Below are positions 1-64,000 of a stretch of DNA of 64,000 nt, piece after piece. The first letter of the stretch is position 1. Each line of letters starts with the position of its first letter. The notes under the pieces were generated by a model that saw nothing but the letters and a program-made list of their open reading frames with translations, made no database searches and had not been told where the DNA came from. This DNA comes from Micrococcus lylae NBRC 15355. Its GTDB lineage: Bacteria > Actinomycetota > Actinomycetes > Actinomycetales > Micrococcaceae. Location: assembly GCF_001570885.1 (NCBI RefSeq), contig NZ_BCSN01000005.1, positions 1-64,000 of the forward strand, written 5' to 3'. Both the position numbers and the translations under genes were made by a program.

Positions 1-1
1 C

Positions 2-1768
2 GCTCGACAGGCCGCCCCCGCTGCCGGCGAGTCGGCCCTCGATCCCCGCGCCGTCGCCGCCCGGGTCCTCCTGGTCGCCGTCGTCGTGAGCGTCGTGTCC
101 CTCGTGCACTCGGTGCTCTACACCCCGCAGAACCCGGGGGCAGCCTACTTCATCACCACCACGCGCGCCTGGGAGCTCGGCGTCGGCGCGGCACTGGCCG
201 CGCTCGTCGTGCTCCTGCCCGCACTGCCCGCCCGGCTCCGTGTCGTGCTCGGCTGGACGGGTCTGGCCATGGTCCTGGCCGCCGTCGTCGTCTTCACGGA
301 AGAGACCGTGTTCCCGGGCTACAAGGCCGCGGTCCCGGTCGTCGGCTCGGCCCTGATGATCCTGGCCGGCACCCATGCGGAGGGCGATCGCCACGGCGCC
401 GGCGTCGGCACCCTGCTGTCCTCGCGGCCGGCACGGTGGGTCGGCGACCTCTCCTACTCGCTGTATCTCGTCCACTGGCCGGTGATCGCGATCGCCTCCT
501 GGCGGTTCGCCGAGGGCCTTCCCCTGTGGCTGGGCCTGGTCCTGGCGGCTGCGTCGGTGCCCGTGGCCTGGCTGCTGCGCATCGCCGTCGAGAAGCCCTT
601 CATGGGGGCGCATTCGGCCGCAGCGTCGCCCACCGCCGCCCAGACCCGGGCCGAGGCACGCCGTCGTCGACGCCGAGGCACCTTCCGCCCGCTGCTGGCC
701 GGTGGCCTCGCCACCGCCGGCGTCTGCGCGCTCGCCCTGGCGCTCGCGTTCACCGCCGCCCAGCGCACCGCCCTGCCGGATACCGAGGGGGCGGTCGCCG
801 GCGCCGGGGCCGCCGGCGCGGGCATCGCGACCGACGAGGACCCGGAGCCCGGACCCGCCGACGGGACGACGGCCGCCGGCTCGAATCGGGCGGAAGCCCT
901 CGCCTCCGCCGAGGACGCCGAGGCCGAGGAGCCTGCCTCCCCGCCGGAGGGCTGGGACCCGATGGACGAGCTCGCCGGGCTCAGCGTCGATCAGATCGTC
1001 CCCGCACCGTCCTCGGGCTCCCGGGACGGCTCGCCGCTGCTGTATCGGGACTGCCAGGTCGAGGCCGCGGACGACACCGCCAAGCGCTGCGAGGACGGCG
1101 ACCCGGACGCTGACACCACTGTCCTGCTGGTCGGTGACTCCCACGTCCACCACTGGTCTGAGGCGATCGTGGACGAGGCCCTCGAACGGGGATGGAACAT
1201 GGTCTCCTACGTCAAGGGCGCCTGCCCGATCACCACGCACACCGTGGAACTGTCCGAGGAGAACGGCGGACCGCGCCCGTTCACCGAATGCACCTCCTGG
1301 AACGAGAAGGTGATCAAGGAGGTCGAGGCCGAGCAGGCGGACGTCATCATCACCTCGGCGAGCTTCTACCGTGACGCGGACGGTTCCTCCGCCGCCGACG
1401 GCATGGCGGAGGGATGGAAGAAGCTCGTCGCCCACGCGGACCACACCGTGGTGCTGGCGGACCCGCCGCATGCGAGCCGGCCCGTGCCGGAGTGCGTCGA
1501 ACGCCACAGCGACGACATCGCGGCCTGCTCCTGGGACCGCGAGGAGGGCCTGGCGGACTCCGGCACCCCGGACATCCTCGCCGCTGCCGAGCAGGTGCCC
1601 GAGGTCGAGGTGATCGACCTCAACGACTTCATCTGCCCGGGTCCGGTCTGCGCGCCCGTGGTTGGCAATGCCCTGGTCTACATGGACTCCCATCACATGA
1701 CGGCGACCTTCTCCCATTCGCTCGACGACGCGTTGTGGGAACGGCTCGACCGCGTCATCGCAGACTGA
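2..1768 (+). CDS. Acyltransferase-3 / SGNH fusion membrane protein, 5' partial
   Basis: The gene enters from beyond the left edge; 588 codons are visible and the frame is open from base 2. The first ~200 visible residues form hydrophobic membrane segments of an acyltransferase-3 (OafA/YrhL-type) domain, with the typical stretch GDLSYSLYLVHWPV. An Ala/Glu/Pro-rich linker (about residues 205-330) leads to an SGNH-hydrolase-like domain: the GDSH motif places the nucleophile at visible Ser380, and DSHH near the end (Asp562, His565) fits the Asp-x-x-His block. Known family members move acyl groups, usually acetyl, across the membrane onto envelope glycans. The substrate here cannot be told. A copy of the dispersed ACGACGGCC motif lies in the linker (864-874). 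The true start is outside the window. Confidence 0.85.
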   Translation, partial: ARQAAPAAGESALDPRAVAARVLLVAVVVSVVSLVHSVLYTPQNPGAAYFITTTRAWELGVGAALAALVVLLPALPARLRVVLGWTGLAMVLAAVVVFTEETVFPGYKAAVPVVGSALMILAGTHAEGDRHGAGVGTLLSSRPARWVGDLSYSLYLVHWPVIAIASWRFAEGLPLWLGLVLAAASVPVAWLLRIAVEKPFMGAHSAAASPTAAQTRAEARRRRRRGTFRPLLAGGLATAGVCALALALAFTAAQRTALPDTEGAVAGAGAAGAGIATDEDPEPGPADGTTAAGSNRAEALASAEDAEAEEPASPPEGWDPMDELAGLSVDQIVPAPSSGSRDGSPLLYRDCQVEAADDTAKRCEDGDPDADTTVLLVGDSHVHHWSEAIVDEALERGWNMVSYVKGACPITTHTVELSEENGGPRPFTECTSWNEKVIKEVEAEQADVIITSASFYRDADGSSAADGMAEGWKKLVAHADHTVVLADPPHASRPVPECVERHSDDIAACSWDREEGLADSGTPDILAAAEQVPEVEVIDLNDFICPGPVCAPVVGNALVYMDSHHMTATFSHSLDDALWERLDRVIAD

Positions 1769-1784
1769 CACCCCTCAGCAAAGA

Positions 1785-1834
1785 GAAGAAGCGTTCCACT
1801 GATAAATGGATCTGTATCAGTAGAACGCTTCTTC
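1785..1834. terminator. Long AT-richer inverted repeat, convergent terminator
   Basis: Two 20-base arms (1785-1804 and 1815-1834) are complementary except for one position, around a 10-base loop. It lies between the stop of the acyltransferase gene (1768) and the minus-strand ybaK stop (1836-1838), so it can terminate both. There is no clear T run. The arms are much richer in A/T than the surrounding DNA. Confidence 0.75.
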
Positions 1835-1835
1835 G

Positions 1836-2354
1836 CTAGGGTCCTCGTTCGATCGGCGCCACCGTCGCGTCCGCAACCCGCACGAGGTCAGCGGGCGCGA
1901 TCTCGATGTCCAGCCCCCGCTGCCCGCCGGACACGAACACCGTGGCCCAGTTCAGGACGCTCTCGTCCACCAGCACCGGGCACCGCTGCCGCTGGCCGAA
2001 CGGTGAGATCCCGCCGCGGACGTATCCGGTCCTGCGCTCGGCCTCCTCGCGGTCGGCCATCACGGCCTTCTTCGCCCCGAGGGCCTTCGCCGCGGCCCGC
2101 AAATCAAGCCGCCCGGACACCGGGACCACGCAGGCCGCCAGCGAACCATCCGGCACCTGCACCATCAGAGTCTTGAACACGCGGGCCGGCTCCACGCCCA
2201 GCGCCGTGGCCATCCGCTCGCCCACGCCCACGGCGTCCGCGGCGGTGTGTCCGTCGTCGATCTCCACGCGGTGCAGGGTGTGAACGGCATCCGCCCGGGT
2301 CAGTGCGGCGACGGCCGGCGTCGGCGCATCCCCGGCGTCCTTCCTGCGCGCCAT
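1836..2354 (-). CDS. ybaK: YbaK-type Cys-tRNA(Pro)/aminoacyl-tRNA deacylase
   Basis: The 172-residue protein matches the YbaK/EbsC editing family, which hydrolyses Cys-tRNA(Pro) mischarged by prolyl-tRNA synthetase. Visible family features are the DGHTAADAVG region, VFKTLMVQ, the lysine-bearing ALGAKKAVMADREEAERRTGYVRGGISPFGQ core, and a VFVSGGQRGLDIEIAP tail. The ATG at 2354 gives the usual family length. A longer open frame upstream runs into sufE and has no family match. The start lies 2 bases after the sufE stop, so it is probably translated from the sufE mRNA. Confidence 0.9.
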   Translation of the reverse strand: MARRKDAGDAPTPAVAALTRADAVHTLHRVEIDDGHTAADAVGVGERMATALGVEPARVFKTLMVQVPDGSLAACVVPVSGRLDLRAAAKALGAKKAVMADREEAERRTGYVRGGISPFGQRQRCPVLVDESVLNWATVFVSGGQRGLDIEIAPADLVRVADATVAPIERGP

Positions 2355-2356
2355 CG

Positions 2357-2818
2357 TCAGCCTTCGGCCGTCAGGTCCCTCACGTTGCGCTTGATGCGGC
2401 CGAGCATCGCGGACATGCCGCGCAGGCGAAGCGGCGTCAGCGCCTGGGCCAGGCCGAGGCGATTCGGGATGTCGTCCGGTACGCCGAGGATCTCGGCGGC
2501 GGTCAGCCCATCGAGTCCCTGCGAGAGCACGGAGGCGAAGCCCCGCGTGGTCGGCGCCTCCGGGGGTGCGGTGATGAACAGGCGCATCACGGACTGTCCG
2601 CCGGCGGGCTCGCCCTCGATCTCCACGGCCAGGAAGAGCGGGGACTGGCACTCCACGACCTGCTCCATCTCCTCCTCATGCCCGTCGTAGCGGGCCGGCA
2701 GTTCCGGCAGCTCGTCGGAGAACTCGAGCAGCAGCTCCAGCTTCTCCGGGTCCGGGACCGCGGTGAAGTCGTCGACGATCTCGGCCAGGGCGGTGGGCAG
2801 CGCGGTGTTCTCGGTCAT
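2357..2818 (-). CDS. sufE: SufE family cysteine desulfuration protein
   Basis: The 153-residue protein is a SufE-type sulfur acceptor. In this family a conserved cysteine takes persulfide sulfur from a cysteine desulfurase and passes it on for Fe-S cluster assembly. The cysteine is Cys57 in VVECQSPLFL, and PTTRGFASVLSQGLDG and LGLAQALTPLRLRGMSAML are family-typical. The ATG at 2818 has no Shine-Dalgarno sequence but a TAGGAT -10 box 8 bases upstream, so the mRNA is probably leaderless. It sits between a rhodanese gene and ybaK, all on the minus strand, making a small sulfur-handling group. Confidence 0.92.
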   Translation of the reverse strand: MTENTALPTALAEIVDDFTAVPDPEKLELLLEFSDELPELPARYDGHEEEMEQVVECQSPLFLAVEIEGEPAGGQSVMRLFITAPPEAPTTRGFASVLSQGLDGLTAAEILGVPDDIPNRLGLAQALTPLRLRGMSAMLGRIKRNVRDLTAEG

Positions 2819-2826
2819 GGCTCACC

Positions 2827-2832
2827 ATCCTA
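2827..2832 (-). promoter_or_regulatory. -10 box of sufE, leaderless type
   Basis: TAGGAT on the minus strand, 8 bases before the sufE ATG. No ribosome binding site fits between the expected start of transcription and the start codon. Confidence 0.55.
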
Positions 2833-2921
2833 GGACCCCATGCCGCCGCCGGCAGGCCCAGAGAACGTCAGCGGAGGCGTCCTTCAGCCCTGGGCCACCG
2901 GTTCTCCATGCCGCAGACGGA

Positions 2922-2968
2922 CGACGACGGCCGGTCACCTTCGTGCGGAAGGCGACCGGCCGCCGTCG
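2922..2968 (-). terminator. Hairpin terminator after sseA
   Basis: The 15-base arms 2922-2936 and 2954-2968 pair with one mismatch, and the loop holds a further short CCTT/AAGG pairing. It lies 73 bases downstream of the sseA stop. The left arm contains a copy of the dispersed motif ACGACGACGGCC (2921-2932). Confidence 0.75.
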
Positions 2969-3041
2969 GGAAGTCCCTGAGATCCCAGGCAGTGAGGCGG
3001 GGCAGGCGGACGCCGCTCCGGGCGAGTCCGCCGGGCGCAGG

Positions 3042-3935
3042 TCAGCGCTGCGGGGCCTGGCCGGGCTCGTCGCCCATGACGATCGGCACGCGCACGGCGT
3101 TGCCCCATTCGGTCCAGGAGCCGTCATAGTTGCGGACGTCCTCGTAGCCGAGCAGGTGCTTGAGCACGAACCAGGTGTGGGAGGAACGCTCGCCGATGCG
3201 GCAGTAGGCGATCACCTTGTCGGTCTCACCGAGTCCGGCCTCGTCGCGGTAGATCGCCTCGAGCTCGGCGCGGGACTTGAAGGTGCCGTCCTCGTTGGCG
3301 GCCTTCGCCCACGGCACGGAGGCGGCGGTCGGGATGTGGCCGCCGCGGAGGGTGCCCTCCTGCGGGTAGCCGTCCATGTGGGTGGTCTCGCCGGTGTACT
3401 CCTTGGGGGAGCGCACGTCGATCAGCGGGGTGGAGCCGAGGGCGGCCAACACGTCCTCGCGGGCGGCGCGATCGGTGGTGTCGTCGCGGTCGGTCACCGG
3501 GTAGTCGACCGGGGTGACGGACGGGACCTCGCGGGTGGTCTCGCGGCCCTCGGCGATCCACTTGTCGCGGCCGCCGTTCATCAGGCGGGTGTCCCTGTGG
3601 CCGTAGAGCGTGAAGACCCAGAGGGCGTAGGCGGCCCACCAGTTGGACTTGTCGCCGTAGAACACCACGGTGGTGTCCGGGCCGATGCCCTTGGAGCCGA
3701 GCAGCTCCGCGAAGGCCTCCGGACCGACGAAGTCGCGGGTCACCGGGTCGTTGAGCTCGGTGTGCCAGTCGATCTTCACGGCACCGGGGATGTGACCGGT
3801 GGAGTAGAGCAGGGTGTCCTCGTTGGACTCGAGGACCACGACGTCCTCGTCGCCGATGTGCTCGGCGACCCAGGCGGTGGAGACGAGCTTCTCAGGGTGG
3901 GCGTACTCGGCGAACTCGGTGGAGGTCTCAGCCAT
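3042..3935 (-). CDS. sseA: Thiosulfate/3-mercaptopyruvate sulfurtransferase (two rhodanese domains)
   Basis: The 297-residue protein has tandem rhodanese domains. It transfers sulfane sulfur from thiosulfate or 3-mercaptopyruvate to an acceptor such as cyanide or a thiol. The catalytic loop [11 protein letters not shown] of the second domain places the persulfide cysteine at Cys245; the first domain is structural, as usual. I chose ATG 3935 over the in-frame GTG at 3944 because AGGAAGAGG then sits 8 bases upstream, whereas the GTG lies inside that sequence. Its product could feed sulfur chemistry served by the neighbouring sufE. A 233-base gap separates it from divergent zapE. Confidence 0.92.
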
Positions 3936-4168
3936 CAGGGGCACCTCTTCCTGTCGATGGGGTCTGGCCTGCGGGCCCTCTCCGGTGCCGTCCTCCGTGC
4001 GGAGACGCCGCGTTCGGCGGCCGGCGTCCGGGCCGGGCCCTCGGCCGTCAGATTACGCGAGGGCGGCGGGTCCTAATAGGCAGGCTGTCCTAAACCGTCA
4101 TCGTCGGTGCAGGCGGCGGACGGTACAGTGAACCGGGACAACGCACGCCGAAGGAAAGGGAGTCCGCC
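3936..4168. promoter_or_regulatory. Divergent promoter region sseA / zapE
   Basis: This 233-base gap has no plausible gene. Toward zapE there is a TACAGT -10 candidate (4124-4129) followed by AGGAAAGGGAG before the GTG start. Toward sseA, the minus strand shows TAATCT near 4051-4056, which would leave a GC-rich leader of about 110 bases with several small inverted repeats. I looked for a cysteine-rich leader peptide there and did not find one. Confidence 0.45.
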
Positions 4169-5236
4169 GTGGCCCAGACCGTCCATCTGTCCGAGCGCTC
4201 CCCGCAGGTCTCGGCAGACGAACTGCTCGCCGGCTTCCAGCCGTCCTACCGCTTCGGTGAGGTGTCCTTCGACACCTACATCCCGGACCCGGCCCATCCG
4301 TCGCAGGCGGAGGCCGTGAACCGGCTGAAGGACTTCGCGGCCTCGATCGGTGGCGGGCGCGGCGGGCATGGCGGCTCCGGAGGCTTGTTCGGCGGCCTGT
4401 TCGGCGGGAAGAAGCGGGCGGCGGGGCCGGCCGGCATCTACCTGGACGGCGGCTTCGGCGTCGGCAAGACCCACCTGCTCGCCTCCACCTGGCACGCCGC
4501 CCCGGGCCCGAAGGCCTTCGGCACCTTCGTGGAGTACACCAACCTGGTCGGCGCCCTGTCCTTCCGCAAGGCCGTGGACGTGCTCAAGGAGTACACCCTG
4601 GTCTGCATCGACGAGTTCGAGCTGGACGACCCGGGCGACACCGTCCTCATGTCCCGCCTCATGCGCGAGCTGGCCGACGCCGGCGTCCGCCTCGTGGCGA
4701 CCTCCAACACCCTGCCCGGCGCCCTCGGCGAAGGCCGGTTCGCCGCACAGGACTTCAAGCGCGAGATCCAGGTGCTCGCCGAGCAGTTCGAGGTGATCCG
4801 CGTGGACGGCGAGGACTACCGCCACCGCGGCCTCTCCGAGGCCCCCGCCCCGCTCGACGACGCCGAGGTCATGGACACCGTGGCGAAGAACTTCCCGGAC
4901 GTCGGTGTGGTGGCCGAGGACGACTTCGCCGACCTCACCGCCATGCTCTCCCGCGTGCACCCCTCGCGCTACCGGGAGCTCGTCAAGGACGTGGACGTCA
5001 TCGCCCTCCACAACGTGGAGACCATCACCGAGCAGGCCACCGCGCTGCGCTTCGTGGTGTTCGCGGACCGGCTCTATGACAAGGACGTCCCAGTGGTCGC
5101 CTCCGGCACCGCCTTCGACGAGCTGTTCACGCACGAGATGATGCACGGCGGATACATGAAGAAGTACTTCCGCACCGTCTCCCGCATGACCGCGCTCGTC
5201 CGCGAGGGCCAGCTCGGCATCGCCGAGGAGAAGTGA
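4169..5236 (+). CDS. zapE: ZapE/AFG1-like AAA ATPase
   Basis: The 355-residue protein is an AFG1/ZapE-type P-loop ATPase. In proteobacteria ZapE acts at the late division ring, while the actinobacterial role is unclear. Walker A is GGFGVGKTHL with Lys100, Walker B is LVCIDEFEL, and sensor-like ATSNTLPGAL follows. The region DFKREIQVLAEQFEVIRVDGEDYRHR is characteristic of the family. A Gly-rich insert ([20 protein letters not shown]) sits before Walker A. The GTG start follows AGGAAAGGGAG. The next gene begins 30 bases downstream and may be cotranscribed. Confidence 0.88.
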   Translation: MAQTVHLSERSPQVSADELLAGFQPSYRFGEVSFDTYIPDPAHPSQAEAVNRLKDFAASIGGGRGGHGGSGGLFGGLFGGKKRAAGPAGIYLDGGFGVGKTHLLASTWHAAPGPKAFGTFVEYTNLVGALSFRKAVDVLKEYTLVCIDEFELDDPGDTVLMSRLMRELADAGVRLVATSNTLPGALGEGRFAAQDFKREIQVLAEQFEVIRVDGEDYRHRGLSEAPAPLDDAEVMDTVAKNFPDVGVVAEDDFADLTAMLSRVHPSRYRELVKDVDVIALHNVETITEQATALRFVVFADRLYDKDVPVVASGTAFDELFTHEMMHGGYMKKYFRTVSRMTALVREGQLGIAEEK

Positions 5237-5266
5237 CGCCGCGGTGACCGGCGCGGGGGACCGCCG

Positions 5267-6256
5267 ATGAGCGGCTCCGTGCCCTCGCCCGGCGGCACCG
5301 ACCCGGACGGCAGGCAGGCCCTGTCGGCCGTCGAGGCCGCCGTCCGCCGTGCCCTCCGCGTCCCCGGCGTCCGCGTGGACCGGGAGCGATTCCTCCTCAG
5401 GCAGGCCCGGGGCCTGCTTCCCGACGACGGCGCACGCCGCCGGGTCCTGACCGAGGGCCTGGCCGCCGTGCTCACCGAGCCCGAGATGCGCGCCCTGGGC
5501 CTGCGGCGGGTCCTGCAGCTGACCGCCTGGTCCTCGTCGGCCGCCGTGGTGTCCGCCCTGCCTGCAGGGCCGGTGGCGATGACCGCCGGCGCCGGCGCCG
5601 ATGTGATGCAGCAGCTCGTCTTCGGCCTGCGCCTGTCCCAGGAGCTCGCCTATCTCTACGGGCACCGGCTCTCCGGCACCGACCACGAGGGCGCCCCGCC
5701 GACCGACGCGGAGCTCGAGCAGCTTCTCCTGCTCTTCGGCGGCCTGCTGGAGGTGGAGGGCGCCGCGGCCGCCGTCCGGCTCACCGGTCCGCGCCTGGAG
5801 CGCGACGGACGTCCCGTCGGCTACGGCGACGGCGACTGGGGTCGACGCAGCGGAGGCGAGTCGACCGGCGGAGGGCTCGACGCCGATGCCGGCATCGGTG
5901 CTGACGCCGGCTTCGGTGCTGACGCCGGCTTCGGTGCCCGGACGGGGGCTGGTGCCAGGGCAGGTGCCGCGGGCGCTGGGCTGCCGGCCGACCTGCTGGG
6001 CCGCAGCGTCATCGGACCGATCTGCCGACGGGTACTCGCCCGGTTCGCCTCCCGCATGCAGTCCGTGGTGCTGCGCCGCGGGGTACTGCGCGCTGTGCCG
6101 GTGCTCGGCGCGATCGGTGCCGGGGGAGCGGCCTTCTCCGCGCTCCAGGCCCAGGGGCGCATCCTCAACCACGAGCTGGCCGAGGGACTCGACTACACGC
6201 CGGACAAGGTGATGGACGATGTGGAGGCGCTGCGGCGGGCGCTGGGCGCCGGTTGA
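5267..6256 (+). CDS. Hypothetical protein with internal 6-residue repeats, possibly EcsC-like
   Basis: I do not recognise this 329-residue protein with certainty. The N-terminal half has amphipathic helices and a hydrophobic patch (WSSSAAVVSALPAGPVAMTAGAG). The middle (about residues 185-245) is low-complexity and contains three ADAG[IF]G repeats coded by an 18-base tandem repeat. The C-terminal part has a glycine-rich hydrophobic stretch (VPVLGAIGAGGAAFSALQA) before a charged tail. The pattern of membrane-skimming helices and Gly/Ala hydrophobic ends loosely resembles EcsC-type proteins, but that is only a guess. It starts 30 bases after zapE and ends just before a bidirectional hairpin. Confidence 0.75.
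   Translation: MSGSVPSPGGTDPDGRQALSAVEAAVRRALRVPGVRVDRERFLLRQARGLLPDDGARRRVLTEGLAAVLTEPEMRALGLRRVLQLTAWSSSAAVVSALPAGPVAMTAGAGADVMQQLVFGLRLSQELAYLYGHRLSGTDHEGAPPTDAELEQLLLLFGGLLEVEGAAAAVRLTGPRLERDGRPVGYGDGDWGRRSGGESTGGGLDADAGIGADAGFGADAGFGARTGAGARAGAAGAGLPADLLGRSVIGPICRRVLARFASRMQSVVLRRGVLRAVPVLGAIGAGGAAFSALQAQGRILNHELAEGLDYTPDKVMDDVEALRRALGAG
5882..5935 (+). repeat. 18-base tandem repeat, three units
   Basis: Units lie at 5882-5899, 5900-5917 and 5918-5935. Units two and three are identical and the first differs at a few bases. They encode ADAGIG-ADAGFG-ADAGFG in frame in the hypothetical gene, so copy number can change without a frameshift. Confidence 0.9.
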
Positions 6257-6268
6257 CCGAGGACGTAA

Positions 6269-6299
6269 GAGGCCCTGCCGGCATCGCCGACAGGGCCTC
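6269..6299. terminator. Bidirectional hairpin between hypothetical gene and tRNA cluster
   Basis: GAGGCCCTG (6269-6277) pairs with CAGGGCCTC (6291-6299), with a further inner pairing of four bases. It lies between the plus-strand gene ending at 6256 and the minus-strand tRNA ending at 6309. Confidence 0.75.
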
Positions 6300-6308
6300 G
6301 AAGATGAA

Positions 6309-6385
6309 TGGAGCGGATGACGGGATTCGAACCCGCGACCTCCACCTTGGCAAGGTGGCGCTCTAGCCAACTGAGCTACATCCGC
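6309..6385 (-). tRNA. tRNA-Gly (GCC), copy 2, CCA encoded
   Basis: The minus strand folds as a full cloverleaf with acceptor GCGGATG/CATCCGC, GTTCGAATC T-loop and anticodon GCC in CTTGCCAAG. Discriminator T is followed by an encoded CCA (6309-6311). The body is identical to the copy at 6634-6707, which lacks the encoded CCA. Confidence 0.95.
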
Positions 6386-6417
6386 AGAACCGGTCGGCCA
6401 CTGAAGACCACCGTCCG

Positions 6418-6489
6418 TGCGCGATACTGGGTTCGAACCAGTGACCTCTTCCGTGTCAAGGAAGCGCGCTACCACTGCGCCAATCGCGC
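6418..6489 (-). tRNA. tRNA-Val (GAC)
   Basis: The acceptor GCGCGAT/ATCGCGC, T-arm CTGGTTCGAACCCAG and anticodon loop TTGACAC (anticodon GAC) are all present. No CCA is encoded. Confidence 0.95.
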
Positions 6490-6543
6490 TCATCAGCCTC
6501 ACGACTGCTGAGTACAGTTCCTTCCATCTCTGGAGGAGCCGCG

Positions 6544-6614
6544 AGGTCGGGACGGGATTCGAACCCGCGTATACGGCTTTGCAGGCCGCTGCCTCGCCTC
6601 TCGGCCACCCGACC
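6544..6614 (-). tRNA. tRNA-Cys (GCA)
   Basis: The acceptor GGTCGGG/CCCGACC, anticodon loop CTGCAAA (anticodon GCA) and a U discriminator are as expected for tRNA-Cys. No CCA is encoded. Confidence 0.95.
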
Positions 6615-6633
6615 AGGGTTGAAAGGTCATGCG

Positions 6634-6707
6634 AGCGGATGACGGGATTCGAACCCGCGACCTCCACCTTGGCAAGGTGGCGCTCTAGCCAACTGAGCTA
6701 CATCCGC
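6634..6707 (-). tRNA. tRNA-Gly (GCC), copy 1, promoter-proximal
   Basis: This is the first tRNA of the minus-strand cluster Gly-Cys-Val-Gly. Its 74 bases are identical to the later Gly copy, but CGC rather than CCA follows the discriminator. Confidence 0.95.
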
Positions 6708-6884
6708 ATGGATCGACGCGGCGATCGTCTTCCTCATCGGAACCGCTCGCCGCGTTTTCCAACGAGAAAGAACTCTAGACCATGTCGTCGGCGGATGCCA
6801 AATCGGGGGCGGGCGCGCCCTGCAGGGCAGGAGGTGTCAGCCGTCTCACCTGTGGAGACCCGACGCCCCGTCCGGACCGCCTGC
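6708..6884. promoter_or_regulatory. Divergent region between tRNA cluster and nuclease-like gene
   Basis: No gene is apparent in these ~180 bases. An open frame from an ATG at 6782 joins the nuclease-like gene in phase, but its 39 codons look non-coding. The part nearest the tRNAs is A/T-richer, and on the minus strand TTGGAA lies 17 bases before CGATGA, a weak promoter candidate for the tRNA cluster. Confidence 0.3.
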
Positions 6885-6890
6885 CAGAAT
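6885..6890 (+). promoter_or_regulatory. -10 box of nuclease-like gene, leaderless type
   Basis: CAGAAT ends 8 bases before ATG 6899, with no ribosome binding site between. This spacing supports ATG 6899 as the start rather than ATG 6782. Confidence 0.45.
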
Positions 6891-6898
6891 GGTGGACC

Positions 6899-7876
6899 AT
6901 GACCCAGCCACGCCTCGCCCACGCCACAGAGCGCGGGCGCATGTACTCGCGCAAGCTCGGCGGCCTGCCGGAGGTGCCGTCGATCACCACCGTCATCGGC
7001 CTGGAGAAGGCGGACCTGGACGGCTGGGTCGGTTGGATGGCCGCTGACGCCGCCACGAAGGACGCCCGGCTCGGACAGGCGCTGGGCTCCTCGGCACGGC
7101 TGCGCCAGATCGCTCGGCAGAACGCGGACGCCGCCGCCAAGTACCGTGACGCCGCCGCCGAGCGCGGCGACCGGGTCCACGACTACGCCGAGCAGGTCTC
7201 CCTCCGCGCCCTCGGCAGGCCGCACCGCATGGCCGAGTGCCGGCAGACCCTGATCCAGCACGGCGAGGGCGCCTACGCCGACCGCTTCGACGAGTGGTGG
7301 GACCTCTACGGCGTGCAGCCCGTGGCGGCCGAGGTGACGGTCTGGAACGACTCCGTTGGCTACGCGGGCACGCTGGACCTGGTGGCGCGCATCGGCGGGC
7401 GGCTGTGCCTGATCGACTTCAAGACCAAGACCACCGGACGCGACGGCCGGGTCAAGCCGCTCGACCCCAAGGTGGTCATGCAGCTCGTGGCCGGCCTGCA
7501 GGCCGAGGAGTCCCTCGTCGACGCCGAGGCCGGCACCTGGGAGCCCTGGGCCCACGGCGGCGCCGAGATGCTGCTGGGCGTCGCCGTCGGCGAGACCGAG
7601 GTGGCCGTCCACCAGGCCAACCCCGCCGTGCTCAAGCAGCACTGGCACAAGTTCTGGGCGCTCCGCCAGCTCTGGACCCACCAGGAGGCCGCCGCTGAGG
7701 CCGGCCCCGCCCTGCGCGAGATCGGCCCGCCGCCGGTGCAGCGTGCCGGTGCCGGCAACGGTGCCGATTCCGCAGCCCGCGGCAGCGGCGCACCGGTCGG
7801 CGGGGCGCCGTCCCGGGCCGGATCCCACGCCGCCACGGCTGCTCCGGCGGGAGCCGAGGGACCGTCAGCCCGATGA
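6899..7876 (+). CDS. PD-(D/E)XK nuclease superfamily protein
   Basis: The 325-residue protein has a RecB/Cas4-like nuclease core. Glu145, Asp160 (in YAGTLDLV) and Asp173-Phe-Lys175 (in LIDFKTK) match the metal-binding pattern E...D...(D/E)xK of the superfamily. An upstream helix-rich region (KYRDAAAERGDRVHDYAE) resembles the segment before the core in phage-type and RecB-family exonucleases. No helicase or Cas genes are nearby, so the partner is unknown. The C-terminal ~60 residues are low-complexity. The frame stops at 7876, but good coding sequence continues in another frame to 8033, suggesting a one-base frameshift. Start ATG 6899 is supported by the -10 spacing. Confidence 0.75.
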   Translation: MTQPRLAHATERGRMYSRKLGGLPEVPSITTVIGLEKADLDGWVGWMAADAATKDARLGQALGSSARLRQIARQNADAAAKYRDAAAERGDRVHDYAEQVSLRALGRPHRMAECRQTLIQHGEGAYADRFDEWWDLYGVQPVAAEVTVWNDSVGYAGTLDLVARIGGRLCLIDFKTKTTGRDGRVKPLDPKVVMQLVAGLQAEESLVDAEAGTWEPWAHGGAEMLLGVAVGETEVAVHQANPAVLKQHWHKFWALRQLWTHQEAAAEAGPALREIGPPPVQRAGAGNGADSAARGSGAPVGGAPSRAGSHAATAAPAGAEGPSAR

Positions 7877-8033
7877 CCAGCCTGCCGGTCCGCACCGGGT
7901 CGGACCCCGCCCCGGGGCCGAGGACGAGGAGGTGCCCGAGCCGGGCGACGGCCTGCCGGGCCCTATGCCGGGCGACGGACTGCCGGCCCCTATGCCGGGC
8001 GACGGCCTGCCGGACCCCGAGCCGGGCGACTGA
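7877..8033 (+). pseudogene. Out-of-frame C-terminal tail of the nuclease-like gene
   Basis: Skipping one C in the GCCC run at about 7868-7871 carries the nuclease-like frame past its TGA. It continues through DDQPAGPHRVGPRPGAEDEE and three 9-residue repeats to a stop at 8031-8033. Third codon positions here are nearly all G or C, as in real genes of this genome. I infer that the tail was once, or still is by recoding, part of the upstream protein. A sequencing error is equally possible. Confidence 0.45.
7941..8030 (+). repeat. 27-base tandem repeat, three units plus a partial
   Basis: Units at 7941-7967, 7968-7994 and 7995-8021, with a 9-base partial unit to 8030, encode PGDGLP[GAD]P[ME] in the frame ending at 8033. 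The period is a multiple of three, as expected for a coding minisatellite. Confidence 0.88.
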
Positions 8034-8200
8034 CTGCCGGCCCGGTGCCTCCACCGCGCGGTGGACCACCTGGATGGCATGCTGTCCGTGGGCCGTCTCG
8101 TCGCCTCCGTCCTCGGAAGGCGCCGACGTCCCACGGCCACCGCAGCATCCGTGTCCGCACCGCCCGTCGGTGCGCCACCGGCCAGACACCCCAGGAGACC
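8034..8200 (+). promoter_or_regulatory. Leader/promoter region of fmt
   Basis: The 167 bases carry a short palindrome (CCACCGCGCGGTGG near 8058-8071) and otherwise GC-rich sequence without a convincing -10 box. CAGGAGACC directly precedes the fmt ATG. Confidence 0.3.
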
Positions 8201-9355
8201 ATGACTGACCACGCCGCCCCGCCCGCCGCGCAGGCGACTGCGCAGACCACCGCCCAGCCGGCCGAGCCGGCGTCCGCCCAGGACGCGGGCGCACCGCTGC
8301 GTGTCCTCTACGCAGGCACGCCCGAGACCGCGGTGCCCGTGCTCGAGGCGCTCGTGGCCTCCCGCCACCGGGTCGTCGGCGTGCTGACCCGGCCGGACGC
8401 CCCGCTGGGCCGCAAGCGGGTGCTCACCCCGTCCCCGGTGGCCGCGGCCGCCGAGGCCCACGGCATCCCCACCGTCAAGGCCGACCGCCTCCGCGGGGAG
8501 GCCGGCGCCGAGGCCGCCGAGGCGATCCGTGCGCTGGGAGCGGACGTGGCCGTCGTCGTGGCCTACGGTGCGCTCGTGCCGGCCGAGCTGCTGGACGTGC
8601 CGAAGCACGGCTGGCTCAACCTGCACTTCTCCACGCTGCCCGCCTGGCGCGGCGCCGCCCCCGTGCAGCGCGCCATGATGGCCGGCGAGACCCGCATCGG
8701 CGCCGACGTGTTCCAGCTCGAGGAGGGCCTGGACACCGGTCCGGTCTTCGCCAGCATGCACCGGGACGTCGCACCCGGCCAGACCTCCGGTGACCTGCTC
8801 GCCGCGCTAGCCGTGGACGGGGGACCGCTGGTGGTCGAGGTGCTGGACGGACTGTCTGCCGGCACCGCCGTCGCCACGCCGCAGCAGGGCGAACCGACCC
8901 ACGCCGAGAAGCTCTCCCACGCCGACGGGCTCGTCGACCCCGCCGGTGACGCGGACGCGGTGGGCGCGCTGGTCAACGGGGTCACCCCGGAGCCCGGTGC
9001 CTGGGGCTGGATGATCGCCGACCCCGCCGACGCCCCCACCCGCTTCAAGCTCGACGCCGTCCTGCCGCACGCCGAACAGACCCTGCCTGCCGAGGTGGCC
9101 GAGGCGTCCGCCGGAGACCTGCTCGTCGCCGCCCGGAAGGCGTGGCTGCGCACCGGCCCGGGTGCGCTCGAGCTCACCCGTGTCCAGCCGGCCGGCAAGA
9201 AGCTCATGGCCGCCGCCGACTGGGCCCGCGGCGCCAACGGCTCGCCCCGCCTGCTGGCCGGTCCCGAACTCGCCGCCCACACGGCTGGGCTGCAGGCCGC
9301 CCACGCGGCTCGGCTCGCCGCCCGCACCACCGCCGAAGGGAACACCCGCGCATGA
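8201..9355 (+). CDS. fmt: Methionyl-tRNA formyltransferase
   Basis: The 384-residue enzyme formylates initiator Met-tRNA using 10-formyl-THF. The N-terminal domain begins LRVLYAGTPETAVPVLEAL after a ~28-residue Ala/Gln-rich extension. The active-site segment LNLHFSTLPAWRGAAPVQ holds the catalytic Asn and His, and GLDTGPV supplies the Asp. The C-terminal OB-fold tRNA-binding domain (ALELTRVQPAGKK) is complete. ATG 8201 follows CAGGAG; the frame is open for 52 further codons upstream, but these look non-coding. The stop overlaps the rsmB start (ATGA), so the two are translationally coupled. Confidence 0.96.
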   Translation: MTDHAAPPAAQATAQTTAQPAEPASAQDAGAPLRVLYAGTPETAVPVLEALVASRHRVVGVLTRPDAPLGRKRVLTPSPVAAAAEAHGIPTVKADRLRGEAGAEAAEAIRALGADVAVVVAYGALVPAELLDVPKHGWLNLHFSTLPAWRGAAPVQRAMMAGETRIGADVFQLEEGLDTGPVFASMHRDVAPGQTSGDLLAALAVDGGPLVVEVLDGLSAGTAVATPQQGEPTHAEKLSHADGLVDPAGDADAVGALVNGVTPEPGAWGWMIADPADAPTRFKLDAVLPHAEQTLPAEVAEASAGDLLVAARKAWLRTGPGALELTRVQPAGKKLMAAADWARGANGSPRLLAGPELAAHTAGLQAAHAARLAARTTAEGNTRA

Positions 9356-10926
9356 GCGATCGACGACAGGGACACGGATCCGGCCGGGACGACCGGCGCG
9401 GCCGCGGGCGGGGCCGTCAGGACCGCCGCGACGCCCGGGGCCGTACCCGCAACCGCGGCCGCTCCGGCGCCGGGAAGCACTACTCGGCGGCGGCCCCGTC
9501 GCAGCGCACGCGACAGGCCGACCCGGCCCGCGCCGTGGCCTACGAGGTGGTCCGCGCCGTCCACCAGGACGACTCCTACGCCAACCTCGTGCTTCCGCAG
9601 CGCATCCGCGCCCGCCGCCTGGACCGCCGCGACGCCGGCTTCGCCACCGAGCTGACCTACGGCACCCTGCGCGGCATCGGCCTGTACGACGCGATCCTCG
9701 CCGAGTGCGTCGACCGTCCCCTGGAGGACCTGGACGCCCCGGTGCTGGACGCCCTGCGCCTCGGCGCCCACCAGCTGCTCGGCATGCGGGTGCCCGCCCA
9801 CGCCGCGCTCGACGCGACCGTCGCCCTGGTGCGCGAGAGGATCGGCGCCGGCCCCTCCGGCTTCGTCAACGCCGTCCTGCGCCGCATCTCCGAGACGCCA
9901 CGCGAGCAGTGGCTCGACCGGGTCGCCCCGGAGGACGGGTCCGAGAAGTCCCTGGGCATCCGTCACTCGCACCCGGCGTGGATCGTGCGCGGCCTGCGCC
10001 AGGCCCTCGTCAGTCACGGCGCCGACGCCGCCGAACTCACCGATCTGCTCGAGGCGGACAACGCCGCCCCCGTGGTCAACGTGGTCGCGCTGCCCGGCCT
10101 CGGGGACATCGGCCCGGTGCTCGCCGCCGGCGCCGAGCCCAGCCCCATCGCCCCCGACGCCGCCCTCCACGCCGGCGGCGACGCGGCCCGCCTGCCCGGC
10201 GTCCGCGACGGCGTCGTCCGCGTCCAGGACGTCGGCTCCCAGCTCACCGCCCGTGCTCTGGCCTCCGTCCCGCTCGGGGGACAGGCGCACGACGACGGCC
10301 CCGTCGCCTCGGGCGCGTCTGGCACCGAGCACTGGCTCGACCTCTGCGCCGGCCCCGGCGGCAAGGCCGCCCTGCTCGCCGCGCTGGCCGCCGAGCGGGG
10401 CGCCCACCTGCTCGCCAACGAGGTCGCCGACCACCGCGCCGACCTCGTCCGTGGGGCGCTCACCGCCGTGCCGCAGCGGGCCTGGACCGTCCGCGCCGGC
10501 GACGGCCGCCGGATCTCCGAGGCGCCCGAGGCCGCGCCCGGCTTCGACCGCATCCTCGTCGACGCCCCGTGCACCGGGCTCGGCGCCCTGCGCCGCCGCC
10601 CCGAGTCGCGCTGGCGCCGCACCCCGGCCGACCTCGCCGTCCTCACGGACCTGCAGGCCGAGCTGCTGGACGCCGCCGTCGGCGCGCTGGTCCCCGGCGG
10701 AGTCCTCGCCTACGTCACCTGCTCGCCGCACCCGGCCGAGACCGTGGTCCAGACCGAGGACCTGCTGCGCCGCCACCCGGAGCTCGAGCAGCTCGACGCG
10801 GCACAGGCGCTGCAGTCCGTGGCCGTGGGTGACCTCGGCCTGCCCGCGACGAAGACCGCCCAGCTGTGGCCCCACCGCCACGGCACCGACGCCATGTTCC
10901 TCGCCCTGGTGCGGAAGCCGGCCTGA
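9352..10926 (+). CDS. rsmB: 16S rRNA m5C967 methyltransferase RsmB
   Basis: The 524-residue protein pairs a NusB-like RNA-binding domain (about residues 60-220) with a Rossmann methyltransferase domain. The SAM site is [14 protein letters not shown], the nucleophilic region is [15 protein letters not shown], and the second cysteine lies in [11 protein letters not shown]. It methylates cytosine in 16S rRNA. Two odd parts stand out. The first ~55 residues are Arg/Gly-rich and probably disordered. A non-conserved insert before the SAM site ([12 protein letters not shown]) is coded by a copy of the dispersed motif at 10289-10300. It overlaps fmt by four bases. Confidence 0.95.
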
Positions 10927-10978
10927 GCCGGCCGGACCCACCCGGATACTCCGCCCGTCCCCACCACAGGAGCCCGCC

Positions 10979-11668
10979 ATGACCGCGACGTCCCCGACCG
11001 TCCACCTGCACCCGTCGATCCTCTCGGCCGACTTCGCCCGCCTCGCCGACGAGCTCGCCCGGATCGGCACCGCCGACGCCGTCCACGTGGACGTCATGGA
11101 CGGCCACTTCGTGCCGAACCTGACCCTGGGCCTGCCGGTGGTCGAGGCGATCGGCAAGGCGACCGACCTGCCGCTGGACCTGCACCTGATGATCGAGGAC
11201 CCGGACCGCTGGGCCCCGGACTACGTGGACGCCGGCGCCGCCTCCGTGACCTTCCACGCCGAGGCCGCCAAGGCCCCGGTGCGCCTGGCCCGCGAGCTGC
11301 GCGCCCGCGGCGCAAAGGCCGCCATGGCGCTCAACCCCGGCACCGCCCTCGAACCCCACCTGGGCATGCTGGGGGAGCTGGACATGCTCCTGCTCATGAC
11401 CGTCGAGCCCGGCTTCGGCGGCCAGCCGTTCCTGGACCTCGTGCTGCCGAAGATCCGTGCCGCCCGGAAGGCCGTCGACGACCTGGGCGGTCAGCTCGCC
11501 CTCCAGGTGGACGGCGGCGTCAACGCGGACACCATCCACCGCGCCGCCGAGGCCGGCGCCGACGTCTTCGTGGCGGGCTCCGCTGTCTACGGCGCGGACG
11601 ACCCGGACGCGGCCATCCGCTTGCTGCGTGAGACGGCGGCCCACGCCTGCGCCCACGGCAGGGCGTGA
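10979..11668 (+). CDS. rpe: Ribulose-phosphate 3-epimerase
   Basis: The 229-residue TIM-barrel enzyme interconverts ribulose-5-phosphate and xylulose-5-phosphate in the pentose phosphate pathway. Its product pool supplies the ribulose-5-phosphate used by RibB downstream. Signatures are [43 protein letters not shown] and LQVDGGVN, covering the metal and phosphate sites. The ATG follows CAGGAG with 6 bases between. The stop lies inside the promoter region of the FMN riboswitch, so ribD expression is probably uncoupled from rpe. Confidence 0.96.
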
Positions 11669-11670
11669 CG

Positions 11671-11679
11671 TGGCATACT
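11671..11679 (+). promoter_or_regulatory. Extended -10 promoter of the riboflavin operon
   Basis: TGG followed by CATACT gives a TGN-extended -10 box just after the rpe stop. Transcription would start near the first base of the FMN riboswitch. Confidence 0.5.
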
Positions 11680-11691
11680 TGATCCCAGCTA

Positions 11692-11836
11692 ACGTGCTCC
11701 GGGGTCGGTGAAAGTCCGAACCGGCGGTGACAGTCCGCGACCCGCGAGCGTGAGCCAGGCGAGAGCCCCGGCCCACGCGGACGGTTGAGCCGGTGGAATT
11801 CCGGCACCGACAGTAAGAGTCTGGATGGGAGAAGCA
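11692..11836 (+). ncRNA. FMN riboswitch (RFN element)
   Basis: The conserved RFN blocks are present in order: GGGGTCGGTGAAAGTCCGAA, CCGGCGGTGACAGTCCGCGA, GCCGGTGGAATTCCGGCACC, and GACAGTAAGAGTCTGGATG ending in GGAGAAG. They precede ribD by about 120 bases. In this class FMN binding switches off riboflavin synthesis and transport. The sequence between the aptamer and the ribD ribosome binding site (11837-11957) is GC-rich and could form the expression platform. Confidence 0.96.
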
Positions 11837-11957
11837 CGCAGCCGACGCCTCGGCAGAGGTCTCTTCGCAGCACCCTGCCCTGTCCGTCCCCACATGCCCC
11901 CGGAGCGCGCCTCCGGGTGAGGGCCACCCGGAGCGCCGAGCGCACGGGAGGACGCAG

Positions 11958-13073
11958 ATGGAGCACCTCACGGACGAGGCCGCCATGGACCTCGCCGTCG
12001 CCGCCGCCCTCGAGGGCGTCCGGGGCGCCAATCCGCTCGTCGGCGCCGTCCTGACCGCTCCCGACGGACAGCTCCTCGCCGTCGGCCGCCACCGCGGCGC
12101 CGGCACCCTGCACGCCGAGGCCGACGCCCTCGCCGCCTGGGCCGCCCTGCGCGAGACCGACCCGCAGGCCGCTGCGGTCGACCCGGCCGCCTGCACCCTC
12201 CACGTCACCCTCGAACCCTGCGACCACACCGGGCGGACCGGACCCTGCACCGGCGCCGTCCGCGCCGCCGGCATCGGCCGCCTCGTCTACGCCGTCGCCG
12301 ATCCGACCGGCACCTCCGGCGGGGGAGCACAGACCCTCCGGGCCGCCGGCCTCGACGTGTCGGGTCCGACCGGACACGCCGGATCCCTCGCCCTCACCGA
12401 CCGCTGGCGTCGCGCCCGCGCCACGGGCCGTCCCTTCGTCACCGCGCACCTGGCGCAGTCCCTCGACGGCTGCGCCGCCGCCGCGGACGGCACCAGCCAG
12501 TGGATCACCTCGCCCGCCTCCCGCGCCCACGCCCACGCCGTGCGCGGTCGGGTGGACGCGATCGTCGTGGGCACCGGCACCGTGCTCGCGGACGACCCCC
12601 GGCTCACCGCCCGGGACGACGACGGCTCCCTCGCCTCCGTCCAGCCGGTCCCCGTGGTCATGGGGCACCGTCGGATCCCCGCGGGGGCCGCCCTGCGCGG
12701 CCACCCCGCCCTGGCGGCGGGGGAGGAGCCTCTGCACCTGCGCTCCCACGACCCCGCCGAGGTGCTCGCGGCGATCGCCGCCCACCCCGGCCCCTGGCCG
12801 CACGGCCGCGGCGGATGCGAGCACCTGCTGATCGAGGGCGGTCCCACCGTGCTGGCCGCCTGGATCGCCGCCGACCTCGTCGACGAGCTGCACGTCTACA
12901 CCGCGCCGACGTTCCTCGGCGCCGGCCTGCCCGCCGTGTCCGGCCTGGCCGTGGACACCCTCGCCCACGCCGTGCGCTGGACCCCGGACTCCGCCGAGGG
13001 CGGCCCGGTCCGCCCGCTCGGCCCCGACACCTGGACCCATCTGCGGCCGGCGACGGCCGCAGGGAAGGAGTGA
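11958..13073 (+). CDS. ribD: Bifunctional riboflavin deaminase/reductase RibD
   Basis: The 371-residue protein catalyses the deamination and side-chain reduction steps after GTP cyclohydrolase II. The N-terminal zinc deaminase domain shows HAEADAL and TLEPCDHTGRTGPC ligands. The C-terminal reductase domain shows AQSLDG, DAIVVGTGTVLADDPRLT and LIEGGPTVLAAW. ATG 11958 follows GGGAGGAC. It is the first gene of the FMN-controlled operon, with ribE 5 bases downstream. Confidence 0.97.
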   Translation: MEHLTDEAAMDLAVAAALEGVRGANPLVGAVLTAPDGQLLAVGRHRGAGTLHAEADALAAWAALRETDPQAAAVDPAACTLHVTLEPCDHTGRTGPCTGAVRAAGIGRLVYAVADPTGTSGGGAQTLRAAGLDVSGPTGHAGSLALTDRWRRARATGRPFVTAHLAQSLDGCAAAADGTSQWITSPASRAHAHAVRGRVDAIVVGTGTVLADDPRLTARDDDGSLASVQPVPVVMGHRRIPAGAALRGHPALAAGEEPLHLRSHDPAEVLAAIAAHPGPWPHGRGGCEHLLIEGGPTVLAAWIAADLVDELHVYTAPTFLGAGLPAVSGLAVDTLAHAVRWTPDSAEGGPVRPLGPDTWTHLRPATAAGKE

Positions 13074-13077
13074 CACC

Positions 13078-13797
13078 GTGTTCACCGGGATCATCACGCA
13101 CATCGGCACCGTCCGGGAGCTGGTGCACCGTCCGGAGGCGGACGTCGCGACGATCGTCGTGGACGCCCCCGGCGTGCTCGACGGCCTGCCCGAGGGCGGC
13201 TCGCTGGCCGTCGACGGCGTCTGCCTCACCGCGCTCCACGACGCCGACGCCGAGCCCGGCGTCTTCCGCGCCGACCTGATGGGCCAGACCCTGCGCATGA
13301 CCGCCCTCGGCGACCTCGCGCCCGGCTCCCGCGTCAACCTGGAGCGGTGCCTGCTGCCCCACCAGCACCTGGACGGCCACCTGGTCCAGGGCCACGTGGA
13401 CGGCGTCGGCACGGTGCTCGAGGTCGCGGACGAGGGCGCCTGGCATCGGGTGCGCGTCGGCGTCCCCGCCCGTCTCGCCCGATACCTGCCCGCCCAGGGG
13501 GCCGTCGCCCTCCAGGGCGCGTCCCTGACGATCACCGCGGTGTCCTCCCCGGACGCCGCCGAGCACTGGTTCGAGGTCGGTCTCATCCCGGCCACCCTCG
13601 CCGCCACGACCTTCGACGGGCTCGAGGCCGGCCGCCGGCTCAACGTCGAGACCGACGTGATGGCCCGCTATGCCGAGCGCCTCGCCCAGATCCCCGCACC
13701 GCGGGACGCCACGGCACCGGCAGACCAGGAGGAGCCGCCAGACCAGGCGCAGCCGGCAGAACAGGCGAAGCCGGCACACGAGGAGGAGCGCGCATGA
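13078..13797 (+). CDS. ribE: Riboflavin synthase, alpha chain
   Basis: The 239-residue enzyme dismutates two 6,7-dimethyl-8-ribityllumazines into riboflavin. It starts with the family hallmark [12 protein letters not shown] (GTG start) and has two repeated lumazine-binding modules, each with a GS-LAVDG-CLT or [13 protein letters not shown] motif. The last ~35 residues form a Pro/Gln/Glu/Ala-rich tail coded by imperfect ~15-base repeats, which is not part of the enzyme fold. The stop overlaps the ribBA start. Confidence 0.96.
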
Positions 13798-15143
13798 GCC
13801 ACGGACAGGACCTGCAGCAGACCCTCGGTGTCGACCTCGTCCGCCTCGACCCCGTCGAGGAGGCGATCGCCGCGATCGCCGCGGGACGGGCCGTCGTCGT
13901 GGTGGACGACGAGGACCGGGAGAACGAGGGCGACCTGATCTTCGCCGCCTCCCGGGCCACCGCCGAGCTGACCGCCTTCACGATCCGTCACACCTCCGGC
14001 GTGCTGTGCACCCCGATGCCGGCGGCCTGGGCCGAGCGGCTCGCGCTGCCGCCGATGACCGACACCAACGAGGACCCCAAGGGCACCGCCTACACCGTGT
14101 CCGTGGACGCGGCGGCAGGCGTCACCACCGGCATCAGCGCCGCCGACCGCGCCCGCACCCTCCGCGTGCTGGCCCACCCCGGCTCCGCGGCCGGCGACCT
14201 CACCCGCCCCGGCCACGTCTTCCCGCTGCGCGCGGTGGACGGCGGCGTCCGCGAGCGGGCCGGCCACACCGAGGCCGGCGTGGAGCTCTGCCGCCTGGCG
14301 GGCCTCGCCCCGGTGGCGGCCATCGCCGAACTCACCCACGACGACGGCACCATGATGCGACTGCCCGCCCTCCGCGAGTTCGCGGACGAGCACGGCCTCG
14401 TCCTTGTCTCCATCGAGGACCTGGCCGACTTCCTCACCCGGATCGACGACGTGCCCGCCGAGGCCTGCCTGCCCACGGCCCGCGGGCCCCTGCGGATCGC
14501 CGTGCACCCGGACCCCGCCACCGGCGCCGAGCACGTGCTGCTCACCTCCCCGGACCTCGATCCGTCCGCCGGCCCCGTGACCGTCCGCGTGCACTCCGAG
14601 TGCCTCACCGGCGACGTCCTCGGCTCCCTGCGCTGCGACTGCGGCCCCCAGCTGCAGCGGTCGCTGGAGGCCACCGCCCGGCACGGCGGCGCCGTCCTCT
14701 ACCTGCGCGGCCACGAGGGGCGCGGCATCGGCCTGGCCAACAAGGTCCGCGCCTACCGTCTGCAGGAGCAGGGACTCGACACCGTGGACGCCAACCTCGC
14801 CCTCGGGCTGCCCGCCGAGGGCCGCGACTTCCGCGCCGCGGCCCGGATCCTCGCCGACGCCGGGATCACCTGCGTCCGGCTGGTGACCAACAACCCGGTG
14901 AAGCTCACGGCGCTGCGCCGGGCGGGCATCGACGTCGTCGAGCGCGTCCCCGCCCCGGCACCGGAGAACGAGCACAACCGCGCCTACCTCGCCGCCAAGC
15001 GCGAGCGCATGGGCCACCTGCCGGCCCTCGGCGAGAGCGCCCCGGAGATCCCCGGCCGCCCCGCAGACCCGCTGACGCCGTCCCCCGCGGACGCCGCCGG
15101 CGCCATCACCCGTCCCTCCGAGACCGAGGAGCACCACGCATGA
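13794..15143 (+). CDS. ribBA: Bifunctional DHBP synthase / GTP cyclohydrolase II
   Basis: The 449-residue fusion makes both riboflavin precursors. The N-terminal domain ([41 protein letters not shown]) converts ribulose-5-phosphate to 3,4-dihydroxy-2-butanone 4-phosphate. The C-terminal domain has the zinc cysteines [17 protein letters not shown] and the GTP site [16 protein letters not shown] 13794 overlaps the ribE stop (ATGA), and a longer open frame upstream overlaps ribE and is not used. About 40 residues after the catalytic domain are non-conserved. Confidence 0.97.
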
Positions 15144-15697
15144 GCGGAGCAGGAGCCCCGACCTTCACCCACGACCGCGAGGCCGCCGCCGGCCTGCGGG
15201 TCGCCATCGTCGCCGCCCAGTGGCACGAGCAGATCATGGACGGCCTCGTCTCCGGCGCACAGGCCGCTGCCGCGGACTTCGGCCTCGAGGCGGACCTCGT
15301 CCGCGTCCCCGGCACCATCGAGCTCACCGTGGCCGCCGCCCGCCTGACCCGCACCCACGACGTCGTCGTGGTCCTGGGGGTCGTCGTCCGAGGGGACACC
15401 CCCCACTTCGACTACGTCTGCTCCGCCGTGACCCAGGGCGTCACCGAGGTCTCCGTCCGCACCGGCGTGCCGGTCGGTTTCGGCGTCCTCACCGTGGACA
15501 CCGAGCAGCAGGCGATCGACCGGGCGGGCCTGCCCGGCTCCCGCGAGGACAAGGGCCGTGAGGCCCTCGAGGCCGCCGTGCTCACCGAGCTCGCCCTGCG
15601 AGCGGTCTCCGGCGCGGCCCCGGCCCCGCATGCCGGCGAGACCGCCCCCGGGCCGACGGCCGACGCCACCGCCGACGCCGAGGAGGCGACCGCCTGA
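15140..15697 (+). CDS. ribH: 6,7-dimethyl-8-ribityllumazine synthase
   Basis: The 185-residue protein joins the RibB product and the RibD-derived pyrimidine. Family signatures are [46 protein letters not shown] and [15 protein letters not shown]. The Ala/Pro/Asp-rich tail of about 30 residues is an extension. It overlaps ribBA (ATGA) and its TGA shares a base with the next ATG, so four genes in a row are coupled. Confidence 0.96.
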
Positions 15698-16407
15698 TGC
15701 AGTGGCTCGTGGACCTGTTCAACTGGTACATCCCCGTCGGCGGAGGCGGCCTGCTCGTCCGCGAGGTCGTCGGCAACGTCTTCGGGCTCGCCTCGGCCCT
15801 CGGCGGCATGCGTCGCAAGGTCTGGGCGTGGCCGGTGGGCATCATCGGCAACCTGATCCTGCTGACCGTGTTCCTGTCCTCCCTGTTCGGCGGCGCCGAC
15901 CATGCCACGCTGCTCGGGCAGGCCGGCCGTCAGGTCATGTTCATCGCCGTCTCGGTCTACGGCTGGGTCCGCTGGCGCCGGTCCCAGGCACACGGCGGCG
16001 GTCAGGACGGCGGCGCCATCACCCCGGAGTGGGCCGGCTGGGGCGGCCGCACCTTCCTGGCGCTCGGTATGGTCGTGGGCACGATCGCCCTGACCCCGGT
16101 GTTCCGGGCCCTCGGCTCCTGGGAGCCGGTGTGGGCGGACGCCTGGACCTTCGTCGGCTCGCTGCTGGCCACCTACGGCATGGCCAAGGGCTGGGTCGAG
16201 TTCTGGCTCATCTGGGTGGCCGTGGACGTCGTGGGTGTGCCGCTGCTGTGGTCCTCCGGCTACTACGCCTCCGCCTTCATGTACCTCTTCTACGGGGTGT
16301 TCACCCTCATCGGGTTCTTCGTCTGGGTGCGCGCCAAGGCCCACGAGAAGCCCCACGTGGAGACGCTCCTGCCGGACGGTCCGGAGGAGGAGCGCGCCGC
16401 CCGCTGA
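15697..16407 (+). CDS. ribM: PnuC-family riboflavin transporter (RibM/PnuX)
   Basis: The 236-residue membrane protein has about seven hydrophobic segments and the PnuC pattern (GNVFGLASALGGMRRKVWAWPVGIIGNL near the start, WFYVWRR-like and YLFYGVFTL later). PnuC proteins carry vitamin precursors by facilitated diffusion. The position as the last gene of an FMN-riboswitch operon makes riboflavin the likely substrate, as for the actinobacterial RibM/PnuX group. A charged cytoplasmic tail ends the protein. A hairpin 36 bases downstream closes the operon. Confidence 0.88.
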   Translation: MQWLVDLFNWYIPVGGGGLLVREVVGNVFGLASALGGMRRKVWAWPVGIIGNLILLTVFLSSLFGGADHATLLGQAGRQVMFIAVSVYGWVRWRRSQAHGGGQDGGAITPEWAGWGGRTFLALGMVVGTIALTPVFRALGSWEPVWADAWTFVGSLLATYGMAKGWVEFWLIWVAVDVVGVPLLWSSGYYASAFMYLFYGVFTLIGFFVWVRAKAHEKPHVETLLPDGPEEERAAR

Positions 16408-16442
16408 CCGGCGTTCTCGCTCCGCTGCGCGTCACATAGAGA

Positions 16443-16468
16443 CCGGGCACCGCACCCGCGGTGCCCGG
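16443..16468 (+). terminator. Terminator of the riboflavin operon
   Basis: CCGGGCACCGC (16443-16453) and GCGGTGCCCGG (16458-16468) form a perfect 11-base stem around ACCC. It separates ribM from the hisE promoter. Confidence 0.85.
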
Positions 16469-16474
16469 CCTCGC

Positions 16475-16480
16475 TACGCT
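16475..16480 (+). promoter_or_regulatory. -10 box of hisE, leaderless type
   Basis: TACGCT ends 7 bases before the hisE GTG (16488), directly after the terminator stem. No ribosome binding site fits between them. Confidence 0.55.
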
Positions 16481-16487
16481 GGCCCCC

Positions 16488-16751
16488 GTGAAGACCTTCG
16501 ACACCCTCTTCGACGAACTGTCCCGCAAGGCCCGGGAACGCCCCGCCGGCTCACAGACCGTGGCCGAGCTGGATGCCGGCATCCATCAGATCGGCAAGAA
16601 GGTCGTGGAGGAGGCCGCCGAGGTCTGGATGGCCTGCGAACACGAGACCGACGAGGCCGCCGCCGAGGAGATCTCGCAGCTGCTCTACCACCTGCAGGTG
16701 ATGATGATCGCCAAGGGCCTCACCCTCGAGGACGTCTACCGCCACCTCTGA
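16488..16751 (+). CDS. hisE: Phosphoribosyl-ATP pyrophosphatase
   Basis: The 87-residue enzyme hydrolyses PR-ATP to PR-AMP, the second step of histidine synthesis. The motifs [16 protein letters not shown] and [14 protein letters not shown] carry the metal-binding acidic residues. An in-frame GTG at 16461 lies inside the terminator stem. I prefer GTG 16488, where the family match ([10 protein letters not shown]) begins and the -10 spacing fits a leaderless mRNA. hisG follows after 19 bases. Confidence 0.93.
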
Positions 16752-16770
16752 GTCCAGGAAGGACACCCCC

Positions 16771-17619
16771 ATGCTCCGCATCGCCGTCCCCAACAAGGGC
16801 GCCCTGTCCGAACTGGCCATCGAGATCCTCACCGAGGCCGGCTACCACCAGCGCCGCTCGTCCCGCGAGCTCGTCCTCGTGGACCCGGAGAACCAGGTCG
16901 AGTTCTTCTACCTGCGTCCCCGCGACATCGCCGTGTACGTCGGCCAGGGGTCCCTCGACGTCGGCCTGACCGGCCGCGACCTGTTCGCCGACGCGCGCGT
17001 GAAGGACACGGCCGAGGAGATCATGGCCCTCGGCTTCGGCGCCTCCACCTTCCGTCTGGCCGCCCCGGCCGGCACCTTCACCGCCACCGCGGAGCTGGCC
17101 GGGAAACGGATCGCCACCAGCTACGACGGCCTGCTCGCCGCCTACCTGGAGAAGATCGGCCTCGACGCCGAGATCGTCCACCTGGACGGCGCCGTCGAAT
17201 CGGCCGTCTCCCTCGGCGTCGCCGACGCGATCGCCGACGTGGTGGAGACCGGCAACACCCTGCGTGCCGCCGGCATGGAGGTCTTCGGCGAGCCGATCCT
17301 CGCCTCCGAGGCCATCATGATCGGCCAGACCGGCAAGCACCCCGAGGGCCTCGACGTCCTCCTGCGCCGCCTGCAGGGCGTCCTGGTCGCCCGTCGCTGG
17401 CTGATGATCGACTACGACGTGGACAAGGCCCTGCTCGAGCAGGCCACCGCCGTCACCCCCGGGCTGGAGTCCCCGACCATCTCGCCGCTGCAGGACGAGT
17501 CCATGGTCGCCGTCCGCTCCATGGTCCAGAAGGACGACGTCCACCGCGTCATGGACGAGCTGTACGTTCTCGGCGCCCGCGCCATCCTCGTGTCCGAGAT
17601 CCACGCCATCCGTCTCTGA
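16771..17619 (+). CDS. hisG: ATP phosphoribosyltransferase, long form
   Basis: The 282-residue enzyme condenses ATP and PRPP in the first, feedback-controlled step of histidine synthesis. It begins [11 protein letters not shown], has the PRPP loop [17 protein letters not shown] and, because it is the long form, a C-terminal regulatory domain (about residues 210-282, ending [17 protein letters not shown]) that binds histidine. No hisZ is therefore required. CCAGGAAGGA precedes the ATG. Confidence 0.96.
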
Positions 17620-17644
17620 GCCGCCGACCCACAGGAGCGCCACC

Positions 17645-18415
17645 ATGACCGTCGCCGTCCGAGTCATCCCCTGCCTGGACGTGGACGCCGGCCGCGTCGT
17701 CAAGGGCGTCAACTTCGAGAACCTGCGGGACGCCGGCGACCCGGTGGAGCTGGCCCGCCGCTACAACGCCGCCGGCGCAGACGAGCTGACCTTCCTGGAC
17801 GTCACCGCCTCCACCGCGGACCGGCAGACCACCGCCGACGTGGTGACCCGCACCGCCGAGGAGGTCTTCATCCCGCTCACCGTCGGCGGCGGAGTGCGCA
17901 CGGAGCAGGACGTGGCCCGCCTGCTCCGCCTCGGCGCGGACAAGGCCTCCATCAACACCGCGGCCGTCGCCCGGCCGGAGGTCATCACGCAGATCACCCG
18001 TCGCTTCGGCTCTCAGGTGCTCGTGCTGTCCCTGGACGCCCGCCGCACCACGGACCCCGGCTGCCCCTCCGGCTACGAGGTCACCACCCACGGCGGCCGC
18101 ACCGGCACCGGCCTGGACGCCGTCGCCTGGTGCCGCGAGGCCGCCGAGCGCGGCGTGGGGGAGATCCTCCTGAACTCGATCGACGCCGACGGCACCCGGG
18201 ACGGCTTCGACCTCGAGATGATCCGCGACGTGCGCGCGGTGACCCGGGTGCCGCTCATCGCCTCCGGCGGCGCCGGCCGTCCGGAGCACTTCCCGCCGGC
18301 CGTCGCCGCGGGCGCCGACGCGGTCCTGGCCGCCTCCATCTTCCACTTCGGCCCGGACCACATGATGGGCTCCGTCAAGGACGCCCTGCGCAAGGCCGGG
18401 CACGTCGTGCGCTGA
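17645..18415 (+). CDS. hisF: Imidazole glycerol phosphate synthase cyclase subunit
   Basis: The 256-residue (beta/alpha)8 barrel makes imidazole glycerol phosphate and AICAR with HisH, which is not in this window. The catalytic aspartates lie in [17 protein letters not shown] and VLSLDARR. Phosphate sites are LTVGGGVR and [18 protein letters not shown] precedes the ATG. It ends the hisEGF group, and the hairpin at 18430-18464 lies just downstream, between it and a convergent gene. Confidence 0.97.
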
Positions 18416-18429
18416 GCGCGTCGCGGCCT

Positions 18430-18464
18430 GCGTGGACGGACCCCGGCGGTCGCCGCGTCCACGC
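18430..18464. terminator. Convergent terminator hisF / TIGR03085 gene
   Basis: GCGTGGACG (18430-18438) pairs with CGTCCACGC (18456-18464) between the two convergent stops. Confidence 0.7.
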
Positions 18465-18478
18465 CGAGTGCCCTCGGC

Positions 18479-19309
18479 TCAGGCGTCGACGACGTCCTCG
18501 AGGACCAGGGCGGCCGTGCGGCGGCCGAAGGCGTGCATGACGAGCTCGCCGGCGGGGCCGGCCACGTGCACGGACCGGCCGTCGTCGCCGGGGGCCTTCA
18601 CCATGACGGGGGAGTTGTCCACGCGCGAGGCCGGACGCGCCCGACGCTCCAGCTCGATCCCGGTCTCCTCGGACCGGTAGAGCAGCTTCGCGCGGCGCTT
18701 CAGATGCGTGTAGAGCGTGTCCGCGTAGTCGTCGGCGAGGATGCGCGGGGCCCAGCGGTCCTTCGCACGGCGCACGTCCTCGGTGTGCACGAAGAACTCC
18801 AGCAGCTGCACCTCGTCGGCCACGGTCGTACCCATCGGGGTGCGGCGCAGCAGTGCCGCGGCACGGCTGACCAGGCCGGCGACGCGCCCTCGACTGCGAC
18901 GACGGCCGCCCGCCTCCGGTGAGGCGTCGGCGGTGCCGTGGGCGCCGGAGTCGACGGGGCCGTCGTCCTGGGCCCGCTGCCCGAGGGAACCCTCCAGCGG
19001 ACCGGCGGCCACACGCTCCACCAGCCGGGCATAGCCGGCCTCGTCCGCGTGGGCGTCGCCGAGGGCGATCGTCTTCTCCTGCAGTCGCTTCGCCGCCGGT
19101 GGGAGCAGCAGTCCGACGGCCAGCGGGGAGGTCTCGCGCAGCACGATGTGTGCGGCCAGGTGTTCGGTCCGCCAGCCCTCGCAGAGCGTCGGCTGCTCCG
19201 GTCCGGCATGCGTCAGCGCCTCGACCAGGGCGGCGCGCGAGGCGGCGGCGTAGTCGGTCTCGGTCACGGCGTCGCCGGGACCCTGCTGGGGGTGGTCGGA
19301 GGCAGTCAC
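18479..19309 (-). CDS. TIGR03085-family (DinB/MDMPI-like) metal-binding protein
   Basis: The 276-residue protein has the actinobacterial TIGR03085 pattern: LTHAGPEQPTLCEGWRTEHLAAHIVLRE near the N-terminus, then VADEVQLLEFFVHTEDVRRA, with histidines placed as in the DinB/maleylpyruvate-isomerase-like fold that can use mycothiol. The function is not established. The middle (about residues 110-150) is an unconserved linker that carries copies of the dispersed motif (18897-18907 antisense, 18958-18967 sense), and another copy codes GDDGRS near the C-terminus (18577-18587). The GTG start lacks a ribosome binding site and has TACGTT 6 bases upstream. Confidence 0.85.
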   Translation of the reverse strand: MTASDHPQQGPGDAVTETDYAAASRAALVEALTHAGPEQPTLCEGWRTEHLAAHIVLRETSPLAVGLLLPPAAKRLQEKTIALGDAHADEAGYARLVERVAAGPLEGSLGQRAQDDGPVDSGAHGTADASPEAGGRRRSRGRVAGLVSRAAALLRRTPMGTTVADEVQLLEFFVHTEDVRRAKDRWAPRILADDYADTLYTHLKRRAKLLYRSEETGIELERRARPASRVDNSPVMVKAPGDDGRSVHVAGPAGELVMHAFGRRTAALVLEDVVDA

Positions 19310-19315
19310 CGCCTC

Positions 19316-19321
19316 AACGTA
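19316..19321 (-). promoter_or_regulatory. -10 box of the TIGR03085 gene, leaderless type
   Basis: TACGTT on the minus strand ends 6 bases before the GTG start at 19309. The divergent hisI promoter lies about 40 bases away. Confidence 0.45.
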
Positions 19322-19362
19322 GCACGGTGTCTCCGGGCCCAGGCAGGGCCCGTCGACGCCCG

Positions 19363-19368
19363 TAGAAT
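19363..19368 (+). promoter_or_regulatory. -10 box of hisI-trpE, leaderless type
   Basis: TAGAAT ends 6 bases before the hisI ATG at 19375. No ribosome binding site fits between. Confidence 0.6.
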
Positions 19369-19374
19369 GGCGGG

Positions 19375-19815
19375 ATGACCACCGCCTCCACGTCGTCCAC
19401 CGCCTCCACGCCCCCGTCCGGCGACGACGTCGCCGCCCTGGTCGAGAGCCTGTCCTTCACCGCCGACGGGCTGGTGCCGGCCATCGCGCAGCAGCATGAC
19501 ACCGGTGAGGTCCTCATGTTGGCGTGGGTGGACGCCGAGTCCCTGCGGCTCACCCTGGAGACCGGCTGGGCCACCTACTGGTCCCGCTCCCGCGCAGAGC
19601 TCTGGCGCAAGGGCGCGACCTCCGGACACCTGCAGCGCGTGCTCTCCGTGGCCGCCGACTGCGACCGGGACACGCTGCTGCTGCAGGTGGACCAGACCGG
19701 GCCCGCCTGCCACACGGGGACCGCGTCCTGCTTCACCGGCCGCGTCGTCGCCGAGCCGGCCGACCCGCGGTCCGACCGATCCGCCGCCGACGAGAACCGA
19801 GGAGAGACCACGTGA
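19375..19815 (+). CDS. hisI: Phosphoribosyl-AMP cyclohydrolase
   Basis: The 146-residue zinc enzyme opens the purine ring of PR-AMP in the third histidine step. Signatures are [30 protein letters not shown], the ligand pair [22 protein letters not shown] and SCF. About 18 Ser/Thr-rich residues precede the fold. It is split from hisEGF by a minus-strand gene and is instead coupled to trpE by a GTGA overlap, linking histidine and tryptophan expression. Confidence 0.95.
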
Positions 19816-21434
19816 GCCAGCACACCGACACCCGCACCGACGCGACCGTCTCACAGGAGGCCCTCGCCGCCGCCCGCGTGCCCACCGGCGCCGTGCACCC
19901 GTCCCGCGAACGGTTCCTCGCCCTCGCCGGTGAGGCCCGCGTCATCCCCGTGATCCGCACCGTCCTGGCCGACGGCCTCACCCCGTTGGCCCTGTACCGC
20001 CGCCTTGCGGACGACCGGCCCGGCACCTTCCTCATGGAGTCTGCCGCACCCGGCGGCGTCTGGTCGCGCTACAGCTTCATCGGCGCCGGCTCCGTCGCCA
20101 CCCTCACCGCCGTCGGACAGCAGGCCCACTGGCAGGGCACCCCGCCGGCCGGCCTGCCCGCCGAGGGCGACGCCCTGGAGGTCCTCGAGCAGACCCTGGC
20201 CGCCCTGGGCACCGGGGTGCGCTCTCGTGTGGGCGACGGGCTGCCCCACTTCCTCTCCGGCCTCACCGGCTTCCTCGGCTGGGACGTCATCCGCCACCTC
20301 GAGCACCTGCCGGACGGCCCGGAGGACCACCTGGGCCTGCCCGAGCTGGCGATGAACCTCGTCACCGACCTCGCAGTCCACGACGCCGCCGAGGGCACCA
20401 TCACGCTCGTGGCCAACGCGATCAACGTGAACGGCCTGGCCACCGGCGCGGACGCCGCCTACGACGACGCCGTCGCCCGCCTGGAGGCCATGTCCGCGAA
20501 GCTCTCGGCCGGCGTGGACGACCCGGTCACCGCCGTCCCGGACCGCTGGCTGACGGCCACCGCCGAGCAGGTCGCGGCCGAGGCCGAGGACCGCTGGGGC
20601 GACGACGGCTTCACGGACGCCGTCGCGAAGGCCAAGGAGGCCATCGTGGACGGCGAGGTCTTCCAGGCCGTCGTCTCCCGCCGCTTCAGCGTGGACACGC
20701 AGGCCGACGGGCTGGCGGTCTACCGCGTGCTGCGCATGGTGAACCCGAGCCCCTACATGTACCTGTTCACCTTCGAGACCCCCGAGGGCGAGCCCTATCA
20801 GATCGTCGGATCCTCTCCGGAGGCCCTCGTGACCGTGCAGGACCGGCACGTGGTCACCCACCCGATCGCCGGCTCCCGGCGCCGCGGCCGCACCGCCGAG
20901 GACGATGCGCTGCTGTCCAAGGAGCTGGCCGAGGACGAGAAGGAGCGGGCCGAGCACGTCATGCTGGTGGACCTGTCCCGCAACGACCTCTCCCGGGTCT
21001 GCACGCCGGGCACGGTGAACGTCTCCCAGTTCATGCAGGTCGAGGCATTCAGCCACATCCTCCACCTCGTCTCCCACGTCGAGGGTGATGTGGCCGCCGG
21101 CCGCAGCTCCCTGGATGTGCTGAAGTCCGCCTTCCCGGCCGGGACCCTCTCCGGGGCGCCGAAGCCGCGTGCGCTGCGGCTGCTGGATCGGTGGGAGCCC
21201 ACCCGGCGCGGCCCCTACGGCGGTGTGGTCGGATACTTCGACCTCGCCGGGAGCATGGACATGGCCATCAACATCCGTTCCGTGACCCTGCACCGCGGGC
21301 AGGCCCATGTGCAGGCCGGAGCCGGCATCGTGGCCGACTCCGTGCCCCAGTCCGAGGCCGACGAGACCGTCACCAAGGCCACGGCGCCGCTGCGTGCCGT
21401 GCTGACCGCGTCCGAGATGGAGGAGCTCGCATGA
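19812..21434 (+). CDS. trpE: Anthranilate synthase component I
   Basis: The 540-residue enzyme converts chorismate to anthranilate with ammonia from TrpG, which is not encoded here. The N-terminal [18 protein letters not shown] corresponds to the tryptophan feedback site (LLES-type). Chorismate-site motifs are [41 protein letters not shown] and [16 protein letters not shown]. The GTG start at 19812 overlaps the hisI stop, which is why the longer open frame upstream is rejected. With no leader between the genes, classical Trp attenuation at this site is unlikely. Confidence 0.96.
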
Positions 21435-22081
21435 GCCTGGGCCGCCGCACCGTCGTCCTCGCCGCCCTGGCCGCCGGAGGACTCGTGTTGCTCGCCGCCG
21501 GGCAGACCTGGGTCCACGCCACGCGCCTGGGTTCCGGCGCCGTCGCCGAGGTCACCGCGGACGGATCCGACGCCTCGGGTGTCATCAGTGCCATGGCCTT
21601 CGTCGTCCTCGCCGCCGGACTCGCCCTGACCATCGCCCGCCGCATCGGCCGCTGGGTCGTGGGCATGCTGCTCGTCCTCGCCGGGGCCGCTCTCGCCGTC
21701 ACGGCCGGGCAGGCGGTCCTCGACCCCGCCGCGGCCGCCGCGCCCGCCGTCTCCGCGGCCACCGGCACCACCGAGGCCGCCGCCGCCTACACCGTGACCT
21801 TCTGGCCGTGGGTCGCCGTCGCCGGCGGCATCCTCGCCGTCCTCGCCGGCCTGGCCTCCCTGGTGGCCGGGGGCCGCTGGTCCCACAGCCGCCGCTTCGA
21901 GGCGCCCGCCGCGGAGGGCGGCGGTGCCCTGCCGACCGGCGACGGCGAGGCCCGGGCGGCGGGCGAGGGCCAGCGTCGGGGTGCCGGGGAAGGCAGCGGG
22001 GGAGCGGACGGCGACGAGGAGGAGCTCGATCCCATGGACGCCTGGGACGAGCTCTCGGCCGGCAACGACCCCACCGGCTGA
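21431..22081 (+). CDS. Trp-region conserved membrane protein (TIGR02234-like)
   Basis: The 216-residue protein has three to four hydrophobic helices (residues ~5-25, 50-70, 75-95 and 125-150) and a Gly/Glu/Asp-rich cytoplasmic tail ending DPMDAWDELSAGNDPTG. Position directly after trpE (ATGA overlap) and the profile match the actinobacterial Trp-operon membrane protein family, whose role is unknown. A part in tryptophan transport or complex anchoring is only a guess. Confidence 0.8.
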   Translation: MSLGRRTVVLAALAAGGLVLLAAGQTWVHATRLGSGAVAEVTADGSDASGVISAMAFVVLAAGLALTIARRIGRWVVGMLLVLAGAALAVTAGQAVLDPAAAAAPAVSAATGTTEAAAAYTVTFWPWVAVAGGILAVLAGLASLVAGGRWSHSRRFEAPAAEGGGALPTGDGEARAAGEGQRRGAGEGSGGADGDEEELDPMDAWDELSAGNDPTG

Positions 22082-22212
22082 TCGCGTCCGCCTGCGCGGG
22101 AGGCCGTGCGCCCTGACACCGGCCGACGCGCATTCGCGCCCCGCCGTGCCCGGCGTGGCACAATGAGAGACAGTCATCCGTCGCCGACATCGATCCACAG
22201 GGAGAGTGCCCG
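22082..22212 (+). promoter_or_regulatory. Promoter region of HGxxP-trpCBA-lgt
   Basis: TGG followed by ACAAT (TGGCACAAT, 22156-22164) makes an extended -10 box. The ~40-base leader ends with GGGAGAG before ATG 22213. I see no tryptophan-rich leader peptide. Confidence 0.5.
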
Positions 22213-22494
22213 ATGAGCCACCCCGCCCAGTCCGCCCAGACCGCCACCGCCCAGGTGACCGTCACCGAGGACGGCCGCGTGCTGAACGACCCGACCCACG
22301 CCGAGGTGCCGGGCCACGGCAACACCCCGGGCGCCTGGGCCATGTGCGCCCTCGTGGTGGTCGGCTTCGTCGCCGGGGCCATCGGCCTGTTCATCGACCA
22401 GATGATGATCGTCTGGATCGGGATCGCCGTCGCCCTGGTCGGCGTCGTGGTGGGCGTGGTGTCCGGCAGCGCCGGCTCCGGCTCGCGCCACTGA
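22213..22494 (+). CDS. HGxxP family small membrane protein
   Basis: The 93-residue protein carries the HGNTPGAW motif (HGxxPxAW) at residues 36-43, followed by two membrane helices (WAMCALVVVGFVAGAIGLF and MIVWIGIAVALVGVVVGVV). Proteins of this type recur in actinobacterial trp clusters; the function is unknown. It lies 11 bases before trpC and probably shares its mRNA. Confidence 0.82.
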   Translation: MSHPAQSAQTATAQVTVTEDGRVLNDPTHAEVPGHGNTPGAWAMCALVVVGFVAGAIGLFIDQMMIVWIGIAVALVGVVVGVVSGSAGSGSRH

Positions 22495-22505
22495 GCTCGG
22501 CCGTC

Positions 22506-23312
22506 GTGACCGTACTCGACGACATCATCGCAGGAGTCCGCGAGGACCTCGCCGCGCGTGAAGCCGCCGTGCCGCTGCCGGAGATGATCCGCCGCGCGGC
22601 GCAGGCGGCCCCGGCACGCGACGCCGTGGCCGCCCTCGTCGGCGGCCGCGCCGACCCGGAGGGCATCCGGGTCATCTCCGAGGTGAAGCGGTCCAGCCCC
22701 TCCAAGGGCGCGCTGGCCGACATCGCCGAGCCCGCCGAGCTGGGCCGCGCCTACGAGCGCGGGGGCGCGTCAGCGGTGTCCGTGCTCACCGAGCGGCGGC
22801 GCTTCAACGGCAGCCTCGCCGACTTCGACGCCGTTCGCGCCGCGATCGACCTGCCCATGCTCCGCAAGGACTTCACCGTCGCGGAGTACCAGATCCACGA
22901 GGCCCGCGCCCATGGCGCCGACCTCGTGCTGCTCATCGTGGCCGCCCTGGACGACGCACAGCTGCGCGACTTCCTCCAGCTCACCCACGAGCTCGGCATG
23001 AACGCCCTCGTCGAGGCCCACACCCCCGAGGAGATCGCCCGTGCCGTGGACGTGGACGCCCGCATCCTCGGCGTCAACGTGCGCAACCTGAAGACCCTCG
23101 ACGTCGACCCGGACCGCTATGCCCGCCTGGCCGCAGACCTGCCCGAGCACGTCGTGCGCGTCGCCGAGTCCGGCGTCGAGTCCGCTGCCCAGGTGGAGCA
23201 GTACGCCGCCGCAGGCGCCGACGCGATCCTCGTCGGCGAGGCCCTCGTCAGGCACGGCGCCCCCGAGCAGGCCCTGCAGCAGTTCCGCGCCGCCTCGGTG
23301 CGCGCCCGCTGA
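22506..23312 (+). CDS. trpC: Indole-3-glycerol phosphate synthase
   Basis: The 268-residue (beta/alpha)8 enzyme closes the indole ring. Signatures are [48 protein letters not shown] and VVRVAESGV. The GTG start at 22506 overlaps a copy of GGCCGTCGT (22499-22507). No phosphoribosylanthranilate isomerase (trpF) follows, so PriA elsewhere probably does that step, as is usual in actinobacteria. Confidence 0.96.
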
Positions 23313-23343
23313 CCCAGACACCACCCACGCAGGAGGACCCGCC

Positions 23344-24780
23344 TTGTCCACCGACCCCGCCGGCACCCCCGAGCGCCCCGAGAGTCCCGAGCGCCCCGAA
23401 AGCCCCGAGAGCCTCGGCGACCAGCCGGGCCCCCACTTCGGCCGGTACGGCGGCACGTGGATGCCCGAGTCGCTCATGGCCGCCCTCGCCCAGGTCACCG
23501 AGACCTACGAGGCCGCCCGCAGGGACCCGGAGTTCCGGGCAGAGCTGAAGGACCTCTACCGGGACTACATCGGCCGCCCGTCCCTGCTCACCGAGGTGCC
23601 GCGCTTCGCCGCGGACCTGCCGGGCGTGCGGATCTTCCTCAAGCGCGAAGACCTCAACCACACCGGCTCGCACAAGATCAACAACGTCATTGGCCAGGCG
23701 CTGCTGGCCCGTCGCATGGGCAAGACCCGTCTCATCGCGGAGACCGGCGCCGGCCAGCACGGCGTGGCCACCGCCACCGCGGCGGCCCTGTTCGGCATGG
23801 AGTGCACCGTCTACATGGGCGAACAGGACACGCGTCGCCAGGCCCTCAACGTGGCCCGCATGCAGATGCTCGGCGCGGAGGTGGTCCCCGTGACCATCGG
23901 TGCCCGCACCCTCAAGGACGCCATCAACGAGGCGCTCCGAGACTGGGTGGCCTCGGTGGACACCACCCACTACCTCCTCGGCACCGTGACCGGCCCGCAT
24001 CCGTTCCCCGCGATGGTCCGCTGGTTCCACTCGGTGATCGGCGAGGAGGCCCGCGCACAGGTGCTCGAGCAGACCGGCCGACTGCCGCACGCGGTGGCCG
24101 CCTGCGTCGGCGGCGGCTCCAACGCCATGGGCCTGTTCGCCGGCTTCCTGGACGACCCCGAGGTGGAGCTGTACGGCTTCGAGGCCGGCGGCGACGGCGT
24201 CGAGACCGGCCGCCACGCCGCCTCCATCACCCTGGGCCGCACCGGCGTCCTCCACGGCGCCCGCACCTACCTGATGCAGGACGAAGACGGCCAGACGATC
24301 GACTCGCACTCGATCTCGGCCGGCCTGGACTACCCGGCGGTCGGCCCCGAGCACGCCTGGCTCAACGACACCGGCCGGGCCTGCTACGAGCCCGTGACGG
24401 ACACCGCCTGCATGGACGCCATGCTGCGCCTGACCCGCACCGAGGGCATCATGCCGGCGATCGAGTCCGCCCATGCGCTGGCCGGCGCCCTGTCCCTGGG
24501 CCGGCGCTGGATCGACGCCGGCGAGGTGGGAGAGCACACCCCGGCCGGCGAGGAGCGGATCATCGTCGTGAACCTCTCCGGCCGCGGCGACAAGGACGTC
24601 TCCACCGCCGCCGCCTGGTTCGGCCTCGGCACGGCCTCCGCTGCCCCGGCCTCCGACGGCGAGGACGACGGCGACGCGGATGAGACCATCCGCGCCGAGG
24701 CCGGGCTCGCGCCGGGCGAGGATCCGGCCGGAGACCAGGACGACGCCCGCACCGACGCCGACGAGGAGGTCCAGCGATGA
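23344..24780 (+). CDS. trpB: Tryptophan synthase beta chain
   Basis: The 478-residue PLP enzyme joins indole and serine. The PLP lysine is in [10 protein letters not shown], the phosphate loop is VGGGSNAMG, and [20 protein letters not shown] and NLSGRGDKD are conserved. I chose TTG 23344 because CAGGAGGA precedes it by 6 bases. The N-terminus has PERPES repeats and the C-terminus adds ~55 acidic residues not found in most TrpB. It overlaps trpA by four bases. Confidence 0.95.
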
Positions 24781-25637
24781 GCACCGAGACCATGTCCGGC
24801 ACCGCGGCAGCCGGCGGCTCCAAGACCGCGGCCGCGATCGAGCGGGCGCGCGCCGCCGGCCGCACCGCCTTCATCGGCTATCTTCCGGCCGGCTACCCGT
24901 CCGTGGACGAGTGCGTCGAGGCCGCCGTGGCCCTGGTCGAGAACGGCGCCGACGTCGTCGAGATCGGCCTGCCCTACACCGACCCGGTCATGGACGGCCC
25001 GGTCATCCAGGCCGCCACGCAGGCGTCCCTGGCCGCCGGCTTCCGGGTGTCCCAGGTGTTCGACATCGTCCGCCGGATCACCGAGCGCACCGACGCGGCC
25101 GTGCTGGTCATGACCTACTGGAACCTCGTGGACCGCATGGGCGCCGACGAGTTCGCCCGCCGCCTGGCCGCCGCCGGCGGCGCCGGGCTGATCACCCCGG
25201 ACCTCGTGCCGGAGGAGGCCGCCGAGTGGCTGGCCGCCTCCGACCGCCACGGACTGGACCGCGTCTTCCTCACCGCCCCGTCCTCCCCGCAGTCCCGGGT
25301 GGAGCGCACGGTGGCCGACTCCCGCGGCTTCGTCTACGCCGTCTCCGTCATGGGCGTCACCGGCGCCCGCAAGGACATCTCGGACGCCGCCGCCGAGGTG
25401 GTCACGCACGCCAAGGCCGCCGGCGCGGAGAACGTCTGTGTGGGCCTGGGCATCTCCCGCCCGGAGCACATCGCCCAGATCGGCGAGTACGCCGACGGTG
25501 CGATCGTCGGCACCGCCCTGGTCAAGGCCCTCGGGGAGGGCGGCCCCGAGGCCGTGGGCCGTCTGGCCGCCGAGCTCGCCGCCGGCTGCGTCCGGGACGC
25601 CGCCGGCGCCGCCGCCGATCCGAAGGCAGGAGAGTGA
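24777..25637 (+). CDS. trpA: Tryptophan synthase alpha chain
   Basis: The 286-residue (beta/alpha)8 subunit cleaves indole-3-glycerol phosphate and channels indole to TrpB. The catalytic glutamate and aspartate are in [18 protein letters not shown], and phosphate-binding motifs are [12 protein letters not shown] and [10 protein letters not shown]. The VMDGP variant is typical of actinobacteria. It overlaps trpB (ATGA) and is followed after 5 bases by lgt. Confidence 0.96.
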
Positions 25638-25642
25638 CCTCC

Positions 25643-26686
25643 ATGACCGGAGTCCCGACGACGGCCGCCTCCCGGGCCGACACCCTCGCCTCGCCGTTGC
25701 TCGCCATCCCGTCCCCCGGCTGGTCCGGCTTCGAGATCGGGCCGCTGACGATCCACGCCTACGCACTGTGCATCATCGCCGGCGTCATCGCCGCGCTCTG
25801 GCTGGGCTCGATCCGGTGGCGCCGTCGCGGCGGCCCGGCCGGCCGTGTGCTGGACGTCGCCATCTGGGCGATCCCGTTCGGCTTCGTGGGCGGACGCCTC
25901 TACCACGTGTTCTCCTCGCCGGACCGGTACTTCGGGCCGAACTATGACGGCACCGGCGACCCGATCCAGATCCTCTACGTCTGGAACGGCGGTCTCGGCA
26001 TCTGGGGCGCGATCGCCCTCGGCGCGGTCGGGGCCTGGATCGGGACGCGCCGCTACGGGTATCGGCTCACGGCCTTCGGCGACGCCGTCGCCCCGGGCAT
26101 CCTGCTCGCCCAGGCGATCGGCCGGTGGGGCAACTGGTTCAACCAGGAGCTCTTCGGCGGACCCACCGACCAGCCCTGGGGCCTGCAGGTCGATCCCGAG
26201 CACGTCCCCTCCGGCTACGCCGAGGACACCCTGTTCCACCCGACCTTCCTGTACGAGAGCCTGTGGAACGTGATCGGCGTCGGGGTGCTGCTCCTGCTGG
26301 ACCGCCGCCTGCGCCTGCGCCGTGGAGCGATGATCTGGGCCTACGTCGCCTGGTACACCCTGGGCCGCGTGTGGATCGAGATGATGCGCATCGACGACGC
26401 CCAGATGATCACCCTGTTCGGCACCACCCAGCGTCTCAACGTGTGGACGTCCCTGCTGCTGCTCGCGATCGCCCTGGTCATGTTCGCCGTCTGCCGGGTC
26501 CGGGCCCGCCGTCTCACCCAGGCCGAGGCGGACGACGTGTGGCTGCCGGGCCGCCGCGCAGAGGCGGAGGCGGCAGACCACGACGAGCCGCGTGCCGTCG
26601 TCGGGACGAGCACCGACGAGCGGAACGACGGGGACGCGGACGACGGATCCGCGACGGGCGGCTCCCACGCGGCCGACCGCGGCTGA
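25643..26686 (+). CDS. lgt: Prolipoprotein diacylglyceryl transferase
   Basis: The 347-residue inner-membrane enzyme adds diacylglycerol to the lipobox cysteine of prolipoproteins. Seven hydrophobic segments, GRWGNWFNQELFG and HPTFLYESLWN are diagnostic. ATG 25643 has GCAGGAG 10 bases upstream; GTG 25634 overlaps trpA but sits too close to that site. The first ~20 residues vary and include a copy of the dispersed motif (25656-25666, TTA frame). The C-terminal ~70 residues are charged and unconserved. Linkage to trpA is common in actinobacteria. Confidence 0.95.
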   Translation: MTGVPTTAASRADTLASPLLAIPSPGWSGFEIGPLTIHAYALCIIAGVIAALWLGSIRWRRRGGPAGRVLDVAIWAIPFGFVGGRLYHVFSSPDRYFGPNYDGTGDPIQILYVWNGGLGIWGAIALGAVGAWIGTRRYGYRLTAFGDAVAPGILLAQAIGRWGNWFNQELFGGPTDQPWGLQVDPEHVPSGYAEDTLFHPTFLYESLWNVIGVGVLLLLDRRLRLRRGAMIWAYVAWYTLGRVWIEMMRIDDAQMITLFGTTQRLNVWTSLLLLAIALVMFAVCRVRARRLTQAEADDVWLPGRRAEAEAADHDEPRAVVGTSTDERNDGDADDGSATGGSHAADRG

Positions 26687-26725
26687 GGACCGGACGCCGC
26701 AGCAGCGCCGACGGCGACGCACACC

Positions 26726-26772
26726 TGGACCGGGTCGGTCCGTCCTCTGGCGGGGCGGGCCGACCCGGTCCA
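26726..26772 (+). terminator. Terminator after lgt
   Basis: TGGACCGGGTCGG (26726-26738) and CCGACCCGGTCCA (26760-26772) form a perfect 13-base stem with a 21-base loop, 40 bases past the lgt stop. Confidence 0.75.
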
Positions 26773-26936
26773 CATTCTGGGACCGGTGCCGTCACAGCGC
26801 GGTCCCCCGGCCTGAGGGGAGTAACGTCACTCACATCGCGGACGGGCTTCGCCGTCTGGACCACCACCGCCTCTGAGGGGCCAGCGTCGTCCCCTTCCAC
26901 CGCCACGCACACCGTGGCCGTCAGGAAGGAAGCGTC
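26773..26936 (+). promoter_or_regulatory. Promoter and leader region of gltBD
   Basis: There is no gene here. TAACGT at 26822-26827 is a possible -10 box, leaving a leader of about 105 bases that ends in CAGGAAGGA before the gltB ATG. I see no known riboswitch pattern. Confidence 0.35.
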
Positions 26937-29900
26937 ATGCACGACGTGCTCGACCCGTTTCTCCGGTACTCGGATCTGCCCCCGGCGCAGGGCCTGTACG
27001 ACCCCGCGAACGAGAAGGACGCCTGCGGACTCGCCGTCGTGGCCACGCTGCGCGGCACCCCGGGCCACGACATCGTCGAGCACGCCCTCACCGCCCTGCG
27101 CGCCCTCGAGCACCGCGGCGCCGTCGGTGCCGACGAGGGCACCGGCGACGGCGCAGGCCTGATCACCCAGATCCCCGACGCCTTCTTCCGGGAGGTCTCC
27201 GGCATCGAGCTGCCGGCCGCGGGCGAGTACGCCGCCGGCACCGCCTTCCTGCCGGCGGACGAGGAGCGCTGCGCGGCGGCCAAAGCGGAGATCGGCCTGC
27301 TCGCCGAACGCGAGGGCCTCCAGGTCCTGGGCTGGCGCACTGTCCCCACGGACGACTCTGTGATCGGTGACGGCGCCCGCAGCGTCATGCCCGCCTTCGA
27401 ACAGCTCTTCGTCTGCCGCGTGGACGACGGCGAGCTCGACGAGCCGGGGCAGTCCCTCGACGCCCGCGCCTGGCGCCTGCGCCGTCGCGCGCAGACCGCC
27501 GGCGTGTACTTCCCCTCCCTGTCCTCCAGGACGATCGTCTACAAGGGCATGCTCTCCACCGCGCAGCTCGAGCCGTTCTACCCGGACCTGTCCGATGAGC
27601 GGTACACCACCACGCTCGGCATCGTGCACTCGCGCTTCTCCACGAACACGTTCCCCTCCTGGCCGCTGGCCCAGCCGTTCCGCGCCATCGCGCACAACGG
27701 CGAGATCAACACCGTGAAGGGCAACCGCAACTGGATGCGCGCCCGGCAGGGCGAGCTGCGCCACCCGCTGCTCGGGGAGGTGCCGGAGGAGATGTTCCCG
27801 CTGGTCACCGGACACGGCTCCGACTCCGCGTCCTTCGACGAGGTCGCCGAGCTGCTCATGCTCGCCGGGCGCCCCCTCTCCCACGCGATCATGATGATGG
27901 TGCCGGAGGCGTGGGAGAACCATCCCACCATGGACCCGGCCCGCAAGGCGTTCTACCAGTACCACTCGATGCTCATGGAGCCGTGGGACGGTCCGGCGGC
28001 GATCGCCTTCACCGACGGCGTCCAGGTCGGCTCCGTCCTGGACCGCAACGGCCTGCGACCCGCGCGCTACTGGCAGACCGAGGACGGACTCGTGGTGCTC
28101 GCCTCCGAGGTCGGCGTGCTGCCGATCGACCCGGCCACCGTGGTCCGCAAGGGCCGCGTGAAGCCCGGCCGCATGTTCCTGCTGGACACCGCCCAGGGAC
28201 GCATCATCCCGGACACCGAGCTCAAGGCCGAGATCGCCGCGTCCCAGCCGTGGGCGCAGTGGGTGCAGGAGTCGCTCCTGGACCTGGACTCCCTGCCGGC
28301 CCGCGAGCGCGTCAGCCACGGCGCCGACTCCGTCCGCCTGCGCCAGCGCATCTTCGGCTACACGCTCGAGGACCTGCGCCTGCTCATCAAGCCGATGGCC
28401 ACCACCGGCGCCGAGCCGCTGGGCGCCATGGGCACCGACACCCCGATCGCCGCGATCGCCGAGCGCTCCCGCCTGCTCTTCGACTACTTCACGCAGTCCT
28501 TCGCGCAGGTGACCAACCCGCCGTTGGACGCGATCCGGGAGGAACAGGTCACCTCCATGCGCACCTGCATCGGCCCGCAGGCGAACCTGCTGGCGCAGGG
28601 CCAGTCGCGCACCACGGCGATCGACCTGCCGTTCCCCGTGATCGACAACGATCAGCTGGCCCGCATCGCCCATGTGCGCTCCTCCGACGGCACCCGCCGC
28701 GCCCTGAAGGTCAAGGGCCTCTACCGGGTGGCCGGCGGCGCCGAGGAGATGCGCACCCGCATCAAGGAGATCTGCGAGCAGGTCTCCGCAGCCGTCCAGC
28801 GCGGCATCGCGTACGTGATCCTCTCCGACCGGGACGCCAACGCACAGTGGGCGCCCATCCCGTCCCTGCTGCTGACCTCCGCCGTGCACCACCACCTGCT
28901 CGCCTCCGCCTCCCGCACCCGCACCTCGCTGCTGGTCGAGGCCGGCGACGTCCGCGAGGTCCATCACGTGGCCGTACTCATCGGCTACGGCGCCTCCGCC
29001 GTGAACCCCTATCTGGCGATGGAGTCCGCCGAGGAGCTCGTGCGGGACGGGTCCCTGCCGGGCGTCACCGCTCAGCAGGCCGTGGCCAACCTCATCACGG
29101 GCCTCGGCAAGGGCGTGCAGAAGATCATGTCCAAGATGGGCATCTCCACCGTGGCCTCCTACTGCGGCGCCCAGACCTTCGAGGCGGTCGGCCTGTCCCG
29201 GCGCTTCGTGGACCGCTACTTCACCGGGACCAGCTCACCGATGGACGGCGTGGGCCTGGCGTACATCGCCTCGGAGGTCGAGGCCCGCCACGCGGACGCA
29301 TTCCCGGCCGACGGCAACGACCCGCGGCCGGACGCCCCGCTGGACGCCGGCGGCGAGTACCAGTGGCGCCGCGAGGGCCCGCCGCACCTGTTCGACCCGG
29401 AGACCGTCTTCCGGCTGCAGCACTCCACGCGCGAGCGCCGCTACGACGTGTTCAAGGACTACACGCGCCGGGTGGACGACCAATCCGCAGAGCTCATGAC
29501 CCTGCGCGGCCTGATGCGGCTGAAGACCGGACAGCGCCCGCCCGTGCCGGTCGCCGAGGTCGAGCCGGTCGAGTCGATCGTCACGCGCTTCTCCACCGGC
29601 GCCATGTCCTACGGCTCCATCTCCCAGGAGGCCCACGAGACCCTGGCGATCGCCATGAACCGCCTCGGCGCCCGCTCCAACTCCGGCGAGGGCGGCGAGG
29701 ACCCGGAGCGCCTTCTGGACCCCGAGCGCCGCTCGGCCATCAAGCAGATCGCCTCCGGCCGCTTCGGCGTCACCAGCCTCTACCTGGCCACCGCCTCGGA
29801 CCTGCAGATCAAGATGGCCCAGGGCGCCAAGCCCGGCGAGGGCGGCCAGCTCATGGGCTCCAAGGTCTATCCGTGGGTGGCGACCACCCGGCACTCCACC

Positions 29901-31547
29901 CCGGGCGTCTCCCTGGTCTCCCCGCCGCCGCACCACGACATCTACTCCATCGAGGACCTGGCGCAGCTGATCCACGACCTGAAGCGCTCCAACCCGAAGG
30001 CGCGCGTCCACGTGAAGCTCGTCTCCGAGTCCGGCGTGGGCACCGTGGCCGCGGGCGTGACCAAGGCGAAGGCCGACGTCGTGCTCATCTCCGGCCACGA
30101 CGGCGGCACCGGCGCCTCCCCGCTGAACTCCCTCAAGCACGCCGGCACCCCCTGGGAGCTCGGCCTGGCCGAGGCGCAGCAGACCCTCATGCTCAACGGG
30201 CTGCGCGACCGCGTCACCGTGCAGGTGGACGGCCAGCTCAAGACCGGCCGCGACGTGGTGGTGGCCGCCCTGCTCGGCGCCGAGGAGTTCGGCTTCGCCA
30301 CCGCCCCGCTGGTGGTCTCCGGATGCATCATGATGCGCGTCTGCCACCTGGACACCTGCCCGGTGGGCGTGGCCACCCAGAACCCGGAGCTGCGCACGCG
30401 GTTCACCGGCAGGCCCGAGTTCGTGGTCAACTTCTTCGAGTACATCGCCCAGGAGGTGCGCGAGCTGCTCGCCGAGCTCGGCTTCCGGAGCCTGGACGAG
30501 GCCATCGGACACCGCGAGCTGCTCGAGGTGGACGAGGCGCTGCGCCACTTCAAGACCCGCGGCCTCGACCTGTCCGGGGTGCTGGGCTCCGGCGCCGCCG
30601 ACTCCTTCGACGAGTCCGTGGCCCACCGCCGCACCGGAGGCCAGGACCACGGACTCGCCGAGCAGCTGGACAACAGGTGGCTCGAGGCGGTCGCCCCCGC
30701 CGTCGAGACCGGCGAGGCGGTGTCCGTGGAGGACACCGTGAAGAACACGGACCGCTCCGTCGGCACCCTGCTCGGCTACCACGTGACGAGTGCCCGGCTG
30801 CAGGACGAGCTGGCCGAGGACACCATCACGGTGTCCCTGACCGGCGAGGCCGGCCAGTCCTTCGGAGCCTTCATCCCGTCCGGCGTCACCCTGCACCTGG
30901 AGGGCGACGCCAATGACTACGTGGGCAAGGGCCTGTCCGGCGGGCGCATCGTGCTCCGCCCGGACCGCCGCGCCCCGCTGGTGGCGGAGGACAACATCAT
31001 CGCCGGCAATGTGGTCGGCTACGGCGCCACGAGCGGCGAGATGTTCCTGCGCGGCCGCGTGGGCGAGCGCTTCCTGGTCCGCAACTCAGGCGCCACGGCG
31101 GTGGCCGAGGGCATCGGCGACCACGGGCTGGAGTACATGACCGGCGGCCGAGCCCTCGTGCTCGGCCCGACCGGCCGCAACGTGGCCGCGGGCATGTCCG
31201 GCGGCGTGGCCTGGATCCTGGACCTGGACGAGACGCGGATCAACCCGCTGGCCGTCAAGGAGTCCGGGCTGCTGCTCGGCGTCCCCGAGGAGGCGGACCG
31301 GGAGCAGATCACGCAGCTGCTGCGCCGGCACCACGAGCTCACCGACTCGGCCGTGGCGGCCGGGATGCTCGAGACGATCGACGGCGGCGACGCCGACGCG
31401 GTCGAGGCGCTGTGGCAGCGGTTCACCACGGTGCTGCCCCGGCAGTACGCGGCCGTGCAGGCCCTGCGCGCCGAGTGCGAAGACAACGGCATGGACCCGG
31501 ACGGCGACGCCGCCTGGGCTCGGATCCTGGAGGTGACCCGTGGCTGA
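26937..31547 (+). CDS. gltB: Glutamate synthase (NADPH) large subunit
   Basis: The 1536-residue enzyme makes two glutamates from glutamine and 2-oxoglutarate. After a ~30-residue propeptide the amidotransferase nucleophile is the Cys of DACGLAVVATL. The class-II glutaminase domain extends to about residue 430. The FMN/2-oxoglutarate barrel (about 830-1200) contains NSGEGGEDPERL and GHDGGTGASPLNSLKHAG, and CIMMRVCHLDTCPVG holds the 3Fe-4S cysteines. The C-terminal GXGXG beta-helix is complete. It overlaps gltD by 8 bases. Confidence 0.98.
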   Translation: MHDVLDPFLRYSDLPPAQGLYDPANEKDACGLAVVATLRGTPGHDIVEHALTALRALEHRGAVGADEGTGDGAGLITQIPDAFFREVSGIELPAAGEYAAGTAFLPADEERCAAAKAEIGLLAEREGLQVLGWRTVPTDDSVIGDGARSVMPAFEQLFVCRVDDGELDEPGQSLDARAWRLRRRAQTAGVYFPSLSSRTIVYKGMLSTAQLEPFYPDLSDERYTTTLGIVHSRFSTNTFPSWPLAQPFRAIAHNGEINTVKGNRNWMRARQGELRHPLLGEVPEEMFPLVTGHGSDSASFDEVAELLMLAGRPLSHAIMMMVPEAWENHPTMDPARKAFYQYHSMLMEPWDGPAAIAFTDGVQVGSVLDRNGLRPARYWQTEDGLVVLASEVGVLPIDPATVVRKGRVKPGRMFLLDTAQGRIIPDTELKAEIAASQPWAQWVQESLLDLDSLPARERVSHGADSVRLRQRIFGYTLEDLRLLIKPMATTGAEPLGAMGTDTPIAAIAERSRLLFDYFTQSFAQVTNPPLDAIREEQVTSMRTCIGPQANLLAQGQSRTTAIDLPFPVIDNDQLARIAHVRSSDGTRRALKVKGLYRVAGGAEEMRTRIKEICEQVSAAVQRGIAYVILSDRDANAQWAPIPSLLLTSAVHHHLLASASRTRTSLLVEAGDVREVHHVAVLIGYGASAVNPYLAMESAEELVRDGSLPGVTAQQAVANLITGLGKGVQKIMSKMGISTVASYCGAQTFEAVGLSRRFVDRYFTGTSSPMDGVGLAYIASEVEARHADAFPADGNDPRPDAPLDAGGEYQWRREGPPHLFDPETVFRLQHSTRERRYDVFKDYTRRVDDQSAELMTLRGLMRLKTGQRPPVPVAEVEPVESIVTRFSTGAMSYGSISQEAHETLAIAMNRLGARSNSGEGGEDPERLLDPERRSAIKQIASGRFGVTSLYLATASDLQIKMAQGAKPGEGGQLMGSKVYPWVATTRHSTPGVSLVSPPPHHDIYSIEDLAQLIHDLKRSNPKARVHVKLVSESGVGTVAAGVTKAKADVVLISGHDGGTGASPLNSLKHAGTPWELGLAEAQQTLMLNGLRDRVTVQVDGQLKTGRDVVVAALLGAEEFGFATAPLVVSGCIMMRVCHLDTCPVGVATQNPELRTRFTGRPEFVVNFFEYIAQEVRELLAELGFRSLDEAIGHRELLEVDEALRHFKTRGLDLSGVLGSGAADSFDESVAHRRTGGQDHGLAEQLDNRWLEAVAPAVETGEAVSVEDTVKNTDRSVGTLLGYHVTSARLQDELAEDTITVSLTGEAGQSFGAFIPSGVTLHLEGDANDYVGKGLSGGRIVLRPDRRAPLVAEDNIIAGNVVGYGATSGEMFLRGRVGERFLVRNSGATAVAEGIGDHGLEYMTGGRALVLGPTGRNVAAGMSGGVAWILDLDETRINPLAVKESGLLLGVPEEADREQITQLLRRHHELTDSAVAAGMLETIDGGDADAVEALWQRFTTVLPRQYAAVQALRAECEDNGMDPDGDAAWARILEVTRG

Positions 31548-33000
31548 CCCGCGCGGATTCCTGAACCATCGCGAGCGCCAGGAGCGCCCGACCCGGCCGG
31601 TGCCGGTGCGCATCATGGACTACAAGGACGTCTACGTCCGCCAGGACGAGGCGATCGTGCGCACGCAGGCCACACGCTGCATGGACTGCGGAGTGCCGTT
31701 CTGCCACGCCGGCTGCCCCCTGGGCAACCTGATCCCGGACTGGAACGACCTGGTGCGCCGCGGCCGCTGGGAGGAGGCGGCCGCGCGCCTGCATGCGACG
31801 AACAACTTCCCGGAGATCACCGGGCGCATCTGCCCGGCGCCCTGCGAGTCCTCGTGCGTGCTCGGCATCAATCAGCCGGCCGTGACCATCAAGCAGGTCG
31901 AGGCCTCCATCGCCGAGCAGATCTTCGAGAACGACTGGCTGCCTCCGCACCGGCCGCACCGCCAGAACGGGCACACGGTGGCCGTCGTCGGCTCGGGCCC
32001 GGCCGGCCTGGCCGCCGCCCAGCAGCTCACCCGCGCCGGCTACACGGTCGCCGTGTACGAGCGCGACGACCGCGTCGGCGGCCTGCTGCGCTACGGCATC
32101 CCGGACTTCAAGCTGGAGAAGGACGTCATCGACCGCCGCATCGCCCAGATGGAGGCCGAGGGCACCCGCTTCCGCACCGGTGTGGAGATCGGCACGGACA
32201 TCGCCTGGGACGAGCTGAAGGACTCCTTCGACGCGGTCGTGGTGGCCACCGGCGCCCCGGTCGGCCGCGACCTGCCCATCCCGGGCCGGGGCCTCGAGGG
32301 CATCCACCTGGCCATGGACTACCTGGTCCCCGTCAACCGGCGGGTGGCCGGCGGCGAGCAGGAGCAGATCAGCGCCGAGGGCCGCCACGTGGTCATCCTC
32401 GGCGGCGGCGACACCGGCGCCGACTGCATCGGCACCGCCCACCGCCAGGGCGCCGCCTCGGTCACCACCCTGGCGATCGGCAGGCAGCCGCCGTCGCAGC
32501 GCCCGTCCCACCAGCCGTGGCCGACCGTCCCGACCCTGTTCGAGGTCGCCTCGGCCCACGCCGAGGGCGGCGAGCGGACCTACCTGGCCAGCACCGTCGA
32601 GTTCCTCGGGGACGAGCGGGGCCGCGTGCGCGCACTGAAGGTCGCCGAGACCGAGTACCTGCCGGACGGCTCCCGCTCCCCGAAGGCCGGCACCGAGCAC
32701 GAGATCCCGGCGGACCTGGTCCTGCTCGCCCTCGGCTTCATCGGCGTGGAGCAGGAGGCCATCACGGAGCAGACCGGGGTGCAGGTCACGCGCGGCGTGC
32801 TCGGCCGCGACGACGCCTTCCAGACCGCCGAGCCGGGTGTCTTCGTCTGCGGCGACGCCGGCCGCGGCGCCTCCCTGGTGGTCTGGGCCATCGCCGAGGG
32901 CCGTGCCACCGCCACAGCCGTGGACGAGTTCCTCACCGGCGAGCCCTCGGACCTGCCGGCCCCCGTGAAGCCGCGCGACCGCGGCCTCGTCCTCGGCTGA
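31540..33000 (+). CDS. gltD: Glutamate synthase (NADPH) small subunit
   Basis: The 486-residue flavoprotein passes electrons from NADPH to GltB. N-terminal cysteines RCMDCGVPFCHAGCPLGN and CPAPCESSC bind Fe-S clusters. The FAD site is VAVVGSGPAGLAAA and the NADPH site is VVILGGGDTGADC. The GTG start lies within the end of gltB, so translation is coupled. A motif-type hairpin follows at 33068-33106. Confidence 0.97.
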   Translation: MADPRGFLNHRERQERPTRPVPVRIMDYKDVYVRQDEAIVRTQATRCMDCGVPFCHAGCPLGNLIPDWNDLVRRGRWEEAAARLHATNNFPEITGRICPAPCESSCVLGINQPAVTIKQVEASIAEQIFENDWLPPHRPHRQNGHTVAVVGSGPAGLAAAQQLTRAGYTVAVYERDDRVGGLLRYGIPDFKLEKDVIDRRIAQMEAEGTRFRTGVEIGTDIAWDELKDSFDAVVVATGAPVGRDLPIPGRGLEGIHLAMDYLVPVNRRVAGGEQEQISAEGRHVVILGGGDTGADCIGTAHRQGAASVTTLAIGRQPPSQRPSHQPWPTVPTLFEVASAHAEGGERTYLASTVEFLGDERGRVRALKVAETEYLPDGSRSPKAGTEHEIPADLVLLALGFIGVEQEAITEQTGVQVTRGVLGRDDAFQTAEPGVFVCGDAGRGASLVVWAIAEGRATATAVDEFLTGEPSDLPAPVKPRDRGLVLG

Positions 33001-33067
33001 CCCGAGCCCGGCCGTCGGGCTGACCTGGGCCCTTCCGTCCCGGTCCGCCCGCAGGCCGGCCCCGTCC

Positions 33068-33106
33068 CGACGACGGCCGCGCACCCCCGGCGCGGGGCCG
33101 TCGTCG
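33068..33106 (+). terminator. Terminator of gltBD, built from the dispersed motif
   Basis: CGACGACGGCC (33068-33078) pairs with GGCCGTCGTCG (33096-33106), with further GCGC pairing inside and a two-base bulge. Both arms are copies of the dispersed motif in opposite orientation. Confidence 0.8.
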
Positions 33107-33169
33107 CCGTCTTCGCCCGCGGCGGAAATCGCCCGGGCGCGGACGGTGCCCCCTCCGTCCCTCGACTCG

Positions 33170-33175
33170 TAGGCT
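33170..33175 (+). promoter_or_regulatory. -10 box of pyk, leaderless type
   Basis: TAGGCT ends 7 bases before ATG 33183 with no ribosome binding site between. Confidence 0.6.
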
Positions 33176-33182
33176 GGTGCCC

Positions 33183-34667
33183 ATGCGACACGCGAAGATC
33201 ATCGCCACCTTCGGACCCGCGACCGACTCCGACGACGTGACCCGACGACTCATCGAGTCCGGCATCGACGTCGCCCGACTGAACATGAGCCACGGCGACC
33301 ATGCCATGCACGAGACGACCTACGAGCGGGTCCGCCGCCTCTCCGTCGAGGTGAAGCACCCGGTGGCGATCTTCGCGGACCTCCAGGGGCCGAAGATCCG
33401 CCTCGGCCGCTTCGCCGACGGGCCGCACCAGCTCGAGCAGGGGGACCGCTTCACCATCACCACCCGGGACGTGGAGGGCACCGCCGAGATCTGCGGCACC
33501 ACCCACAAGGGCCTGCCCGGCGATGTGGACCCGGGGGACGTGCTGCTCGTGGACGACGGCAGGGTGCGCCTGCGCGCCGTCGAGGTCACCGACACCGACG
33601 TGGTCACCGAGGTGGAGGTGGCCGGCCCCGTCAGCAACAACAAGGGCATCAATCTGCCGGGGGTGGCCGTCAACGTGCCGGCCCTCTCCGAGAAGGACGA
33701 GACCGACCTGCGTTGGGCGCTGCGCACGGGGGTGGACATGATCGCCCTGTCCTTCGTGCGCGACGCCGCAGACATCGAGCGCGTGCACGAGATCATGGAC
33801 GAGGAGAACCGCCGCATCCCGGTGATCGCGAAGATCGAGAAGCCGCAGGCGGTGGAGAACCTGGAATCGATCGTGGACGCCTTCGATGCCGTCATGATCG
33901 CCCGCGGAGACCTCGGGGTGGAGCTTCCGCTCGAGGACGTGCCCGTGGTGCAGAAGCGGGCCATCGAGCTGGCCCGCCGCTGGGCCAAGCCGACCATCGT
34001 GGCCACCCAGGTCCTCGAGTCCATGATCGAGAATCCGCGCCCGACCCGCGCCGAGGCCTCCGACTGCGCCAACGCGGTCCTGGACGGGGCGGACGCCGTC
34101 ATGCTCTCCGGCGAGACCTCCGTGGGCGCCTACCCGGTGGAGACGGTCCAGACCATGGCCCGCATCATCGAGTCGACCGAGACGAACGGCCTGGACCGCA
34201 TCGACCCGCTGACCGCCCAGCCGCGCACCCGCGGCGGTGCCATCACCCGCGCCGCGGTGGACATCGCCCACCAGCTGGACATCCCGTTCCTGGCGACCTT
34301 CACCCGCACCGGTGACTCGGCCCGCCGCATCTCCCGCCTGCGTCCGAAGCAGCCGGTGTACGCGTACACGCACGTGGAGCACACCCACAACATCCTCTGC
34401 CTCGCCTGGGGCGTGTTCCCCAAGATGGTGCCGTTTGCGGAGACGACGGACGAGATGACGGGCCAGGTGGACCGCTCCCTGCTCTCCGAGGGCATCGCGA
34501 AGGAGGGGCAGTTCGTCATCATCGCGGCCGGCTCGCCCCCGGGCCAGGCCGGCACCACCAACACCCTCAAGGTGCACAAGGTGGGCGACCCGCACGACGC
34601 CGGCGGCACCCTCGACGACTCGGACCGCGAACCCGTGGGCAAGTGGGAGCTGGACCCTCAGGGCTGA
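33183..34667 (+). CDS. pyk: Pyruvate kinase
   Basis: The 494-residue glycolytic enzyme converts PEP and ADP to pyruvate and ATP. Signatures are KIIATFGPATDS, ARLNMSHGDH, the active-site block IPVIAKIEKPQAVENL, MIARGDLGVELP, and DAVMLSGETSVGAYPVE. The B domain and C-terminal regulatory domain are present. A GTG at 33177 is in frame, but ATG 33183 fits the family start MRHAKIIATFGP and the -10 spacing. A strong palindrome follows. Confidence 0.97.
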   Translation: MRHAKIIATFGPATDSDDVTRRLIESGIDVARLNMSHGDHAMHETTYERVRRLSVEVKHPVAIFADLQGPKIRLGRFADGPHQLEQGDRFTITTRDVEGTAEICGTTHKGLPGDVDPGDVLLVDDGRVRLRAVEVTDTDVVTEVEVAGPVSNNKGINLPGVAVNVPALSEKDETDLRWALRTGVDMIALSFVRDAADIERVHEIMDEENRRIPVIAKIEKPQAVENLESIVDAFDAVMIARGDLGVELPLEDVPVVQKRAIELARRWAKPTIVATQVLESMIENPRPTRAEASDCANAVLDGADAVMLSGETSVGAYPVETVQTMARIIESTETNGLDRIDPLTAQPRTRGGAITRAAVDIAHQLDIPFLATFTRTGDSARRISRLRPKQPVYAYTHVEHTHNILCLAWGVFPKMVPFAETTDEMTGQVDRSLLSEGIAKEGQFVIIAAGSPPGQAGTTNTLKVHKVGDPHDAGGTLDDSDREPVGKWELDPQG

Positions 34668-34682
34668 CCGGCTGACAGCACC

Positions 34683-34714
34683 GGGCCCCGACCGGATCGA
34701 TCCGGTCGGGGCCC
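34683..34714. terminator. Perfect 32-base palindrome, convergent terminator pyk / response regulator
   Basis: The sequence reads identically on both strands around ATCGAT, giving a stem of up to 16 bases. It lies 16 bases past pyk and 45 bases from the minus-strand regulator stop. Confidence 0.85.
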
Positions 34715-34758
34715 TGGCGTGCAGGCGACGGCGTTCCTCGCGCGTAGGCGCGGAGGTC

Positions 34759-35445
34759 TCAGCCCAGCTGGTCCACCACGGTCTGGGCGACCTCACGCAT
34801 GGTCAGCCGGCGGTCCATGGAGGTCTTCTGGATCCACCGGAAGGCCTCGGGCTCGCTGAGGTCCATGTGCGACTGCAGCAGGGCCTTGGCGCGCTCGACG
34901 AGCTTGCGGGTCTCGAACCGCTCGGTCAGGTCCTTGACCTCCTCTTCGAGGCTGCGCAGCTCGTCGAACCGGGCGACGGCCAGCTCGATCGCAGGCACCA
35001 GGTCCGCCTCGGTGAACGGCTTGACCACGTAGGCCATGGCGCCGGCGGTGCGGGCGCGCTCCACGAGCTCGCGCTGGGAGAACGCGGTCAGCATCACCAC
35101 GGGGGCCAGGCGCTCGGAGGCGATCTCCTCGGCGGCGGACAGGCCGTCCATGACGGGCATCTTCACGTCCATGACCACCACGTCCGGACGGTGCTCGCGG
35201 ACGGCGTCGACGGCGGCGCGGCCGTCCCCGGCCTCGGCGACGACCTCGTAGCCGGCGGCGGTGAGCGACTCGACGATGTCCAAGCGGATGAGGGCCTCGT
35301 CCTCGGCGACGACGGCGCGGACCCCGGGCCGGCCGGCGTCACCCGGCGCGGCGGAGGCCTCGGCGGCGGGGGAGTCCTCGGCGGCGGGGGAGTCCTGGGG
35401 GCGGTCTGCGGATTCCGGGGTGTTCGCGGTGTTCGCGGCGGTCAT
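34759..35445 (-). CDS. ANTAR-domain response regulator (PdtaR-like)
   Basis: The 228-residue protein has a receiver domain with the phospho-acceptor Asp in VVVMDVKMPVMDGL, acidic pair AEDEAL and switch lysine in YVVKPF. A coiled linker and a C-terminal ANTAR RNA-binding helix bundle follow (LVERAKALLQSHMDLSEPEAFRWIQ). ANTAR regulators act by antitermination on hairpin RNAs after phosphorylation by a histidine kinase, which is not in this window. It resembles mycobacterial PdtaR (Rv1626). The start ATG 35445 has AGGAG upstream. About 45 N-terminal residues are unconserved and include an AAEDSP repeat. Confidence 0.93.
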   Translation of the reverse strand: MTAANTANTPESADRPQDSPAAEDSPAAEASAAPGDAGRPGVRAVVAEDEALIRLDIVESLTAAGYEVVAEAGDGRAAVDAVREHRPDVVVMDVKMPVMDGLSAAEEIASERLAPVVMLTAFSQRELVERARTAGAMAYVVKPFTEADLVPAIELAVARFDELRSLEEEVKDLTERFETRKLVERAKALLQSHMDLSEPEAFRWIQKTSMDRRLTMREVAQTVVDQLG

Positions 35446-35611
35446 CGGGTGACGGCTCCTTCTCGGCGCACGGTCCTGGTGCGCCCTACGGCGTCGGCGC
35501 ACACGGGCGGCGGGCACGCCGACGCGTGACGGTGCGCTGGGGTCTTTCGTCCCACTCTAGTCGCGCTGCCACCGCGCCCGTTCGCGACGGTCCGGCGGCC
35601 GCGCACGCGCT

Positions 35612-35619
35612 GGTACTGT
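35612..35619 (+). promoter_or_regulatory. Extended -10 promoter of tRNA-Leu
   Basis: TGG plus TACTGT (35614-35619) lies about 28 bases before the tRNA. Confidence 0.5.
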
Positions 35620-35647
35620 GGAGTCCTCCACGCCGCCGCGTGGCCGC

Positions 35648-35729
35648 GCCCGAATGGTGGAATCGGTAGACACGCCGCACTCAAAATGCGGTATCGAGAG
35701 ATGTGTGGGTTCGAGTCCCACTTCGGGCA
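35648..35729 (+). tRNA. tRNA-Leu (CAA)
   Basis: The acceptor GCCCGAA/TTCGGGC, a long variable arm, GGTTCGAGTCC T-loop and anticodon loop CTCAAAA (anticodon CAA) define a class-II leucine tRNA. No CCA is encoded. Confidence 0.96.
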
Positions 35730-35765
35730 CGGGCCCTCCCCGTCCTCAAGGGGAGCCATGGCCGC

Positions 35766-35793
35766 GGCCGCCCATCCGGCAGGGTGGGCGGCC
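35766..35793. terminator. Convergent terminator tRNA-Leu / thioesterase
   Basis: GGCCGCCCATCC (35766-35777) and GGGTGGGCGGCC (35782-35793) form a 12-pair stem with one G-T pair and loop GGCA. A reverse copy of the dispersed motif overlaps the right arm (35790-35800). Confidence 0.8.
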
Positions 35794-35825
35794 GTCGTCG
35801 TGGGACCGGCGGGCGCAGCCCGGCG

Positions 35826-36356
35826 TCAGCGCGGCTGCAGGACCATGTTGGTCATGCGGACGGTGGACAGGCGCCGCCCCTGCTCGTCCGAGACCACGAT
35901 CTCGTGGCTGGTCAGCGTGCGGCCCAGGGAGATCGCGGTGCAGACGGCGCGGACGGTGCCGGAGGTCACGGCACGGTGGTGCGTGGCACCGATCTCGATG
36001 CCGACCACGTTCAGGTCCGGGCCGGCGTGGACCTTCGCGGCCACGGACCCGAGGGTCTCGCCGAGGACCAGGTGGGCGCCGCCGTGCAGCAGGCCGACCG
36101 GCTGCTCGTTGCCGGCCACGGGCATGGTGGCGACGATCCGCTCGGCCGAGACCTCCTCGAACACGATGCCCATCTTCACGGCCAGCGGGCTGATGCCCGC
36201 ACTGCCGAGGGCCTTCCTCATGCCTTCGGGGATGCCGGCGGCCTCGGCGAGGTGCTCGACCTGCTCGGGGGAGAACTCGGGGGTGACGCCGGGGTGGAAG
36301 CAGAAGCCGGACAGCGGATGGGCGGCGTCGGCCGTGGCGCGCGTGTTGTCGGTCAT
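35826..36356 (-). CDS. PaaI-type hotdog thioesterase
   Basis: The 176-residue protein is a hotdog-fold thioesterase of the PaaI/YdiI group. The segment GNEQPVGLLHGGAHLVLGETLGSVAA is the conserved helix region with the catalytic acidic residue, and HHRAVTSGTVRAVCTAISLGRT forms the core strands. Such enzymes hydrolyse acyl-CoA thioesters; substrate unknown. The true ATG is at 36356, since a longer frame to 36467 overlaps polA. It is divergent from polA with only 40 bases between. Confidence 0.9.
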   Translation of the reverse strand: MTDNTRATADAAHPLSGFCFHPGVTPEFSPEQVEHLAEAAGIPEGMRKALGSAGISPLAVKMGIVFEEVSAERIVATMPVAGNEQPVGLLHGGAHLVLGETLGSVAAKVHAGPDLNVVGIEIGATHHRAVTSGTVRAVCTAISLGRTLTSHEIVVSDEQGRRLSTVRMTNMVLQPR

Positions 36357-36362
36357 GGCCAC

Positions 36363-36368
36363 TAGGCT
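36363..36368 (+). promoter_or_regulatory. -10 box of polA
   Basis: TAGGCT precedes the polA ATG by 28 bases, leaving a short leader with GAGAGGAG. It lies in the 40-base gap shared with the divergent thioesterase gene. Confidence 0.5.
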
Positions 36369-36396
36369 TGCACAGTCAGCCCTCGAGAGGAGCATC

Positions 36397-39192
36397 ATGC
36401 CCAGCGACGAGACCGCCGCGCCCGCCGCAGGACCGCACCGCCTGCTGGTGCTGGACGGCCACTCCATGGCCTTCCGTGCCTTCTACGCCCTGCCCGCCGA
36501 GAACTTCGCCACGGACACCGGCCAGCACACCAATGCGGTCTACGGCTTCACCTCGATGCTGCTGACCATGATCCGCCAGCAGCGGCCCACCCACGTGGCG
36601 GTCGCCTTCGACCTGTCCGGCCCGACGTTCCGCTCCGAGGAGTACACGGAGTACAAGGCCGGCCGCTCCGAGACTCCGGAGGAGTTCCACGGCCAGATCG
36701 ACCTGATCGGCAAGGTCATGGAGGCCCTCGGCATCCCCACCGTCACCATGGAGGGCTACGAGGCCGACGACATCGTGGCGACCCTGGCCGCCCGCGCCGA
36801 CGCCGCCGGCTGGCAGACCTGCGTGGTCTCCGGCGACCGGGACGCGTTCCAGCTCATCTCCGACACCACCACCGTGCTCTACCCGAAGAAGGGCGTCTCC
36901 GACATCCCTCCGATGAAGGCCGCGGACGTGGAGGCCAAGTACGGCGTGCGGCCGGAGCTCTACCCGGACCTCGCGGCGCTGGTGGGCGAGAAGGCGGACA
37001 ACCTGCCCGGCGTCCCCGGCGTGGGTGCCGGCTTCGCCGCCAAGTGGCTCGAGAAGTACGGGGACCTGGACGGCGTGATCGCCCACGCGGACGAGATCAC
37101 CGGCAAGAAGGGCCAGGCCCTGCGGGAGCACCTGGACGACGTGCGCCGCAACCGCCGCCTCAACGCGCTCGTGCGGGACCTGGACCTGCCGGTGACCGAC
37201 GAGGCCATGCAGCTGTCCATGCCGGACCGCGCTTCGGTGGCCGAGCTCTTCGACGCCCTGCAGTTCAACCGCATCCGTGAGCGCGTCTTCGAGGTGTTCT
37301 CCGAGCGCCTCGGGGCCGACGCACCCGCCGATCACGTCGAGGAGGCCCCCGCGGCCGTGGTGGTCACGGATCGGGCCGGGCTCGAGGAGTTCGTCTCCCG
37401 CCACGCCGGCTCCCTGCTCGGCGTCCACGTTCAGGTGGACGGTCCCGCGCTGCTGCCCAGGCGCAAGGTCCCGGTGCCGGGGGAGTACGGCGTGCCCGTG
37501 ACCCTCGGCCTGGCCGTCGACGACGACGCCGTCGCGGTGGACCTCACGGCCGTCGGCGAGGATCTCGCCGCCGCCGTCCGCGAGCTGCTCGAAGACGCCG
37601 CCGTCACCAAGGCCGTCCACGACCTCAAGCGTGCCCTCAAGGCCCTGCGCACCGCCGGCGTGGGCGGGCAGCCCTGCGACGTGCTCGGCGTGGAGGACGA
37701 CGTCTTCCTCGGCGCCTACCTGATCCAGCCGGACCGCCGGGACATCGGCCTGGACTCCCTGGCAGGCGAGGACCTGCACACCCCGCTCGAGGCGCCGGCC
37801 GACGACGACGAGGGCCCGGCCCAGGGCGAGCTCGACCTGGACGGCGCCGCCGGCGCCGCCGAGGCCGCGGCCCGCGCCCGCAACGCCGTGCGCGCCGCCT
37901 GGATCGTCCGCCGCCTGTCCGAGGACTACACCCCGCGCCTGGTGGACCGCGGCGCCCAGGCGCTGCTGCGCGAGATCGAGATCCCGCTGTCCCGACTGCT
38001 GGCGGACATGGAGCTCGAGGGCATCGCCGTGGACCGCGAGCACCTCGAGGCGCTGCGCGCCGACTTCACCGCGGCCGCCGACGCCGCCAAGGAGTCCGCC
38101 TGGGCGTCCGTGGCGGAGGAGACCGGCGGAATGCAGGTCAACCTCGGCTCGCCCAAGCAGCTCCAGACCGTGCTGTTCGAGCACCTGGACATGCCGAAGA
38201 CCCGCAAGACGAAGACGGGCTACTCCACGGACGTGGACTCCCTGAACTCGTTGCTGGAGCAGACCGGCCACCCGTTCCTGGAGAACCTCATGGCCCACCG
38301 CGACGCCACCAAGCTGCGCCAGACCGTGGACGGCCTGCTGGAGACCGTGGCGGAGGACGGCCGCATCCACACCACCTACTCGCAGACCGTGGCCACCACC
38401 GGCCGGCTGTCCTCTCTGCACCCGAACCTGCAGAACATCCCGGTCCGCACCACGGAGGGCCGCCGCATCCGCGAGACCTTCGTGGCCGGCGAGGGCAACG
38501 TGCTGCTCTCGGCGGACTACTCGCAGATCGAGATGCGGATCATGGCGCACCTGTCCGAGGACGCCGGCCTGATCGAGGCGTTCCGCACCGGCGAGGACCT
38601 CCACGACTTCGTGGGCGCCCAGGTGTTCGGCTGCGAGCCGTCCGAGGTGACCGCCGAGCAGCGCTCCAAGGTCAAGGCCATGAGCTACGGCCTGGCCTAC
38701 GGCCTGTCCTCGTTCGGCCTGTCCAAGCAGCTGAACATCGGCGTGGACGAGGCCCGCACGCTGATGAAGGGCTACTTCGACCGCTTCGGCGGCGTCCGCG
38801 ACTACCTCCGCCACGTCGTGGCACAGGCCCGCCGGGACGGCTTCACCGCCACCATCGAGGGCCGCCGGCGCTACCTGCCGGACCTGAACTCGGACAACCG
38901 CCAGCTGCGGGACATGGCCGAGCGCGCAGCCCTCAACGCTCCCATCCAGGGCTCGGCGGCCGACATCATCAAGCGCGCCATGCTGGACGTCGCCGCCGGC
39001 CTGGCCGAGGAGCGGCTGCGATCCCGCCTGCTGCTGCAGGTGCACGACGAGCTCATCCTGGAGGTCCCCGCTGACGAGCTGGAGGCCGCCACCGCACTGC
39101 TGAAGGAGCGCATGGGCCGGGCCGCCGAGCTGTCCGTGCCGCTGGACGTCCACGTCGGACAGGGGGAGAGCTGGCATGCCGCAGCACACTGA
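36397..39192 (+). CDS. polA: DNA polymerase I
   Basis: The 931-residue enzyme fills gaps and removes RNA primers. The N-terminal 5'-nuclease domain is intact (LLVLDGHSMAFRAFYAL, GYEADDIVATLA, SGDRDAFQLI, VGEKADNLPGVPGVG). The middle 3'-5' exonuclease domain lacks the DxE metal residues (it reads GVHVQVDGPALLP), so proofreading is probably absent. The polymerase domain has motif A SADYSQIEMRIMAHL, motif B KAMSYGLAYG and motif C LQVHDELI. Tyr in motif B replaces the Phe of E. coli Pol I. ATG 36397 follows GAGAGGAG. Confidence 0.97.
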   Translation: MPSDETAAPAAGPHRLLVLDGHSMAFRAFYALPAENFATDTGQHTNAVYGFTSMLLTMIRQQRPTHVAVAFDLSGPTFRSEEYTEYKAGRSETPEEFHGQIDLIGKVMEALGIPTVTMEGYEADDIVATLAARADAAGWQTCVVSGDRDAFQLISDTTTVLYPKKGVSDIPPMKAADVEAKYGVRPELYPDLAALVGEKADNLPGVPGVGAGFAAKWLEKYGDLDGVIAHADEITGKKGQALREHLDDVRRNRRLNALVRDLDLPVTDEAMQLSMPDRASVAELFDALQFNRIRERVFEVFSERLGADAPADHVEEAPAAVVVTDRAGLEEFVSRHAGSLLGVHVQVDGPALLPRRKVPVPGEYGVPVTLGLAVDDDAVAVDLTAVGEDLAAAVRELLEDAAVTKAVHDLKRALKALRTAGVGGQPCDVLGVEDDVFLGAYLIQPDRRDIGLDSLAGEDLHTPLEAPADDDEGPAQGELDLDGAAGAAEAAARARNAVRAAWIVRRLSEDYTPRLVDRGAQALLREIEIPLSRLLADMELEGIAVDREHLEALRADFTAAADAAKESAWASVAEETGGMQVNLGSPKQLQTVLFEHLDMPKTRKTKTGYSTDVDSLNSLLEQTGHPFLENLMAHRDATKLRQTVDGLLETVAEDGRIHTTYSQTVATTGRLSSLHPNLQNIPVRTTEGRRIRETFVAGEGNVLLSADYSQIEMRIMAHLSEDAGLIEAFRTGEDLHDFVGAQVFGCEPSEVTAEQRSKVKAMSYGLAYGLSSFGLSKQLNIGVDEARTLMKGYFDRFGGVRDYLRHVVAQARRDGFTATIEGRRRYLPDLNSDNRQLRDMAERAALNAPIQGSAADIIKRAMLDVAAGLAEERLRSRLLLQVHDELILEVPADELEAATALLKERMGRAAELSVPLDVHVGQGESWHAAAH

Positions 39193-40606
39193 CACGGTCG
39201 GCGGCGTCGCCGCCGCGGACACCACGACGACGGCCGCGCGCCCGGGTGCGTCCGGGGCCTCGGCCGTGGGCTCGCCTCAGGCGGCCCTCGCCGCCCACGG
39301 GCTGCGGCTGGAGGTCCTGCCCACCCCGGTGCGTCCGGCCGACGGGTCCGACCCGAAGGCCGCCGACTTCCCGGCCCAGGCCCTGTTCACCCGCGCCGTG
39401 GAGAAGGGCTTCTACGAGAAGGTCCCGGACGGCAGGGCCATGGACCAGTCGCTGGGCATGGACGCGGACGACGCCAAGCGCAGCCTCGGCGTCTACGCGG
39501 ACGGAGACGACCCGGCCGCCCGCGAGCCGGTCGGCACCTTCGTGGACTGGGCCTCGACGCTCACCGTCTCCCCGGGCATCGAGCTGCCGGCGTGGCTGAT
39601 CAGCAACGTCACCGTGTCGCCGGGACACCGCCGCCGCGGGATCCTCAGGGCGATGATGGGGCGCTCCCTGACCGACGCCGTCGCGGCCGGCATGCCCGTG
39701 GCCGCGCTGACGGTCTCCGAGTCCGCCATCTACGGCCGCTTCGGCTTCGGCGTCTGCTGCCACGCCCGCCGGGCGCAGGTCCGCACCACCGGGCATGTGC
39801 AGATGCGCGGCCCGGCCGCGACCGGCACCGTCACCCGCGAGGACCCGCGCGAGGTGATCGATCAGGTCGACGCGCTGCAGCGCGAGCTGCAGCTGCTCAC
39901 GCCCGGCAGTCCGCGCCGGCCCCAGACGCATCGCGTGATGTGGAAGGACGCGCTGGCCTCGGAGAACGACGGCAAGGGAGAGGGCTCCTTCGTCGGCCTG
40001 TACCGGGACGCCGAGGGCCGGGCGCGCGGAGCCGTGGTCTACCGGTTCAAGGGCTGGGAGACTGAGCCCGCCACCGTCCGGGTGCAGGCGTTCATGGCCG
40101 CCGACCCGGAGGCCTGGCGCGGCCTCGTCCGCTACCTGCTGGACCTCGACCTGATCGAACGCGTCGAGTTCGCCCGCCTGCCGGACGACGGGGCCCTGGA
40201 GGCCGTGCTGGAGAACGCGCGCCTGGTGACGGTCACCGACCACTGGGACGACCTCTACCTGCGCATCCTCGACGTGCCGGCCTGCCTCGAGGGGCGGGCC
40301 TACGTCTCCGGTGTCGCCGGCGGTCTCACCCTGGCCGTGTCCGACCGGCACGGGTTCGCCGACGGCACGTGGCGGCTCACGGTGGCGGAGGGCCGCGGCC
40401 AGGTGGAGCGCCTGGCCGACGGTGCGCAGGAACAGGCCGATCTCGCCCTCGACGTCGCGGAGCTGTCCGGCCTGTGGCTGGGCGGGGTCAGTGCCGTCAC
40501 CGGCGTCCGCGCCGGCACGGTCCGGGAACGGACCCCCGGCGCGGCGGTCCTGCTGGACACGCTGCTGTCCTCCGCGGCACCCGTTCACCTGCTCACGGGA
40601 TTCTGA
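39176..40606 (+). CDS. Eis-like GNAT N-acetyltransferase
   Basis: The 476-residue protein resembles Eis: tandem GNAT domains and a C-terminal SCP2-like domain ending in Phe, whose terminal carboxylate is catalytic in Eis. The acetyl-CoA loop is VSPGHRRRGILRAMMG, and SESAIYGRFGFG is family-typical. Known members acetylate amines, including aminoglycosides; the native substrate is unknown. The first ~45 residues are unconserved and include ADTTTTAARPG, coded by a copy of the dispersed motif (39224-39235). It overlaps polA by 17 bases. Confidence 0.9.
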   Translation: MPQHTDTVGGVAAADTTTTAARPGASGASAVGSPQAALAAHGLRLEVLPTPVRPADGSDPKAADFPAQALFTRAVEKGFYEKVPDGRAMDQSLGMDADDAKRSLGVYADGDDPAAREPVGTFVDWASTLTVSPGIELPAWLISNVTVSPGHRRRGILRAMMGRSLTDAVAAGMPVAALTVSESAIYGRFGFGVCCHARRAQVRTTGHVQMRGPAATGTVTREDPREVIDQVDALQRELQLLTPGSPRRPQTHRVMWKDALASENDGKGEGSFVGLYRDAEGRARGAVVYRFKGWETEPATVRVQAFMAADPEAWRGLVRYLLDLDLIERVEFARLPDDGALEAVLENARLVTVTDHWDDLYLRILDVPACLEGRAYVSGVAGGLTLAVSDRHGFADGTWRLTVAEGRGQVERLADGAQEQADLALDVAELSGLWLGGVSAVTGVRAGTVRERTPGAAVLLDTLLSSAAPVHLLTGF

Positions 40607-40730
40607 TAGGCTGGACGAGCACTTTCGTGCGCTCACAGTTTTGTCCGTTTTCAACCCATGCCGGGTCGCAGGCGCCGCTGTGTGTCCAGCCGCCTCGGCA
40701 TGATCCACAACCCATCGGAGTCCCTCCTAC
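40607..40730 (+). promoter_or_regulatory. rpsA promoter and structured leader
   Basis: TTCACC (40584-40589), 17 bases, and TAGGCT (40607-40612) form a sigma-70-type promoter. The ~110-base leader can fold a small GCAC/GTGC hairpin (about 40619-40637) and a larger one with CATGCCG (40657-40663) against CGGCATG (40696-40702), followed by GGAG before the ATG. S1 represses its own synthesis in other bacteria, and a similar role is possible here. Confidence 0.5.
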
Positions 40731-42182
40731 ATGACCACCACCTCCCACGCCCCGCAGGTCGCCATCAACGACATCGGCACCTCCGAGGAGCTGCTCGCCG
40801 CCATCGACGCGACCATCAAGTACTTCAACGATGGCGATCTCGTCGAGGGCACCGTCGTCAAGGTCGACCGCGACGAGGTCCTGCTCGACATCGGGTACAA
40901 GACCGAGGGCGTCATCCCGTCCCGCGAGCTGTCCATCAAGCACGACGTCGACCCGGACGAGGTCGTCGCCGTCGGTGACTCCGTCGAAGCCCTGGTCCTC
41001 ACCAAGGAGGACAAGGAGGGACGCCTGATCCTGTCCAAGAAGCGTGCCCAGTACGAGCGCGCCTGGGGCGACATCGAGAAGATCAAGGACGAGGACGGCG
41101 TCGTCGAGGGCGCCGTCATCGAGGTCGTCAAGGGCGGCCTCATCCTGGACATCGGCCTGCGCGGCTTCCTGCCGGCCTCCCTGGTCGAGATGCGCCGCGT
41201 CCGCGACCTGGCCCCGTACATCGGCCAGAAGCTCGAGGCCAAGATCATCGAGCTGGACAAGAACCGCAACAACGTGGTGCTGTCCCGCCGCGCCTGGCTC
41301 GAGCAGACCCAGTCCGAGGTCCGCTCCAACTTCCTCCACAAGCTGGAGAAGGGCCAGGTCCGCCAGGGCACCGTGTCGTCCATCGTCAACTTCGGCGCCT
41401 TCGTCGACCTGGGCGGCGTGGACGGCCTCGTGCACGTCTCCGAGCTGTCCTGGAAGCACATCGACCACCCGTCCGAGGTCGTCGAGGTGGGCCAGGAGGT
41501 CACCGTCGAGGTCCTCGAGGTGGACATGGACCGCGAGCGCGTCTCCTTGTCGCTGAAGGCGACCCAGGAGGACCCGTGGCAGCTGTTCGCCCGCACCCAC
41601 GCCCTCGGCCAGGTCGTGCCGGGCAAGGTCACCAAGCTCGTCCCGTTCGGCGCGTTCGTGCGCGTCGAGGACGGCATCGAGGGCCTGGTGCACATCTCCG
41701 AGCTGGCCTCGCGCCACATCGACACCGCCGAGCAGGTCGTGTCGGTCAACGACGAGCTGTTCGTGAAGGTCATCGACATCGACCTCGAGCGTCGCCGCAT
41801 CTCACTGTCCCTCAAGCAGGCCAACGACGGTGTGGACCCGGACGGCACCGAGTTCGACCCGGCCCTGTACGGCATGGCCGCCGAGTACGACGACGAGGGC
41901 AACTACAAGTACCCCGAGGGCTTCGACGTCGAGACCAACGAGTGGATGGAGGGCTACGAGGCCGAGCGTGCCGCCTGGGAGCAGCAGTACGCCGACGCCC
42001 AGGCCCGCTGGGAGGCCCACAAGGAGCAGGTGCGCCGCGCCCTCGAGGAGGACGCCAACGCCGGCGCCTCGCACGATGCCGGCGCCTCCTCCTACGTCTC
42101 CGAGGCTCCGGCCTCCGACGGCGGCACCCTGGCCTCCGACGAGGCCCTCGCCGCCCTGCGCGAGAAGCTCACCGGCAACTGA
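40731..42182 (+). CDS. rpsA: 30S ribosomal protein S1
   Basis: The 483-residue protein has four S1 RNA-binding domains (about residues 35-105, 120-190, 205-275 and 290-360), for example GTVSSIVNFGAFVDLGGVDGLVHVSELSW and GKVTKLVPFGAFVRVEDGIEGLVHISEL. It binds mRNA at the ribosome; in leaderless-rich actinobacteria its weight in initiation may differ from E. coli. The tail is acidic and Ala/Ser-rich. A perfect 17-base stem follows. Confidence 0.98.
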   Translation: MTTTSHAPQVAINDIGTSEELLAAIDATIKYFNDGDLVEGTVVKVDRDEVLLDIGYKTEGVIPSRELSIKHDVDPDEVVAVGDSVEALVLTKEDKEGRLILSKKRAQYERAWGDIEKIKDEDGVVEGAVIEVVKGGLILDIGLRGFLPASLVEMRRVRDLAPYIGQKLEAKIIELDKNRNNVVLSRRAWLEQTQSEVRSNFLHKLEKGQVRQGTVSSIVNFGAFVDLGGVDGLVHVSELSWKHIDHPSEVVEVGQEVTVEVLEVDMDRERVSLSLKATQEDPWQLFARTHALGQVVPGKVTKLVPFGAFVRVEDGIEGLVHISELASRHIDTAEQVVSVNDELFVKVIDIDLERRRISLSLKQANDGVDPDGTEFDPALYGMAAEYDDEGNYKYPEGFDVETNEWMEGYEAERAAWEQQYADAQARWEAHKEQVRRALEEDANAGASHDAGASSYVSEAPASDGGTLASDEALAALREKLTGN

Positions 42183-42227
42183 TCCGCATCGGTTCGACAG
42201 GTCCTCGCTGAGGTCCTGACCGGACAG

Positions 42228-42266
42228 ACGGCGCCCCGTCCCTCCTTGTGAGGGACGGGGCGCCGT
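42228..42266. terminator. Convergent terminator rpsA / methyltransferase
   Basis: A perfect 17-base stem (42228-42244 with 42250-42266) encloses CTTGT. It lies 46 bases past rpsA and 22 bases from the minus-strand stop. Confidence 0.92.
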
Positions 42267-42288
42267 CGTCGTGTGCCGCCGGAGACGA

Positions 42289-43647
42289 TCACGCCCGGGT
42301 GGAGACGGTGACCGTGAAGGTGCGGTCGCGGGCCACCTGCCGCGTCGGGCCCACGGCGGACTCGAGCACAGGGCGGTGGCGCAGGTGCGAGTTCCACACG
42401 CACCACAGCTGGCCGCCCGGTGCCAGCACGCGTCCGGCGGCGGCGATCATCCGGTGGGCGACCGTCGGGTCGACCGCCGTGCCGTCGTGGAACGGGGGAT
42501 TGAGCAGCACCAGGCGCACCGAGGCGTCCGGCACGGTGGACAGGGCGTCGTCCTGCTCCACCCTGATGCGGTCCTGCAGGCCGTTCGCCGCCGTCGTCGC
42601 CGACGTCGAGGCCACGGCATCGGCCGACTGGTCCGAGGCCAGCACGGTCGCCTCCGGCCAGAGCAGCGCCGCCACCGCGGCCAGGGCGCCGTTGCCGCAG
42701 CCCGCGTCCAGGACGTCCGGTGCCGGAGCACCGGTACGGTCCACCGGGGCGGTCCACGGCACCTGCACGCTCAGGCCGGAGTCGGTTCTCACCACGCGGC
42801 TGTGCGGTTCGGGCACCGGCGGGCGGCGCTCGGCCAGTGTCTCGGCGAGCAGCCTGCTGCCCGGGTCCAGTGCGGCGCCGCCGAAGGTGGCCGGCCCGCC
42901 GACGAGCGTGAGCGGGCCGAGTCCCTTCACCCGATGGACGCCGGTGGCCGGCCCCGGGACCGCCACCTCCCGCCGGGGCCCGGCCGCCGTGAGCACCCGG
43001 GACTTGGACCGGCCGCGGCCGGGCACCACCGTGGTGAAGCAGCCGGCGAGCACCTCGTTCATGGACGGGCTCATGTGCTTGTCGCGGCCTCCGGCCAGCA
43101 CGAGCACGTCGGCCGCGGCCCAGCGGGCGATCCGCGCCGCCGTCAGGCGCAGCGCGTCCAGGGAGCGGGGCAGTGCCATCACCACCGTGTCGGCGCCGGA
43201 CAGGGTCTGCCGGTCCACGCCGCCGATCGTCAGCCGTCCCCAGCCCTCGGCGCGCAGACGCTCCAGGTTCCCCGCCGAGGACGCAGCGGCCGAGGCCTCG
43301 TCCACACCGAGCCGCACGTCACGGCCGGCGGCGAGCAGTGGCAGTGCGAGCGCCCCATGCTGGTCGTGGAGCACCACGATGCGTCCGGACTGGCGGCCGG
43401 TCGCCTCCCAGCCGGCCAGGGTGTCCAGCAGAAGCAGGTCGGCCGCGTCGTGGGCCTGCCGCTGGCGGGAGCCGTGCAGCGGCTCGCGGCTGAGCCGGCC
43501 GAAGTCGAAGTCCGCGGTGAAGGCGTCCGGGAGGGCACCCAGGACGACGTCCGGGGTGCGGAGGCGGCCGTCGTCGGGGCGGGAGGCGGCGCGGGGCGCG
43601 GCGCCGTGCGAGGCAGGGCCGGAGGGGGCGGCGGAGGTCTCGGGCAT
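42289..43647 (-). CDS. Class I methyltransferase, RsmC/RlmG-like
   Basis: The 452-residue protein has the two-part layout of RsmC/RlmG guanine-N2 rRNA methyltransferases. A degenerate N-terminal Rossmann domain precedes an active C-terminal MTS domain with the SAM site DAGCGNGALAAVAALLWPEA and the catalytic NPPFHDG. Which rRNA it methylates cannot be told. ATG 43647 has TAGGAT 7 bases upstream. The unconserved N-terminus codes RPDDGRLR through a copy of the dispersed motif (43566-43576). Confidence 0.85.
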   Translation of the reverse strand: MPETSAAPSGPASHGAAPRAASRPDDGRLRTPDVVLGALPDAFTADFDFGRLSREPLHGSRQRQAHDAADLLLLDTLAGWEATGRQSGRIVVLHDQHGALALPLLAAGRDVRLGVDEASAAASSAGNLERLRAEGWGRLTIGGVDRQTLSGADTVVMALPRSLDALRLTAARIARWAAADVLVLAGGRDKHMSPSMNEVLAGCFTTVVPGRGRSKSRVLTAAGPRREVAVPGPATGVHRVKGLGPLTLVGGPATFGGAALDPGSRLLAETLAERRPPVPEPHSRVVRTDSGLSVQVPWTAPVDRTGAPAPDVLDAGCGNGALAAVAALLWPEATVLASDQSADAVASTSATTAANGLQDRIRVEQDDALSTVPDASVRLVLLNPPFHDGTAVDPTVAHRMIAAAGRVLAPGGQLWCVWNSHLRHRPVLESAVGPTRQVARDRTFTVTVSTRA

Positions 43648-43654
43648 GTCCTCC

Positions 43655-43660
43655 ATCCTA
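43655..43660 (-). promoter_or_regulatory. -10 box of the RsmC/RlmG-like gene, leaderless type
   Basis: TAGGAT on the minus strand ends 7 bases before ATG 43647. Confidence 0.5.
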
Positions 43661-43707
43661 GGAACCGGCAGGTGTGCGCTGTGCCCCGCTGACGGGCCCA
43701 CGAGGGG

Positions 43708-43736
43708 TTGTGGACGTCACAGCGTCCCCCTACGGT
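43708..43736 (+). promoter_or_regulatory. Promoter of the first BCCT gene
   Basis: TTGTGG (43708-43713), a 17-base spacer and TACGGT (43731-43736) lie 56 bases before the ATG. GGAAGG serves as ribosome binding site. Confidence 0.55.
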
Positions 43737-43792
43737 GGGGCAGAGGTTTTCACAGAATCGCACGTCAACTCCACCTTCTGGAAGGCAGCTGA

Positions 43793-45559
43793 ATGCTCAC
43801 GAGACTGCACAACAGCCTCGGACTGCGGACCAACCCGCAGATCTTCTTCGTCTCGGCGGCCATCGTGGTCGTCTTCTCCGCGCTCATGGTGCTCGTCCCC
43901 GGCGCCATGCAGGCCGGATTCGGCGCGGTCGCCGCGTGGATCGCCGGCAATCTCGGCTGGTTCTACGTCCTGGCCATCACCGGCATGATCCTCTTCGCGT
44001 TCGGCATCGCCTTCAGCCGGTACGGCCGGCTGAAGCTCGGCGACGACGACGCCACCCCGGAGTACTCCGGCCTCGCCTGGTTCGGCATGCTCTTCGCCGC
44101 GGGCATGGGCGCGACCCTCATGTTCTGGGGCGTGGCCGAGCCGGTCAGCCACTTCGCCGACCCGCCCATGTACGGCACCGAGCCGGAGACCGTCCAGGCC
44201 GCGTCCGAGGCCATGGGCATCGCGAACTTCCACCTCGGACTGCACATGTGGGGCATCTTCATCGTCCCCGCGCTGGCCTTCGCGTACTTCACGTACAAGC
44301 GCAAGCTCCCGCCGCGCATGTCCTCGGCCTTCCAGCCGCTGATCGGCGAGAAGATCCACGGACCGATCGGCAAGGCCATCGACATCCTCGCCGTCGTCGC
44401 CACCATCTTCGGCATCTCCGTGTCCGTGGGCCAGGGAGCCCTGCAGATCAACAGCGGCGCCAACATCATGTTCGGCGTCCCGATCGCCGGCTGGGTGCAG
44501 GCGGCGATCCTCGCGATCATCACCGCCGTCGCCCTGATGTCCGTGGTCGCCGGCCTGGACAAGGGTGTCAAGCGCCTGTCCTACATCAACATCACCATCG
44601 CCATCGCCCTGCTGATCTACATCCTCATGTTCGGCGCGACCACGCAGGCCGTGCAGGGCACCGTGGAGTCCATCGGCCAGTACCTGACGATGATCCCGGC
44701 GCTGGCGTTCTTCAACACCACCTGGAGCGAGTCCGACTGGACCGGCGACTGGGCCGTGTTCTACTTCGCCTGGACCGCCACCTGGGCGCCGTTCGTGGGC
44801 ATGTTCATCGCCCGCATCTCCCGCGGCCGCACCATCCGCCAGTTCGTGCTCGGCGTGCTGCTGCTGCCGACCGCCTTCACCTTCATCTGGCTCGGGGTCA
44901 TGGGTGTGAACGCCTTCAAGCTCGAGCTGGCCGGCGAGGCGAACTTCGTGGAGACCATCGTGGAGGAGGGGGACATCCCCGGCTCCCTGTTCCAGTTCCT
45001 CGGCCACTTCCCGCTGCTCGAGGTCACCTCGATGGTGGCGCTGATCTGCATCACCGTCTTCTTCATCACCTCCATCGACTCGGCCGCCCTGGTGATCGAT
45101 TCGATGTCCTCCGGCTACGACGACGTGGGGCCGACCCGCCAGCGCGTGTTCTGGGCCATCTCCATCGGCCTGGTCTGCACCGTGCTGCTGACCACCACCG
45201 GCGAGGAGTCGCTCTCCGCGCTGCAGGAGGTCATCAAGGTGATCGGCCTGCCCGTCACGATGATGATGTTCCTGCAGGCGCTCTGCCTGGTGCGCGCGGT
45301 CCGCGAGGACTACGGCGGACTCGCCCCGATCCGCACCCGCCAGTGGAAGCCGGTGATCCCGATCGAGGAGTATCACCGCCGTGCCGGGGAGGACGAGCAC
45401 GACATCAGCGACTACTCCATGCGACCGGCCTACGAGGAGGGCACCGAGCCCGAGTTCGACCGCTGGGAGCCCAGAGGCGTGCCGACCGCCGGCCCCGCCG
45501 ACCGGGTCCGCAGCGAGCATCCGACCGGCAGCGACGCCGCGGACAAGACCAGCGGCTGA
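43793..45559 (+). CDS. BCCT-family betaine/choline/carnitine transporter
   Basis: The 588-residue protein has 12 expected membrane helices and the BCCT landmarks GDDDATPEYSGLAWFGMLFAAGMGATLMFWGVAEP and WTATWAPFVGMFIARISRGRTIR. The family imports glycine betaine, choline, carnitine or similar compatible solutes, often driven by Na+ or H+ and triggered by osmotic stress. The C-terminal ~75 residues are cytoplasmic and acidic. It is closely similar to the transporter part of the gene at 46549, so the two are paralogs. The substrate is not determinable here. Confidence 0.93.
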   Translation: MLTRLHNSLGLRTNPQIFFVSAAIVVVFSALMVLVPGAMQAGFGAVAAWIAGNLGWFYVLAITGMILFAFGIAFSRYGRLKLGDDDATPEYSGLAWFGMLFAAGMGATLMFWGVAEPVSHFADPPMYGTEPETVQAASEAMGIANFHLGLHMWGIFIVPALAFAYFTYKRKLPPRMSSAFQPLIGEKIHGPIGKAIDILAVVATIFGISVSVGQGALQINSGANIMFGVPIAGWVQAAILAIITAVALMSVVAGLDKGVKRLSYINITIAIALLIYILMFGATTQAVQGTVESIGQYLTMIPALAFFNTTWSESDWTGDWAVFYFAWTATWAPFVGMFIARISRGRTIRQFVLGVLLLPTAFTFIWLGVMGVNAFKLELAGEANFVETIVEEGDIPGSLFQFLGHFPLLEVTSMVALICITVFFITSIDSAALVIDSMSSGYDDVGPTRQRVFWAISIGLVCTVLLTTTGEESLSALQEVIKVIGLPVTMMMFLQALCLVRAVREDYGGLAPIRTRQWKPVIPIEEYHRRAGEDEHDISDYSMRPAYEEGTEPEFDRWEPRGVPTAGPADRVRSEHPTGSDAADKTSG

Positions 45560-45580
45560 GCGCAGCGGCAGTCGGACGAC

Positions 45581-45613
45581 GACGGCCCCGCACCGTCACG
45601 GTGCGGGGCCGTC
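45581..45613. terminator. Convergent terminator BCCT / yigZ
   Basis: A perfect 15-base stem (45581-45595 with 45599-45613) encloses a 3-base loop between convergent genes. The left side overlaps a copy of the dispersed motif (45576-45587). Confidence 0.92.
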
Positions 45614-45621
45614 GGGGCGTG

Positions 45622-46371
45622 TCAGGTCGGGTCCGCTCCGTCCACGTCCACCCAGTCGTGGCCGACCGGCACGGCCGTGCCGGCGCCGGAGGTGACCGAG
45701 GCGAGTGAGGCCTGAAGGGACTCGATGCGGGTGGGGGAGTCCGGCACGGCGACGCACAGCACGGCGGCGTCCGCCTCGTAGCGCACGTCGTGGACGTGAT
45801 GCCCGGCGGAGTCCAGCTCGTGCTGCCAGCGGCCGGCCTCGGCGTGGGGGGCATCCACCTCGAACAGGGCCATGCGGGAGCGGGTGACCAGGGGTGCGGC
45901 GTCGAGGGTCGCGCTCACCGTGTCCGAGTAGGCGCGCACCAGCCCGCCGGCGCCGAGCTTGACGCCCCCGAAGTAGCGGACCACCACGGCGCAGACGTCG
46001 GTGAGGTCGCGAGCGCCGTCCGGACCGGTCTGGCGCTGCATCAGGGCCTCGAGCATGGGTACACCGGCGGTGCCGGCCGGTTCGCCGTCGTCGTTGGAGC
46101 GGGCCTGGCGACGGTCCGGCCCGAGCACGAACGCGCTGCACACGTGCCGGGAGTCGTGGAAGCGCCGGCGCAGGGCCGAGATCATCTCGCGTGCGTCGTC
46201 CTCGGAGTCCACGCGGGCCACGAAGCCCAGGAACCGGGAACGCCTGATCTCCAGCTCCACATGGGTCCACCCGTCCTCCGGGCGGGTCCGCGCGGCGGGC
46301 ACCGTGCAGCGCACCACGCCGGCGGCGGCGTCGGATGCGGCAGGGGAGACGGCTGGGTCTGAGGCGGACAT
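45622..46371 (-). CDS. yigZ: YigZ / IMPACT family protein
   Basis: The 249-residue protein has the N-terminal UPF0029 (IMPACT) domain: ELEIRRSRFLGFVARV, DSRHVCSAFVLG, NDDGEPAGTAGVPMLEAL and VVVRYFGGVKLGAGGLVRAYS. The C-terminal DUF1949-type domain follows. The family is linked to translation control and nucleic-acid binding, but its exact role is unsettled. ATG 46371 is favoured over an upstream ATG (46425) because TAGAGT lies 7 bases before it. It lies between two BCCT genes on the opposite strand. Confidence 0.92.
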   Translation of the reverse strand: MSASDPAVSPAASDAAAGVVRCTVPAARTRPEDGWTHVELEIRRSRFLGFVARVDSEDDAREMISALRRRFHDSRHVCSAFVLGPDRRQARSNDDGEPAGTAGVPMLEALMQRQTGPDGARDLTDVCAVVVRYFGGVKLGAGGLVRAYSDTVSATLDAAPLVTRSRMALFEVDAPHAEAGRWQHELDSAGHHVHDVRYEADAAVLCVAVPDSPTRIESLQASLASVTSGAGTAVPVGHDWVDVDGADPT

Positions 46372-46372
46372 G

Positions 46373-46402
46373 GGCTCCACTCTAGGGCGGCTCCACTCTA
46401 GG
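46373..46402 (-). promoter_or_regulatory. Duplicated -10 element of yigZ
   Basis: GGCTCCACTCTAGG occurs twice in tandem with a 16-base period (46373-46386 and 46389-46402). On the minus strand each copy holds a TAGAGT -10 box. The nearer one ends 7 bases before ATG 46371, giving a leaderless mRNA; the farther one would add 16 bases. Confidence 0.6.
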
Positions 46403-46456
46403 CCCGTGACACCCCGGCCTGACACAGCCGGTCTCGACCTGTGCCGAGCTTCTGCC

Positions 46457-46462
46457 TAGGAT
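46457..46462 (+). promoter_or_regulatory. -10 box of the second BCCT gene
   Basis: TAGGAT lies 8 bases before an in-frame GTG (46471) and 86 bases before ATG 46549. Either a leaderless GTG start or a leader without a ribosome binding site is implied. Confidence 0.45.
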
Positions 46463-46548
46463 CGTCGGCAGTGCTCTTCCGGCACCGCACCCGGCCGCGG
46501 GCCCTTTGGACCGGCCGCCCCGGGTTTCGACGACACCACCCCACTCGA

Positions 46549-48927
46549 ATGAACTCATTCCTGACGCGCCTTCACGACCGCCTGGGGCTGCGCACCTCGC
46601 CCGCGATCTTCTTCGCCTCGGCCCTGGTCATCATCGTCTTCACCGTCGCCATGGGAGCGTTCCCGGGCCCGGTCCAGCAGGTCTTCGGCGTGGCCGCCCA
46701 GTGGCTGCGCTATGACATCGGCTGGTTCTACACCGCCTCGGCGACCTGCCTGGTGGTCTTCGCCTTCGGTCTCGCGTTCTCCCGCTTCGGCCGCGTCAAG
46801 CTCGGCGACGACGACGCCACCCCGGAACACTCCGGCATCGCCTGGTTCGGCATGCTCTTCGCCGCAGGCGTCGGCGCCGTGCTCATGTTCTGGGGCATCG
46901 CCGAGCCGATGAACCACTACGCCAACCCCCCGCTGGAGGGCACCGATCCCTACACGGACCAGGCCCTGATGCAGGCGATCAACTTCGCCAACCTGCACTT
47001 CGGCATCCACATGTGGGGCATCCTCCTGGTGCCGGGCCTGTGCTTCGGGTACTTCACGTACAAGCGCAAGCTTCCCCCGCGCGTGTCCTCCGCCTTCCAG
47101 CCGATCCTCGGCGACGGCATCCACGGACCCATCGGCAAGACCATCGACGTCGTCACCATCGTCTCCACGGTGTTCGGCATCGGCGTGTCCACCGGCCTGG
47201 GCGCCCTGCAGATCAACGCGGGCATGAACTACGTGTTCGGCACCCCGATCGCCGGCTGGGTCCAGGCGCTGATCATGGCCGTGATCACCGCCGCCGCGCT
47301 CACCTCCGTGCTGGCCGGCATGGACAAGGGCGTCAAGCGCCTGTCCTACATCAACATCTGCATGGCTGTGGCCTTCATGCTCTACTGCCTGATGTGGGCG
47401 GAGTCCTCGCTCAACGTCCTGCGCGGCATGGTCGAGTCCGTCGGCCGCTACGTGCAGGCGCTGCCCATGCTCACCACCTTCAGCGACACCCTGGGCGGCG
47501 GCGCCTGGTCCGGTGACTGGACCGTCTTCTACTGGGCGTGGACCGTGTCCTGGGCACCGTTCGTCGGCCTGTTCGTCGCGAAGATCTCCCGCGGCCGCAC
47601 CATCCGCGAGTTCGTCTTCGCCGGCATCGGCATCCCGACCGCCTTCGTGATCATCTGGATGGGGGTCTACGGCTTCTCCTCCTACCAGCTGGACCGGTCC
47701 ACCGCGTCGGCGCCCGGCGCCCCGGGTGAGATGACCCAGACCATCGTGGTGGACGGCAACGTCCAGGCCGCGCTGTTCCAGTACCTGCAGCACATGCCGC
47801 TGTACCTGCCGGTCGCCACGTTCGCCCTGCTGATCATCGTCATCTTCTTCGTCACCTCCATCGACTCCGGCGCCCTCGTCATGGACGCCATGGCCTCCGG
47901 GCACGAGGAGGAGACCACCCGGCGCCAGCGTGTGTTCTGGGGCCTGTCCATCGGCCTGGTCTGCACGGCCATCATCACCACCGCCGGCGAGGACGGCCTG
48001 GACGCCCTGCAGGAGGTCATCATCGTCATCGGCTTCCCGGTGATGGTCCTGACCCTCATGCAGGCCGCCCTGCTGCTGCGCGCCCTGCGCGAGGACGCCG
48101 GCTCCCTCAAGCCGATGCGCACCCGTCAGTGGAAGCCCGTGCTCCCCGCGGAGGAGTACCACCGCCGTGCCCAGGAGGGCGGCGTGGACATCACCGACTA
48201 CTCCATCCGCCCGCAGTTCGAGGTCGGCACCGAGCCGGAGTACGACACGCACACCCCGAACACCTGGCACCAGCAGAAGACGGTCGCCGAACGCGCCGCC
48301 GTCACCATCGGCATGTCCGGTGCCGTGGCGTCCGGCAAGTCCCTCGTGGCCTCTGAGTTCGCGCGCCACGGTGCCGTCGTCGTGGACTACGACGACCTCA
48401 TGCACGAACTGCTCGTGGCCGGCCACCCCGCCGTCCGGGAACTCGGCGGCGTGTTCGGCGAGGACATGGTCCGCGCGGACGGCTCCGTGGACTGGACCGC
48501 CGTGGACGCCCTGACCGCTGAGTCCACCGCCGCCCGCACCCGCCTCTACGAGGTCGTCGACCCGCACGTGAAGGCCGAGGCGAACCGCCGGGCCGCCGCG
48601 ATCGGCGACGACGCGGTCCTCGTGGTGGACCTGGCCCTGCTGGACGAGTCCTCCTCGGCCCGCGACTTCGACCGCGTGATCGTGGTCGAGTCCTCGGTGG
48701 AGTCCCGCGTGGAGCGGCTCATGGCCGAACTCGGCCTCACCCGCGAGCAGGCCTGGGCCGAGATCGACGCGGATGCCCAGGACGCGGACCCCAGCGACGC
48801 TCCCGGCTGGACCACCATCGAGAACTCCGGCACCCGTGAGGAGCTCTCCGCTGCGGTGGACGCCTACTGGTCCGAACATGTCCAGCCCGTGCTGGACCAG
48901 GTGAAGGCGGCGTCCACCGACGCCTGA
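46549..48927 (+). CDS. BCCT transporter fused to a CoaE-like P-loop domain
   Basis: The 792-residue protein starts MNSFLTRLHDRLGLRTS, matching the paralog at 43793. Residues ~1-560 form a complete BCCT transporter (GDDDATPEHSGIAWFGMLFAAGVGAVLMFWGIAEP, WTVSWAPFVGLFVAKISRGRTIR). From residue 585 the frame continues without a break into a dephospho-CoA-kinase-like domain: P-loop GMSGAVASGKS (588-598) and VVDYDD (Asp613). The CoaE motif HPxI has become DPHV (671-674), PLLxE has become LALLDE, and the RIxxQ segment is lost. The domain is therefore probably not a normal kinase; it may bind nucleotide or CoA and sense energy state. An in-frame GTG at 46471 could add 26 residues. Intact coaE follows after 187 bases. 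Confidence 0.88.
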   Translation: MNSFLTRLHDRLGLRTSPAIFFASALVIIVFTVAMGAFPGPVQQVFGVAAQWLRYDIGWFYTASATCLVVFAFGLAFSRFGRVKLGDDDATPEHSGIAWFGMLFAAGVGAVLMFWGIAEPMNHYANPPLEGTDPYTDQALMQAINFANLHFGIHMWGILLVPGLCFGYFTYKRKLPPRVSSAFQPILGDGIHGPIGKTIDVVTIVSTVFGIGVSTGLGALQINAGMNYVFGTPIAGWVQALIMAVITAAALTSVLAGMDKGVKRLSYINICMAVAFMLYCLMWAESSLNVLRGMVESVGRYVQALPMLTTFSDTLGGGAWSGDWTVFYWAWTVSWAPFVGLFVAKISRGRTIREFVFAGIGIPTAFVIIWMGVYGFSSYQLDRSTASAPGAPGEMTQTIVVDGNVQAALFQYLQHMPLYLPVATFALLIIVIFFVTSIDSGALVMDAMASGHEEETTRRQRVFWGLSIGLVCTAIITTAGEDGLDALQEVIIVIGFPVMVLTLMQAALLLRALREDAGSLKPMRTRQWKPVLPAEEYHRRAQEGGVDITDYSIRPQFEVGTEPEYDTHTPNTWHQQKTVAERAAVTIGMSGAVASGKSLVASEFARHGAVVVDYDDLMHELLVAGHPAVRELGGVFGEDMVRADGSVDWTAVDALTAESTAARTRLYEVVDPHVKAEANRRAAAIGDDAVLVVDLALLDESSSARDFDRVIVVESSVESRVERLMAELGLTREQAWAEIDADAQDADPSDAPGWTTIENSGTREELSAAVDAYWSEHVQPVLDQVKAASTDA

Positions 48928-48936
48928 TCCGCCGCC

Positions 48937-48953
48937 GTCCCGGACACCGGGAC
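48937..48953 (+). terminator. Short hairpin after the BCCT-CoaE gene
   Basis: GTCCCGG (48937-48943) pairs with CCGGGAC (48947-48953) around ACA, 10 bases past the stop. It is short but fully GC-rich. Confidence 0.5.
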
Positions 48954-48996
48954 GAAACGCCGCCGGCCGGTGTCGCCCTCGGGCGGCCCCGGCCGG

Positions 48997-49002
48997 TAGC
49001 GT
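48997..49002 (+). promoter_or_regulatory. -10 box of coaE
   Basis: TAGCGT would start a leader of about 105 bases that holds a copy of the dispersed motif (49063-49074) outside any evident stem, then GAGGAGAG before the GTG. Confidence 0.4.
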
Positions 49003-49114
49003 GCTGTGGGCCGGAGCACAGCGGCCCGCCTCGCGCGCGGCCTCTCGGGGACGGCGCCCTTGACGACGACGGCCCCCTCGCCTCCGCCTTCCGACCCACC
49101 GAGGAGAGACTTCC

Positions 49115-49861
49115 GTGACCGAGACCGTCGCACCCCACCCCTCCCGTCCCCGTCTGCACGTGGGCCTGACCGGCGGCATCGCCGCCGGCAAGTCGACGGT
49201 GGCCCGGGTGTTCGCCGAGCGCGGCGCCATCCTGGTGGACGCGGACAAGATCGCCCGCGACGTGCTCGCCCGAGGCACCGAGGGCCTCGCCGCCGTCCAG
49301 GACGAGTTCGGCGACCGCGTCATCACCGCCGAAGGGGACCTGGACCGTGCCGCCATGGCCGAGATCGTCTTCACCGACCCGGCCGCCCGCGAGCGCCTCA
49401 ACCGGATCGTCCACCCGCGCATCCGCGCCTTCGGCCGCCGGCTCGTGGCGGAGGCCGGCCCGGACGCCGTGGTGGTCCAGGACGTGCCGTTGCTCGTCGA
49501 GTCCGGCCAGGCCTCCGCCTACGACCTGGTCGTCGTCGTCGAGTCGCCGGTGCAGGAGCGCATCCGCCGCATGGTGGAGGACCGCGGCATGACCGTGGAG
49601 GACGCCCAGAACCGCATCGCCGCCCAGGCGAGCGACGAGGAGCGCCGCAAGGCCGCCGACGTGCTCCTGGTCAACGACGCCGACCTGGATGCGCTGAAGC
49701 GCGCGGCGAACAAGGTCTGGGACCGCTTCATCGCCGTCGACGGCGACGGCTTCGACCCGGACTCCACCCAGGGCCGGGACGAGCCGGCCGGCGAGGCACC
49801 GGCTGCCGACGCCGCCGAGCCGGCCGAGGACCGCGGCGAGGGGCGCGCCCAAGGCCGGTGA
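49115..49861 (+). CDS. coaE: Dephospho-CoA kinase
   Basis: The 248-residue enzyme phosphorylates dephospho-CoA in the last step of CoA synthesis. All motifs are intact: P-loop [12 protein letters not shown] (Lys26), [26 protein letters not shown] and AQNRIAAQ. The C-terminal ~45 residues are an Ala/Glu-rich extension. GTG 49115 follows GAGGAGAG. It aligns end to end with the degenerate domain fused to the transporter just upstream, including spacing of the P-loop and DxD. Confidence 0.95.
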
Positions 49862-49909
49862 CGTCGTCGGGACGGCGGGCGAGGACCGCACCGCGTCCGC
49901 CGACCCGCG

Positions 49910-49915
49910 TAGGCT
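49910..49915 (+). promoter_or_regulatory. -10 box of uvrB, leaderless type
   Basis: TAGGCT ends 7 bases before the uvrB ATG (49923), the same arrangement as for pyk. Confidence 0.6.
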
Positions 49916-49922
49916 GGCTGGC

Positions 49923-52061
49923 ATGAGCCTGGCCCAGCAGATCAACCGCGTCGTCGCACCCTTCGAGGTCGTCAGCCCCTACCAGCCCTCGGGGGACCAG
50001 CCGACGGCGATCGCCGAGCTGACCGAGAGGATCCAGGCCGGCGAGAAGGACGTCGTCCTCATGGGAGCCACCGGCACCGGCAAGTCCGCCACCACCGCGT
50101 GGCTGATCGAGTCCCTGCAGCGGCCCACCCTGGTGATGGTCCAGAACAAGACGCTCGCCGCGCAGCTGGCCAACGAGTTCCGCGAGCTGCTGCCGCACAA
50201 CGCGGTCGAGTACTTCGTCTCCTACTACGACTACTACCAGCCGGAAGCGTACGTCCCGCAGACGGACACCTTCATCGAGAAGGACTCCTCCATCAACGAG
50301 GAGGTCGAGCGTCTGCGCCACTCGGCCACCAACGCGCTGCTGACCCGTCGTGATGTGGTCGTGGTCGCCACCGTCTCCTGCATCTACGGCCTCGGCACGC
50401 CGGAGGAGTACATCGAGCAGATGGTCACCCTCCGGCAGGGGCAGGAGATGGACCGGGACGCGCTGCTGCGCCAGTTCGTGGCCATGCAGTACGTCCGCAA
50501 CGACACCGACTTCCACCGCGGCACCTTCCGCGTGCGCGGCGACGTGGTCGAGATCATCCCCATGTACGAGGAGCTGGCCGTGCGCATCGAGTTCTTCGGC
50601 GATGAGATCGAGTCCATCCAGACACTCCACCCGCTCACCGGCCAGGTGATCCGGGAGGAGGACGAGATGTACATCTTCCCGGCCTCCCACTACGTGGCCG
50701 GCGACGAGCGCATGGCGAAGGCCATCACGTCCATCGAGGACGAGCTGCGCGAGCGCCTGCAGGAGCTGGAGTCCCAGGACAAGCTCCTCGAGGCCCAGCG
50801 GCTGCGGATGCGCACCACCTACGACCTCGAGATGATGCAGCAGATGGGCTACTGCAACGGCATCGAGAACTACTCCCGGCACATCGACGGCCGGCCCGCC
50901 GGCTCCGCCCCGCACTGCCTGCTGGACTACTTCCCGGACGACTTCCTCCTGGTGGTCGACGAGTCCCACGTGACCATCCCGCAGATCGGCGCGATGTACG
51001 AGGGGGACATGTCACGCAAGCGGACCCTGGTGGAGCACGGGTTCCGGCTGCCGTCTGCCATGGACAACCGGCCGCTGAAGTGGGACGAGTACCTCGAGCG
51101 CATCGGCCAGACCGTGTACCTGTCCGCGACCCCCGGACCCTACGAGCTCTCGCAGGCCGACGGCTACGTGGAGCAGATCATCCGCCCCACCGGCCTGGTG
51201 GACCCCAAGGTGGTGGTCAAGCCCGTGCAGGGGCAGATCGACGACCTGCTCGAGCAGATCCGCATCCGCACGGCCAAGGACGAGCGCGTCCTCGTCACCA
51301 CGCTGACCAAGCGCATGGCCGAGGACCTCACCGAGTACCTGCTCGAGCACGGCGTGAAGGTCGAGTACCTGCACTCGGACGTGGACACCCTCCGGCGTGT
51401 GGAGCTGCTGCGTGAGCTGCGCAAGGGCACCTTCGACGTGCTCGTGGGCATCAACCTGCTCCGGGAGGGACTCGACCTGCCCGAGGTGTCCCTGGTGTCC
51501 ATCCTCGACGCGGACAAGGAGGGCTTCCTGCGCTCCACCACCTCGCTCATCCAGACCATCGGCCGCGCCGCCCGCAACGTCTCCGGCGAAGTCCACATGT
51601 ACGCGGACAACGTCACGGACTCGATGCGCCGGGCCATCGACGAGACCGAGCGCCGCCGGGCCGTGCAGATCGCGTACAACCGGGAGCACGGGATCGACCC
51701 GCAGCCGCTGCGCAAGCGCATCGCGGACATCACGGACCAGCTGGCCCGCGAGGACGCGGACACCGCGGACTTCCTCTCCGGCATGGGCGGCGTGAAGTCC
51801 GGCTTCGACTTCGGCATGGGCCGCCGCGGCATCACCTCCGCGCGCGCCGACGCCGCCGAGCAGGGCGAGGGCGAGGACGGAGCGAGCCCTGCCGTGGACG
51901 CCGCCACGCTGCCGGCGAAGGACCTCGAGGACCTCATCACCCAGATGTCCCGGCAGATGCACCAGGCCGCCGCCGAGCTGCAGTTCGAGCTGGCCGCGCG
52001 CCTGCGCGACGAGGTCGCAGAGCTGAAGAAGGAACTGCGTCAGATGAAGCGGGAGGGCTGA
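49923..52061 (+). CDS. uvrB: Excinuclease ABC subunit B
   Basis: The 712-residue DNA-repair helicase-like protein is loaded by UvrA and recruits UvrC. Motifs: Walker [13 protein letters not shown], beta-hairpin [29 protein letters not shown]-type Walker [46 protein letters not shown] and [10 protein letters not shown]. The C-terminal UVR domain that binds UvrC ([28 protein letters not shown]) is present. An MFS gene starts 2 bases after the stop. Confidence 0.98.
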
Positions 52062-52063
52062 GC

Positions 52064-53431
52064 ATGGGCCGGGACCACGGGGTCGCCCGGGCACGTCATC
52101 AGCACAGGGTCGTCACCACCCTGTCCCTGAGCCAGGTCTTCTCCGGCATCGGCAACGGCGCCGCCCTGGCCGTCGGCTCCCTCATGGCGGCCGAGCTCTC
52201 GGGCAGCGACGCGCTGGCGGGCACGACCACCATGGCGCTGTCCCTCGCCGGTGCGCTGTCGGCGCTGCCGCTGGCCCGGCTGGCCCTGGCCAAGGGGCGG
52301 CGCATCACGCTCTCCACGGCCTACGGCATCGCGGCGTTCGGTGCGCTGGGCATGATCGTGGCCCCCATGCTCGAGGAGGCGTTGCCGGGGATCGGCTACC
52401 CGGTGCTGGTGCTCGCGGCGCTGCTCATCGGCCTCGGGGGTGCAGGCAACCTTCAGGCGCGCTTCGCGGCCACCGACCTGGCCGAGGACCGCACCCGCGG
52501 GCGGGACCTGGGCATCGTGGTCTGGTCCATCACCGTCGGCGCCGTCTCCGGGCCGAATCTCATCGGACCCGGCTCGGCTGTCGCCGAGGCGCTCGGGCTG
52601 CCGGAGACCTCCGGACCCTTCCTGTTCTCCCTGGTCGGCATGGTCCTTGCGGTGACCGTCCTGCAGATCGGGCTGCGGCCGGACCCCCTGCACCTGCGCC
52701 CGGACGTGGAGGTGGGCCAGGAGGCCGCCGAGAAGGTCGCCGCACCCCGGCTCCGCGACGGCCTCAAGGTGACCGTGGCGAGCCGCAGGCTCCTGCTCGG
52801 CGTGGGCTCCGTGGTCGCCGCGCACACCGTGATGGTCGGCATCATGGCCATGACCTCGGTGCACCTGTCCCAGCTGGCCGCCGCCGAGTACGCGGGCCAT
52901 GCCGGTCAGGCGACGGGCGGACACCATCACACGGACGCGGACACCCTCGTGGTGATCGGGCTGGTCATCTCGCTGCACATCGCCGGGATGTACGCGCTGT
53001 CCCCGCTCGTGGGTCTGCTCGCCGACCGTTGGGGGCGGCTCAGGACCATGGCGCTGGGCGAGGGCGTGCTGCTGGGCTCCTGCGTGACGGCCTTCGCCTG
53101 GCCGGGCAGCCGGGGGGCCGTGACGGTCGCGCTCATCCTCCTGGGTCTGGGGTGGTCCCTGGTGACGGTGGCAGGCTCCGCCTACGTGTCCGAGCATGCG
53201 GCCGGCCCGCGCAGGGTGCTGGTCCAGGGCGTCACGGATGCCGGGATGGGTGCCGGTGCCGCGGTGGCGGCAGCGCTGTCCGGGCTGATCATGGCCGTCA
53301 TCGGATTCCACGGGCTCGCCGTGGTGGGCGGTGTGATCTGCCTGGCGGGCCTCGCGGGAGTGCTCGCCGCCCTGCGCCATGACCTTCACGCTTATACTAA
53401 TGTCAGTATCAGTCAGGAAGTGATGTCATGA
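52064..53431 (+). CDS. MFS transporter
   Basis: The 455-residue protein has 12 predicted membrane helices and the MFS loop pattern GLLADRWGRLRTMALGE between helices in its second half. A charged cytoplasmic loop (about residues 205-240) joins the halves. A His-rich periplasmic stretch (GHAGQATGGHHHTDADT) lies near residue 290. The substrate is unknown. The last codons carry an AT-rich palindrome (53393-53409) that is probably the promoter/operator of satD, and the stop overlaps the satD ATG. Confidence 0.88.
   Translation: MGRDHGVARARHQHRVVTTLSLSQVFSGIGNGAALAVGSLMAAELSGSDALAGTTTMALSLAGALSALPLARLALAKGRRITLSTAYGIAAFGALGMIVAPMLEEALPGIGYPVLVLAALLIGLGGAGNLQARFAATDLAEDRTRGRDLGIVVWSITVGAVSGPNLIGPGSAVAEALGLPETSGPFLFSLVGMVLAVTVLQIGLRPDPLHLRPDVEVGQEAAEKVAAPRLRDGLKVTVASRRLLLGVGSVVAAHTVMVGIMAMTSVHLSQLAAAEYAGHAGQATGGHHHTDADTLVVIGLVISLHIAGMYALSPLVGLLADRWGRLRTMALGEGVLLGSCVTAFAWPGSRGAVTVALILLGLGWSLVTVAGSAYVSEHAAGPRRVLVQGVTDAGMGAGAAVAAALSGLIMAVIGFHGLAVVGGVICLAGLAGVLAALRHDLHAYTNVSISQEVMS
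53393..53410 (+). promoter_or_regulatory. Palindromic operator / promoter before satD
   Basis: ATACT-AATGTC-AGTAT is an inverted repeat with 5-base arms in an AT-rich island inside the end of the MFS gene. TATACT (53393-53398) is a good -10 box, and CAGGAAG precedes the satD ATG. The site may be bound by the HTH at the end of SatD itself (inference). Confidence 0.5.
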
Positions 53432-54207
53432 CCGAGCAGGGGGCCGTGCCGGCCGTGGCGGTGATCGCGGATCTGGTCGGGTCGCGGCTGCTCCCGGACC
53501 GTGCATCCGCGCAGGAGCAGGTGCTGCACGCCTGGGCCGAGGCCCATGGGCAGGTCTGCGGATCGGCTTCGTCGCATGCGGACGGGCAGGCGGGGACGGA
53601 CGAGACGAGTTCCGGTACAGCCGGGGACCAGCCCCCGGCCCCGGGAGCGGGGCAGGTCCCGCCGTGGGCGACCGTCGGCGACGAGTTCCAGGCCGTCTAC
53701 CCGGACCTGCCCACCGCACTGCGCGCCCTGCTCCGGGTGATGCTGGCCCTTCAGGAGCCGGTGCGCCTGCGCTTCGGCATCGGGCTCGGACACGTGACCG
53801 CGCTGGCCGACGGCCAGGGCGGACCGATCCAGGACGGCGACGCCTGGTGGTCCGCGCGCGCCGCGATCGAGGCCGGACACGAACGGGATGCGACGGCGGC
53901 CACGCTCGAGGTGCGCTCCGCCGCCGGGGACGCTGCGGAGGACGGGGAGGCGGTGCCCGGACTGGAGGCGGCGGCGGCCCGCCTGCTGGAGCACCTCATC
54001 GGAGCGATGAAGCCGCGGGAGCGGCGGATCGTCCGCGCCACCTTGGACGGCGTCTACCAGAAGGACGTGGCCGAGGCCGAGGGCATCAGCCAGTCCGCCG
54101 TGTCGCAGTCGCTGACCCGCTCCGGCGGGCGGATGCTCGTGGACGTGGACCATCTGCTGGCGCAGGCCGCCGGACGGCCGGCCCGGACGGGGCAGGAGCA
54201 CCGATGA
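53428..54207 (+). CDS. satD: SatD-family protein with C-terminal HTH
   Basis: The 259-residue protein resembles the SatD family: VAVIADLVGSRLLPDR at the start, then VGDEFQAVYPD and RLRFGIGLGHV, a layout like a nucleotidyl-cyclase-related fold. About 30 unconserved residues sit between these blocks. The C-terminus (MKPRERRIVRATLDGVYQKDVAEAEGISQSAVSQSLTRSG) is a helix-turn-helix. SatD was first named in a streptococcal acid-tolerance locus; biochemical function is unknown. Start and stop are both coupled by ATGA overlaps. Confidence 0.78.
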   Translation: MTEQGAVPAVAVIADLVGSRLLPDRASAQEQVLHAWAEAHGQVCGSASSHADGQAGTDETSSGTAGDQPPAPGAGQVPPWATVGDEFQAVYPDLPTALRALLRVMLALQEPVRLRFGIGLGHVTALADGQGGPIQDGDAWWSARAAIEAGHERDATAATLEVRSAAGDAAEDGEAVPGLEAAAARLLEHLIGAMKPRERRIVRATLDGVYQKDVAEAEGISQSAVSQSLTRSGGRMLVDVDHLLAQAAGRPARTGQEHR

Positions 54208-55109
54208 TCGGCGTCGTCCTGCTGTGCCTGGCCGCCACCGAGTTCACCGTGGCCCTGCTGGCCGGTCGCGGGCCTGGGGCGGTCCCCACCGCACGCCACC
54301 GGCTCATCGGTCTCGGCGTCGGCGCGGTGGTCGTCCTGCTGACCCTGGTGTTCGTGGCCCTCACCTCGTCCCTCGGAGGGCACGGCGGCTCCGGAGGAGC
54401 CGACGCCGCCCCCGTCCTCCTCGCCGGCGCCCTGGCCCTGGCGGCGGGCTGCGCCTGGACGGCCGCCGGGACACGCGCCTGGGCCTCGCCCGTCCTCGTG
54501 GCGGTGCTCGTCCTGCTGGCCGGCCTCGAGCTGGTGGCCTACGGCGGCCTCCACGTGGCGCTGGGGTCCGGATGGCCGGTGGTGCTCGGCGCCTTGGCGT
54601 TCCTCATCGAGCCGGGCAACCGGATCACCCGTGACGTCCTCGTCCTCGCCGGCCGTCCGTCCACCCAGGACGGGCCGCCAGCCCCCGCCCAGGCACCTGC
54701 AGACGACCCTCGCGACGACGCCGTATCCGAGACCACCGGTGAGGCCGCCGTCGCGGCCGCCGTCGAGGTGCCCCCGGACGCTCCCACAGCCGGGGCCGAC
54801 GCGTCCACCGGCACCACAGAAGAGTCCGGCGCCCCGGACTCCGGCCTGCGCGGCGGCCGCTGGATCGGCCCGGTCGAGCGTCTGCTCCTGGCAGGTCTGG
54901 GCCTGGCCGGCGCCTATCAGGTGGTGGCGGCACTCATGGCCGCCAAGGGAATCGTCCGCTTCCCGGAGATTTCCGCGGACGCGGGCAAGGGCTCCCGCGC
55001 CGAGGAGTTCCTCGTCGGGTCCCTGACCAGCTGGGGCCTGGCCTTCGTCTCCGCACTGCTGATCTTCGCGGCCGCCCACGGCCCGCTTCTGGAGGTGCCC
55101 TCCCCATGA
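54204..55109 (+). CDS. DUF3307-like membrane protein, SatD partner
   Basis: The 301-residue protein has four to five membrane helices in its first 150 residues, an acidic Ala/Pro linker (~155-220) and a conserved-looking end: [34 protein letters not shown], then [22 protein letters not shown]. This end matches what I recall of DUF3307 proteins that sit beside satD in Firmicutes. Function unknown. It overlaps satD and the next gene by four bases on each side. Confidence 0.7.
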
Positions 55110-55930
55110 CCGACCCGTACACGTCCGCCGCCGACGCCCTCGCACAGGAGCCGCAGGCCGCCTCCGAGGCGCCCGCCGCCCATCGCGCTCGCTTCCGGGG
55201 CGGCCTCGTCCGGCCCACCTCGGGCCTGGCACCGGGGTTCACCCAGGCGAACTTGATCGTCCTGCCCGCGGACTGGGCCTACGAGATGCTCCTGTTCGCC
55301 CAGCGCAACCCAGCCCCCATGCCGCTGCTGGACGTCACCGACGCGGGCGATCCCACCACGCCGTGGGCACCGGGCGCGGACCTGCGCACGGACCTGCCGC
55401 TGTACCGGCTCTGGCGGGACGGCGAGCTCGTGGGCGAGGTGGCGGACGCCACCTCCCACTGGACCGGGGACGCCGTGGCCTTCCTCATCGGCTGCAGCTT
55501 CGGGTTCGAGTCGGCGTTGCAGGCGGCCGGCGTGCCGGTGCGGAACATCGACCAGGGCCGCAACGTCGCCATGTACCGGACCGACGTGCCGCTGCGCTCG
55601 GCCGGCCGCATGAGGGGGGAGCTGGTGGTGTCCATGAGGCCGGTGCCGCCGCGGCTGGTGGCGCGGGCGGCCGTCGTGTCCGCCGGCGTGCCGCGGGCCC
55701 ACGGTGAGCCGGTGCACGTCGGCGATCCGGCGGCCCTCGGCATCGCAGACCTGGATGCCCCGGACTATGGCGACCCCACCGAGATGCACCCGGGGGATGT
55801 CCCCGTGTTCTGGCCCTGCGGCGTCACCCCGCAGCGCGCGCTCGAGCTGTCACGCCCTCCGTGGGCGATCACGCACGCCCCGGGGCACATGTTCGTCACG
55901 GACCAGCCGGACGGGCGGCGCCCCGCCTGA
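55106..55930 (+). CDS. DUF1445 / YcsI-type D-glutamate cyclase-like protein
   Basis: The 274-residue protein has the family hallmarks [59 protein letters not shown] and [12 protein letters not shown]. The group includes D-glutamate cyclase and putative hydro-lyases. Cys in GCSFGFE and CGVT may be catalytic or structural. It is the last gene of the uvrB-MFS-satD-DUF3307-like run, coupled by ATGA. Confidence 0.88.
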
Positions 55931-55982
55931 GCGGTCACCATGACCCTGCGCCGACCTGACCACCGCACGCGGACCGCTTCGC

Positions 55983-55988
55983 TACACT
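55983..55988 (+). promoter_or_regulatory. -10 box of terC
   Basis: TACACT lies about 10 bases upstream of the riboswitch, as expected for its promoter. Confidence 0.5.
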
Positions 55989-55994
55989 GGTCGG

Positions 55995-56136
55995 CGTCGT
56001 AGGGGAGTATCCCGAACACTGCGGACGTCAGCACGCGACCGGAACGCGTGACCATGGTCGGTCACCTGTCGCCGGGAGCCGGACGCAGCGGCCTGAGAGC
56101 GCCATGGAGCGCCGGGCGGAGAGACTTGCGGTCGTT
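55995..56136 (+). ncRNA. yybP-ykoY (manganese) riboswitch
   Basis: The leader has the class hallmarks in order: GGGGAGTA near the 5' side (56002-56009) and GGAGAGACTTGC near the 3' side (56118-56129), with helical segments between. The Mn2+ riboswitch class often controls TerC-family genes, as here. I infer ON switching by Mn2+. Boundaries are approximate, since I could not fold it computationally. Confidence 0.75.
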
Positions 56137-56171
56137 TCCACCTGTCCTGGAGCTGAAAGGCACCGACGATC

Positions 56172-57425
56172 ATGGAGATCAACGGATTGACGTGGGGGCT
56201 GACGATCGCACTGATCGTCGGCCTGCTCGCGTTCGACTACTTCGCCCACGTGCGCAAGGCGCACACCCCCACCATCCGCGAGGCCGCGGTCTGGTCCGCC
56301 ATCTACATCGGAGCGGCCCTCGTGTTCGGCCTCGTGTTCTTCGCCTTCGGCGACACACAGCACGCGGTCGAGTACTACACCGGCTACATCCTGGAGAAGG
56401 CGCTCAGCGTCGACAACCTCTTCGTGTTCCTGGTGATCATGGCGTCCTTCAAGGTGCCCCGCGACTACCAGCAGAAGGTGCTCCTGTTCGGCATCACCTT
56501 CGCCCTGATCTCGCGCACGGTGTTCATCCTGCTCGGTGCGGCGATCATCAACGCCTGGTCGGACGTCTTCTACATCTTCGGCATCTTCCTTCTCCTCGTG
56601 GCCGGCTCCCAGCTGAAGGGGGAGCTCGCCGGCGACGAGGCCGAGGACGAGGCGGACAACATCATGGTCCGCCTGGCCAAGCGCTTCCTCCCGGCGTCCG
56701 AGAACTACGACGGCGACAGGCTCTTCAGCATGGTCGACGGCAAGAAGGTCATGACCCCGATGCTGCTGGTCATGGTGGCCATCGGTGCGACCGACATCCT
56801 CTTCGCCTTCGACTCCATCCCGGCGATCTTCGGCGTGACGCAGGAGGCGTACATCGTCTTCAGCGCCACCGCGTTCTCTCTCATGGGCCTGCGCCAGCTG
56901 TACTTCCTCATCGACGGCCTGCTGGACCGCCTCGTGTACCTCGCCTACGGCCTGTCGGCGATCCTCGGCTTCATCGGCGTGAAGCTCATCCTCCATGCCC
57001 TGCATGAGAACAACCTGCCGTTCATCAACGGCGGCGAGAACGTGCCGGTCGCCGAGATCCCGACCACCGTGTCCCTGCTCGTCGTCGTCGGCGTCCTCGC
57101 ACTGACCGTGGTCGTGTCCCTGTACTCCCCGAAGGGCAAGGCGCTCATCGCGCTGCAGAACGCCGAGAAGTTCGCGCACCGGTACTCCAAGCTGCCGGCG
57201 GACGCCCCCGCGGAGGAGCGCCGCAGGGCGGAGGAGAAGATGGACGAGTGGACCGAGCGGGCCGAGAACGTGGACCAGAAGTGGAAGGACGAGCTGCTGG
57301 ACCACAAGGACACGTTCTCCTCGATCATCCGCTCCGCCCACGAGGCCCGGCTGCAGGACGCCTCGGCCACGGACTCGCGCGGCGTGTCCCAGAAGATCGT
57401 GGCCCAGGACGGCCCGGACGTCTGA
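56172..57425 (+). CDS. TerC/Alx-family membrane protein
   Basis: The 417-residue protein has about nine membrane helices with the TerC core EKALSVDNLFVFLVIMASF and ATDILFAFDSIPAIFGVTQEAYIVFSATAFSLMGLRQLYF, which hold the conserved acidic residues. The family is tied to manganese export and to metalation of secreted proteins, and matches the riboswitch upstream. The C-terminal ~80 residues are a charged cytoplasmic helix (AEERRRAEEKMDEWTERAENVDQKW), longer than in many TerC proteins. Confidence 0.94.
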   Translation: MEINGLTWGLTIALIVGLLAFDYFAHVRKAHTPTIREAAVWSAIYIGAALVFGLVFFAFGDTQHAVEYYTGYILEKALSVDNLFVFLVIMASFKVPRDYQQKVLLFGITFALISRTVFILLGAAIINAWSDVFYIFGIFLLLVAGSQLKGELAGDEAEDEADNIMVRLAKRFLPASENYDGDRLFSMVDGKKVMTPMLLVMVAIGATDILFAFDSIPAIFGVTQEAYIVFSATAFSLMGLRQLYFLIDGLLDRLVYLAYGLSAILGFIGVKLILHALHENNLPFINGGENVPVAEIPTTVSLLVVVGVLALTVVVSLYSPKGKALIALQNAEKFAHRYSKLPADAPAEERRRAEEKMDEWTERAENVDQKWKDELLDHKDTFSSIIRSAHEARLQDASATDSRGVSQKIVAQDGPDV

Positions 57426-57457
57426 GGCCCGCACCGGCTCCTCCGGCTGCACGACGA

Positions 57458-57488
57458 CGGCCGCCCACCTGTTCGAGGTGGGCGGCCG
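57458..57488. terminator. Convergent terminator terC / iminopeptidase
   Basis: A perfect 13-base stem (57458-57470 with 57476-57488) around GTTCG lies between convergent stops. The motif ACGACGACGGCC (57451-57462) overlaps the left arm. Confidence 0.9.
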
Positions 57489-57514
57489 CTTGCGTCACGG
57501 GTGAGCCGCGGGGG

Positions 57515-59008
57515 TCAGGACGTCGTGTCGGTGGGGTCGTCGTTCGGGGCAGGGCTGCCGCCGGCGAGTTCGAGGAGCTCACGGAGGATCCGTGCGCCCT
57601 CGTCGCCGATGCCGTCGTGGTGGAACTCGCCGTACTCCTTGACCTTCAGCCCCTGCACGGCCTCGGCGGTCTCCAGGGAGAGGTCGCGGTCCACGTACAC
57701 GTCGTCGGTGTACACGGCGGCGGCCACCGGCACGGTGTTCTCCGCCAGGGCTTCGACGTCGTAGAGCGGGCCCCAGTCCTGCTTGGCGGCGAGGATCTGC
57801 GTGGCCTCGGCCAGTGGGGCGAGGTCGGAGTCCGCGGCGACCTGCCAGGCGAACACGTGCTCGCCGGTGGGCACCGGGGCGGCGTTCTCGGCGGCGGTGG
57901 CCTCGGGGTCGAAGTCAGGGTGCTCGGCGAGCACGCGCGCGGCGGCCCAGCCCGTGGCGGCGGAGCCGGTGGCCTCGCTGACGGCGTCGGGCTGTGCATA
58001 GATCGCCTCGTGCAGCACGGTGTAGAGCGGGTGGGTGCGGCGCTCGACCATGCCGGCCACCGCCGCGCGGAACGCCTCGGACAGGCGAGGGGTGCCGCCG
58101 GTGGTGTCCAGCCCCTCGGTGAGCAGGTACACGAGCGTGTCCAGGCGGGTGTTGCCACCGAGGTACATGCCGAGCATCTGGGCGCGGGCCACGGTCAGCT
58201 CGCTGCCGTCTGGGAGCATCTCCGGCTCTCCTGCGGCGGCCCGGGAACGCAGGTGGGCCACGATGCGCTTCCAGCCGTCCTCGGCCTGCGGCACTCGGCC
58301 GAAGAACTCCTCGGCACGGGCGCGCATCCGGGCGTAGGTGGCGCGGTAGACCCGGTCCGCGTGACCGGTCACGGGGGCGAGTCCGCCGGTGACCAGCGAA
58401 CGCTCGAGGGACTCCGGGTACCAGGACAGGTAGGACAGCGTGCAGAACCCGCCGAAGGACTGGCCGAGCGTGGTCCAGCGCTCGACCCCCAGGGCCAGGC
58501 GCATCATCTCCGCGTCCCGGACGATTCCGGGGGCACGCAGGTGGACCAGGTAGTCGGCCTGGGCCTGCGGGGACAGGGCGGACAGGGAGGCCACGGTGGC
58601 CGGGGTGGAGGCGCCGGTGCCACGCTGGTCCAGCATGAGCACCCGGTGGGTGCGGCACGCCTCCTTCATCCATCCGCCCAGGCGTGCCGGACGGGTGCCG
58701 CCGGAGCCCGGGCCTCCCTGCAGGTAGAGCAGCCACGGCTTCGTTGCGTCCTCCGCCGAGTCCGAGGCACGGAACTCGCGGGCGAACACGGTGAGGGTTC
58801 CGGCGCCGCCGGGGCCCGGGCCCGTGCCGTCCGCGGTGTGCTCCCGGGCCTCGGCCAGGGTCTGGGAGTGGTCCACCGGCACCGTGAAGCGGTGCTCCAC
58901 GGTCACAGTGCCGTCCAGCAGTGCGATCGTGTCGCCCTGCTCGTGGGCGGCGGGCTCGAGCGCGGCGAAGCCGCGCGGATCGCCGGGGACGAAGGTCTGC
59001 TCGGTCAT
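57515..59008 (-). CDS. Alpha/beta hydrolase, proline iminopeptidase-like
   Basis: The 497-residue protein belongs to peptidase family S33. The oxyanion segment LYLQGGPGSGG, LDQRGTGAST, nucleophile elbow GQSFGG (Ser184), the late acid region YTDDVYVD and EFHHDG histidine complete the triad. Such enzymes release N-terminal proline or hydrolyse related amides. A helical cap lies between about residues 210 and 360. No signal peptide is seen, so it is cytoplasmic. AGGAG precedes ATG 59008. Confidence 0.9.
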   Translation of the reverse strand: MTEQTFVPGDPRGFAALEPAAHEQGDTIALLDGTVTVEHRFTVPVDHSQTLAEAREHTADGTGPGPGGAGTLTVFAREFRASDSAEDATKPWLLYLQGGPGSGGTRPARLGGWMKEACRTHRVLMLDQRGTGASTPATVASLSALSPQAQADYLVHLRAPGIVRDAEMMRLALGVERWTTLGQSFGGFCTLSYLSWYPESLERSLVTGGLAPVTGHADRVYRATYARMRARAEEFFGRVPQAEDGWKRIVAHLRSRAAAGEPEMLPDGSELTVARAQMLGMYLGGNTRLDTLVYLLTEGLDTTGGTPRLSEAFRAAVAGMVERRTHPLYTVLHEAIYAQPDAVSEATGSAATGWAAARVLAEHPDFDPEATAAENAAPVPTGEHVFAWQVAADSDLAPLAEATQILAAKQDWGPLYDVEALAENTVPVAAAVYTDDVYVDRDLSLETAEAVQGLKVKEYGEFHHDGIGDEGARILRELLELAGGSPAPNDDPTDTTS

Positions 59009-59116
59009 GGTGCTCCTTCTGTCGCCTCGGCGAGGCGAGCGCGACGGTCGATGGGGCGGGGGGCGAGGGGCCGTCGTCGGGAGTGAAACGGGGGAGGGAC
59101 GGGCGGCCGGTGCCGG
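59009..59116. other. Gap between helicase and iminopeptidase genes
   Basis: There is no gene and no perfect stem. A reverse copy of the dispersed motif (59069-59079) lies here outside a hairpin. The iminopeptidase gene may be cotranscribed after the helicase or have its own weak promoter. Confidence 0.4.
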
Positions 59117-61744
59117 TCAGCGGGTCTGCCAGCCGGACTCCGGGCGGCCGACGGAGACGACCGTGATGACGGGGCCGGCGGCCTCGTCCGAGGCGTCCAG
59201 GTCCACGACGGCGTTGATGCCGTGGTCCAGGTCCCCGTCGCGGTCCACGAGGACCTGGCGCACGCCCCACCAGCGGGAGCCGGTGAGCTCCACGGGGGAA
59301 GGCACTTCGGGGGAGCGGTCCACCAGGAAGTACTGGGGGCCGCGGGCCGCGGGGCCGTCGTCGATGTCCTCGTGGTCCTCGAAGAAGTCGTCGAGGGCAT
59401 CGGCCCAGTCGTCCGCAGACAGGTCACCGGAGAGCTCGGCGAGCGCGTGGTCCTGTTCGTCGCCGAAGAGGCGGACCCGGTGGAACATGGCGTTGCGGAC
59501 CATGACGCCGAAGATCTGTTCGTTGTCGGTCAACCGCGGCGGGGTCGGCGGGGCGATGGACTCGTGGTCCTTGCGGAGTTCGTCGATGTCCCCGGCCACG
59601 AGGTCCTCCCACTCCTCGAGGAGGGAGGAGTCGGTCTGCTTCACGGTCTCGTCCAGCCAGTCGAGCATGATCTGCAGTTCGTCCGTGCGGGCCTCCTGCG
59701 GGACGGTGTGCCGCAGCGCCTTCACGGCGTCGGTCAGGTAGCGCAGCAGCACGCCCTCGGAGCGGGCCAGGCCGTAGAACTGCACGTAGTCGCCGAAGCC
59801 CATGGCGCGCTCGAACATGTCCCGGACCACGGACTTGGGGGTGAGTTCGAACTCGGCGAGCCACGGGGCGCCGGCCCGGTAGGTCTCGAACTGCTGCTCG
59901 AGCAGCTCGGCCAACGGCATGGGGTAGGTGACCTCGTCGAGGGCGCGCATGCGCTCGGTGTACTCCATGCCCTCGGCCTTCATGGCGGCCACGGCCTCCG
60001 TCTTGGCGCGCTTGACCTGGCCGGTGAGCACCTGGCGTGGCGGGTCCAGGGTGGCCTCGATGACCGAGACCACGTCCAACGCGTGGTTCGGGTCGGCCGG
60101 GTCCAGCAGGTCCAGGGTGGCCAGGGCGAAGGGGGACAGCGGCTGGTTCAGTGCGAAGTCCGGCTGCAGGTCCACCGTCAGGTCCACGGTGCGCCCCTCG
60201 GCGTCGGGCTCGGGCAGGCGTTCGACGACGCCGGTGGCCAGCAGCTCACGGAAGATGCCGATGGCCCGACGCATGAGGATGGCCTGGCGGGCCGGGGTCT
60301 CGTGGGTGCTGCGCAGCAGGCGGCGGACGGCGAGGACGGGGTCGCCGGGACGGTCCAGGATGTTCAGCAGCATCGAGTGGGTGATCTGCATGCGGGAGAC
60401 CAGCGGCTCGGGCTCGGCGGCCACGAGCTTCTCGAAGGTGGCCGGTCCCCAGGAGACGAAGCCGGCCGGCGGGGTCTTCTTCTTGGATCCCTTCATGGAC
60501 TGCTTCATGCGCTTGGCGCGCTCGGCCTCGTCCTTGACGTTCGCGAACCTGGCGGCGGCCTTGCGCTCGGCAGCCCTGTTCTCGATCACGTGCTCCGGGG
60601 CCTGGACCACCGCGTAGCCCTGCGTGTCGAAGCCGGCGCGGCCGGCGCGGCCGGCGATCTGGTGGAACTCCCGGGCCTGCAGGATGCGGGTCCTCTCCCC
60701 GTCGAACTTGGACAGGGCTGTCAGGAGCACGGTGCGGATGGGCACGTTGATGCCCACACCGAGGGTGTCCGTGCCGCAGATGACCTTCAGCAGTCCGTCC
60801 TGGGCCAGCTTCTCCACCAGGCGGCGGTACTTCGGCAGCATGCCGGCGTGGTGGACACCGATGCCGTTGCGGACCAGACGGTTCAGGGTCTTGCCGAAGC
60901 CGGCGGAGAACCGGAACCCGGCGATCCGCGCGGCGATGGCCTCCTTCTCCTCCTTGGAGGCCACGGAAACGGACGCCAGACCCTGCGCCGTCTCCACGGC
61001 GTCCAGCTGGGAGAAGTGCACGATGTACACCGGCGCCTGGTGGGTGGCGACCAGCTCCTCCACCTTCTCCTGCAGCGGGGTCTCGGAGTACTCGAAGCTC
61101 AGTGGGATGGGCCGTTCGGCGTGGGCGACGACGGCGACCTCGCGTCCGGTGCGCTCGTTCAGGTCCGCCTCGAGGCGGCTGGTGTCGCCGAGGGTGGCGG
61201 ACATCAGCAGGAACCGGGCCTGGGGCAGCTCCAGCAGGGGGACCTGCCAGGCCCAGCCGCGGGAGGGGTCCGCGTAGTAGTGGAACTCGTCCATCACCAC
61301 GGTGCCGATCTCCATGCCCGAGCCTTCGCGCAGGGCCCGGTTGGCGAGGATCTCTGCGGTGCAGCAGATGATCGGGGCGTCCCCGTTGACGGTGGAGTCG
61401 CCGGTGACCATGCCGACGTTCTCCGCGCCGAACACGTCCACCAGGGCGAAGAACTTCTCCGAGACCAGCGCCTTGATCGGCGCCGTGTAGTAGGAGACGG
61501 CGCCGTGGGCGAGCGCGTCCGCGTGGGCGGCCAGCGCCACCATCGACTTCCCGGAGCCGGTGGGGGTGGCCAGGATGACGTTGTGTCCCTGGACCAGCTC
61601 CATCACGGCCTCCTCCTGGGCCGGGTAGAGGGTGATGCCCCGGGACGTGGTCCAGTCCGTGAAGGCGCCGAACACCGCGTCCGGCTCGGGGGAGGAGCCG
61701 AGGGACGTCAGGGTGTCTGTGAAGGAAGAAGTCGCGGAGCTCAT
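59117..61744 (-). CDS. Ski2-like DEAD/DEAH helicase with DUF3516
   Basis: The 875-residue protein has a complete superfamily-2 helicase core: Walker A ATPTGSGKS (Lys66), DEFH (152-155), LLMSATLGDTS, GIGVHHAGMLPKYRR, GVGINVPIRT and QIAGRAGRAG. The C-terminal ~470 residues match the actinobacterial DUF3516 extension. The role, probably in RNA or DNA processing, is not established. Near the end DIDDGPAARG is coded by a copy of the dispersed motif (59353-59363). ATG 61744 has TAGGGT 8 bases upstream. Confidence 0.93.
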   Translation of the reverse strand: MSSATSSFTDTLTSLGSSPEPDAVFGAFTDWTTSRGITLYPAQEEAVMELVQGHNVILATPTGSGKSMVALAAHADALAHGAVSYYTAPIKALVSEKFFALVDVFGAENVGMVTGDSTVNGDAPIICCTAEILANRALREGSGMEIGTVVMDEFHYYADPSRGWAWQVPLLELPQARFLLMSATLGDTSRLEADLNERTGREVAVVAHAERPIPLSFEYSETPLQEKVEELVATHQAPVYIVHFSQLDAVETAQGLASVSVASKEEKEAIAARIAGFRFSAGFGKTLNRLVRNGIGVHHAGMLPKYRRLVEKLAQDGLLKVICGTDTLGVGINVPIRTVLLTALSKFDGERTRILQAREFHQIAGRAGRAGFDTQGYAVVQAPEHVIENRAAERKAAARFANVKDEAERAKRMKQSMKGSKKKTPPAGFVSWGPATFEKLVAAEPEPLVSRMQITHSMLLNILDRPGDPVLAVRRLLRSTHETPARQAILMRRAIGIFRELLATGVVERLPEPDAEGRTVDLTVDLQPDFALNQPLSPFALATLDLLDPADPNHALDVVSVIEATLDPPRQVLTGQVKRAKTEAVAAMKAEGMEYTERMRALDEVTYPMPLAELLEQQFETYRAGAPWLAEFELTPKSVVRDMFERAMGFGDYVQFYGLARSEGVLLRYLTDAVKALRHTVPQEARTDELQIMLDWLDETVKQTDSSLLEEWEDLVAGDIDELRKDHESIAPPTPPRLTDNEQIFGVMVRNAMFHRVRLFGDEQDHALAELSGDLSADDWADALDDFFEDHEDIDDGPAARGPQYFLVDRSPEVPSPVELTGSRWWGVRQVLVDRDGDLDHGINAVVDLDASDEAAGPVITVVSVGRPESGWQTR

Positions 61745-61752
61745 CGCGCTCT

Positions 61753-61758
61753 ACCCTA
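61753..61758 (-). promoter_or_regulatory. -10 box of the helicase gene, leaderless type
   Basis: TAGGGT on the minus strand ends 8 bases before ATG 61744, in a 43-base divergent gap that also holds the tam promoter. Confidence 0.5.
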
Positions 61759-61775
61759 TCGGCGGCGGGCGGACC

Positions 61776-61781
61776 TACGGT
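61776..61781 (+). promoter_or_regulatory. -10 box of tam, leaderless type
   Basis: TACGGT ends 6 bases before ATG 61788. It faces the helicase -10 box 17 bases away, so the two promoters must compete for the same DNA. Confidence 0.5.
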
Positions 61782-61787
61782 GGGGCC

Positions 61788-62699
61788 ATGGCCGATCAGC
61801 ATGCTTCCGCCGGCACCGCCACCCACGACGACGGCCCGGTCCCCTCCGGAGCCCCCGGCGCCGGCTTCCGCTGGGATCCGGCGCAGTACGAGGTGTTCGC
61901 CGACCATCGCAGACGCCCCTTCGCGGACCTCACCGCCCGCATCGGTGCCACGCACCCGCGCCGCGTGGTGGACCTGGGCTGCGGCCCCGGCACCATGACC
62001 GAGGCCCTGGCCCGCCGCTGGCCCGAGGCCGAGGTGGTCGGCCTGGACTCCTCGCAGGAGATGGTGGACGCCGCCAACGCCCGCCCAGACCGACCGGAGA
62101 ACCTCCGCTACGCCACCGTGGACGCCCGCGCCTGGTCCCCGGAGCCGGACACCGACGTCCTCGTCACCAACGCGATGCTCCAGTGGATCCCGGAGCACCG
62201 CGAGCTCGTCCGCGGCTGGCTGGCCGACCTGCCCGCCGGCGCCTGGTTCGCCGCCCAGGTCCCGGCCCAGCACCGCAACCCCTCGCACGCCGAGCTGCAC
62301 CGCCTCGCCGCCGAGGAGCCCTTCGCCGCCGTGGTGTCCGGCGAGCGCTCCACGGACACCGTGGCGGAGCCGGCCGACTACGCCGGTGACCTGCTCGCCG
62401 CCGGCTGGGAGGCCGACGTCTGGGAGACCACCTACCAGCAGGTGATGCGCGGCCCGGACCCGGTCCCGGCGTTCACCGGCGCCACCGTGGCCAAGCCGTT
62501 CGTCCACGCCCTCACCGCCCACGACGAGGCCCACGGCCTCACCGGCACGCCCGAGGCCCTCGCTCCGCGGTACCGCGCCGCCTACGCCGAGCGCATGCGT
62601 GCGGCCTACCCGCGTGTGCCCGGCACCGGCGAGGGAGACGATGCCGCCGTGCTCTTCGCCTTCCGCCGGATCTTCCTGGTGGGCCACCGCCCCGGCTGA
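61788..62699 (+). CDS. tam: Trans-aconitate 2-methyltransferase-like
   Basis: The 303-residue SAM enzyme resembles Tam, which methylates trans-aconitate, an inhibitor of aconitase. Motifs are VVDLGCGPGTMTEALARRWPEAEVVGLDSS for SAM and NAMLQWIPEHRELVRGWLADLPAGAWFAAQVP for the post-motifs. The first ~28 residues are unconserved and contain HDDGPVPSGAPG, coded by the dispersed motif (61825-61836). This closely mirrors the insert in RsmB. ATG 61788 is supported by the -10 spacing. Confidence 0.88.
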   Translation: MADQHASAGTATHDDGPVPSGAPGAGFRWDPAQYEVFADHRRRPFADLTARIGATHPRRVVDLGCGPGTMTEALARRWPEAEVVGLDSSQEMVDAANARPDRPENLRYATVDARAWSPEPDTDVLVTNAMLQWIPEHRELVRGWLADLPAGAWFAAQVPAQHRNPSHAELHRLAAEEPFAAVVSGERSTDTVAEPADYAGDLLAAGWEADVWETTYQQVMRGPDPVPAFTGATVAKPFVHALTAHDEAHGLTGTPEALAPRYRAAYAERMRAAYPRVPGTGEGDDAAVLFAFRRIFLVGHRPG

Positions 62700-62709
62700 G
62701 CCGGTGCTT

Positions 62710-62738
62710 GGGCCCGCCCGCAACGGGCGGCGTGGCCC
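62710..62738 (+). terminator. Hairpin after tam
   Basis: CGCCCG-CAA-CGGGCG (62715-62729) is extended by GGGCC/GGCCC outside a small bulge. Confidence 0.5.
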
Positions 62739-62804
62739 CTCGGCAACGTGCCCGGTGCCCAGTCGATCCTGCGCGCCTGCGGGCCCGGCGGCGCCCGGCG
62801 AGGC

Positions 62805-62810
62805 TACCCT
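62805..62810 (+). promoter_or_regulatory. -10 box of the second acyltransferase, leaderless type
   Basis: TACCCT ends 7 bases before ATG 62818. Confidence 0.5.
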
Positions 62811-62817
62811 GGTGCGC

Positions 62818-63834
62818 ATGCCCACCCCCACCTCTGCGGCTGCGCCGCGCCCCCGTCTGCTCTGGATGGACGTCTATCGGGGCCTGGCGGTGCTGCTGGT
62901 GGTCCTGCTTCATGCCCAGACGGCGCTCGTGGACTCCGGTCTGGCCCGCTCCGAGCTGGTGCGGGACGTCAACGCCGCCGTGGGGTCGTTCCGGATGCCC
63001 GGGCTGCTGCTGGTCTCCGGCATGCTGCTGACGCTGTCCCTGCGCCGGCCCGCCGGGCAGTACCTCGCCGGCAAGCTGCGCCGCATCGCGTGGCCGTGGC
63101 TGCTCTGGACCGCGGTGATGCTGCCGTTCTTCGGCCTGGCCGCCGCCCTGGAGCCCACCTGGTGGCTCAACGGCGCCCACACCTGGTTCTTGTCCGTGGT
63201 GTTCGTCGGCTACCTGCTCGGGCTCGCCCTGAAGCGCGTGCCGCCGCTGATCATCGCCGTGGTCCTGTTCGCCCTGGCCATCCGGCTCGAGCCGGACGCG
63301 ATCACGGGCGGGCTGCACGAGTGGGCGCTGGTGGCCGAGCGCATGACCTGGTTCGGCGGGTTCTTCTTCGTCGGCGCAGCCCTCGGCCGCTGGCGCGAGG
63401 ACCTGCCCCGGATCCCATGGCAGGTCATGCTCCTGCCGGCCGTCGTCACCTGGGACTGGGCCCGACGCGCGATCGAGGCCGGCCGGTATCCGTCCGAGGA
63501 GAGCTGGCCGGTGATGACCATGTCCGTCATCGGCGTGGTATCCGTCCTCTGGCTGCTCGCCCAGATCCCGGACAACCCGCTGATGCGCGCCTTCGCCTGG
63601 GTGGGCCGCCACTCGATCGTGCTGTTCGTGGTCCACTACCCGGTCATCCGTCTGCTGCGTCGCACCGTGGACCTGCCCGAGGGCATCGCCGGCGTGGGCC
63701 TGCTCTTCGCCGCCGGCGCGGGCGTCTCCCTGGTCTTGGCCGCGCTCTACCCGTGGACGAAGTACCTCTTCGAGTTCCCCTCCACGTCCCGCCTGGTCCG
63801 CGCCGCCCGACGACGGCCCGTCGCCACCGCCTGA
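62818..63834 (+). CDS. Acyltransferase-3 family membrane protein
   Basis: The 338-residue protein has about ten membrane helices in the acyltransferase-3 pattern, starting RLLWMDVYRGLAVLLVVLLHAQ with the conserved Arg and His, and ending near SIVLFVVHYPVIRLLRR. Such proteins acylate envelope or secreted molecules. There is no SGNH domain, unlike the gene at the left edge. The last residues RAARRRPVATA are coded partly by the dispersed motif (63808-63818). Substrate unknown. Confidence 0.88.
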   Translation: MPTPTSAAAPRPRLLWMDVYRGLAVLLVVLLHAQTALVDSGLARSELVRDVNAAVGSFRMPGLLLVSGMLLTLSLRRPAGQYLAGKLRRIAWPWLLWTAVMLPFFGLAAALEPTWWLNGAHTWFLSVVFVGYLLGLALKRVPPLIIAVVLFALAIRLEPDAITGGLHEWALVAERMTWFGGFFFVGAALGRWREDLPRIPWQVMLLPAVVTWDWARRAIEAGRYPSEESWPVMTMSVIGVVSVLWLLAQIPDNPLMRAFAWVGRHSIVLFVVHYPVIRLLRRTVDLPEGIAGVGLLFAAGAGVSLVLAALYPWTKYLFEFPSTSRLVRAARRRPVATA

Positions 63835-63898
63835 GCGCTCACCTCCGCCTGCCTTCTCGCCCGGTTTCCGCCGCCGAGCACAGGGTTCTGGCGGTCCC

Positions 63899-64000
63899 TC
63901 AGGGCCGGGTGCCCAGGGCCAGCAGGTGCGCCGAGAGGTCCGCGACGCCCGGTCGGGTCGGAGCGCCGTCCGCGTGGAGCGCGTCCAGGCGGTCGGCCAG
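63899..64000 (-). CDS. C-terminal fragment of a minus-strand gene, partial
   Basis: An open frame enters from the right edge and ends at TGA (63899-63901), giving 33 residues (LADRLDALHADGAPTRPGVA...). Codon use is strongly GC3, like real genes here. It is too short to assign. The 64 bases between it and the convergent acyltransferase show no perfect stem. Confidence 0.55.
   Translation of the reverse strand: MADRLDALHADGAPTRPGVADLSAHLLALGTRP

Follow-up and report, generated by a model that had tools for sequence, protein, structure and literature searches.

Micrococcus lylae NBRC 15355 encodes a full BCCT transporter whose frame continues into a degenerate dephospho-CoA kinase (CoaE) domain, for which the role tentatively proposed here is that of a retained pseudokinase, binding an adenine nucleotide (or CoA) and modulating the trimeric transporter. 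The fused gene and its neighbours lie as follows in the window, meaning the whole stretch of 64,000 nucleotides analysed.

43793-45559, plus strand: unfused BCCT paralogue, 588 aa, of a sister clade, ending soon after the linker
45622-46425, minus strand: YigZ/IMPACT-family protein (UPF0029), part of the conserved neighbourhood
46549-48927, plus strand: BCCT-CoaE-like fusion gene, 792 aa, ATG start, single frame kept in related genomes
46606-48096, plus strand: BCCT transporter domain, residues 20-516 (Pfam match; TmaT the nearest solved structure)
48097-48300, plus strand: conserved cytosolic linker, REDAG...TRQWK..LP.EEYHRR...RPxFEVGTEPE...
48304-48924, plus strand: putative CoaE-like pseudokinase domain, residues 586-792 (Pfam, motif residues and predicted fold)
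49115-49861, plus strand: separate canonical coaE (dephospho-CoA kinase), GTG start, with every motif intact, from the lineage sister to the fused domains

As an earlier note on this DNA had described, positions 46549-48927 form one uninterrupted frame, open for 792 aa, with a CoaE-like domain at the end of a full BCCT transporter. Pfam places the BCCT family (PF02028) at residues 20-516 (E 7.7e-154, profile positions 1-485 of 485) and the CoaE family (PF01121) at residues 586-750 (E 1.6e-27, 97 bits for the whole protein). The CoaE-like domain, about 210 aa long, scores 101 bits when taken alone and the separate coaE 195 bits, with a cut-off of 27 bits for PF01121. Codon-position composition has no dip at the junction (GC3 of 0.88-1.00 along the whole fusion frame), and the linker is also found as the C-terminal tail of unfused BCCT relatives. 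The intact coaE that the same note placed 187 bases downstream does start there, at 49115, in a conserved gene neighbourhood of rpsA-MTase-yigZ-fusion-coaE-uvrB. The whole M. lylae genome contains only two CoaE matches, the fused domain and the separate coaE, and five BCCT matches.

The fused domain of M. lylae retains the nucleotide-binding loop GMSGAVASGKS (K597), which had been recognized earlier, as well as D615, the lid arginine R723 and N759, and it has lost H671, P696, R738 and Q742. The reported losses of HPxI, PLLxE and RIxxQ, which are near-invariant in ordinary CoaE, agree with the alignment, where these motifs now read DPHV, ALLDE and EIDAD. In Mycobacterium tuberculosis (Mtb) CoaE, Lys14 and Arg140 are used for ATP binding, Asp32 and Arg140 for catalysis, and Leu114 for dephospho-CoA binding, and changes of Asp32 or Arg140 leave a small fraction of activity (PMC3019153). 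The P-loop lysine, Asp32 and Arg140 are all present in M. lylae, as K597, D615 and R723. The full catalytic set (K, D, H, P, R, R and Q) was found in six of 35 fused domains, all from Citricoccus, and at least one conserved active-site residue is lost in the other 29. At the P-loop lysine position there is K in 22 domains, R in nine, and A, T or V in four; the lysine is therefore lost in 13/35, by at least four changes on the tree, and the lysine-less domains include much of Micrococcus and Arcanobacterium. Asp615 (Mtb Asp32) changed at least two times and is lost in part of Kocuria, and HPxI and PLLxE are gone in the Micrococcus and Kocuria fused domains. The term degenerate, used for the domain from the first, suits M. 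lylae in its lost catalytic features, but the degree varies by lineage and the Citricoccus domains are intact.

Other positions are fixed. Arg723 (Mtb Arg140), Asn759, Trp774, Gly591 and Gly596 are invariant in all 35 fused domains. Two residues of the lid helix, W736 (35/35 fused domains vs 1/70 ordinary CoaE) and D740 (34/35 fused domains), are, judging from the alignment, new lid positions specific to the fused domains. Modelling of the domain for comparison with CoaE structures, as had been suggested, gave a complete predicted CoaE fold (pLDDT 89, pTM 0.85), with CoaE crystal structures as the best matches (Z 21.4 over 200 residues) and adenylate-kinase rows at Z 14.6. The domain is thus a CoaE by descent and fold, by its PF01121 score, its predicted fold and its nesting among CoaE in the tree, and the loss of catalytic residues together with the keeping of predicted fold and selection is that expected of a pseudokinase.

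A regulatory role is proposed because the fused domain has a single origin, a predicted fold, nucleotide-side residues that are kept, the new W736, purifying selection, and a history of descent and lateral transfer as one unit. According to the alignment, the nucleotide-side residues are selectively kept and the catalytic and CoA-side residues repeatedly lost. In the proposed mechanism, a duplicated cytosolic CoaE domain, placed permanently on a BCCT secondary transporter, would have changed its role from enzyme to regulatory domain. It would sit in the cytosol under the transporter trimer, as BCCT C-termini do, and bind an adenine nucleotide, with CoA or dephospho-CoA also possible in lineages with an intact pocket. 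The ligand would cause lid closure or domain association, and the signal would pass to the transporter through the conserved linker, at the place of the regulatory C-terminal helix of BetP, with transport raised or lowered as the outcome. Against this reading, the loss of the P-loop lysine, and of Asp615 in part of Kocuria, would weaken nucleotide binding; the same losses would also speak against one ligand common to all members. A further point against it is that selection on the fused domain is, in most pairs, looser than that on the transporter part, and the conserved residues of the fused domain may serve folding instead of binding.

The monomer-trimer exchange of Mtb CoaE is controlled by dephospho-CoA and CTP (PMC3123319), and the BCCT proteins form trimers as well (PMC11708041, PMC13270143); a three-fold match would therefore be an attractive means of coupling. 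A more specific version, in which the CoA or adenine-nucleotide state gates the transporter and all three transport units open or close as three CoaE-like domains associate or separate in response to ligand, is doubtful, its coupling geometry in the trimer being conjecture. A CoaE that can trimerise (PMC3123319) on a trimeric BCCT protein (PMC11708041) would suit a structural clamp or docking platform, which would stabilise the trimer or recruit CoaE or another partner with no ligand gating. The fold and the lid tryptophan are kept while the active-site lysine, the CoA-site histidine and the proline are lost, as such a role would allow; however, a pure scaffold would have no need of the invariant nucleotide-side Arg723 and Asn759, and this explanation is considered possible though not probable.

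In 11 close pairs, lysine-less pairs included, the dN/dS of the fused domain is 0.14-0.55, and in the same comparison the BCCT part has 0.04-0.35 and coaE 0.10-0.30. In most pairs the BCCT part is under tighter selection than the fused domain, and from these ratios the fused domain appears to be under relaxed but clear purifying selection. Such values argue against a decaying passenger, that is, an accidental C-terminal fusion that is tolerated and functionless, as do the full length of the domain in nearly all fused copies found, the invariant positions with the new invariant tryptophan, and the retention of the domain after horizontal transfer to several families. A passenger is unlikely on these grounds, even though in most pairs the BCCT half evolves more slowly than the domain, the catalytic residues lost differ by lineage, and a truncated copy exists in Kocuria marina. 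The Citricoccus fused domains, in which every tested catalytic residue is kept, would be compatible with a bifunctional protein whose dephospho-CoA kinase still works and, attached to the transporter, couples CoA synthesis to import; this is very unlikely, as Citricoccus also has a separate intact coaE directly downstream, 29/35 fused domains are without one or more conserved active-site residues, and, depending on the lineage, Lys, Asp, His, Pro or Gln is lost, though not the arginine.

Other BCCT-CoaE fusions, looked for as the earlier note had advised, are present in Micrococcus, Citricoccus, Kocuria and genera outside the family. A junction profile made of TM12, the linker and the CoaE-like domain was run on 395 family genomes from 32 genera and matched 29 genomes in three genera (Micrococcus, 11/11 genomes; Citricoccus, seven; Kocuria, 11). 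All 11 Micrococcus genomes have the CoaE-like domain in a frame of BCCT-fusion size adjoining coaE; their loci were also checked gene by gene, and single-contig assemblies are among the fusion carriers. A hidden stop, or homologs always encoded as two proteins, had been named as ways in which the fusion could fail, and neither holds, the same continuous frame recurring in the 11 Micrococcus genomes and in other genera. An assembly or annotation artefact with a stop hidden between two genes has practically no probability left, because the identical open frame occurs in 29/395 family genomes, single-contig assemblies included, and in other families, and no point in its favour was found.

Within Citricoccus, the fusion is present in 7/8 genomes, and the remaining one (G068) has coaE with no fusion at the locus. 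Outside the family, the named genome collection contains it in Dermacoccus abyssi, three Arcanobacterium species, a Trueperella MAG and a contig labelled Gammaproteobacteria. In a class-wide sample, the fusion was found in 2/395 genomes and therefore is not a general actinobacterial trait, and a search of the plasmid collection returned no copy. In Kocuria marina KCTC 9943 (4573-6831 of its locus), the fused gene is truncated within the CoaE-like domain, with a frame of 752 aa, which is either a real loss or a sequencing error; a profile match in G109, probably the same K. marina genome, stops at 252/308 profile positions. Two Micrococcus genomes (G002 and G010; loci L062 and L070) have two complete fused genes in tandem, and this duplication may be old within Micrococcus, as the upstream copies of both loci group together. 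In G010, another coaE-uvrB pair, a distant one, is found on a small contig (C196, L071) of a draft genome with 6% contamination, and the pair is probably a contamination.

The CoaE tree comprised 105 domains, 35 of them fused, and the focused set 66 rows. All 35 fused domains group together, with the ordinary CoaE of Micrococcus and Citricoccus as their sister group, and in the focused tree the fused clade has support of 100/98, apart from the CoaE of the hosts themselves. An independent duplication of fused and ordinary CoaE within Micrococcus was rejected (AU p 2.6e-6). The BCCT halves also form one clade (support 100), and the branching of the two halves is broadly alike. Dermacoccus is nested within Micrococcus, Arcanobacterium branches next to Micrococcus and Kocuria next to Micrococcus terreus (G013/L100), and the "Gammaproteobacteria" copy falls with Citricoccus; the coaE genes of the hosts group elsewhere, with their own lineages. 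Because the trees of both halves agree and the host coaE genes are placed elsewhere, one fusion event with later horizontal spread is deduced. By this phylogenetic evidence, the fusion arose once, at or before the ancestor of Micrococcus and Citricoccus, and the fused gene was later passed to other families, sometimes to sites away from coaE.

In a sister genus (g13), coaE is preceded on the same strand by an ordinary BCCT gene, its immediate neighbour in 3/4 genomes (L152-L155), and in one of them (L153) the open frames of the two genes overlap slightly. This arrangement is likely the pre-fusion state, with a BCCT-coaE link older than the fusion, and judging from gene order the coaE duplicate joined a BCCT gene already upstream of coaE. 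A tandem duplication of coaE followed by capture by the transporter, as had been supposed, is supported in the origin of the duplicate beside coaE, but the event was not local to M. lylae. In Kocuria and Dermacoccus, the fused gene is directly upstream of the coaE of the host, a position that recombination through coaE homology would fit. At the Arcanobacterium, Trueperella and MAG loci, coaE and uvrB were not found beside the fused gene, and in the Arcanobacterium and Trueperella copies the two halves stayed joined after transfer. The copy on the contig labelled Gammaproteobacteria (JAAYXJ010000212.1, 4387-6927) adjoins the gene for DNA polymerase III alpha and represents either an inter-phylum transfer or a mis-binned or chimeric contig.

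The nearest solved structure to the BCCT part is the trimethylamine transporter TmaT (38% identity, TMt 0.95). Four TmaT residues, W146, Y154, W326 and W329, are conserved only in quaternary-ammonium transporters (PMC11708041). In the alignment, the first three are replaced in the fusion by F151, L159 and T332; W156, W331 and W335 are kept, W335 being the sole aromatic-box residue among them. All aligned fused proteins have T332, which other unfused members of the subfamily share. Because three of the four aromatic-box positions are replaced (PMC11708041), the transported substrate may not be a quaternary ammonium compound, and of the initial label "osmolyte transporter", the full BCCT transporter stands and "osmolyte" is doubtful. 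Genes neighbouring the fusion were searched for a substrate clue, and none was found except in Arcanobacterium bovis, where the fused gene (7026-9203 of its locus) is followed by genes for an M20 amidohydrolase and a DUF7916 protein, which may give a hint but one too thin to name a substrate. Arcanobacterium ihumii has a GntR-family regulator gene (3196-3786 of its locus) upstream of the fusion and, between the two on the other strand, a GNAT acetyltransferase. A literature search on BetP Trp374 found nothing.

No relevant paper was found in literature searches for BCCT-CoaE proteins, fused Micrococcus transporters or BCCT kinase-domain fusions; an automatic entry for the architecture may already exist in public domain databases. 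Each half is a member of a known family, and what looks new is their combination and its evolutionary course. The fusion offers a single-origin case in which a metabolic kinase was captured by a transporter and its catalytic residues were lost stepwise, with intact (Citricoccus), half-degenerate (M. lylae) and lysine-less forms (much of Micrococcus, Arcanobacterium) that can be compared side by side, and it occurs throughout Micrococcus, a genus common in laboratories and on skin. If the gating were true, it would link BCCT transport to CoA or energy status, a connection that the papers found do not describe for the family.

Compared with known systems, the fusion shares the full 12-helix BCCT fold with BetP, BetT and TmaT (PF02028). 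BetP and BetT have regulatory cytosolic C-termini, and BetT has a long chain in its structure (8ybq); unlike the fusion, no solved BCCT relative found carries a kinase-fold C-terminal domain, and the aromatic box of TmaT is largely changed in the fusion (F151, L159, T332). The CBS domains of OpuA, ClC and MgtE are nucleotide-sensing cytosolic domains on transporters and follow the same logic of a cytosolic ligand-binding domain on a membrane transporter, which in the fusion is putative; however, they are unrelated to the fused domain, which derives from a metabolic kinase. With CoaE (PF01121), the fused domain shares the complete predicted fold (Z 21.4 to the Legionella enzyme) and descends from the coaE of the Micrococcus/Citricoccus lineage; it differs from ordinary CoaE in being joined to a transporter, in having lost HPxI, PLLxE and RIxxQ here, and in having gained W736 and D740. 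M. tuberculosis CoaE is likewise an actinobacterial CoaE in a fusion (with a C-terminal UPF0157) and has ligand-controlled oligomerisation (PMC3019153, PMC3123319), but it is a soluble active enzyme whose CoaE part is N-terminal, whereas in the BCCT fusion the CoaE part is C-terminal.
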